This document shows, piece after piece, positions 1-30,775 of a DNA stretch of 30,775 bases. Where the stretch lies: IMG/VR virus record IMGVR_UViG_3300035667_000008, positions 1 through 30,775 of that record. One strand, written 5' to 3'. Position 1 is the first letter of the stretch. Each line of letters starts with the position of its first letter. The position numbers and the translations under genes are program-made. Source of the stretch: a virus. Under the pieces are notes generated by a model that saw only the letters and a list, made by a program, of their open reading frames with translations, did not search any database and was not told the DNA's origin.

Positions 1-106
1 CATTTCGGCCGCCGTGTTGCCCACGGCGCCGCAGGTCAGCACCGGCGTGTTCGTGGCGCTCTCGACGCTGAACTGCGGCGCCGTGGGCTACACGGCGGCC
101 GAAATG
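1..106. repeat. 34-bp inverted repeat at window start
   Basis: Positions 1-34 are the reverse complement of 73-106 with one mismatch (33 of 34), separated by 38 nt. Both arms lie inside an open coding frame. Such a long near-perfect inverted repeat inside a structural gene at the extreme edge of the sequence could be a real hairpin or a foldback artefact at a contig end. Sequence alone cannot separate the two. Confidence 0.9.
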
Positions 107-622
107 GACGTCAAGGTCCGGCGCTCACTCGAAACGAGTGAGCAGGGCACCGTGGAGCGTTCGTTCTGGACAGGCCAGGACTTCGAGGGCAATGACCTGG
201 GGATTCTCAGCCTGGACGACCGGGCTGAGGACATCCCGGTGGGCTACGATCCCGGCCTGATCACCGACGTGGTCGGCGCCCTGGAGCGGTACGCCTATAC
301 GACCCAGGGCTACGGCTACCAGGCGTATATCCACGCGCCGGTCGAGGTGGCCGCATTCGCGTTCGAGTCCGGCCTGGTCTTGATCGACGGCAACCGCAAG
401 GTCACGCCGATGGGCTCGATCTGGTCGTTCGGGGCCTACCCGGGCGGCTCGATCATCATCACCGGCCAGACCACGGTCTGGCGTGGGGATGTCGTGGTCT
501 CCCAATCGTTCGAGACGACCACGAATGAAGTCCTACTGGTGGCCGAGCGCGCCTACTCGGTCGCGTTCGAGTGCTTCGCCGGTCGCGCCGAATTCGATCC
601 CCTGGAGTTGACCTCACCATGA
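2..622 (+). CDS. putative capsid-type structural protein (5' partial)
   Basis: The frame is open to the left edge, so the true start may lie outside; a GTG at 14 is the first start candidate inside. About 200 residues are seen. The visible part has a segment near residues 30-50 with basic residues and an ERSFWTG motif, then a mixed alpha/beta stretch with IHAPVEVAAFAFESG and TPMGSIWSFGAYPGG. This pattern resembles proteins encoded in the capsid region of Streptomyces phages. The stop codon overlaps the next start (ATGA), so the two genes are translationally coupled. The first 34 bases belong to an inverted repeat, so the first dozen residues are uncertain. A virion head role is inferred from pattern and position; I see no catalytic motif. 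Confidence 0.55.
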   Translation: MSAAVLPTAPQVSTGVFVALSTLNCGAVGYTAAEMDVKVRRSLETSEQGTVERSFWTGQDFEGNDLGILSLDDRAEDIPVGYDPGLITDVVGALERYAYTTQGYGYQAYIHAPVEVAAFAFESGLVLIDGNRKVTPMGSIWSFGAYPGGSIIITGQTTVWRGDVVVSQSFETTTNEVLLVAERAYSVAFECFAGRAEFDPLELTSP

Positions 623-1311
623 CCAACCTCATTTGTGCCCGCCCTCTCCAGGGGTCCACGCTCCGCGTGACCCAGCTCGATGAGTGCGGTAACCCGATCT
701 TCGGGGACTGTGCGTTCGCCGTCTCCGACGGCTACGTTCAGGCCGTTCTCACCCCCAACGTGGAGGACGGCGAGCGATTCCTCCAGCGCAACGCGGCGGG
801 CCGGGCGATCGTCAACCAGCGCTCGCTCCCCCTGCTGAACTGGTACGACGTCTCGATCCAGTTCCAGGAGGTGGACCCGGAGCTCTTCACGATCATCACG
901 GGCCTGGAGCCGTACATGGACGACCAGGACAACGTGATCGGGTTCCCGGTCACCGAGTCCGACTACGCCACGGCGAACTTCGCCCTGGAGGTCTGGATGG
1001 GCAACGCCGAGGAGGAGTGCCTCCCCGGTGAGCCGCTGCCGTTCTTCGGCTACAACCTGCTGCCGTGGGTCGTCGAGGGCGCGCTGTCCGAGGACATCAC
1101 GATCACGAACGACCTGATCACCTTCACGGTGGTCGGCCGCACCCACAAGGGCACGCCGTGGGGCGTCGGCCCGTACGACGTCGTGCGGGATGCCGGTGGC
1201 GACCCGGCGCCGCTGTTCACGGCCATCCCGGCCGACACGCACCACTTGCCGATCTGGACCCAGCTCGCGCCGCCGGTGGCCGAGTGTGGTTGCCAGAGCT
1301 TGTCGAGCTAG
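619..1311 (+). CDS. phage structural protein, capsid- or tail-tube-like
   Basis: This encodes 230 residues from an ATG that overlaps the upstream stop codon by 4 nt (ATGA); a purine-rich GGAG lies about 11 nt upstream. The sequence is acidic, beta-rich and free of membrane segments or signal peptide, with paired cysteines near the N-terminus (CARPLQGSTLRVTQLDECG) and the C-terminus (ECGCQ). It resembles a structural protein commonly found next to capsid genes in Streptomyces siphophages. Position immediately before the head-tail adaptor gene favours a capsid-associated or major tail subunit. The exact role is uncertain, because in many siphophages the major tail gene lies further downstream, just before the chaperones. 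A GC-rich terminator-like hairpin follows. Confidence 0.5.
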   Translation: MTNLICARPLQGSTLRVTQLDECGNPIFGDCAFAVSDGYVQAVLTPNVEDGERFLQRNAAGRAIVNQRSLPLLNWYDVSIQFQEVDPELFTIITGLEPYMDDQDNVIGFPVTESDYATANFALEVWMGNAEEECLPGEPLPFFGYNLLPWVVEGALSEDITITNDLITFTVVGRTHKGTPWGVGPYDVVRDAGGDPAPLFTAIPADTHHLPIWTQLAPPVAECGCQSLSS

Positions 1312-1335
1312 TCTCGGCGGGATTGACGGCCCAGC

Positions 1336-1370
1336 AGGCCCGGCCGGGGAGAAACTTCCCCGCCGGGCCT
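1336..1370 (+). terminator. GC-rich hairpin terminator
   Basis: The arms 1336-1350 and 1357-1370 pair over 14 bp with one bulged C, around a 6-nt loop. There is no U-tract, as is common in high-GC actinobacteria and their phages. It lies after the stop at 1311 and just before a TACGCT box, so it could separate two transcription units. Confidence 0.55.
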
Positions 1371-1376
1371 GTCCCG

Positions 1377-1382
1377 TACGCT
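1377..1382 (+). promoter_or_regulatory. TACGCT -10 box (late-type)
   Basis: TACGCT matches the TANNNT pattern of actinobacterial -10 boxes and the TACGCT found before the tape measure gene at 6053. No convincing -35 is seen. The next gene starts 25 nt downstream and has its own AGGAGG-type ribosome binding site, so this transcript would not be leaderless. Confidence 0.4.
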
Positions 1383-1406
1383 GGACCGCGACGACAGGAG
1401 GCCCAG

Positions 1407-2225
1407 ATGGCCGCACCGTGTGACTGGGTGGTGGACCCCGTAGAGCTCGGGGTGTGCTCGACCTGGGCCGATTACACCGACGCGCAGCAGGCAACCGCGC
1501 TGGCGCTGGCAACCGGCTTCCTCTGGGCGGCCACCGGTCGCCGGTTCGGGGTCTGCCCGCTGACCGTACGACCCTCGCAGGCTCATCGGGGGGAGCAGGC
1601 CTACCAGACGTATGAGGTCGTTCCGGGATCCCAGGCGGGCCTCGGCGTGGCTGGCGGGCCGTTCTTGTTCGACGGCCGCTGGTTCAATCAGGGATGCGCC
1701 TCGGCGTGCTGCGGCCAGCGCGCGTGCGCCATCGTGCTGCGCGGCCCGGTGGTCAGCGTGGACGATGTGACCGTGGGCACCGAGACGGTCCCCCCGAGTG
1801 CGTACCGGGTCGATGTGACCAACGGGACCTACCTGCTGGTCCGGCTCGACGGCGAGTGCTGGCCGACGTGTCAGAACTTCACGGCCGCGCCGGGCGAGGA
1901 GGGCTCGTTCGAGGTCACCTACGAGATCGGGCGCGAGCTTCCACTCATGCTCCAGGTGGCTACCGCGCTGCTGGCGTGCGAGTACGGCAAGAGCCTCACC
2001 GGCGGTGTGTGCGCGCTACCCGCCAAGATGACCCGGCTCACCCGCCAGGGTGTCGAGCTGGAGGTGGCCAGCGCCGACCCGGATGATGGCAAGACCGGGA
2101 TCAAGATCGTGGACGATGTGATCAGCTCGCTCAACCCGACCGGCCGCAAGAGTCCTCCGTTGCTCCTCTCCCCGGATCTGCCCGAGAACTGCGACCGCGT
2201 GACGGTCTGGGTAGGAGGTTCCTGA
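1407..2225 (+). CDS. head-to-tail adaptor-like protein
   Basis: This encodes 272 residues. The ATG is chosen because ACAGGAGG lies 6-13 nt upstream. The N-terminal part (CSTWADYTDAQQATALALATGFLWAATGRRFG) is a helical segment typical of phage head-tail connector or adaptor proteins, which dock beneath the portal. The middle is cysteine-rich (CASACCGQRAC) and beta-rich, and the C-terminus contains a second helical stretch (LMLQVATALLACEYG). Position after capsid-region genes and before neck genes supports a connector role. The start of the next gene overlaps its stop (TGATGG), so they are translationally coupled. The adaptor assignment rests on pattern and synteny; I see no enzymatic motif. Confidence 0.6.
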   Translation: MAAPCDWVVDPVELGVCSTWADYTDAQQATALALATGFLWAATGRRFGVCPLTVRPSQAHRGEQAYQTYEVVPGSQAGLGVAGGPFLFDGRWFNQGCASACCGQRACAIVLRGPVVSVDDVTVGTETVPPSAYRVDVTNGTYLLVRLDGECWPTCQNFTAAPGEEGSFEVTYEIGRELPLMLQVATALLACEYGKSLTGGVCALPAKMTRLTRQGVELEVASADPDDGKTGIKIVDDVISSLNPTGRKSPPLLLSPDLPENCDRVTVWVGGS

Positions 2226-2773
2226 TGGCTGTTTCCGACCCGCTCGTGATGCCGTTCGCCCGGGAGCTGTTGGATTGCCTGGCTCAGGAAATGAGCAAGG
2301 TCGAAAACCCGCCCAAGTACGTCCAGCTCCGGCCGGGCGACGTCGTTGACCACTTACTGTCAACTTTCCAGGACGAGTGCTGTGAGGGTCTGGCCTGGGT
2401 GCGCCCGGCTGGATTCTTTCCCAGCTCGACTGTGTTCCCGAACCAGGACGAGACGCCGTTGCCGAAGGGTGTTTCATCCTGGGCTGTCACGCTGGAGCTC
2501 GGCTCGGTGCGGTGCGCGCCGACGCCGGACGCTGACGCCATCCCGACCGGCGAGGAGTGGGATGTCACCACCCAGGCCGTGATGGACGACGCTGCCGCTC
2601 TGCGGCGTGCGATCTGCTGCTTCATCGACGGCAGGCCCGGCCGGAACCAGAAGGTGCTCATCGGTGAGTGGCAGCCGCTGAGCGTGCAGGGCGGCTGTGT
2701 CGGCGGCATCATGCCGGTGATCATCCGGGGTCCGATCTGCGATTGCGCCGAGGCGGGACCTGTTTCATCCTGA
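2225..2773 (+). CDS. neck/connector-region structural protein
   Basis: This encodes 182 residues, with its ATG overlapping the previous stop and GTAGGAGG just upstream. The protein has a helical N-terminus and then mixed alpha/beta sequence with several cysteines (ECCEG, ICCF, ICDC); no membrane segment or known motif is visible. Its place between an adaptor-like and an HK97 gp10-like neck gene suggests a head-tail joining protein. An operator-like palindrome lies within it at 2346-2363. A strong hairpin terminator follows the stop, which ends this operon ahead of the minus-strand non-coding segment. Function is inferred from position only. Confidence 0.55.
   Translation: MAVSDPLVMPFARELLDCLAQEMSKVENPPKYVQLRPGDVVDHLLSTFQDECCEGLAWVRPAGFFPSSTVFPNQDETPLPKGVSSWAVTLELGSVRCAPTPDADAIPTGEEWDVTTQAVMDDAAALRRAICCFIDGRPGRNQKVLIGEWQPLSVQGGCVGGIMPVIIRGPICDCAEAGPVSS
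2346..2363. promoter_or_regulatory. operator-like palindrome, intragenic (10/10)
   Basis: TTGAC-CACTTACT-GTCAA. Both half-sites are perfect. No -10 box lies at the expected distance. It lies in frame as V-D-H-L-L-S-T and uses a TCA serine codon, which is uncommon in this GC-rich sequence. Confidence 0.55.
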
Positions 2774-2781
2774 CGCAAGAA

Positions 2782-2806
2782 GTCCCGGGGGTCTGAGCCC
2801 CGGGAC
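2782..2806 (+). terminator. perfect hairpin terminator
   Basis: A 9-bp perfect stem (2782-2790 with 2798-2806) with a 7-nt loop lies right after the connector operon. Being symmetrical, it may also end the minus-strand transcript arriving from about 3322. Confidence 0.7.
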
Positions 2807-2882
2807 CTCTGCTGTGCTGCCTCTGACCTTACAGGCGTGTCGTTCAAGATCGCCATAGGTCAGACCGTTGGAATGTAACCCT

Positions 2883-2946
2883 TCTGATCGGCCACGTGGA
2901 CGGAGTCGAACCGCCGACATCCTCCTGAGCTTCCCGGTTGATCAGA
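2883..2946 (-). tRNA. tRNA-like unit (T-arm at 2915-2899)
   Basis: The T-arm GGCGG-TTCGACT-CCGTC pairs fully (one G-U). A 7-bp outer stem can form between 2946-2940 and 2889-2883, but nine extra bases lie between it and the T-arm. The hairpin at 2950-2934, with GAT in its loop, competes with the outer stem. No standard cloverleaf results, so this is a low-confidence tRNA or remnant. Confidence 0.25.
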
Positions 2947-3117
2947 CCGGGCTGTACTGAACTCGACACAGCAGTTCAGGCCAGTAAAAGGCCCTCTGTC
3001 CTCTGAGGTACACGCGGCACCCGTGATCCCCTCACCCCATGCCCTGAGCTCGGTTCACACTGGCGGGCGAGGCATCGCCCTTGCCCAGACCCAGGATTAG
3101 CGTCCTGGTCCGAACCG

Positions 3118-3180
3118 CGATGAGGAGAGGATTCGAACCTCTCTGCGCGGGTCGCGTCGCCCTTTTCGCCACCATGGTCA
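3118..3180 (-). tRNA. tRNA-like unit (T-arm at 3143-3125)
   Basis: A perfect T-arm (GAGAGG-TTCGAAT-CCTCTC) is preceded by sequence that looks like the D-arm of a leucine or serine tRNA (GGCGAAAAGGGCGACGC at about 3171-3155). The anticodon arm that should lie between them is absent, and I find no 5' acceptor strand for CCTCATC. It looks like a tRNA gene with an internal deletion. Confidence 0.3.
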
Positions 3181-3205
3181 AGGGGAATCGAACCCCACCC
3201 GGACC

Positions 3206-3297
3206 AACCGGACGCCCGAATCGAACGGGCCTAACGCACCAATCTCATCTGCCAAGGCAGCTCGACCCGCCATCTGAGGAGCACATCCCCGCCCGGT
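3206..3297 (-). tRNA. tRNA-like unit (T-arm at 3230-3214)
   Basis: A perfect T-arm (GCCCG-TTCGATT-CGGGC) is directly followed by GTCCGGT (3213-3207). That can pair with ACCGGGC at 3297-3291 over 7 bp, giving about 92 nt, the length of a class II tRNA. A GCTC/GAGC D-stem is possible, but its loop and the spacer before it are too long. I cannot place a normal anticodon arm. Real or decayed tRNA is undecided. Confidence 0.35.
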
Positions 3298-3328
3298 CGC
3301 TTCCTGCCTCGCTGCCTTACGAATGGCA

Positions 3329-3357
3329 ACATTACCGCCATGCCGGGGAGGTGTCAA
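3329..3357 (-). promoter_or_regulatory. early-type promoter for cluster A RNA
   Basis: On the minus strand, -35 TTGACA (3357-3352) and -10 TAATGT (3334-3329) are separated by exactly 17 bp. This is the same architecture as the early promoters at 21799 and 23219. The operator half-site is only partly kept (TTGAC-N8-GGCAT). It points into the non-coding segment, not into any gene. Confidence 0.7.
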
Positions 3358-3361
3358 GCGG

Positions 3362-3367
3362 TAGTCT
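3362..3367 (+). promoter_or_regulatory. TAGTCT -10 box for leaderless start
   Basis: TAGTCT lies exactly 6 nt before the ATG at 3374. The same TANNNT-N6-start arrangement occurs at 3835, 6053 and 16959. With no room for a ribosome binding site, this predicts a leaderless mRNA. It lies close behind, and divergent from, the minus-strand promoter at 3357-3329. Confidence 0.55.
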
Positions 3368-3373
3368 CGGCTC

Positions 3374-3805
3374 ATGGCTGAATACGTGCTGAACCTCAAG
3401 GTGGACAAGCTCCAGGGCGTCGGCCAGCGCCGCGCCAAGAGCCTGGTCACCCGGTTCACCCGGCGCACCTTCAACTACTCCCAGACCCGCGTACCCGTGG
3501 ACACCGGCTACTTGCGCGCTTCCGGATCGACGTCGATCGAGACTGGCACCACCAGCGTGGTCGGGACGATCATCTACACGGCGGAATATGCAGCGGCCGT
3601 GCACAATGGCCGCCGTGCGCTGACCATCCGGCCGCACAATCCAAGCGGCTACCTCTGGTTCACGGTGGGCGGCAAGCGGGTCCGAGCCAAGGAAGTGCAC
3701 CAGCCAGCCCGCAAGGGCCGTCCGTACCTGGCCAACGCGCTCCAGAAAGCAGCTGGCTCATCCAGGGACTTCCAGGTGCGTATCGGGGCCGGAGCGCCGA
3801 TCTGA
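3374..3805 (+). CDS. HK97 gp10-like neck/tail completion protein
   Basis: This encodes 143 residues. The motif VPVDTGYLRASGSTSI near residues 38-53, followed by a beta-rich YTAEYAAAVHNG and a C-terminal RPYLANAL, is the classic pattern of HK97 gp10-type proteins, which join head and tail in siphophages. The N-terminus is basic and helical. The ATG at 3374 is chosen for the TAGTCT-N6-ATG leaderless arrangement; no good ribosome binding site is present. It is the first gene after the non-coding cluster and is followed by another leaderless-type start at 3847. Confidence 0.75.
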   Translation: MAEYVLNLKVDKLQGVGQRRAKSLVTRFTRRTFNYSQTRVPVDTGYLRASGSTSIETGTTSVVGTIIYTAEYAAAVHNGRRALTIRPHNPSGYLWFTVGGKRVRAKEVHQPARKGRPYLANALQKAAGSSRDFQVRIGAGAPI

Positions 3806-3834
3806 CGGTCGTGAGATGTCCGGTCGCTCTGGGG

Positions 3835-3840
3835 TAGGGT
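3835..3840 (+). promoter_or_regulatory. TAGGGT -10 box for leaderless start
   Basis: TAGGGT is followed by 6 nt and then the ATG at 3847, the same spacing as at 3362, 6053 and 16959. No ribosome binding site is visible before this ATG. Confidence 0.5.
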
Positions 3841-3846
3841 GGCCCC

Positions 3847-4260
3847 ATGACCGAACCGACGGAAGACACCCAGGTCCCGGAGCGGGAGATCACCTTCCAC
3901 GACCGGCAGATCTGGGTCAAGCCGCCCAAGCCAGAACAGCTCTTGGTCTGGCAGCGCACCCTCAAGCGGCTTCAGCAGCCAGGCCTGACCTGGACCGGAG
4001 AGAGCGTGATGGCCGCGCTCGAACGGCTCCGGCTGATCATCGACTCAGTGATCCTGAACCAGGTCGACAAGGACTGGCTGGACGATCAGATGCTGGCCGG
4101 GAACCTGGAGATGAAGGACACCTCCGAAATCGTCCACCTCACGATCGACGCGTTCGGCCAGCCGACCAACCGCGCCGAACGCCGGACTACCGCCAAGAAG
4201 GCAGCCCCGGCCAAGAAGGCAGTTCGTAAGACTGCTCCGTCCAGAAAGATGATCCCGTGA
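3847..4260 (+). CDS. tail assembly chaperone-like protein
   Basis: This encodes 137 residues. The N-terminal half is mixed alpha/beta (EITFHDRQIWVKPPKPEQLLVWQRTLKRL), followed by helical sequence and a lysine/alanine-rich C-terminus (TAKKAAPAKKAVRKTAPS). Small acidic-to-basic proteins of this kind sit between the neck genes and the tape measure gene and act as tail assembly chaperones that bind it. In many siphophages two such products arise by -1 frameshifting. Here the next gene (4257) is in the -1 frame, but only 27 nt of that frame are open upstream and I see no strong slippery heptamer. The role comes from position and general character. Confidence 0.6.
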   Translation: MTEPTEDTQVPEREITFHDRQIWVKPPKPEQLLVWQRTLKRLQQPGLTWTGESVMAALERLRLIIDSVILNQVDKDWLDDQMLAGNLEMKDTSEIVHLTIDAFGQPTNRAERRTTAKKAAPAKKAVRKTAPSRKMIP

Positions 4261-4634
4261 TGATGGCTCCCGAAGGCGCCCGCGACATCGACCCGGCCAT
4301 GGTGCTCGGTACCCGCGAGCACGCGGCGGCCATCACTGAGAGCCGCTACCCGGGCGTGATCGACGCACTCCAGTGGCTGTGTTTCTCGCACCTCCCCAAG
4401 ACGTTGTGGCGCTTCTCGGCGCCGTTCTACGGGGCGGCCATGGACCTGCTCCAGGAGATCCGGACCGATTCGCCTGAGCTGATCAGCGCGCTGAACGGAC
4501 TTATCGCGGCCAAGGATCACGCGATGCGCGCCGGGATCAAGCACGACACCGGCCGCGCCGGTCCGGTCGCGCGCCCGCAGACCGTGGTCAATCCGCCGTT
4601 GTTCGAAGACAAGCGATCGAGCGGTGGCGCATGA
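4257..4634 (+). CDS. small helical protein, possible Acb2/Tad1-like hairpin or chaperone partner
   Basis: This encodes 125 residues from a GTG (ATG at 4260 is possible) that overlaps the previous stop. The central part, SHLPKTLWRFSAPFYGAAMDLL and then TDSPELISALNGLIAAKDHAMRAG, is a two-helix pattern: an HLP motif followed by a P-x-x-A-L-x-x-L-x-x-A-K-D helix. It is widespread in actinophages and reminds me of the hairpin domain in Acb2/Tad1-type proteins, which sequester cyclic-nucleotide signals of bacterial immune systems. That link is from memory and not established. The -1 frame relation to the preceding gene leaves open that it is the frameshift extension of the tail chaperone. There is no signal peptide or membrane segment. 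Confidence 0.6.
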   Translation: MMMAPEGARDIDPAMVLGTREHAAAITESRYPGVIDALQWLCFSHLPKTLWRFSAPFYGAAMDLLQEIRTDSPELISALNGLIAAKDHAMRAGIKHDTGRAGPVARPQTVVNPPLFEDKRSSGGA

Positions 4635-5020
4635 GCAGGGAATTCACGCTGGTCGACAGCGACGGTAAGGGCGTCTGCGATGTTGAGCTGGCCGGGGACG
4701 CGGTGGACGTCAGCGACGGCTTCCACACGTTCGGCGAGCTCTACGATCACCGGCGCGCGCTGACCGCCGCGCTGGCCAGCGCATTGAACTTCAGCTCCTG
4801 GCGCTCCAAGGCGCACCACCCGGATGATGATCCGATGTTCGAGGGTGGCTACTTCATCGTCGGCATCGGCCTCGATCCTCAGGGCACGATCACCTATCAC
4901 TACAAGCTGGAGCACTGGGACGATTTCAGCGACGTGCCGGAGCTGGAGCACGCGCCCAAGTGGGACGGCGCGCTGCCAGCGGAGAGCGTGACCCGGCTGC
5001 TGGCCTGGGCCAAGGCCTGA
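4631..5020 (+). CDS. WDGH-domain-like hypothetical protein
   Basis: This encodes 129 residues, with its ATG overlapping the previous stop (ATGA). The order of motifs HTFGELYDHRRALTAAL, SWRSKAHHPDD, MFEGGYFIVGI, ITYHYKLEHWDDF and APKWDGALP matches a small phage-encoded family often labelled WDGH domain. Here the last residue of the signature is A instead of H. Many conserved His, Asp and Trp residues suggest a metal- or nucleotide-handling role, but no function is known to me. Members are usually accessory genes, so its place within the tail assembly block suggests a passenger gene rather than a structural one. Confidence 0.65.
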   Translation: MSREFTLVDSDGKGVCDVELAGDAVDVSDGFHTFGELYDHRRALTAALASALNFSSWRSKAHHPDDDPMFEGGYFIVGIGLDPQGTITYHYKLEHWDDFSDVPELEHAPKWDGALPAESVTRLLAWAKA

Positions 5021-5022
5021 CC

Positions 5023-5736
5023 GTGGACGTGGACCCGGCTGCCTCGATGCGCTGCTGGGCCATTGAGATCGAGTTGGGGGGCCGGACCTTCGAGGTACCG
5101 GCCCTCCCGGCCGTCGACTGGTGGCCGGTGCTGGCTTCAGCCGACCTGATGGCCGTTCTTGACATGATCGTGTCAACCCCAGGCGAGGAGCTCGACCTGG
5201 ACGCCATGCTGCTGGACGGCAGTCTCACCGGGGATGAGCTGAGCGTGGCGCTGATGGACGCCGTGGAGGCCGCCGCCGGGCGCTCGTTCCACGTCGCGTT
5301 CGTGCTCGCGACCGTGGGCCAGGCATCGTGGCCGCTGGTCGGTGGAGCACTGGCTCAGCGCGGGTTCCGCTGGGACACCCAGCCGCTCGGTGCCGCGCTC
5401 GATGCCGTGCACTCGATCATCATGAGCAACTTCGCTGAGCAGAAGGATCGTGACAAGTTCGTCCGGCTGCTGGAGAACGAGACGCTGACGACCGGCAGGA
5501 AACGGACGCCGGACCCGGAGAAGATCGTCACCGAGTTCGAGACTCTGGCCGGGCCGATGCCTACTGGTGGCCTGACAGCCACCGGCGAGCCGTCCGATAG
5601 TGCACGCTCCAGAACTCAGACACAGCGCCAGCAGCCCCGCCAGGACGACCCGTCGCGCGTGCCCAGGCGCCAACGCGTGCCACGCGCTCAAAGTGGTCCG
5701 GCGGCCAGCTCCGGGCGCCCGCAGGGCGCGGCATAG
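5023..5736 (+). CDS. tail assembly chaperone-like protein
   Basis: This encodes up to 237 residues from GTG 5023, 2 nt after the previous stop; ATG 5047 is an alternative. Residues 10-130 are mostly helical (PALPAVDWWPVLASADLMAVLDM, DELSVALMDAVEAAAGR, VLATVGQASWPLVGGALAQRG), a pattern seen in chaperone-type proteins just upstream of tape measure genes in Streptomyces phages. The last 58 or so codons run antisense to the minus-strand gene 5561-5992 and read as low-complexity Arg/Gln/Ser/Pro, so the original C-terminus may have been shorter. An operator-like palindrome lies at 5159-5176. Confident as a gene; the exact end and role are less sure. Confidence 0.65.
   Translation: MDVDPAASMRCWAIEIELGGRTFEVPALPAVDWWPVLASADLMAVLDMIVSTPGEELDLDAMLLDGSLTGDELSVALMDAVEAAAGRSFHVAFVLATVGQASWPLVGGALAQRGFRWDTQPLGAALDAVHSIIMSNFAEQKDRDKFVRLLENETLTTGRKRTPDPEKIVTEFETLAGPMPTGGLTATGEPSDSARSRTQTQRQQPRQDDPSRVPRRQRVPRAQSGPAASSGRPQGAA
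5159..5176. promoter_or_regulatory. operator-like palindrome, intragenic (10/10)
   Basis: TTGAC-ATGATCGT-GTCAA, with both half-sites perfect and no associated -10 box. It reads in frame as L-D-M-I-V-S-T, the same frame relation as the other intragenic sites. Confidence 0.55.
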
Positions 5737-5992
5737 CCAACATCCGGTATTGAGCCTCACCCTCCCCGAGTAACGCGCTGGCGGCCACGCTGGCGAGCTG
5801 GCGCACCGGGATCTGAGCGAGCACCGTGGACGTGATCGGGTCGCCGTCATCGCGTGCCCAGATCACCAGGCCGCGCACCTCAGGCCGCTCACTGTTCTCG
5901 TTCAGATAGACGTCTACCGTCCAGGGAAAGGACGGATCGATCACCTGCACAGAGTTGCCCATGTTCGAGAGCTGAGCTCGTGAGACGTCCAT
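5561..5992 (-). CDS. minus-strand gene with C-terminal HTH-like region (moron candidate)
   Basis: This encodes 143 residues from ATG 5992, or 146 from ATG 6001. The N-terminal two thirds is beta-rich (VQVIDPSFPWTVDVYL, EVRGLVIWARD, TSTVLAQIPVRQLASVAASALL). The C-terminus (HFERVARVGAWARATGRP, then AVSEFWSVHYRTARRWLSG) matches a helix-turn-helix pattern common in actinobacterial and actinophage proteins, where a helix before GRP is followed by an A-V-x-x-x-F-x-V-x-x-x-T-A-x-x-W segment. That suggests nucleic acid binding. It is the only gene on this strand within the structural region and overlaps the end of the chaperone gene tail to tail by about 176 nt. TAGGAT lies 7 nt before ATG 5992, compatible with a leaderless start. 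Real rather than antisense shadow: the residue pattern is protein-like throughout. Confidence 0.65.
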   Translation of the reverse strand: MDVSRAQLSNMGNSVQVIDPSFPWTVDVYLNENSERPEVRGLVIWARDDGDPITSTVLAQIPVRQLASVAASALLGEGEAQYRMLAMPRPAGARSWPPDHFERVARVGAWARATGRPGGAAGAVSEFWSVHYRTARRWLSGHQ

Positions 5993-6052
5993 GGCGGCCA
6001 TCCTAGCCGAGATGCCACCCTAGCCCGGAGTGACGGGACATCATCCGGTCCG

Positions 6053-6058
6053 TACGCT
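6053..6058 (+). promoter_or_regulatory. TACGCT -10 box for leaderless tape measure start
   Basis: TACGCT is followed by GGGCAC (6 nt) and the GTG at 6065, the same spacing as the other three late leaderless starts. The segment CATCATCCGGTCCG before it resembles GTCATCCGG before the box at 16959. No -35 is recognisable. Confidence 0.55.
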
Positions 6059-6064
6059 GGGCAC

Positions 6065-8887
6065 GTGGCTACCGATGTCGGTTCGGCCCGGGTCATCATC
6101 ACCGGGGATGTGAAGGACTTCGCTCGCAAGGCCGAAGCCCAGATCAACGCCGCGCTGGCTGCCATGCGCATCGACCCTGTCAAGATCCCGGTTGAGATCG
6201 ACGATGCCGACGTGGCCCGGACCGTGGTCGAGGCGCGCGAGGCCGGGAAGGTGATCGGCCGGGAGCTGAACAAATCGGCCGATGACTCGGGCAACGACTT
6301 CTCCAAGACCCTGGAGAAAACCGGCAAGTCGGCTATCAAGGCGTTCGCCAAGAGCTTGACCGGCGGACTGTCCACGCTGCCCAGCCTGATCGGCCCGGCA
6401 CTGATCGTGGCCGGAGTCGGCATCGTCGCGGGTATCGCGGCCGTGGTCGGCCCGGCGCTGGGCGCCGCCATCGCGGGCGCCGTGCTGGCCGCCGGTGGCC
6501 TCGGGGTCATCGGCCTGGGCGCGTTCCTGCTGAAAGAACAACCGGCCCTTAAGAGCGCCGCGAGCACGCTGGTCAAGGATCTCAAGAAGACCTTCACCGA
6601 CGCCGCCCAGCCGATCCTCTCTCCGCTGGTCGACGCGCTCGGCGTGTTCCGTAAGCTGGTCGTCGGCATCGGACCTCAGGTCAAGGACGCCTTCAAGGAC
6701 ATCGCTCCGGCCATCGTGCCATTCGCCAAGGGCCTGTCCGATCTGGTGACCAATGCGCTGCCCGGCTTCAACGGGCTGATCGCGGCGGCTGCTCCATTCT
6801 TGAAGGGGCTCGCCGCCACGCTGCCCGGACTGGGCAATGACTTCGCCAGCTTCTTCACCTCGATCGCGGATTCCGGTCCCGACGCCACGATATTCTTCAC
6901 GGACTTCATTCATGGCCTCGGAGACTTGGTCGTTGGATTGGGTCACGGCATCGAATGGCTTACGCACGCGTACGTCTCGGTAAAGAATTTCCTGACCAGT
7001 TTCAATTCCTGGGGCGACGCATTCAGCTTCGCGATTGACTTTATCCAGCGGCTGGTGACTCAGGGACTGCAATTCCTGGTGACCAATCTGCCGGGCATCA
7101 TCTCCAAAATCCTGGCTTTCCGGGCTCAGGTCACCGACGCCGCTATCAAGCTGGTCGACGGTATCGCGAACGCCCTGCCCACGATCATCCCTGCCGTCAT
7201 TCAGGGGGTCATAGCCCTAGTCACTGCGCTAGTGACCAACCTGGAGACCACGCTACCCAAGGTCGTCGCGGCGGCCGGTGACCTGATCAACGGCCTGGCC
7301 GACGGGATCGTGAAGGCGCTCCCAGCTCTGTTACCGGCAGTCGTGAACATCGTGACGACTCTGGCGACCAGCCTGATAGGGCTGATCCCGATCATCATCT
7401 CGGCTGGATTGCGCCTGGTCCAGGGCCTGATCCAGGGCGTCCTCGGCGCGCTGCCTGCGCTCTATACGGCACTGATCGCGGCCGGTCCCAAGATCATCTC
7501 GGCTCTGATCACGGCTGTTCCGCAGCTCCTGCTCCTCGGCTCCAACCTGCTGCTGGCCATCGTCAAGGGCCTCGGCAACGCGATCCCCCAGCTGGTCACG
7601 GCGGCTCAGACCCAAATCATCCCGGCGCTGATCAACACGCTGGTGACCCAGGGACCGGCACTGGTGGCCCAAGGTGCGGCTGCACTCCAGTCATTCCTCC
7701 AGGGAATGGTCAGCAACATCGGCCAGATCCTGACCATCGTCACCGGCACGATCATCCCGGCAATAACGAATCTGTTCCAGAACAACCCGCAGTTCTTGCA
7801 GGCCGGGATCGGCGCGCTGACCCTGATCCTCCAGTCGTTCAGTGACAATCTGACACTTCTGACCAACTGGTTCACCACGACTCTGGTCCCGCAGATCGTG
7901 GCGCTGTTCCAGAACAACCCGCAATTCCTCCAGGCCGGGATCGGTGTTATCACTACGCTGGTCAGCGCGCTATCGCAGAATATCCCAATGATCACGGCCT
8001 TTATCACCGGCACGTTGATCCCGACGCTGGTCAACCTGTTTATCGCACTGTCTCCGCAGCTCGCCCAGGCAGGCGTTGCGATCATGCGTGCCCTGGTTAC
8101 CGGAGTGATCCAGTCCCTCCCCGAGATCGCGGTTGCCGTCGGGCAGATCAACCTAGCCATCGTCCGGACGATCCTCACCGTCCAGGCCCAGCTCACGGCT
8201 GCCGGAATCCGGCTCATCCTCGGTTTCACGGGCGCGATGCTCTCAGCGGGTATCGGTGCCGCTACCTCGGCCATCAACTCAATCAAAAGCGCGATCCTGG
8301 GTGCGGTCAGTTCGGCCGGGAGCTGGCTCTCGGCTGCCGGGCGCGCCGTAGTCAGCGGCCTGGCGTCCACCATCCGGGGAGGGGCGGGGCTGGCTACCTC
8401 GGCTATCAGCGGTATCCGGAGTGCGATCACCGGCGCCTTCTCCGGCGCCGGGGGCTGGCTGATCAGCGCGGGCTCGCGCATCATCAGCGGCCTGATCTCC
8501 GGTATCGAAGCTGGGTTCGGCCGCGTGCGCTCGCTGCTCTCCTCACTGACCTCGCTGCTGCCCTCGTGGAAGGGACCGCCCAAGGTCGACGAGGAGATCC
8601 TCCGTAAGAACGGCCAGCTGGTCATGCAGGGTTTCCAGGCCGGGCTTCTGGATGAGCGCAAGACGATCAAGGACACCCTGGCCGGATTGACCGCCGACCT
8701 CCCGGCGTTCACGGCCAGCCCGGCCGCGCCGCGCGGTGGCGACGGCGCCAGCTCGAACCAGCCCGGAGGCATGACGGTGACGATCGCACCGGGCGCCATC
8801 ATCATCCAGGGCCAGGGCGCCGACGCTGGGATCGAGGCCGCCGAGGCCGTCCTGGAGCGGCTGGCCCAGGCCGGGGCTGTGAGGTAG
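6065..8887 (+). CDS. tape measure protein
   Basis: This encodes 940 residues starting at GTG 6065 (TANNNT-N6-GTG). The tape measure sets tail length and is delivered into or across the host envelope. The protein is long, helical and Ala/Ile/Leu/Val-rich, with hydrophobic Gly/Ala segments around residues 110-160 and long hydrophobic repeats through residues 370-740. A 44-residue repeat is visible as LFQNNPQFLQAGIG at about residues 569 and 613. The C-terminal part carries Ser/Gly/Ala-rich repeats of the type AISGIRSAITGAFSGAGGWL. At about 1.5 angstrom per residue, the usual rule, a tail near 140 nm is expected. It lies between chaperone genes and tail-tip genes, the standard place. No lytic domain is seen. 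Confidence 0.92.
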   Translation: MATDVGSARVIITGDVKDFARKAEAQINAALAAMRIDPVKIPVEIDDADVARTVVEAREAGKVIGRELNKSADDSGNDFSKTLEKTGKSAIKAFAKSLTGGLSTLPSLIGPALIVAGVGIVAGIAAVVGPALGAAIAGAVLAAGGLGVIGLGAFLLKEQPALKSAASTLVKDLKKTFTDAAQPILSPLVDALGVFRKLVVGIGPQVKDAFKDIAPAIVPFAKGLSDLVTNALPGFNGLIAAAAPFLKGLAATLPGLGNDFASFFTSIADSGPDATIFFTDFIHGLGDLVVGLGHGIEWLTHAYVSVKNFLTSFNSWGDAFSFAIDFIQRLVTQGLQFLVTNLPGIISKILAFRAQVTDAAIKLVDGIANALPTIIPAVIQGVIALVTALVTNLETTLPKVVAAAGDLINGLADGIVKALPALLPAVVNIVTTLATSLIGLIPIIISAGLRLVQGLIQGVLGALPALYTALIAAGPKIISALITAVPQLLLLGSNLLLAIVKGLGNAIPQLVTAAQTQIIPALINTLVTQGPALVAQGAAALQSFLQGMVSNIGQILTIVTGTIIPAITNLFQNNPQFLQAGIGALTLILQSFSDNLTLLTNWFTTTLVPQIVALFQNNPQFLQAGIGVITTLVSALSQNIPMITAFITGTLIPTLVNLFIALSPQLAQAGVAIMRALVTGVIQSLPEIAVAVGQINLAIVRTILTVQAQLTAAGIRLILGFTGAMLSAGIGAATSAINSIKSAILGAVSSAGSWLSAAGRAVVSGLASTIRGGAGLATSAISGIRSAITGAFSGAGGWLISAGSRIISGLISGIEAGFGRVRSLLSSLTSLLPSWKGPPKVDEEILRKNGQLVMQGFQAGLLDERKTIKDTLAGLTADLPAFTASPAAPRGGDGASSNQPGGMTVTIAPGAIIIQGQGADAGIEAAEAVLERLAQAGAVR

Positions 8888-8891
8888 GGCC

Positions 8892-11654
8892 ATGGCCACG
8901 GTCACCACACTGCGGCCCAGCGGAGTCGCCTCCGGGCTGGGCTGGACGGCTCAGCCGAGCGGGACCCTGGACTCCGTAACGGCGGACGACTCGGACGCCA
9001 CCTGGGCGATCTGGTCCGGCACCGGATCGTCCATGGTCCTGTCAACCCCGGTTGACTCTCCCCCCGCTAGCGAGCAGCGCCACCGGGTACGCATCCGCGC
9101 GCGAGGGGAGGAGGGTGACGCCTTCTGGGCCGTCCGGCTGGCGAACGGCCAGTTGGTCGCGGCGGCCACCGGTCAGTTCACGCTGTCACCTGGCACAGTC
9201 ACCGGCTCGTGGGGGTTCGGTGCTCCCCCCGACGGCGCCACCGTGCTCTCGGCCTACGTCACCGGCCAGAGCGATCTCGTCAAGATCGACGAGCTCTACC
9301 TGGACGTGGACACCCGCGAGGCACCGACCTTTACGCCCGAGGTGCTGGACGGATCCGACGTCTCCACGACCACGGTCTCCGATACGACCCAGCCCGTCAT
9401 GCACATCGACACGCCCGACCTGGACGGGCTGGCCGCACGTCAGTTCCGGTATTGGGTCACCTCGGGTGCCACGATCATCTGGGATACCGGCGTCGTCTCG
9501 GGCGCGCCGGTCGATCGCGAGACCATCCCGTTGGACAACGGTTCGTACACGGCTCATTTCCAGATGTGGACCACGCTGGGCAGCAACATCGCCTACGCCT
9601 CGGATGAGGAGACGGTTGACTTTACGATGTCAACCGGTCTGGTCCCGGCGCCGGACAACCCGACCGTGGACCTCGTGGACGGCACCCCGTTCTACCGGGT
9701 GACCGCGTGCGCCCCGTTCACCGGTGACTTTGACGGCGATCAGGGCTACTTGGAGATTCAGCGGGTGGACTGCCCGAGCGACCCGACCATGACGACGATC
9801 GCGATCCTGGGGCCGCTGGAGACCGGCGAGTGCGCGGAGTGGGAGGACTTCACGCTGCCCCGGACCGACTCGCCCAGCGTGTGCGATCACCCCGGCGAGC
9901 CGTGCTGTTCGTACTACCGGGCGCGCACCGTCGGCCGGGTGGACGGTGCGCTCCAGATCAGCAACTGGTCCGATTTCTTCGACCCGGCCATCCCGCTCGG
10001 CCTGATCGTCATGTGGCCCGGCTCCGAAGGCACGATCCCGGACGGCTGGAACCGGGTGAGCGCGCTGGACGGGCTCTACCTGAAAGGTGTCCCGGACGAC
10101 TCGACCGATCCAGGCACTACGGGGGGAGCGGGCACTCACACCCACACGGCCCCGACACACGTGCACGACACCAGCCACCTGCACACGACCACGACCCCGA
10201 CCGCTGCTGCCACCGGCACGGTGAACACCGCGAACACGGCCGGTGCGCTGAAGGCGCTGACCACCCACACGCACTCCCGGCCGAGCACGAACAGCACGAC
10301 GATGGACAGCGGCACGAACACCCCGGCCATCGGTGACGCCTCCAACGACACCGAGCGGCTGGAGACGATATACATCCAGTCGGACGGAACGCCTCTCGGT
10401 GTGCCGGATGGCGCGCTCGGTCATCACCTTGACACTTCAGTGTCAGGATGGGCCGATTACACCGACGCCACCAACCGGCTGATCAAGGGCGTGATCGGCG
10501 CCGGTCCCGGCATCCAGGTCGCCAGCGGAATCAACAGCCACTCGCACTCGCTGGCCGCTCACGGGCACAACGGGGCCTCACACATTCACACCAGCGCGGG
10601 CACCGGTAGCTTCAGCTCGACTCTCGCACCGGCGACCGGCTCCGGCGCCGTGACCTCGGCGGCCACACACAATCACCCGATCACGGTCAACTCGGTCTCC
10701 AGCCAGCCGTTGAGCTCCGGCGGCTCGGGCAGCTCCGGCACGGCTGCGAGCTCGATCCTCCCCCCGTATCGAAACCTCCGGGTAAAAGAGAACACCAGCG
10801 GTGTACCGGATCTCCCGGTCGGCCTGATCTGCGCGTGGCGTGGCTCGCTGGGCGCTATCCCCCCGTTCTGGCAGCTCTGTGACGGGACCAACGGCACGCC
10901 CGACATGTTCGGCCGCTACGCCCGGGGAGCCACGGCCTCGATCAACACGACCGGCGGATCAGCCACCGGGCACACGCACACCAGCCCGAGTCACACCCAT
11001 ACGACCACCGGCCACTCCCACACCAGCGCCACCGGCACGGCGACCGGATCGACCACGGCCATCACGACGGCGACGGTGGCCATTGCCACGGCCGCCCACA
11101 CGCACGCGCTGGTCGATACCGCGAGCACCACGCCGACCGTGGGCAGCTCGACGTCCGGAACCCTGGCCAGCACGACCCAGGAACCGCCGTTCGAGGAGGT
11201 CGCGTTCATCCAGCTTCTGGAGGAGCCGACGCCACCACCGGATCCCGATCTCTTCTGCCTGGACTGGGACGAGGATCGGCACCTGATCCGTACGCTCGGC
11301 CCGGACGGCCCGATGTGGGCCAACGTGGGCGGCCAGTTCGAATGGGACGTGGCGCGGCCGTTCACCGTGGCCAGCGGTGTGATGGGCTCCCGGTTCGTCA
11401 CCTCGGCGCCGCCCGGCGGACGCAACCTGCACATGACAGCGGCCGTCGAGAGCGAGGAGGAGCTGGCGATCCTGAAGGCATGCCTGGACCGGCCGCTGGT
11501 TCTCATCTCCCCGAGTGATGCCGAGGAGGTCTGGGCCGCACCGGTTGCCGCCTCGGTCGCCGTGATCCAGATCGGGCGGGTCCGCCAGGTCACTGCCGAT
11601 TTCATCGGCACTGGGCCTCAGCCACCACCACAACTGGCCGACGTCGGGGTGTGA
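8892..11654 (+). CDS. large tail protein with collar-like, His-rich repeats
   Basis: This encodes 920 residues; the ATG lies 4 nt after the tape measure stop with GAGGTAGGG upstream. The N-terminal 250 residues are beta-sandwich-like with fibronectin-type character. From about residue 370 there are three successive units resembling the phage tail collar domain, best seen at about 643 (GAIPPFWQLCDGTNGTPDMFGRYARG). Each is followed by runs of alternating His/Thr (GTHTHT, THVHDT, GHTHTS), which in other phage fibres bind metal ions along trimeric shafts. The C-terminal 130 residues resemble the end of the next protein. Likely a tail-tip or fibre protein for host attachment. Two operator-like palindromes lie inside (9616, 10429). 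It is a paralogue of the following gene. Confidence 0.8.
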   Translation: MATVTTLRPSGVASGLGWTAQPSGTLDSVTADDSDATWAIWSGTGSSMVLSTPVDSPPASEQRHRVRIRARGEEGDAFWAVRLANGQLVAAATGQFTLSPGTVTGSWGFGAPPDGATVLSAYVTGQSDLVKIDELYLDVDTREAPTFTPEVLDGSDVSTTTVSDTTQPVMHIDTPDLDGLAARQFRYWVTSGATIIWDTGVVSGAPVDRETIPLDNGSYTAHFQMWTTLGSNIAYASDEETVDFTMSTGLVPAPDNPTVDLVDGTPFYRVTACAPFTGDFDGDQGYLEIQRVDCPSDPTMTTIAILGPLETGECAEWEDFTLPRTDSPSVCDHPGEPCCSYYRARTVGRVDGALQISNWSDFFDPAIPLGLIVMWPGSEGTIPDGWNRVSALDGLYLKGVPDDSTDPGTTGGAGTHTHTAPTHVHDTSHLHTTTTPTAAATGTVNTANTAGALKALTTHTHSRPSTNSTTMDSGTNTPAIGDASNDTERLETIYIQSDGTPLGVPDGALGHHLDTSVSGWADYTDATNRLIKGVIGAGPGIQVASGINSHSHSLAAHGHNGASHIHTSAGTGSFSSTLAPATGSGAVTSAATHNHPITVNSVSSQPLSSGGSGSSGTAASSILPPYRNLRVKENTSGVPDLPVGLICAWRGSLGAIPPFWQLCDGTNGTPDMFGRYARGATASINTTGGSATGHTHTSPSHTHTTTGHSHTSATGTATGSTTAITTATVAIATAAHTHALVDTASTTPTVGSSTSGTLASTTQEPPFEEVAFIQLLEEPTPPPDPDLFCLDWDEDRHLIRTLGPDGPMWANVGGQFEWDVARPFTVASGVMGSRFVTSAPPGGRNLHMTAAVESEEELAILKACLDRPLVLISPSDAEEVWAAPVAASVAVIQIGRVRQVTADFIGTGPQPPPQLADVGV
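9616..9633. promoter_or_regulatory. operator-like palindrome, intragenic (10/10)
   Basis: TTGAC-TTTACGAT-GTCAA with perfect half-sites inside the first large tail gene. It reads V-D-F-T-M-S-T in the common frame. No -10 box follows. Confidence 0.5.
10429..10446. promoter_or_regulatory. operator-like palindrome, intragenic (9/10)
   Basis: TTGAC-ACTTCAGT-GTCAG: 9 of 10 half-site bases, with the consensus-like centre ACTTCAGT also found in promoter-linked sites. It reads L-D-T-S-V-S-G in frame. Confidence 0.5.
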
Positions 11655-11687
11655 CAACATGAGAGTCATGACTGTTGTGGGGTTGAC

Positions 11688-14522
11688 GTGGCCGTAATCG
11701 ACACCATCCGACCGGTCTCGACCCGGAAGGTAGGCGATGCCTCAGCCGTTCCATCCGGCACGCTGAGCGCTGTCACCTCGGATAATTCGGATGCGACCTA
11801 CATCCTCATGGCGTTGTTCGGGGACGTTCAGCTCTGGAATCTGCGGATGGATTCGCATACCCCGGCGGCCGGTTATCAACGCCATCGCATGCGCCCGCAC
11901 ATTCGTGCGCGATGCAACGGCACCGTGACCGGCAAACTCAACGACAATATCTACGCCGGTCGCGGGACGTCGGATTACTTCCGGTTCGAGACGGTGCTCA
12001 TCTCATCGGTTAATCCCGGGTTCAATTACGGGACGAACTGGTACCAGGATGCCGCTTTCGGATTGGCCACACCGGGCGCTCTATCAGACCTCAACCTGGG
12101 CGGCGGCCTGCTGGCCAACGCTTCCGGGGGAGCGACGGAGAACCATACGCAAGAGTGCTATATAGATATCGAATGCCGGTTCCACCCGGACTACACGCCG
12201 GAGATCCAGGACGCCGCCGGAGTGGACCAGAGCGGCGGCACGGTAACCGACACCGACCAGCCACGCCTCGTGTTCGGAGGGGTCGGTTATGACGGCTTGC
12301 CCCCGCTTGACTGGTCGGTGAATGTCAAGGACGCGCTGGGTGCCTCGGTGTATTCCGCCGACGGTGCGGGCACCCCGCCGGGCCTGATCAACATGGATGT
12401 GGGCCTGGACGACGGCGCCTATACAGCCGACTTCTCGGCGCGCTCGATCATCCGGAGCGCGGATCCGTTCGAGTGGGCTGTCACGCTCAGCTTCACCGTG
12501 GCCAACACCGTGCCCAGCTCCTCCCCGCCGAACGTCACGGTGGAACCCGAGGGTGACGGATACCGGGTCACCTGGACCGATCCAGGCGGCCAGCCGTGGG
12601 ACAACGATTTCGTGGTGGCCGAGGTATACCGCGACGACTGCACGGGCTCCCAGCGCATCGCCACGGTGCCGGACGGGCTGAACGGTTCATATCTGGATCT
12701 GGCCATTCCGCAGCTCGATCCGCAGACCGGCCAGGTTGACGGGGTGTGCACGGTTCACACCGACTCGTGTGACATCACCTATCGTGTCCGGTACTGGGGT
12801 TATGTCTCGTCGTTCATCGAGCTGCCGGACACGATCCCGGCTGACATGATCCTGGCCTGGCCGGATTCAGTCGCGACGATCCCGAGCGGCTGGACGAGGG
12901 TCACCGCGCTGGACGGGTTCCACATCCGGGCGGCCAGCGGTACCGGTGTGCCGACTGACACCGGAGGCAGCTCGACCCACACCCATACGTTGCCCGGCCA
13001 CCACCACACGATCCCGGCGCACAGTCATTCGGTCGGCGGCAACACGGGGGTGAGCAACACCTCCACCACCAGCGCGCGGTTCAACGGTGCTACTCAGCCT
13101 CAGGCCGACCAACCGCACTCACACGCCCGGCCGTTCAACACCGGCTCGCACGACGCCACCAATACCGGCGACACGGTGGCTACGGCCGGTGCGGTCAACG
13201 ACCAGCCGCCGACCCGCGAAGTGATCTGGATCCAGTCCGGGGGAACCCAGCCCGGGTACCCCGTCAACGCTCTGGCCTGGGCGACCGAGGATGTCTCCGG
13301 ATGGGAAGCTGATCTGGACAGCAACGGCCGGTACCTGAAGGGCGCAGCTGCCGCCGGTGATGGTGGCGCGATGATCGGCACGGCCTCCCATGCGCACGCG
13401 ATCGGGACGCACAGTCACACCGGGTTCAATCACGATCACAGCCTCGCCAACACCGGGCTGAGCAATCCCAGCTCCAGCCAGGAAGCGGGCACCGGCTCGG
13501 GGGATCCGCGCTGGCTGCCCCGGCACACGCACCCCATGGACGTCGCCAGCGCCGGTACCGGTAGCACCGGCACTCAGACCGGGGGCAACACGAACAGTGT
13601 CAGCGTGGAGCCGCCGAATCGGCGGCTGAAGGTGATTCGTAATGCGGCCGGAGGGACCCAGACCCGGGTCATCGGGCTGTACCTCGGTGATGTCGCCAGC
13701 CTCGATCCGCTGCTGACCTTGTGCAACGGCTCGGGCGGCACGCCGGATATGCGCAACCTGTTCGCTCGTGATGCCGGGACCGACTCGGTGAACAGCACCG
13801 GGGGAAGCTCGACGCACGCGCACACGACGCCGACCCACACCCACACGCTGACTACGCACTCCCATAACACCAGCACCGGGACCTCCAGCACGGGATCTTT
13901 CCAGCGGCCGAGCTCGGGTGACCTGGGCGATTCACCGACCACCGGCCACACTCACGCGTCCGGCGACACCTCCTCTGTCTCCCCGGGCGTGCTCGCGGGC
14001 GGCAACGGCTCGGCGGCCAGCGCGGACCACACTCCGCTGTTCCACGAGGCGCACTTCGTCCGGCTGGACGGCACGATCTCCGGCGGGCCGTTGCCGGTGC
14101 CGGAGCTGAAGGTGACCGACTTCTCGGAAAGCACCGTGCCAGCCTTCACGTTCGATGACGGCCTGGACCGCATCGCCAACTTGACCGACTTGATGGCCAT
14201 CACGACCAGCCGCAACAACGCGTTCCCCCGGCTGGTGGCCGACTCCACGCCGCTGGACGGAGGGCTGCACACGGTGGCCACCACGATCCCGGGGGAGGAC
14301 ACGGCGCTGTCCATCGCCGTCGAGGGCCGTGCCGCCATCGACGAGCTGGAAGAGTTGCTCCGGGCGGACCGGGTTTATCTCTCGCCGCTCGGCGGCACGC
14401 CCGGTTGGTTCGCTCCCCAAGGATGGCGGGTCTCGGCGCCGGTCGAGAACGTCAAGGTGCTGGCCATCACGATCACCCGCCAGCCGTGGCCGACCACGCC
14501 CGACCCTCAGGAGTTCCTGTAA
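11688..14522 (+). CDS. large tail protein, paralogue of the preceding gene
   Basis: This encodes 944 residues from GTG 11688, in frame, although only a weak GTGGGG lies upstream; it sits 33 nt after the previous stop. It has the same plan as its neighbour: an N-terminal beta-rich region, a fibronectin-like segment (PPNVTVEPEGDGYRVTWTDP near residues 282-301), then three collar-like units (IPSGWTRVTALDGFHIR; YLKGAAAAGDGG; LTLCNGSGGTPDMRNLFARD), each with His/Thr/Ser-rich runs such as THTHTLPGHHHTIPAHSH. The C-terminal 120 residues form an alpha/beta domain. The shared plan indicates duplication and divergence, so two fibres or a heteromeric tip are possible. Its stop overlaps the next ATG (TAATG). 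Confidence 0.8.
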   Translation: MAVIDTIRPVSTRKVGDASAVPSGTLSAVTSDNSDATYILMALFGDVQLWNLRMDSHTPAAGYQRHRMRPHIRARCNGTVTGKLNDNIYAGRGTSDYFRFETVLISSVNPGFNYGTNWYQDAAFGLATPGALSDLNLGGGLLANASGGATENHTQECYIDIECRFHPDYTPEIQDAAGVDQSGGTVTDTDQPRLVFGGVGYDGLPPLDWSVNVKDALGASVYSADGAGTPPGLINMDVGLDDGAYTADFSARSIIRSADPFEWAVTLSFTVANTVPSSSPPNVTVEPEGDGYRVTWTDPGGQPWDNDFVVAEVYRDDCTGSQRIATVPDGLNGSYLDLAIPQLDPQTGQVDGVCTVHTDSCDITYRVRYWGYVSSFIELPDTIPADMILAWPDSVATIPSGWTRVTALDGFHIRAASGTGVPTDTGGSSTHTHTLPGHHHTIPAHSHSVGGNTGVSNTSTTSARFNGATQPQADQPHSHARPFNTGSHDATNTGDTVATAGAVNDQPPTREVIWIQSGGTQPGYPVNALAWATEDVSGWEADLDSNGRYLKGAAAAGDGGAMIGTASHAHAIGTHSHTGFNHDHSLANTGLSNPSSSQEAGTGSGDPRWLPRHTHPMDVASAGTGSTGTQTGGNTNSVSVEPPNRRLKVIRNAAGGTQTRVIGLYLGDVASLDPLLTLCNGSGGTPDMRNLFARDAGTDSVNSTGGSSTHAHTTPTHTHTLTTHSHNTSTGTSSTGSFQRPSSGDLGDSPTTGHTHASGDTSSVSPGVLAGGNGSAASADHTPLFHEAHFVRLDGTISGGPLPVPELKVTDFSESTVPAFTFDDGLDRIANLTDLMAITTSRNNAFPRLVADSTPLDGGLHTVATTIPGEDTALSIAVEGRAAIDELEELLRADRVYLSPLGGTPGWFAPQGWRVSAPVENVKVLAITITRQPWPTTPDPQEFL

Positions 14523-15595
14523 TGGCCACTCAGTTCTCCTCGGCGCGCGCCCAGGCCGCACTCGACGTACCGACGGCGTATCGACGCTGGAGCCGGGTCA
14601 CCTTCTCGCGTGGTGGCGCGACCCAGATCCTGGAGCCGATCTCGGGCAGCATCACCCAGGACGCCCGGCGAAACGCCCGATGGGACGGGCGGCTCTCGTT
14701 CGCCGGTGACGACCTGATCCCCGAGCGGCCGGGCGACCTGCTCACCCCGTTCGGTACCCGGGTGGAGGTGGAGCTCGGTATTGAGCTTCTTGACGGTTCA
14801 GTGTCAAGCGTGCCGTACGGGTCGTTCCAGATCGCGACGGCCAAGACCAACACGACGGCCAGCCAGCGCACGGTGGACATCACGATCATCGATCTTTCGG
14901 ACAATGTGGAGCGCTACCGGTTCGAGGACGCGCTCACCGTGCCGAGCGGCACCGATCTGGGTGACATGATCAACACGGTGGTAACCAACCGGACCGGGGT
15001 CAATCCGGGCGTGGCCGCCACCGGCCGATTCCTCGGGGCAGACCGGGTGTTCGGCCTGGACTCCGGCACGGCGCCCTGGTCGGAGCTGCTGAGCGTGCTC
15101 GACTCGTTCAGCCTGACCGCCTGGTACGACCGGGTGGGCCATATCCAGGTGGGCGCCGAGGTGCCGGACCCGACCACCACGTACCCGCTCGATCAGCTCA
15201 CCAGCTTGTCGGTCAATTACGACACCCGGCCGCCCAACGTGGTGGTGGCACGGGGAGAAGCCCAGGACGGCACCCCGCCGGTTCAGGCCGTGGCGATCGA
15301 CGACGACCCGAGCTCGCCGACCTACGCGGGCACCGGCCCGGGAACCAGCCCGTACGGTCGCTCGACGCTGTTCTTCAGCTCCCCGTTGCTCTTGGACACC
15401 GCTGCCGCGCTGAGCGCGGCCCAGACGATCCTCGCCCAGAACGTCGGCGCCGGAGCCACCTCGGAGCTGCTGAGGCCGTACGACCCGACGATCAGCGCCG
15501 GGGATGTGGTGAGCCGCCGGGGGGACTCGCTGGCCGTGGATGCCGTGACCCTGGACCTCGTGTCTGATACTTCGTTCCAGGTCCGGGAGCTCTGA
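14522..15595 (+). CDS. DUF5047-like minor tail protein
   Basis: This encodes 357 residues from ATG 14522, overlapping the previous stop. The protein is beta-rich with the segment RRNARWDGRLSFAGDDLIPERPGDLLTPFGTRVEVELG, a pattern of the phage minor tail family often labelled DUF5047. It is followed by an alpha/beta centre (LDSFSLTAWYDRVGHIQVG) and a C-terminal SAGDVVSRRGDSLAVDAVTLDL. Such proteins lie at the distal tail, connecting tube and tip, and resemble hub-type proteins. An operator-like palindrome is at 14790-14807. The next gene starts within its stop (TGATG). The family name is from pattern memory. Confidence 0.7.
   Translation: MATQFSSARAQAALDVPTAYRRWSRVTFSRGGATQILEPISGSITQDARRNARWDGRLSFAGDDLIPERPGDLLTPFGTRVEVELGIELLDGSVSSVPYGSFQIATAKTNTTASQRTVDITIIDLSDNVERYRFEDALTVPSGTDLGDMINTVVTNRTGVNPGVAATGRFLGADRVFGLDSGTAPWSELLSVLDSFSLTAWYDRVGHIQVGAEVPDPTTTYPLDQLTSLSVNYDTRPPNVVVARGEAQDGTPPVQAVAIDDDPSSPTYAGTGPGTSPYGRSTLFFSSPLLLDTAAALSAAQTILAQNVGAGATSELLRPYDPTISAGDVVSRRGDSLAVDAVTLDLVSDTSFQVREL
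14790..14807. promoter_or_regulatory. operator-like palindrome, intragenic (10/10)
   Basis: TTGAC-GGTTCAGT-GTCAA with perfect half-sites; it reads L-D-G-S-V-S-S in the same frame as the other intragenic sites. No -10 box. Confidence 0.5.
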
Positions 15596-16260
15596 TGACG
15601 GCCGATTACACCAAGCTGCTCGAAAAGCTGGTCCCCTCCTCGGACGGCGAGCCGGTGCTGACATTGCGCACGGCCACCGTCGACACGGTGAACGCCGACG
15701 GCACGGTGGACCTGGAGCTGGGCAGCGGGGTCATCGTTCCCAACGTGCCGTGCCTGGACAACGTGACCACGGCGGCCGGGCTCGTGGTCCAGGTGCTCAG
15801 CGCGCGCGGCTCGCTGTTGGTAATCGGCGGCTCATCTAAGGGCGGTCAGAAGGGGTTCATCTTCCGGGATGAGCGCAGTTCTCCAGTTCCTGCAACACCG
15901 ACGATCACTACCACCGAGACCGTTATTCAGGTGCATAGCTTCCTAGCTGCGGCGGGTGTTCAGTACAAGGTAACCGGAATTCAATCGGTCCAATCTAGCA
16001 CGGCTGGTCTAACGTGCCAGGTCAGGCTCCGATGGCAAACTGGCCCTACCCTCACGGCTGCTGGAACAGAGATCGATTGCAAGCTTGGCGGGTCGCACAC
16101 GGCTAATGTTGGTCTTAATGTCCCACTGTTCGGAGTATTTACTCCAACGGATTCCGGACAGGTAACGGTTGGTGCGACGCTTGTTAATAATGGTTCGGGT
16201 AGCTGGCAATCATTTGGTGCTGCCACCCAGAAGGACGTCATTGCGGTTGAGGCCGCTTAG
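15595..16260 (+). CDS. tail-tip protein with foreign-looking C-terminal domain
   Basis: This encodes 221 residues; the ATG overlaps the previous stop. Residues 1-85 have a small beta-barrel pattern (LRTATVDTVNADGTVDLELGSGVIVPNVPCLDNV, VQVLSARGSLLVIGG) like N-terminal domains of phage baseplate or tip proteins that dock on the tail hub. From about residue 90 the DNA becomes clearly less GC-rich with different codon use (TTT, AAT, GTA, TCA), and the protein becomes a Thr/Val/Ser-rich beta domain (VQSSTAGLTCQVRLRW, TDSGQVTVGATLVNNGSGSW). The contrast points to a receptor-binding or decoration domain acquired by recombination. Function is inferred from position and domain character. Confidence 0.65.
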   Translation: MTADYTKLLEKLVPSSDGEPVLTLRTATVDTVNADGTVDLELGSGVIVPNVPCLDNVTTAAGLVVQVLSARGSLLVIGGSSKGGQKGFIFRDERSSPVPATPTITTTETVIQVHSFLAAAGVQYKVTGIQSVQSSTAGLTCQVRLRWQTGPTLTAAGTEIDCKLGGSHTANVGLNVPLFGVFTPTDSGQVTVGATLVNNGSGSWQSFGAATQKDVIAVEAA

Positions 16261-16269
16261 GAGGAAACA

Positions 16270-16521
16270 ATGGCAATCCCAACCGACGGTTTCACGGCTA
16301 CTAAGATTATGTACACCGTAAACATGACTGATTTTCCGGGAGCGATTAACGTCGAATTTCCGTTGAGCTCCTCAGGTCCAACGAACGAAGCTGTAGCGGT
16401 CGCGGCTGAAGCAGCCATGGACGCTTTCGTGGATTCGCTTAACACTCAGATCCCTGCACTGAGCGCGGATCTAAACCCGGCCTATTGGACCGGAGCAAGG
16501 AACGATCTCGATGCCGTATAG
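16270..16521 (+). CDS. hypothetical small tail-region protein
   Basis: This encodes 83 residues; the ATG has a good AGGAGG-like site at 16259-16264. The start is beta-rich (FTATKIMYTVNMTDFPGAINVEFPLSS), followed by a helix (AVAVAAEAAMDAFVDSLNTQIPAL). Its base composition matches the less GC-rich patch that begins inside the previous gene, so the two probably arrived together. It overlaps the next start by 11 nt. I do not recognise the family; a small tail accessory protein is the simplest guess from position. Confidence 0.6.
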   Translation: MAIPTDGFTATKIMYTVNMTDFPGAINVEFPLSSSGPTNEAVAVAAEAAMDAFVDSLNTQIPALSADLNPAYWTGARNDLDAV

Positions 16522-16777
16522 CGAGAACGTCCAGAACGTGATCGTCTTTCCGCTCCAGGTCAATGTCCCGCTGCCCAACGGATCGAACGTCACCGTGCAG
16601 GTCTACGACGATGGCACCAATCCCGAGGGATGGGGTGACCAGATCCTTCAAGACCTCGTCGACTACCTCCAGGCATGGCCGGGGCGGGGTATAGGTGGCG
16701 ACGCCACGGGGACCAAGTACGTTACGGGTCTTTACACCATGATCCCGACTCATTCGGACAATCCGCCTGAAGTCTGA
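16511..16777 (+). CDS. hypothetical small tail-region protein
   Basis: This encodes 88 residues from ATG 16511, inside the end of the previous gene. Beta-rich N-terminus (VIVFPLQVNVPLPNGSNVTVQVYDDG), a helix (GDQILQDLVDYLQAW), and a short Gly-rich tail. Its layout (beta strands, helix) parallels that of the preceding 83-residue protein, so they may be related. Composition returns to high GC within this gene. It is the last gene of the tail operon; an unusual inverted repeat follows immediately after the stop. No known family recognised. Confidence 0.55.
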   Translation: MPYSENVQNVIVFPLQVNVPLPNGSNVTVQVYDDGTNPEGWGDQILQDLVDYLQAWPGRGIGGDATGTKYVTGLYTMIPTHSDNPPEV

Positions 16778-16923
16778 CTAGGGGACTAGGGGACCTAGGG
16801 GACCCAAATGCCTATTGCAGTTTCCAGAAAGTAGTTTGTAGATCTGGGCGCACACACGCGAGGCGCACACTCGCACGCGAGGCGAAGGGCGGAAAGGGTC
16901 CCCTAGGTCCCCTGGTCCCCTAG
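16778..16923. repeat. long inverted repeat built of CTAGGGGAC units
   Basis: The arms 16778-16805 and 16896-16923 are reverse complements over 28 bp with one mismatch. Each arm is itself three tandem copies of a CTAGGGGAC-like unit. The 90-nt loop has a less GC-rich left part and a right part with repeated GCGCACAC/CGCGAG motifs. It starts right at the stop of the tail operon and ends 35 bp before the promoter of the glycosyltransferase operon. It may act as terminator, as a protein-binding array, or as a recombination or replication site. Confidence 0.85.
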
Positions 16924-16958
16924 CGAGCACGGCCACGACGAGGCGCCCCGTCATCCGG

Positions 16959-16964
16959 TAGTCT
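16959..16964 (+). promoter_or_regulatory. TAGTCT -10 box for leaderless glycosyltransferase start
   Basis: TAGTCT is followed by GGGGAC (6 nt) and the ATG at 16971. Box and spacing are identical to the start at 3374, which supports a common late promoter type without leader. Confidence 0.55.
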
Positions 16965-16970
16965 GGGGAC

Positions 16971-17648
16971 ATGACAGCCGCGCCTACATGGACGATCCTC
17001 GTCCCGACCCTGGGCGAGCGCCGTCCGCTGTTCGAGCGACTGATGGCGGGGCTGCTGCCTCAGCTCGACGCGTACGCGGGCCGGGTGCGCGTGGTCGGCT
17101 GGCACAACGACGGCGCGCCGTCGCTCCCCGAGATCCGGCAGAAGCTGGTCATGGCTGCCAAGACCGACTACGTCTCGTTCGTCGATGACGATGACCTGGT
17201 GGCGCCGTTTTTCGTGGACGAAGTGATGGCCACGCTTGACGACGGTCCGGACTACGTCGGCTTCCAGGTCCAGTGCTACTCGGATGGCCACCCGACCGCC
17301 ATCGCCTATCACTCGCTCGCGTACGCGCGCTGGCGCAACCTGAAGGGCCGTCACGAGCGGGACATCTCGCACATCAACCCGATGCGTACGCGCATCGCGG
17401 CCACGGCCGACTTTCGCCGGACCCGGCGCGGCGCGCCCGAGGACCGGTCTTGGGTGGATCAGCTCCGGCGCGGCGGCCGGTTGCGTACCGAGATCGTCAT
17501 CCCCCGGATCATGTACCACTACCTGTACTCAACCAGCCGCGCACACGGCCAGGGCTCGCGCTGGGAGAATCCCAAGCTGATCAAGCCCGGCGCCGAGCGA
17601 GCGACCGTCACGAGTCCGCACTTCACCTGGAGCACCGATGCCCGCTGA
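16971..17648 (+). CDS. GT-A type glycosyltransferase
   Basis: This encodes 225 residues. The N-terminus TILVPTLGERRPLFERLMAGLLPQL is the nucleotide-sugar binding start of family 2-like glycosyltransferases. VSFVDDDDLVAPFFVDEVMATL at residues 68-89 contains the acidic DXD metal/sugar-nucleotide motif, and a downstream RTRRGAPEDRSWVDQL provides a plausible catalytic acidic region. It is soluble, with no membrane anchor. It opens a three-gene glycosyltransferase/methyltransferase block and overlaps the next gene by 11 nt. Phage-encoded glycosyltransferases near tail genes in actinophages are known to modify virion proteins; that target is inferred here. The leaderless start is supported by TAGTCT-N6-ATG. 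Confidence 0.8.
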   Translation: MTAAPTWTILVPTLGERRPLFERLMAGLLPQLDAYAGRVRVVGWHNDGAPSLPEIRQKLVMAAKTDYVSFVDDDDLVAPFFVDEVMATLDDGPDYVGFQVQCYSDGHPTAIAYHSLAYARWRNLKGRHERDISHINPMRTRIAATADFRRTRRGAPEDRSWVDQLRRGGRLRTEIVIPRIMYHYLYSTSRAHGQGSRWENPKLIKPGAERATVTSPHFTWSTDAR

Positions 17649-19452
17649 GCTTGCCGTCCTCATCCCCACCCGGGGCCGACCGGGCAACATCCGTAAGGTG
17701 ATCGCGGCCTGGGACTTCACCAACGCCTGGGACCACGCGCACATGATCGTGATCCGGGATGCCGATGACCCTCAGTTCGACGCCTATGAAGCGCTGTTCG
17801 AGGAGACCCGCAACCCGGACACCGATGAGCCGCTGTTCTCCATCGTCACGGCGGACCATTGGATGCCGATGGTGCACAAGCTCAACTGGACGGCCGGGAA
17901 CGTCGCGCTCAGCCGGAAGTACTTCGCGCTCGGGTTCGCCGGTGACGACCACCTCCCGCAGACGATCGGCTGGGCCGCGCGCTACCTGAACGTGCTGCAC
18001 GAGCTCGGCTCGGGCATGGTGTTCGGGGACGACGGCTATCAGGGGAGCAACCTCAGCACCGAGTGGGCCGTGACCGCTGACACCGTGCGGGTGCTCGGCC
18101 GGATGGTCCCGGCGCCGGTCGAGCACATGTACTGCGACAACTCGATGATGGATCTATTCGGCGGGGCGGGCGCCCTCGTCCACCTCCCCGAAGTGCGCAT
18201 CGAGCACGTGCACCCGATGGCGAGGGACGGCCGGGGCCAGCCCAAGGCAGCCACCGACGACCAGTACAAACGAGTCAACTCACGCGAACAGTTCAAGCGG
18301 GACAAGACGGCCTATGACCGGTGGCGCGGAAACGGGATGCTGGCCGACGTGGCCGCCGTCCGCGCGCTCCGGCCGGGCCGGTCCGACGTACGCCCGAGCC
18401 GGGCGGTCCAATCCCGGCTCACCCCGGGCTCGACGCCGAAGGCTGTACCCCAGCGACCGAGAGGAAACACCCCGATGCGCAAGCTCCCGATCCCCCGGCA
18501 CTTCCGGCGCGTGCGTGGCGCGACGCCCGACGAGATCGGCCTGGCCCTGGCCGACTTCTCCACCCAGGTCCCCAAGGACCAGGCCATCGTGGAGCTCGGG
18601 GTCTATCAGGGTCGTACCGCGCTGATGATGGCCTGGGGCTCCCGCCAGGGTCTCGGCGCACGCGTGTGGGGCTTCGACGCCTGGGACCTGGAGGGGAACA
18701 CGTACGGCCCCCCGTTCAGCGAGGCGGGCTCGGAGACCTGGGCGCGGTACAACGTGATGGCCCAGGGCTACAACAACACCATCACGCTGGTGAAGAGCTT
18801 CGCGGCCGATGCTGCGGCCGGTTGGTCCGGGCCACCGGTCGGCCTGCTGTTCGTGGACGACGACCACTCGGCCGAGGGCGCCCGTTCGGCCATCGAGCTT
18901 TGGGCGCCGCATCTGGCCGAGGGCGCGCTCATCGCCGTGGACGACTACGGCCACCCGGACTGGCCCGGTGTTGCACAGGCTGTGGACGAACTTGTGGACG
19001 AAGGCGTGCTGGACCCGATCGAGATCTTCCACGACCGGCTCGCGGTTACCCGGCTGGCCTCCGGCCCGCCCCTTCGCCCTGACACTGAAGTGTCAACTCC
19101 GTACGTCGCCACGGAGTCGAGCGTGCTTCAGCCCACCGCGATCACGAGCGAGGGTGTGGCTGTGCCGCAGATCCAGGGCGAGACCTACGCGGTCGGCTCG
19201 GCCGCCACGATCTCGTTCGAGGAGGCCGAGCAGACCATTCCCGGGATCAGTGCACTGAAGCCGACTACCCCCGCCTTTGAGATCGTCTCGGATCAGGAGG
19301 CCCAGGAGGTGACCGGCGTAGAGCGGCCGACCACCATCGGGGAGCTGAACATCGCTCAGCTCAAGGCGCTCGCCAAGCTCCGGGGCATTCGTCTCGGGTA
19401 CCGCAAGGACAAGCGCGACCTGATCCTTCGGGCACTGCGGGACGGCGTGTGA
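17638..19452 (+). CDS. fusion of glycosyltransferase, methyltransferase and SAP/Rho-N-like tail
   Basis: This encodes 604 residues. Residues 1-240 are a glycosyltransferase (LAVLIPTRGRPGNIRKV; acidic GDDH at 102-105; CDNSMMDLFGGAG near 163). A low-complexity linker follows. Residues 280-480 are a class I S-adenosylmethionine methyltransferase of the Methyltransf_24 type (IVELGVYQGRTALMMAWG near 316, WGFDAWDLEG, LFVDDDHSAEGARSAI near 403, LIAVDDYGH). The C-terminal 40 residues (GELNIAQLKALAKLRGI then KDKRDLILRAL) look like a SAP or Rho-N helical module. An in-frame ATG at 18475 preceded by GAGAGGAAAC could start the methyltransferase separately, suggesting two formerly separate genes. Likely adds and then methylates a sugar on a virion glycan. 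Confidence 0.8.
   Translation: MPAELAVLIPTRGRPGNIRKVIAAWDFTNAWDHAHMIVIRDADDPQFDAYEALFEETRNPDTDEPLFSIVTADHWMPMVHKLNWTAGNVALSRKYFALGFAGDDHLPQTIGWAARYLNVLHELGSGMVFGDDGYQGSNLSTEWAVTADTVRVLGRMVPAPVEHMYCDNSMMDLFGGAGALVHLPEVRIEHVHPMARDGRGQPKAATDDQYKRVNSREQFKRDKTAYDRWRGNGMLADVAAVRALRPGRSDVRPSRAVQSRLTPGSTPKAVPQRPRGNTPMRKLPIPRHFRRVRGATPDEIGLALADFSTQVPKDQAIVELGVYQGRTALMMAWGSRQGLGARVWGFDAWDLEGNTYGPPFSEAGSETWARYNVMAQGYNNTITLVKSFAADAAAGWSGPPVGLLFVDDDHSAEGARSAIELWAPHLAEGALIAVDDYGHPDWPGVAQAVDELVDEGVLDPIEIFHDRLAVTRLASGPPLRPDTEVSTPYVATESSVLQPTAITSEGVAVPQIQGETYAVGSAATISFEEAEQTIPGISALKPTTPAFEIVSDQEAQEVTGVERPTTIGELNIAQLKALAKLRGIRLGYRKDKRDLILRALRDGV
19079..19096. promoter_or_regulatory. operator-like palindrome, intragenic (9/10)
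   Basis: CTGAC-ACTGAAGT-GTCAA: 9 of 10 half-site bases; it reads P-D-T-E-V-S-T in the common frame, in the linker after the methyltransferase domain. No -10 box. Confidence 0.45.
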
Positions 19453-20195
19453 GAGTCAGTGCCGCCGTGATGGCCCACCCGGACCGGGGGGAGCAGGTGA
19501 TTGAGCTGCTGGCCGCCCTGGACCGGACGGTGGCGATCTCCTGGGACATGGAGGGTCCGCCGTCCGGCAACGCGGACCGGATCTGGCGCGCGGCCCGCAC
19601 CGTCTGGTCGCTGGCTGACCCCGATGCCGACTACCACGTGCTGATCCAGGACGACGCGCTCGTGTGTGCCGATTACCTGGCCGGGCTGGAGCGGGCGCTG
19701 GCGTACGTGCCCGAGGGCGCGATCGTCTCCCCCTACCTCGGCACCGGCCGGATGGCGCCGCCGCGCTGGGATCACCTCACGGCGCGCGCCGACGCTATCG
19801 GCGCGAGCTGGGTCCGGGCCGAGCGGGTGCTCTGGGGAGTGAGCCTGGTCGTGCCGACCCGCGACGTCCCCGAGATGATCGAGTGGTGCGACCGGCGCTA
19901 CGGGGTGCCCGATGACATGCGTGTGGGAGCATGGGCCAAACGGGCCAACCGGGAGGTCTGGTACCCGTGGCCCTCGTTAGTTGATCATCGAACCATTCCG
20001 AGCCTGACCAAGCACAAGGCTGCCGATCGGGTGGCTCGCCGTCATCACACCGGTTCAGCTCTTGATCTCTGCTGGGACGGTCCAGTAGTGACAGACCCCA
20101 TGCTCCTACGACGCACCGGTTCGCGCTCCGGTCCGACTCGCGTACGCTCGGCGAGAGAAGCCCCGCGAGCTGGGAAGGCAGGGACAAGTGAGTGA
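19449..20195 (+). CDS. glycosyltransferase-like protein
   Basis: This encodes 248 residues from GTG 19449, overlapping the previous stop by 4 nt. The N-terminus AAVMAHPDRGEQVIELLAALD and the segment YHVLIQDDALVCADYLAGLERAL (acidic QDD at residues 67-69) match GT-A glycosyltransferases that lack a full DXD. Conserved aromatic/acidic segments follow (WGVSLVVPTRDVPEMIEWCD; DMRVGAWAKR). The C-terminal 40 residues are basic, low in complexity and possibly disordered. With its two upstream neighbours it forms a likely glycan-building operon. The substrate is unknown. A TACGCT box lies within its 3' end and may serve the following membrane protein genes. Confidence 0.7.
   Translation: MRVSAAVMAHPDRGEQVIELLAALDRTVAISWDMEGPPSGNADRIWRAARTVWSLADPDADYHVLIQDDALVCADYLAGLERALAYVPEGAIVSPYLGTGRMAPPRWDHLTARADAIGASWVRAERVLWGVSLVVPTRDVPEMIEWCDRRYGVPDDMRVGAWAKRANREVWYPWPSLVDHRTIPSLTKHKAADRVARRHHTGSALDLCWDGPVVTDPMLLRRTGSRSGPTRVRSAREAPRAGKAGTSE
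20143..20148 (+). promoter_or_regulatory. TACGCT late-type -10 box
   Basis: TACGCT is identical to the boxes at 1377 and 6053, inside the end of the glycosyltransferase gene. The next start (20192) has its own GGGAAGGCAGGG leader, so this would give a short-leader mRNA. Confidence 0.3.
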
Positions 20196-20449
20196 GCAGA
20201 CGCGCGCTACCGCCCCTCCAGCGGGATCTCTTTTTCCTGCTGCTCGGGGGTGCATGGGGAACGTGGACCGTGCTCACGGCAGGCCCGTGGCCGTTGATGC
20301 TGATCAGCTCAGCCACGATGCTCGGCCCCGGCTTTCTGAGACTCTGGCTCTCCGGACCCGGTACGCCGGTCAGGTTGCCGTTGCCGCCGCCGGAGCCACC
20401 GGCGCCGGAGCTCTCCTCATCGTCTGGGCCGTCCAGCGCGGGGGGCTGA
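20192..20449 (+). CDS. small membrane protein (holin-like position)
   Basis: This encodes 85 residues from GTG 20192. Two hydrophobic segments (DLFFLLLGGAWGTWTVLTAGPWPLMLISSATMLGPGFLRLWL, about residues 12-53) are followed by a Pro/Ser-rich tail (PLPPPEPPAPELSSSS). A competing frame from 20188 lacks this organised membrane pattern and is rejected. Small two-helix membrane proteins of this type lie after tail genes in many actinophages and are often considered holin-like or unknown. No endolysin is visible in the window, so a lysis role is unproven. The next gene begins 1 nt after the stop. Confidence 0.65.
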   Translation: MSRRALPPLQRDLFFLLLGGAWGTWTVLTAGPWPLMLISSATMLGPGFLRLWLSGPGTPVRLPLPPPEPPAPELSSSSGPSSAGG

Positions 20450-20450
20450 T

Positions 20451-20774
20451 GTGACAGTGCCGAGCAGCCAATGGGACATTCCGCGCCGGGTCTGGTGGAT
20501 CCTGGCATCATGGGGGCTGGCCGTGCTGGTCATCGCCACGTTGCTGTCGGCCTGGATCTGGACGAACCAGCGCGAGGCCGAGAAGGCCAGAGACCTGGCC
20601 CAGCGGGACCAGGACCGAGCCATGTGCGTGATGCTGGATCTGTTCACCAGCGGACCGGAGCCGGTGGCCGGACCGGCCGGTGACCGGGGCCGCGCGGTGC
20701 TGAAGGCAATGAACGACTATCGCGGCGTGATCCACTGCGATCAGCTTGCGCCGTCCCTCCCCGGAACGGGCTGA
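20451..20774 (+). CDS. single-pass membrane protein with coiled-coil segment
   Basis: This encodes 107 residues from GTG 20451. One transmembrane helix (WWILASWGLAVLVIATLLSAWIW, about residues 15-37) is followed by a charged helical stretch (TNQREAEKARDLAQRDQDRAM) and a C-terminal region with two cysteines. The membrane-helix plus coiled-coil plan resembles spanin-like or holin-accessory proteins, but that is only an analogy. It is coupled to the preceding membrane protein gene and is the last gene of the late plus-strand block. Confidence 0.65.
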   Translation: MTVPSSQWDIPRRVWWILASWGLAVLVIATLLSAWIWTNQREAEKARDLAQRDQDRAMCVMLDLFTSGPEPVAGPAGDRGRAVLKAMNDYRGVIHCDQLAPSLPGTG

Positions 20775-20807
20775 ACTTTTATTACGTGCCGATGCAAGTA
20801 CTGAGGC

Positions 20808-20837
20808 TTGTCAGAGGGAAAGGCGTGCCTGTATAGT
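20808..20837 (+). promoter_or_regulatory. promoter TTGTCA-N18-TATAGT
   Basis: -35 TTGTCA (20808-20813) and -10 TATAGT (20832-20837) are 18 bp apart, with GTGCCTG before the -10 as in the early promoters. There is no operator palindrome, so this one may escape the repressor. It serves the HTH gene at 20874. Confidence 0.6.
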
Positions 20838-20873
20838 TCGATGGGAGACCATCGACCGAGAGAAGGTGACACC

Positions 20874-21119
20874 GTGACGACTCAGGAGAACCAGCCGCAA
20901 GAGTTCGTAGGCTACGGGCCAGCCGCTGAGTACCTGGGCCTGAAGCGGAACACGCTCTCCAGCTACGTGGCGCGCGGCATCGGCCCCGAGGCGCTGCCCG
21001 AGCGGCAGGCCGAGGGCCAGTACAACCTCCCGGTGTTCACGCGCGCCGCACTGGACGCCTGGAAGGCCAACCGGCCCGGCCAGGGCGCGCGTACCGACCT
21101 GGTGTCCGCCGCTGCCTGA
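20874..21119 (+). CDS. excisionase/MerR-like helix-turn-helix protein
   Basis: This encodes 81 residues from GTG 20874, preceded by GAGAAGGTG at a suitable distance; upstream ATGs lie inside the promoter. The core GYGPAAEYLGLKRNTLSSYVARGIGPEALPERQAEGQYNLPVFTRAALDAWKANRPG has the helix-turn-helix plus wing pattern of excisionase- or MerR-type domains (AAEYLGL-helix, SSYVARG, VFTRAALDAWKANR). In phages such proteins act as excisionases or small transcription factors. It has its own promoter without the repeated operator and ends at a strong bidirectional terminator facing minus-strand genes. Whether it is Xis or a regulator cannot be told without an integrase nearby. Confidence 0.75.
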   Translation: MTTQENQPQEFVGYGPAAEYLGLKRNTLSSYVARGIGPEALPERQAEGQYNLPVFTRAALDAWKANRPGQGARTDLVSAAA

Positions 21120-21134
21120 CTTCACTCACCCGGT

Positions 21135-21173
21135 GCACGAGAGCCCCCGACCTGTACTCGGGGGCTCTCGTGC
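21135..21173. terminator. bidirectional terminator hairpin
   Basis: A perfect 16-bp stem (21135-21150 with 21158-21173) with a 7-nt loop. It lies between the convergent HTH gene (+) and the frameshifted minus-strand gene, so it serves both. Confidence 0.85.
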
Positions 21174-21176
21174 GTC

Positions 21177-21363
21177 TCAGGCTGCCTGGCGGTAGTACCG
21201 GACGGTCTCGAACGCGGCCCGGTTGCCTTCGCGCCGGACGAACCCCTTGCGGACCCGCGTTCGAGTGGGCACCGGCGGCCGACCAGTCCTCGGCGCTCAT
21301 GCCGTCAACCAGGATCTGGAGGGCTGCGGCCTGGGTCTTGGGGAGCTTCGCTTCGCTGTTCAT
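21177..21363 (-). pseudogene. small phage gene with apparent frameshift
   Basis: From ATG 21363 the frame reads MNSEAKLPKTQAAALQILVDG and continues SAEDWSAAGAHSN. It then runs on for tens of residues across the terminator as Arg/Pro-rich nonsense. In the +1 frame the continuation is TRVRKGFVRREGNRAAF, ending RYYRQAA and stopping at 21177, directly before the terminator. Together they make a sensible protein of about 61 residues: a helical start and a basic, HTH-like end. The start is leaderless-type: TAAAGT lies 7 nt upstream. The break is near 21255-21275. It could be an inactivating indel, a sequencing error, or programmed frameshifting; no classic slippery site is obvious. Confidence 0.6.
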
Positions 21364-21370
21364 ACGGATG

Positions 21371-21399
21371 ACTTTACAGGCATGACGTTTAAGTGTCAA
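21371..21399 (-). promoter_or_regulatory. early promoter with overlapping operator
   Basis: On the minus strand, TTGACA (21399-21394), 17 bp, TAAAGT (21376-21371), with TGCCTG before the -10. The operator palindrome at 21382-21399 (9/10) covers the -35 and half of the spacer. The start codon follows 7 nt after the -10. Confidence 0.75.
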
Positions 21400-21405
21400 C
21401 ACCTA

Positions 21406-21431
21406 CGGCCGGGATCTTTCGACCCCGGCCG
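21406..21431 (-). terminator. hairpin downstream of minus-strand gene
   Basis: An 8-bp GC stem (CGGCCGGG with CCCGGCCG) around a 10-nt loop lies just past the stop at 21440 and before the next minus-strand promoter. Confidence 0.5.
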
Positions 21432-21439
21432 GGCGGGCC

Positions 21440-21697
21440 TCAGCTCTCCTGATAGATCCGATCCAGCGTGCTCGGTACGTCGCACTCGCACCGGCTGATC
21501 TTCCAGGTCTCGCGGGTGGTCTCGGCGTAGAACATGTCCATGAGGGTCATCTGGGTGACGGGGTGGATCTCGGCGTGGCTACCCTCCAGGGCCAGCTCCG
21601 GCGCCGACTCGATCAGCCGTTCCACCCAGTACTCCCAGCAGCCCATCTCGTGGCCGCTGTCCTCGACCAATTCCGCTTCGATCGCCTGGTTGATCAT
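21440..21697 (-). CDS. small acidic hypothetical protein
   Basis: This encodes 85 residues. ATG 21697 is chosen because GAAGGGAAC lies upstream; the longer frame to 21763 is only the translated promoter. The protein is acidic (INQAIEAELVEDSGHEMGCWEYWVERLIESAPELALEG) with a C-terminal MTLMDMFYAETTRETWKISRCECDVP. It is mostly helical with four cysteines and no membrane segment. I recognise no family. It is driven by its own repressible minus-strand promoter, back to back with the plus-strand promoter at 21799, so it is probably an early or lysogeny-linked accessory gene. Confidence 0.65.
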   Translation of the reverse strand: MINQAIEAELVEDSGHEMGCWEYWVERLIESAPELALEGSHAEIHPVTQMTLMDMFYAETTRETWKISRCECDVPSTLDRIYQES

Positions 21698-21734
21698 CTC
21701 TGCTGTTCCCTTCGCTCGCTGCCTTGTGAGTACT

Positions 21735-21763
21735 ACTTTACAGGCGTGACGCTTAAGTGTCAA
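21735..21763 (-). promoter_or_regulatory. early promoter with overlapping operator
   Basis: On the minus strand, TTGACA (21763-21758), 17 bp, TAAAGT (21740-21735), preceded by CGCCTG. The operator palindrome 21746-21763 is 9/10. It is divergent from the promoter at 21799-21827, with the two -35 boxes 35 bp apart. Confidence 0.8.
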
Positions 21764-21798
21764 GACTTGTGGTCTACTTCACAGGAGCGCCTTTGGAG

Positions 21799-21827
21799 TT
21801 GACACTTCACTGTCATGCCTGTAATGT
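21799..21827 (+). promoter_or_regulatory. early promoter with overlapping operator
   Basis: TTGACA (21799-21804), 17 bp, TAATGT (21822-21827), with ATGCCTG before the -10. The operator TTGAC-ACTTCACT-GTCAT (9/10) covers the -35. It gives a leader of about 35 nt with AAGGAG before ATG 21868. Confidence 0.85.
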
Positions 21828-21867
21828 TCTCCATATCAGCAGCGAGCACAACGACAAGGAGCCAGCG

Positions 21868-23175
21868 ATGACCGCCAAGGGAAAGATCAACGCCAGCAAC
21901 GTCACCACCGGGGACCGGATCATTGTCAAGGCGTGGTTCGACGCTGAAGGCCACGAGCGGATCACCGAGAGCGCCACCAAGACCGGAGATGGTGTGTTCG
22001 TCGCCCGGGTCATCGCCAAGACCTTCCGGGCCGCTCAGGGACCATACGAGGCCCGGGGCAGGTACGTCATCGAAACCACGGCCGGATCGTTCGAGGCTGC
22101 GCCGATCCAGACCATGTGGCTGGCGCCGGAGGACAACGCCGGGCTCAAGCGGGCGCACGCCGAGGCGCTGGCCGAGAAGATCGAACACGAGCGTGCCGAG
22201 ATCGATACCGCGTGGGCCGAGGAGCTGAAGCGGGAGGAGGCGGTCGACGCGCAGACCGCCCAGGTGGAGAACTGGCTGGCCCGGCACCGTGAGCAGGGCA
22301 CCCCGAGCCGCGAGTGGAGCTCGATCGAGAACGGCCGCCAGGCCGACCACGAGGAGGCCTTGACACTTAACAGTCAAGCCGGTAAGGTTGACAACATGAA
22401 CAACGACGCAAGCACTGAAGCCCCCGCGCTGATCACCCAGACCGACGACACCGAGGTCATGGACGCCGCGCTGGCCAAGCTGGACAACGCGACCGGCTCG
22501 ACCGTGGTCCGGCTGCTGGAGAAGGTCTGGGCGCGCATTCGCGAAGACCACGTGGATCTGCCCGAAGTCATCATCATCACCGGCTCCGGCCTGGTCGGCG
22601 CGAGCAAGTGGGGTCACTTCCGGGCGGACGGCTGGAAGGTCCGCGAGGAAGGCTCAGCACTGCGCAAGGATGAGCTGTTCCTGGCCGGGGAGGCGCTCGC
22701 CAAGGGCGCGGCCCAGGTGCTCCAGACCATGCTCCACGAGGCCGCGCACACCCTGGCCAAGGTCCGGGGCCAGCAGGACACCAGCCGTCAGGGCCGGTGG
22801 CACAACGCGAAGTTCAAAGAGCTGGCAGCCGAGATGGGCCTGGAGCACAAGGCGGCTCAGGCGGACAGCTCGCACGGCTTCTCGTTCGTCACGCTGACCG
22901 AGACCACCAAGGCCCGGTACGCGGACTTGCTGGCCGAGCTGGACACCGAGATCCGGCTGACATGCCACCTCCCCGCGTGGCTCGGTGGCGAGGACGAGAA
23001 GGACGGCGGCGAGAAGATCACCGGCAAGCCGACCAAGGGTGGCGGCTCGACCTCGAACAACGTCAAGGCGGTGTGCCGGTGCGAGAAGCCCCGCATCATC
23101 CGGGTCAGCCGGACGGTGCTGGAGGAGGCGGGCATCATGTGCCGCGATTGCGACTCGGACTTCGAGGCCGCTTGA
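21868..23175 (+). CDS. fused protein: beta/coiled-coil domain plus SprT-like metalloprotease
   Basis: This encodes 435 residues from ATG 21868 (AAGGAG upstream). Residues 1-75 are beta-rich (INASNVTTGDRIIVKAWFD), and 85-165 are a charged helix (AEALAEKIEHERAEIDTAWAEELKREE). Residues 177-435 are a SprT-like zinc metallopeptidase: HEAAH at 290-294, the following helix with RWHNAKFKELAAEMG, and a C-terminal zinc ribbon with CRC and CRDC pairs. A full promoter with operator lies within the gene at 22360-22388, and an in-frame ATG at 22396 sits 7 nt after its -10. The protease could therefore also be made alone from a leaderless mRNA. The order suggests two genes joined by loss of a stop codon. 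The substrate is unknown; SprT-type proteases are linked to DNA-protein crosslink processing. Confidence 0.8.
   Translation: MTAKGKINASNVTTGDRIIVKAWFDAEGHERITESATKTGDGVFVARVIAKTFRAAQGPYEARGRYVIETTAGSFEAAPIQTMWLAPEDNAGLKRAHAEALAEKIEHERAEIDTAWAEELKREEAVDAQTAQVENWLARHREQGTPSREWSSIENGRQADHEEALTLNSQAGKVDNMNNDASTEAPALITQTDDTEVMDAALAKLDNATGSTVVRLLEKVWARIREDHVDLPEVIIITGSGLVGASKWGHFRADGWKVREEGSALRKDELFLAGEALAKGAAQVLQTMLHEAAHTLAKVRGQQDTSRQGRWHNAKFKELAAEMGLEHKAAQADSSHGFSFVTLTETTKARYADLLAELDTEIRLTCHLPAWLGGEDEKDGGEKITGKPTKGGGSTSNNVKAVCRCEKPRIIRVSRTVLEEAGIMCRDCDSDFEAA
22360..22388 (+). promoter_or_regulatory. intragenic early promoter with perfect operator
   Basis: TTGACA (22360-22365), 17 bp, TAAGGT (22383-22388). 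Operator TTGAC-ACTTAACA-GTCAA is 10/10. It is followed after 7 nt by ATG 22396, in frame with the surrounding gene, so it can give a leaderless transcript for the protease half only. Confidence 0.75.
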
Positions 23176-23189
23176 TCGCCCCTCCCCTG

Positions 23190-23219
23190 AGAGCCCCGGA
23201 GCAATTGCTCCGGGGCTCT
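23190..23219 (+). terminator. perfect palindromic terminator
   Basis: A 13-bp perfect stem with an AATT centre (23190-23202 and 23207-23219). Its last T is also the first T of the next -35 box, so terminator and promoter are directly fused. Confidence 0.85.
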
Positions 23220-23247
23220 TGACACATCACAGGCATGACGGTAATGT
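23219..23247 (+). promoter_or_regulatory. early promoter, operator degenerate
   Basis: TTGACA (23219-23224), 17 bp, TAATGT (23242-23247), with ATGACGG before the -10. The right operator half reads GGCAT instead of GTCAA, so repression may be weaker here. Confidence 0.75.
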
Positions 23248-23252
23248 AATCC

Positions 23253-23288
23253 ATGGTGGAGAAGGTCCGCCGTTTTAGGAGGAGGTAG
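23253..23288 (+). CDS. possible 11-residue leader peptide MVEKVRRFRRR
   Basis: An ATG lies 5 nt after the -10 box and reads 11 codons, ending in three AGG arginine codons and TAG, 2 nt before the next ATG (23291). The AGGAGGAGG that encodes the arginines is also the ribosome binding site of the next gene. Translation of this leader would affect access to that site. It is a short open frame only and may be chance. Confidence 0.25.
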   Translation: MVEKVRRFRRR

Positions 23289-23290
23289 AG

Positions 23291-23827
23291 ATGACGTTTC
23301 TGTTTCCAGTTGACGTGGCCGATCTGTTGGCCAGTATGGAGGATCTGGAAGAAGTCCAGACCGCGCTCAGTCGTGAGAAGGTCATTCGGAATGTGATGGC
23401 CAGCAGCGGCGAGGATCGCCAGACCATCATCGACTTTATGGACGCGCACGCCTCGATGGATCAGGAGGCCGTGCTGGACCTGACCGACGGTGAGCCTACG
23501 ACGCTGGCGGATGCGCTGGGCCGGTACGTGGACAGCTTGGATCGGATGACCGGCGCGGGGGAGGACATCCCTGCCGACGTGATTGCAGAGCTGCAATCGT
23601 TGCTGGCCTACCCGTGGCTGGGCCAGATCACGATCACGGCCGAGATGGTCGACGCGTTCGCTACTGGCTGGAACGCGCAGCACGGTACCGAGAACGTGAT
23701 GAATTGCTCCGAGCACAACATGGGCGACTGCCCGTACCACAACACGCCCGGTGCCCGGCGCCGTGCGGGTTTGAAGGCTGCTCTGACCAGCGCGGGGTTC
23801 CAGGTCGTTGACACCTTGAAGTCCTGA
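23291..23827 (+). CDS. hypothetical early protein
   Basis: This encodes 178 residues; the ATG is preceded by AGGAGGAGG. It is acidic and helical (VADLLASMEDLEEVQTALSREKVIRNVMASSGEDRQTIIDFMDAHASMDQ). Toward the C-terminus it has CSEHNMGDCPYHNTPG, a Cys/His cluster that could bind a metal ion, and then a basic helix. I recognise no family. It is the first gene of a small early operon with its own promoter directly behind a terminator. The next promoter begins within its last codons. Confidence 0.65.
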   Translation: MTFLFPVDVADLLASMEDLEEVQTALSREKVIRNVMASSGEDRQTIIDFMDAHASMDQEAVLDLTDGEPTTLADALGRYVDSLDRMTGAGEDIPADVIAELQSLLAYPWLGQITITAEMVDAFATGWNAQHGTENVMNCSEHNMGDCPYHNTPGARRRAGLKAALTSAGFQVVDTLKS

Positions 23828-23836
23828 CGGTAACGT
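23808..23836 (+). promoter_or_regulatory. early promoter, operator degenerate
   Basis: TTGACA (23808-23813), 17 bp, TAACGT (23831-23836). The operator reads TTGAC-ACCTTGAA-GTCCT, so only part of the right half is kept. It lies over the end of the upstream gene and drives the operon from 23869. Confidence 0.7.
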
Positions 23837-23868
23837 ATCCGTCGCAAGCCCAACAGGAAGGGGCGCAC

Positions 23869-24165
23869 ATGCGTGTAAACGCGATAGTGACCGAGCTCGA
23901 CGAGGATCGCTGGGACGTAATCCAGAAAGCGGTCAACACCAGCTACGACATCCAGAAGGGCGCCACGCGGGTATGCGTGACGTTCGTTCACGGGGAGCTG
24001 GAGCGTCATGCGGAGATGCCCCTCGGGGTGTTCACCGGCCTGATGGTCTCGCTCGGACTGACCGGAGTGGTCAGCAACGTGTGCACGGCCATGGCCGCGC
24101 TTCAGCCGGACGCCGACCAGGACGAGGACGACAAGAACACCCGGCCGGAAGGGGCGGACCAGTGA
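23869..24165 (+). CDS. hypothetical early protein
   Basis: This encodes 98 residues; the ATG has AGGAAGGGG upstream. The N-terminal half is alpha/beta (IVTELDEDRWDVIQKAVNTSYDIQKGATRVCVTFVHGELERHAEMPLGV), followed by a hydrophobic helix (FTGLMVSLGLTGVVSNVCTAMAAL) and an acidic, probably disordered tail (DADQDEDDKNTRPEG). The hydrophobic stretch has glycine and serine and is borderline as a membrane helix. No family recognised. Its stop overlaps the next GTG, so it belongs to the operon leading to the RuvC-like and exonuclease genes. Confidence 0.6.
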   Translation: MRVNAIVTELDEDRWDVIQKAVNTSYDIQKGATRVCVTFVHGELERHAEMPLGVFTGLMVSLGLTGVVSNVCTAMAALQPDADQDEDDKNTRPEGADQ

Positions 24166-24575
24166 GGATCAACCGGCTGGAGCTCATCGGCAAGATCAGT
24201 GCCCTGATCGTCCAGCGCGAGGAGAAGGCGCTGGCCTCCAAGGCCAAGGCGTATAACGAGGCGGATAAGGCAGAGGGCGATTACGTCCGCCAGCACGCGG
24301 CCGACTGGGCCGCGTTCGCTACCCGGATCAGGGTGCGGATGCGTAAGGACCAGGCGGTCACTCACACCGATGTGCCCGAGGGTCTTCGCCAGGGCGGGTA
24401 CCGATCCAGTGTCCAGCTCTTCCAGCCCCGAACCGTGCGGGACGAGGATTACGCGCCGCAGACCCAGGTGCTGATCAACCTGCTGGCCGTGCTCCAGGCC
24501 AGCCCGGACGAGTTCGTGACCACCTCCACGCTCGATCGCATGGGCGCGCCGTTGCGTGAGTTGATGCGGCCGTGA
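24162..24575 (+). CDS. hypothetical early protein
   Basis: This encodes 137 residues. GTG 24162 is chosen because it overlaps the previous stop and begins a sensible helical N-terminus (RINRLELIGKISALIVQREEKALASKAKAYNEADKAEGDYVRQHAADWAAFATRIRVRMRK); the longer frame upstream is a shadow. The protein is basic in its first half and has a C-terminal helix near QVLINLLAVLQASPDEF. No known motif. It is coupled by a 4-nt overlap to the RuvC-like gene, suggesting a role with it in DNA metabolism, but this is inference. Confidence 0.6.
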   Translation: MRINRLELIGKISALIVQREEKALASKAKAYNEADKAEGDYVRQHAADWAAFATRIRVRMRKDQAVTHTDVPEGLRQGGYRSSVQLFQPRTVRDEDYAPQTQVLINLLAVLQASPDEFVTTSTLDRMGAPLRELMRP

Positions 24576-25072
24576 TCAAGGTCAGTGGTCTGGACCTCTC
24601 GATGACCGGGACCGGTGTGGCGCACACGTCCGAAGGGGCCGTGTGTTCGCACCTGATCAAGCCCAAGATGACTGGTGATCTGCGGCTCCGGGAGATCCAG
24701 ACCAGGATGCTGGCGTTCACCCCGGCGGATACCGATCTCGTGGTGATCGAGGGTTTCCTCAATCACTCGCACAGCGCCGGGATCACCGGCATGGTGCACG
24801 GCGCCGTGCGGGCCGCGCTCATTGAGCAGGGCATCAAGTACGCCACGCTGCCACCGTCGAGCCTCAAGAAGTACGCCACCGGCCGGGGCAACGCGACCAA
24901 GACGGACATGGCCATCGCCGCGCTGAAGCGTGCAGACGCTGAGTTCGCGAACGATAACGAGTGCGACGCGTGGTGGCTCTGGGTGGCCGCAAACGACTAC
25001 TTGGAACAGCCGGTGTTCTCGCTCCCCGCTGCCCAGCGCGGCGCGCTGGACGCCCTGAAGATAGAGAACTGA
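24572..25072 (+). CDS. RuvC-like Holliday junction resolvase
   Basis: This encodes 166 residues from GTG 24572. The fold signature of RuvC nucleases is clear: VSGLDLSMTGTGVA with the first catalytic aspartate at residue 8, VVIEGF with glutamate 60, the PPSSLKKYATGRGNATK segment (K110) that precedes the last helix, and NDNECDAWWL with acidic residues 128, 130 and 132. It would resolve branched DNA during recombination or before packaging, using two metal ions. Length fits the family. It is coupled by overlapping start/stop codons with genes on both sides, in the same operon as the YqaJ-type exonuclease. Confidence 0.85.
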   Translation: MIKVSGLDLSMTGTGVAHTSEGAVCSHLIKPKMTGDLRLREIQTRMLAFTPADTDLVVIEGFLNHSHSAGITGMVHGAVRAALIEQGIKYATLPPSSLKKYATGRGNATKTDMAIAALKRADAEFANDNECDAWWLWVAANDYLEQPVFSLPAAQRGALDALKIEN

Positions 25073-25248
25073 TGAAGACCAGCGTCACGCTGCCCCTGAT
25101 CAAACAGACGCCCGGCGCCCTGCTCTACGGGCTGGCGGACCGCAAGGCCACGATCGTCAGCAACGTCTACGTCCGCAAGGACAAGATGCCGATGGTCGAG
25201 GGTCAGTACCCGGCAGAGATCACGGTCAGCATCGAGGTGGCCGAGTGA
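25072..25248 (+). CDS. hypothetical small protein
   Basis: This encodes 58 residues from ATG 25072, which overlaps the RuvC-like stop (TGATG). It reads as a small beta-rich protein (SVTLPLIKQTPGALLYGL, ADRKATIVSNVYVRKDKMP, YPAEITVSIEVAE), consistent with a compact single domain. No motif recognised. Overlaps with both neighbours place it firmly in the recombination operon. The longer upstream frame (from 24961) is antisense-like arginine-rich sequence and is not used. Confidence 0.6.
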   Translation: MKTSVTLPLIKQTPGALLYGLADRKATIVSNVYVRKDKMPMVEGQYPAEITVSIEVAE

Positions 25249-25472
25249 AGACCATGCACAAGGGATTCATGGTCGTCGGCATGACCGGCAACATGTCGGC
25301 CGAGATCGTCGAGACCGGCGAGTACGTAGAGGTGATCATTACCGACTCGGCGGCGGTTCGTTCGTTCGATCTGAACGGCCTGGAGTCTTTTTCTGACGAT
25401 ATCGACCAGCTCCGGCAGCTTGCCACCCAGGTTGACCGGTGCAACCAGCACAGCCGCGAGGTAGTCGAATGA
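25245..25472 (+). CDS. hypothetical small protein
   Basis: This encodes 75 residues from GTG 25245 (ATG 25254 possible), overlapping the previous stop by 4 nt. Beta strands at the start (GFMVVGMTGNMSAEIVETGEYVEVIITD) are followed by a helical end (DIDQLRQLATQVDRCNQHSREVV). No family recognised. It is sandwiched by overlaps between a small protein and the exonuclease gene, suggesting co-translation with them. Confidence 0.6.
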   Translation: MKTMHKGFMVVGMTGNMSAEIVETGEYVEVIITDSAAVRSFDLNGLESFSDDIDQLRQLATQVDRCNQHSREVVE

Positions 25473-26644
25473 CCGGCGAGATGGAGTACTTCCCGGCCGA
25501 GGTCGAGCAACGGGAGTTGGAGCAGAAGCGGACCAGGACGATGGAGTCCGCACGGACGGCCAGCTACCTGGCGCGCTCGGGTGGACGGCTCGGCTGCCCG
25601 CACCCGGTGCATCGGTTCGCCCAGGTCCCGAACAGTCCTGCTTCTCTCATCCTCCCCGAATGTGCCGGTCAGGAGGCTTGGCTGGCTGCCCGGCGCGAGG
25701 GGGTCGGCGGCTCCGAGGTCGGCGCCCTGGTCGGTATCTCCGAATACGACACGGCCTTCAGCGTCTGGAACATCAAGAAGCACGGGGGCAAAGACCTGTC
25801 CGGCCTGGCCGCTGTCGAGTGGGGTCACCGGCTGGAGGAGGTCGTAGCCCAGAAGATCGCGGAAGAGATCGGCATGGTGTCGCGGTTCGCCGGTGGTCTC
25901 TGGGCTGACCGGGCGAACCCGATCCTCCGGGTGACGCCAGATCGGTTCGCGACCAAGCCGCGAGCTTGGACGGCCAAGGCGCTGATCGAGTGCAAGACGG
26001 CCGGGGACGATGAGCACTGGGCCAGCGGCACCATCACACCTGGCGGCCAGGGCACCGGCTCGGCGCCGCTCAGCTACCAGGCCCAGGCCCAATGGCAGAT
26101 GGGCATCATCGGCCTGCCGGTGTGCTACCTGGGCTGCCTGGTGCTCGGCCGGGAGCGGCAATTCTTCGTGACCGAGGTGCACTTCGATAAGGGCTGGTTC
26201 GACGAGCTGGCCGCCGAGGCCAATCGCTACTGGACTGAGAACATCCTGGCCGACGAGCCGCCGATGCATAACTTCCGGCACCCCAAGACGGAGGAGCTCC
26301 TGAAAGAGCTCCATCCTGCCGTCATCATTCCGTCGACCCAGCTCCCCGAGGATGCGGCCGAGTGGCTGGCGGAATACGAGTATGCCCTGGCGCGGTTCAA
26401 GTCGGCCGAGACCGATCTGGATGCCATCAAGAACTACTTCCGCATGCAGACCGGCGACGCCGGTGCGGGTTACCTGGGGGACGAGAAGGTGGTCAGCTAT
26501 CCCGAGGTGAAGTCGTCGCGGATCAGTGTCGAGGCGCTGAAGCGGGACTACCCCGAGGTGGCCCAGGCCGTGACCGAGGTCAGCCGGTATCGCCGGATGA
26601 CCATCCGGGTGCCCAAGACGCTCAAGGCCAAGACTGACAGTTAA
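25469..26644 (+). CDS. YqaJ-type recombination exonuclease
   Basis: This encodes 391 residues from ATG 25469, overlapping the previous stop (ATGA). After about 65 residues of charged N-terminal extension it shows the YqaJ viral recombinase nuclease pattern: LAARREGVGGSEVGALVG, then WGHRLEEVVAQKIAEE, TPDRF and LIECKTA with the Asp/Glu-x-Lys catalytic core, SYQAQAQWQMGIIG and VCYLGCLV. A helical C-terminal region follows. Such enzymes degrade one strand of double-stranded DNA to prepare single-strand annealing, usually with a recombinase partner. Here the later small proteins at 27378 and 28372 may be DNA-binding partners. The C-terminal codons overlap an operator-like site at 26634. Confidence 0.87.
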   Translation: MTGEMEYFPAEVEQRELEQKRTRTMESARTASYLARSGGRLGCPHPVHRFAQVPNSPASLILPECAGQEAWLAARREGVGGSEVGALVGISEYDTAFSVWNIKKHGGKDLSGLAAVEWGHRLEEVVAQKIAEEIGMVSRFAGGLWADRANPILRVTPDRFATKPRAWTAKALIECKTAGDDEHWASGTITPGGQGTGSAPLSYQAQAQWQMGIIGLPVCYLGCLVLGRERQFFVTEVHFDKGWFDELAAEANRYWTENILADEPPMHNFRHPKTEELLKELHPAVIIPSTQLPEDAAEWLAEYEYALARFKSAETDLDAIKNYFRMQTGDAGAGYLGDEKVVSYPEVKSSRISVEALKRDYPEVAQAVTEVSRYRRMTIRVPKTLKAKTDS

Positions 26645-26651
26645 GTGTCAA
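26634..26651. promoter_or_regulatory. operator-like palindrome at exonuclease stop (9/10)
   Basis: CTGAC-AGTTAAGT-GTCAA overlaps the last codons and stop of the exonuclease gene and ends 2 bp upstream of the promoter at 26654. Confidence 0.6.
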
Positions 26652-26653
26652 CG

Positions 26654-26682
26654 TTGCGACATTAACGGCGGCACTGTAATGT
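26654..26682 (+). promoter_or_regulatory. early-type promoter for cluster B RNA
   Basis: TTGCGA (26654-26659), 17 bp, TAATGT (26677-26682). No gene starts for 690 nt downstream, so it drives the non-coding tRNA-like cluster, mirroring the promoter at 3357-3329 for cluster A. Confidence 0.65.
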
Positions 26683-26750
26683 ATGACTTGCTGGTCGACG
26701 GACCCCCTAGGCCAGCAGCCCGGAGCTTTTCGCGGGGCTTCGGATTCTGT

Positions 26751-26819
26751 GCCCGTGCTCGCTATTAGGACCCGACCGTCCAGCTTGCTGGCCTCTGGTT
26801 CGAACCCCGGAACGGGTTG
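26751..26819 (+). tRNA. tRNA-like unit (T-arm at 26794-26810)
   Basis: A T-arm with a TTCGAAC loop is followed by AACGGGT, which can pair with GCCCGTG at 26751 over six positions (one G-U). The region between contains a CCAG-CTTG-CTGG hairpin but no normal 7-nt anticodon loop. At 69 nt it is short for a tRNA. Confidence 0.25.
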
Positions 26820-26892
26820 AAGGGGTAGGGACCCTCCGACAGATCCCAGGGGGCCAGGTTCGCGGCCTGGCCCCCGGTACTAACTTGATAGA

Positions 26893-26992
26893 GCCCAGGC
26901 AGTCAGAGGATCGAGCGTCACGCCCGGCGCGCTGTCACGGCAAAGCTGACCCGCTGAGGGGAGGCGAGGCGGTTCGAATCCGCCGATGGGCA
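26893..26992 (+). tRNA. tRNA-like unit (T-arm at 26968-26984)
   Basis: The perfect T-arm GGCGG-TTCGAAT-CCGCC is followed by GATGGGC-A. GCCCA at 26893 pairs with TGGGC over 5 bp, and a D-arm-like AGTCAGAGGATCGAGCG follows, lacking one C relative to a normal tRNA D-stem. About 28 extra bases lie between D-arm and T-arm. This is the best tRNA-like unit of the cluster, but not canonical. Confidence 0.35.
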
Positions 26993-27132
26993 CGAGCGGT
27001 CTGAGGTTCGCCCACGACCGGTCAAAAGCCCGGCACGCAGAAGCACCACGCCGGGTAACAACTCATGGCGGACGCCCCATGTGGACGGGGTTAAGAAGTC
27101 CGACGGGCTGAGTGTCGGCCTGCACGAGTCGG

Positions 27133-27211
27133 ACGGATGGCCGAATGGTGAGGTCTCATCAGAGACCAAGGCCAGCGACCGGGTTCAAGATCCCCGGGAC
27201 GGTGCATCCGT
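27133..27211 (+). tRNA. tRNA-like unit with 7-bp acceptor-type stem
   Basis: ACGGATG (27133-27139) pairs perfectly with CATCCGT (27205-27211), 79 nt in all. Inside are a D-loop-like GAATGGTGA, a 5-bp arm with 6-nt loop CATCAG, and a hairpin with TTCAAGATC loop. Seven extra bases separate the last hairpin from the acceptor strand. Length and outer stem fit a tRNA; the loops do not. Confidence 0.3.
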
Positions 27212-27377
27212 TTGGCGAGGCACTGGTTGAGGTCCGGACCGAAGCGGGACCAGGGGCGGTGGCCCACCAGAATCCACCGGGTCCGGCCGGGCGAGGGAGC
27301 CAGGTCAGTGTTGCCGTCAGACCTCGGCCGGGCCGCACCAAAACAGCTAGCTAGCTACTCACAGAAAGGTGGCCCTA

Positions 27378-27848
27378 ATGGCTGCCAGTAACAAGAGCAC
27401 GAGCGTGGCGCCCAAGGACGAGGCGGACGAACTGTTCGACAACCTCACCGACGGCGACAAGGCCGGGGCGACGGCCAATGAGGAGGACTTCGACGACCTC
27501 TTGGACGAGGTGGAAGAGGACGACTCGGAGGGCTGGGTTCCGACCGAGAAGGGCGAGGGGATCTCGGGTCTCGTGACCAAGATCGGTGAGACCCGATCCG
27601 ACTTCGCGAACGAGGGCGAGAACCCGATGGTGCCGACCGTGGTCGTTGAGACCAAGGACGGCACGAAGTACCGGGTGATCGGCTACGGCGCCGTCCTGAA
27701 GCGTGAGCTTCAGGATGCTGATCCGCACGTCGGTGATCTGATCGCTGTGAAGTATTTCGGCGAAAAGCTGATCCGCAAGGGCCGGTTCGCGGGCAAGCCG
27801 TACAAGCACTTCGGTGTGGTCGTGCGGCGCGCTCGCCAGGTGGCCTGA
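27378..27848 (+). CDS. putative OB-fold-like DNA-metabolism protein
   Basis: This encodes 156 residues from ATG 27378 (GAAAGGTGG upstream). The first 55 residues are very acidic and probably disordered (EDFDDLLDEVEEDDSEG). The rest is a compact beta-rich domain: EGISGLVTKIGETRSDF, VPTVVVETKDGTKYRVIGYGAVLKRELQDADPHVGDLIAVKYFGEK, GRFAGKPYKHFGVVV. The same order of motifs occurs in the gene at 28372, so the two are paralogues. The five-strand layout and the location between exonuclease and helicase suggest a single-stranded DNA binding or accessory replication role; this is inference. A strong terminator follows. Confidence 0.7.
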   Translation: MAASNKSTSVAPKDEADELFDNLTDGDKAGATANEEDFDDLLDEVEEDDSEGWVPTEKGEGISGLVTKIGETRSDFANEGENPMVPTVVVETKDGTKYRVIGYGAVLKRELQDADPHVGDLIAVKYFGEKLIRKGRFAGKPYKHFGVVVRRARQVA

Positions 27849-27902
27849 TCAGGTAATCACCGGCTGGCTTAAAACAGGACCCACATGGACCGCCAGCCAC
27901 TT

Positions 27903-27945
27903 GCAGGCCGCCCGATCTCTCCATGCTGGAGATCGGGCGGCCTGC
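27903..27945. terminator. perfect 17-bp hairpin terminator
   Basis: 27903-27919 pairs perfectly with 27929-27945 around a 9-nt loop. It isolates the gene at 27378 from the next unit. Confidence 0.85.
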
Positions 27946-27967
27946 CTCGTCTCTCGATCCAGGAAGG

Positions 27968-27985
27968 TTGACACATGACTGTCAA
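27968..27985. promoter_or_regulatory. operator-like palindrome over a start codon (10/10)
   Basis: TTGAC-ACATGACT-GTCAA contains the ATG at 27975 and overlaps the end of its ribosome binding site. No -10 box stands 17 bp downstream, so a protein bound here would block read-through from upstream or initiation rather than a local promoter. Confidence 0.65.
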
Positions 27986-28361
27986 GTTCACTTCTGACGG
28001 CAAGGCCCCGGACGGCACGCTGCTCATCGTCGGCATCCGCTACGACCAGGCGGCCGGAGCCGGTGGTCCCCGTAGCCTGGAGTCCGCCCGGAGCGCGCGG
28101 CCCCCGCTCATCTACACGTACGCGATGCTCAAGGCCAGTGGCCTCTGGTACGTCACCGGCGGCTCGGGCAAGGTCCCGACGGCCGCCGGTTGGGGAGCCA
28201 TTCAGCGCTGGCTCGATCGGGACGGCCGGATCGTCGAGTGGGTCAAGATCGTGACCGAGACTGCCGACGTCTACCCCGTGAAGCCGGTGCCGTTCACGGT
28301 CCACCACCTGGACGGCACGAGCACCACTTCCCCGGTTGACGCACCTCGGGTGACCGGGTAA
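27975..28361 (+). CDS. hypothetical early protein
   Basis: This encodes 128 residues; AGGAAGG lies 8 nt before the ATG. The sequence is mixed: VKFTSDGKAPDGTLLIVGIRYD, a basic middle, YAMLKASGLWYVTGG, AGWGAIQRWLDRDGRIVEWVKIVTE, and a Pro/Thr-rich C-terminus. No known motif; the aromatic-rich centre suggests a small globular domain. It sits between the two related small DNA-metabolism genes, with an operator palindrome across its start. A promoter for the next gene is embedded in its last codons. Confidence 0.65.
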   Translation: MTVKFTSDGKAPDGTLLIVGIRYDQAAGAGGPRSLESARSARPPLIYTYAMLKASGLWYVTGGSGKVPTAAGWGAIQRWLDRDGRIVEWVKIVTETADVYPVKPVPFTVHHLDGTSTTSPVDAPRVTG

Positions 28362-28364
28362 CCT
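28336..28364 (+). promoter_or_regulatory. promoter TTGACG-N17-TAACCT, leaderless start
   Basis: -35 TTGACG (28336-28341) and -10 TAACCT (28359-28364) are 17 bp apart within the end of the upstream gene. The ATG at 28372 follows after 7 nt, so the transcript would be leaderless. The operator right half is absent. Confidence 0.65.
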
Positions 28365-28371
28365 CGCAGTC

Positions 28372-30775: not shown

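Follow-up and report, generated by a model that had tools for sequence, protein, structure and literature searches.

In engineered tRNA scaffolds for RNA expression, a foreign RNA domain replaces the anticodon loop of a tRNA body. In tmRNA (RF00023 and relatives), a tRNA-like end is joined to other RNA domains that stand in place of the anticodon region, while tRNA-Sec and allo-tRNAs (RF01852) have an unusual split of the 12-bp acceptor/T stack, with the anticodon loop retained in the allo-tRNAs. Some phage tRNAs have anticodon loops unlike those of the host and have been proposed to keep decoding (van den Berg et al. 2023, PMC10264068), and GOLLD and ROOL, structured phage RNAs of unknown function located beside tRNA islands, form RNA-only multimers (PMC12286853). 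The conservation of non-decoding tRNA genes by some phages is not accounted for by codon-compensation and replacement-tRNA models.

The RNAs described here, E1 and E2, come from a 30.8-kb record, a fragment of an actinobacterial tailed phage (the window, 30,775 nt). Judged by comparison of sequences, E2 is almost certainly a tRNA body with a junction domain and E1 an RNA in which a tRNA-like end is combined with a conserved core. E2 resembles canonical tRNA (RF00005) in its 7-bp acceptor, 4-bp D arm, 5-bp anticodon stem, 5-nt variable loop, T arm and conserved elbow nucleotides, but has a three-way-junction domain of 50-77 nt instead of an anticodon loop, whereas E1 is without recognisable D and anticodon arms. 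E2 differs from tmRNA in its complete D arm and in lacking a reading frame for a tag, and searches for tmRNA with ARAGORN and Rfam returned at best a 9.7-bit fragment covering the T arm only. E1 shares with tRNA-Sec and the allo-tRNAs the unusual 12-bp split, which is 6/6 in most members, yet it has no anticodon loop as the allo-tRNAs do, and a relaxed Rfam search of the segment gave two weak tRNA-Sec matches, which at 20.4 and 20.3 bits fall short of the threshold of 47. The acceptor stem implied by the tRNA-Sec match, GGTCGAG (3267-3261) with CTTGACC, was dropped as it is not kept in locus L034. GOLLD and ROOL are much larger and have other structures, and their covariance models at gathering scores found no match in the window and eight relatives. 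In contrast to engineered scaffolds, which are laboratory constructs, the arrangement of E2 is natural and conserved, and in contrast to the phage tRNAs of van den Berg et al., E1 and E2 appear unable to decode in the usual way. Because each of these families fails on a defining feature, E1 and E2 are filed as new variant-type tRNA-like RNAs outside the decoding tRNA, tmRNA, tRNA-Sec, intron and GOLLD/ROOL families; the open-access literature searched yielded no account of a phage tRNA that carries a structured domain in its anticodon loop.

The pas20/pas21 gap as a cargo site

Of the deposited phages, only Actinoplanes phage phiAsp2 is a near relative, with 74.8% identity over 28%. The RNA segment is flanked by homologues of the phiAsp2 genes pas20 (2225-2773, plus strand) and pas21 (3374-3805, plus strand), and no conserved protein gene was found between the two, which bears out the claim of an earlier note on this DNA that the segment is free of genes. 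The same gene pair occurs in sixty-odd IMG/VR contigs. In many of them the gap measures about 100-120 bp, with an empty state of about 113 bp, while others have a cargo site there, up to several kb long, with small genes or RNA clusters on the minus strand. Since the contents of the relatives' gaps differ widely and an empty state exists, gain and loss must be frequent. Minus-strand cargo of this hotspot includes small proteins in L006, L008, L009 and L014 and secreted-looking peptides in L005, L016, L061 and L071. A nucleotide-similarity search with the RNA cluster itself gave no near match among phage records, and Pfam analysis of 19 among the larger proteins predicted for the window showed no tRNA-related enzyme.

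The earlier note had described the segment as framed by a promoter and a terminator. The predicted promoter, TTGACA-N17-TAATGT at 3357-3329 on the minus strand, is borne out by the relatives: TTGACA-N17-TAANGT occupies the equivalent position at the head of the cargo in 16 of 56 gaps and never on the opposite strand, with 0.005 expected from shuffles. A scan with the E. coli-type promoter consensus and for U-tailed terminators found none, the promoter scan coming up empty because the -10 element follows the actinobacterial pattern TANNNT. As for the terminator, the strong hairpin at the end of the cluster is present, but a U run is absent. The segment is best explained as a putative short minus-strand transcription unit coding for tRNA-bodied non-coding RNAs (Table 1).

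Table 1. Features of the RNA cluster, in window coordinates
Feature	Positions	Strand	Basis
Promoter-like site: TTGACA (3357-3352), 17-nt spacer, TAATGT (3334-3329)	3329-3357	-	sequence; conservation in gaps
E1, RNA with tRNA-like ends	3118-3249	-	model R1; covariation
E1 acceptor 5' strand GATGAG, pairing with 3119-3124 CTCATC	3244-3249	-	6/6 pairs covary
E1 hairpin 1, T-arm-like, GCCCG-TTCGATT-CGGGC	3214-3230	-	R1; covariation
E1 hairpin 2, CCGG-TTGGT-CCGG (small 'anticodon' loop of the earlier note)	3199-3211	-	R1; covariation
E1 hairpin 3, T-arm-like, GGGG-TTCGATT-CCCC	3182-3196	-	
E1 conserved core CTTGACCATGGTGGCGAAAAG	3162-3182	-	pattern matches in other phages; alignment
E1 T arm GAGAGG-TTCGAAT-CCTCTC (3125-3143) and acceptor 3' strand CTCATC (3119-3124)	3119-3143	-	
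Candidate E1-E2 spacer RNA, two-hairpin element closed by CGGTTC/GAACCG	3051-3117	-	weakly supported
E2, tRNA cloverleaf with structured domain replacing the anticodon loop	2889-3018	-	model R2; ARAGORN -i
E2 acceptor 5' strand CCGCGTG, pairing with 2892-2898 CACGTGG	3011-3017	-	5/7 acceptor pairs covary
E2 D arm CCTC-AGAGGACA-GAGG	2993-3008	-	100% of cells paired
E2 anticodon stem 5' strand CCTTTT, pairing with 2921-2926 AGGAGG	2986-2991	-	97% of cells paired
E2 inserted domain, 59 nt	2927-2985	-	one fold in all six members
E2 insert hairpin A	2952-2984	-	base of hairpin covaries
E2 insert hairpin B, loop with palindrome UGAUCA	2933-2951	-	
E2 insert joining strand AAGCUC	2927-2932	-	
E2 T arm GGCGG-TTCGACT-CCGTC	2899-2915	-	100% of cells paired
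Strong hairpin ending the cluster	2782-2806		sequence; seen too in relatives with an empty gap

Structure and recurrence of E2 and E1

Standard software gave no normal tRNA in the segment: ARAGORN and Rfam at normal thresholds had no match there, a check that the earlier note had named, and ARAGORN at a relaxed score matches everywhere and is uninformative. Folding energy gave no signal, the free-energy z-scores of the segment being ordinary, so that comparison and not energy carries the case. The four T-arm motifs that had been reported on the minus strand are all present (loops at about 3219-3225, 3186-3192, 3131-3137 and 2904-2910), as is the D-arm fragment, CCTCAGAGGACAGAGG at 3008-2993. 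The claim that complete tRNAs fail to fold does not hold, as 2890-3017 on the minus strand is a full cloverleaf when the domain in the anticodon loop is set aside, and it is this region, c[2890,3017], that ARAGORN finds in intron mode (-i), with 0 of 400 dinucleotide shuffles of the gap matching.

The motif AACCSGGAAGCTCAGGNGGA, or a looser form of it, led to five homologues of E2, three of them in the equivalent gap (L003, L061 and L068) and two elsewhere, on the phage contigs L100 and L114, which makes six sequences in all. Every homologue is a complete tRNA cloverleaf with an insert of 50-77 nt in the anticodon loop; the insert of the window measures 59 nt, or 47 nt by ARAGORN's own count. 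The elbow nucleotides U8, A14, G15, G18, G19, A21, C48, U54, U55, C56 and A58 are invariant among the members, G-1 (3018) is able to pair with C73 (2891), and the middle pair of the anticodon stem covaries. The alignment, which like that of E1 was fitted and leans towards the modelled structure, has standard pairs in 97.5% of its pair cells and nine pairs with changes on both sides, whereas sliding the strands leaves at most 50%; with the base of hairpin A included, 97.8% of cells are paired and eleven pairs are double-changed. Covariation in E2 and E1 also clearly exceeds that of shuffled controls. The window was left out when the covariance model R2 was built; the model gives the window E2 103.2 bits (E 3.1e-23), compared with about 34-64 bits for ordinary tRNAs, and the L100 copy passes the Rfam tRNA model over 131 nt with 43 bits, the threshold being 29. 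Folded alone, the inserts of all six members give the same three-way junction, consisting of an A, hairpin A, an abutting hairpin B (stem CCSGR/CCSGG) and AAGCUC. One junction fold on differing stems, combined with near-invariant joining strands (the A after the anticodon stem and AAGCUC before it), is the pattern of a functional domain.

In E1, a 6-bp acceptor helix is stacked on a 6-bp T arm, and between these ends lie three or four further hairpins, two of them T-arm-like and one variable, and the core CTTRACCAYGGTGGCGAAWAG. The stack is split 7/5 instead of 6/6 in L109-L111, and the core and third hairpin are replaced in the Streptomyces phages Satis and Kradal. Homologues were located via GCGCAGAGAGGTTCGARTCCTCTC and CYTRACCNYGGWGGCRAAWAG in the same gap of L034 and in other phages (L102, L104, L108 with L105, L109, L110 and L111), and about ten sequences were found. 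The acceptor GATGAG/CTCATC of the window is replaced elsewhere by AGTCCG/CGGACT, GGGCGG/CCGCCC, AGTCAG/CTGACT, GGCGAG/CTCGTC or GGGCTG/CAGCCC, and 14 pairs are changed on both sides, all six acceptor pairs among them. In the fitted alignment, 100% of acceptor cells are paired in nine sequences and 80% in hairpin 2, the weakest helix; hairpins 2 and 4 are highly variable. The covariance model R1, built from five other-phage loci only (L102, L104, L108, L109 and L111), scores both the window (E 3e-33) and L034 at 105.1 bits, compared with 30-36 bits for ordinary host tRNAs. Further pattern matches in L095, L097, L098, L106, L107, L112 and L113 look like chance matches in coding sequence and were rejected.

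BLAST places E1 in the cultured Streptomyces phages Quantum, Kradal, EhyElimayoE and Satis, and R1 confirms it in Satis and Kradal with 83 and 88 bits. In these 186 kb genomes it follows the last tRNA of an annotated array at a distance of about 0.7 kb and carries no RNA annotation; the Kradal copy overlaps a small, 117-bp hypothetical gene, and in Satis, Quantum and EhyElimayoE E1 is unannotated or at most under or beside small hypothetical genes. Both families thus recur in other, unrelated phages, E1 also in laboratory-grown ones, and both lie near ordinary tRNAs in some of them. Among 395 genomes sampled from the same class as a Streptomyces genome, neither E1 nor E2 was found above the tRNA background: R1 gave matches of 30-36 bits in eight of these actinobacterial genomes, all ordinary tRNAs and seven of them tandem Gly-Cys tRNA pairs, and R2 under strict filters at E 1e-14 gave none, which is a weak negative.

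These comparisons bear on the readings offered earlier. A decaying tRNA array is consistent with the lack of any tRNA detected by normal finders and with relatives whose gaps hold many different contents or are empty, but compensatory changes preserve the pairing of the acceptor, D, anticodon, T and insert helices in diverged phages, and the same aberrant forms occur in unrelated phages including the 186 kb ones, which leaves decay hardly credible. Aberrant tRNAs, another of the suggestions, describes E2 well, and a structured RNA that imitates tRNA parts describes E1. A 6-nt loop and a C at position 37 had been listed as well; a C just before A38 is indeed seen, but the two are not independent anomalies, as the TTGGTC loop belongs to one of the hairpins of E1 and the conserved E2 junction strand AAGCTC ends in C37.

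Decoding and possible functions

E2 has the cloverleaf of a decoding tRNA, with acceptor, D arm, anticodon stem and T arm, but no 7-nt loop with U33, which decoding tRNAs usually combine with a purine at 37, is found whether or not the insert is removed, and E1 has neither an anticodon arm nor a decoding loop. A small anticodon-loop intron whose removal would yield a decoding tRNA is suggested by ARAGORN's intron mode, which accepts E2 in the window and in L003, L061, L068, L100 and L114. For every 7-nt loop keeping U32 and A38, however, all six members have A at position 33, and only three of the possible splices put anything other than a pyrimidine at position 37. Because U33 is unavailable for any splice, decoding by E2 is unlikely. 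The insert is also far below the size of a group I or II intron, with no catalytic core or other intron match in Rfam, its joining strands are among the most conserved parts, and E1 has no such option, so that an intron is very improbable. Splicing and decay are both disfavoured, and for E1 and E2 alike, decoding in the usual way appears unlikely. Charging is unlikely to be the point either, because no amino-acid identity is conserved, the discriminator of E2 being C, C, A, A, G and A in the six members.

This leads to a model in which a tRNA platform carries a payload. The tRNA part would provide maturation and stability, as host tRNA-processing enzymes would cut the ends, CCA would be added and the L-shaped fold would resist nucleases, while the domain in place of the anticodon region would be the working part, binding a host or phage partner; neither RNA would be used for decoding. 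We infer this division because of the location of the conserved single-stranded nucleotides and the freely varying acceptor identity. Such a function, considered by itself, has a little less than an even chance of being correct, and structure and function together are about evenly poised. A more tentative reading would place both RNAs in a class of tRNA-scaffolded non-coding RNAs of actinobacterial phages, with bodies for maturation and stability and diverse effector domains in the place of the anticodon arm, which would bind host or phage partners, possibly as dimers, and thereby control the infected host.

A serious alternative, possible though not the favoured one, is a decoy role, in which tRNA-shaped RNAs would occupy host enzymes acting on tRNAs, such as tRNA-cutting or tail-modifying defences and toxins. 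Defences that target tRNAs and phage tRNA counter-measures are documented (PMC10264068, PMC11555353, PMC12851939). E1 and E2 retain acceptor, elbow and T arm and not the decoding loop, E1 is located in tRNA arrays of other phages, and such decoys would be immune to anticodon cleavage because they have no anticodon loop. Most known tRNA nucleases, on the other hand, read that very loop, and a pure decoy would not need the conserved junction domain.

Other functional RNAs might use tRNA parts for assembly, for instance as dimers formed through the palindromic loop of hairpin B, a rather improbable reading. The 6-nt palindrome is UGAUCA in the window, L003 and L100 and UGUACA in L068, whereas 6% of random loops would hold one, and the multimers of GOLLD and ROOL (PMC12286853) offer a precedent. 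L061 and L114, however, have no 6-nt palindrome, common descent may explain why three of the four are identical, and the GOLLD and ROOL models give no match here. Dimerisation through the UGAUCA/UGUACA loops, suggested by these sequences, is a lead only.

Genes of the E1/E2 type are invisible to the usual settings of tRNA finders and will therefore have escaped notice in other genomes. As E1 is present in phages that grow on laboratory Streptomyces, the role of a decoding-dead tRNA can be answered by ordinary genetics and RNA work.

Further tRNA-like RNAs

The spacer between E1 and E2 includes the hairpin CCAGGA-CGCTAA-TCCTGG, and its fold and the motif GACGCTAATC are common to the window and L005 only. 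A second RNA cluster at 26650-27370 on the plus strand of the window, behind TTGCGACATTAACGGCGGCACTGTAATGT, has more aberrant tRNA-like RNAs, among them 26892-26994, which scores 24.7 bits with R2, and 27130-27213, with an anticodon arm that ends in a 4-nt loop; the cluster also has an element with GGCCCACCAGAATCC in common with L060 and L068.

On the minus strand of L005 (4725), L011 (4555), L012 (4572), L017 (4642) and L034 (5142), a tRNA-like family has a 6-nt anticodon-like loop, UUGGUC, which is kept on the unlike stems GCCGG, CCGCCCC and CCCCAGG and possibly represents a Pro(UGG)-like tRNA with a 6-nt loop. A hairpin with the motif GCCTAACCAGC recurs in the same five loci and in L110 and L111, where it precedes tRNA-like RNAs or sits in tRNA arrays of different phages. 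Hairpins with the loop GGNCNACGTCGTCA lie 3' of tRNA-like RNAs (minus strand, about 3700-4490) in L011, L012, L013, L017 and L019, with one to three copies per locus. The 5' half of the gap in L012, L017, L019 and L065 holds a long conserved structured leader, GACAG-YCGG-RAAGA-CGRC...GTGCCGACYTAG, which ends in a T-arm-like hairpin and in L012 has a TTCG-capped hairpin at the position expected for an anticodon arm.

The E2 copy of L114 (31-175) has a bulged C, and two tRNA-like RNAs on the minus strand of the L039 gap have acceptor stems that apparently form only with a bulged G. In L127 (8575-8649, minus strand), a short Arg(ACG)-like tRNA with a D arm identical to that of the window E2 is a possible ancestor type.
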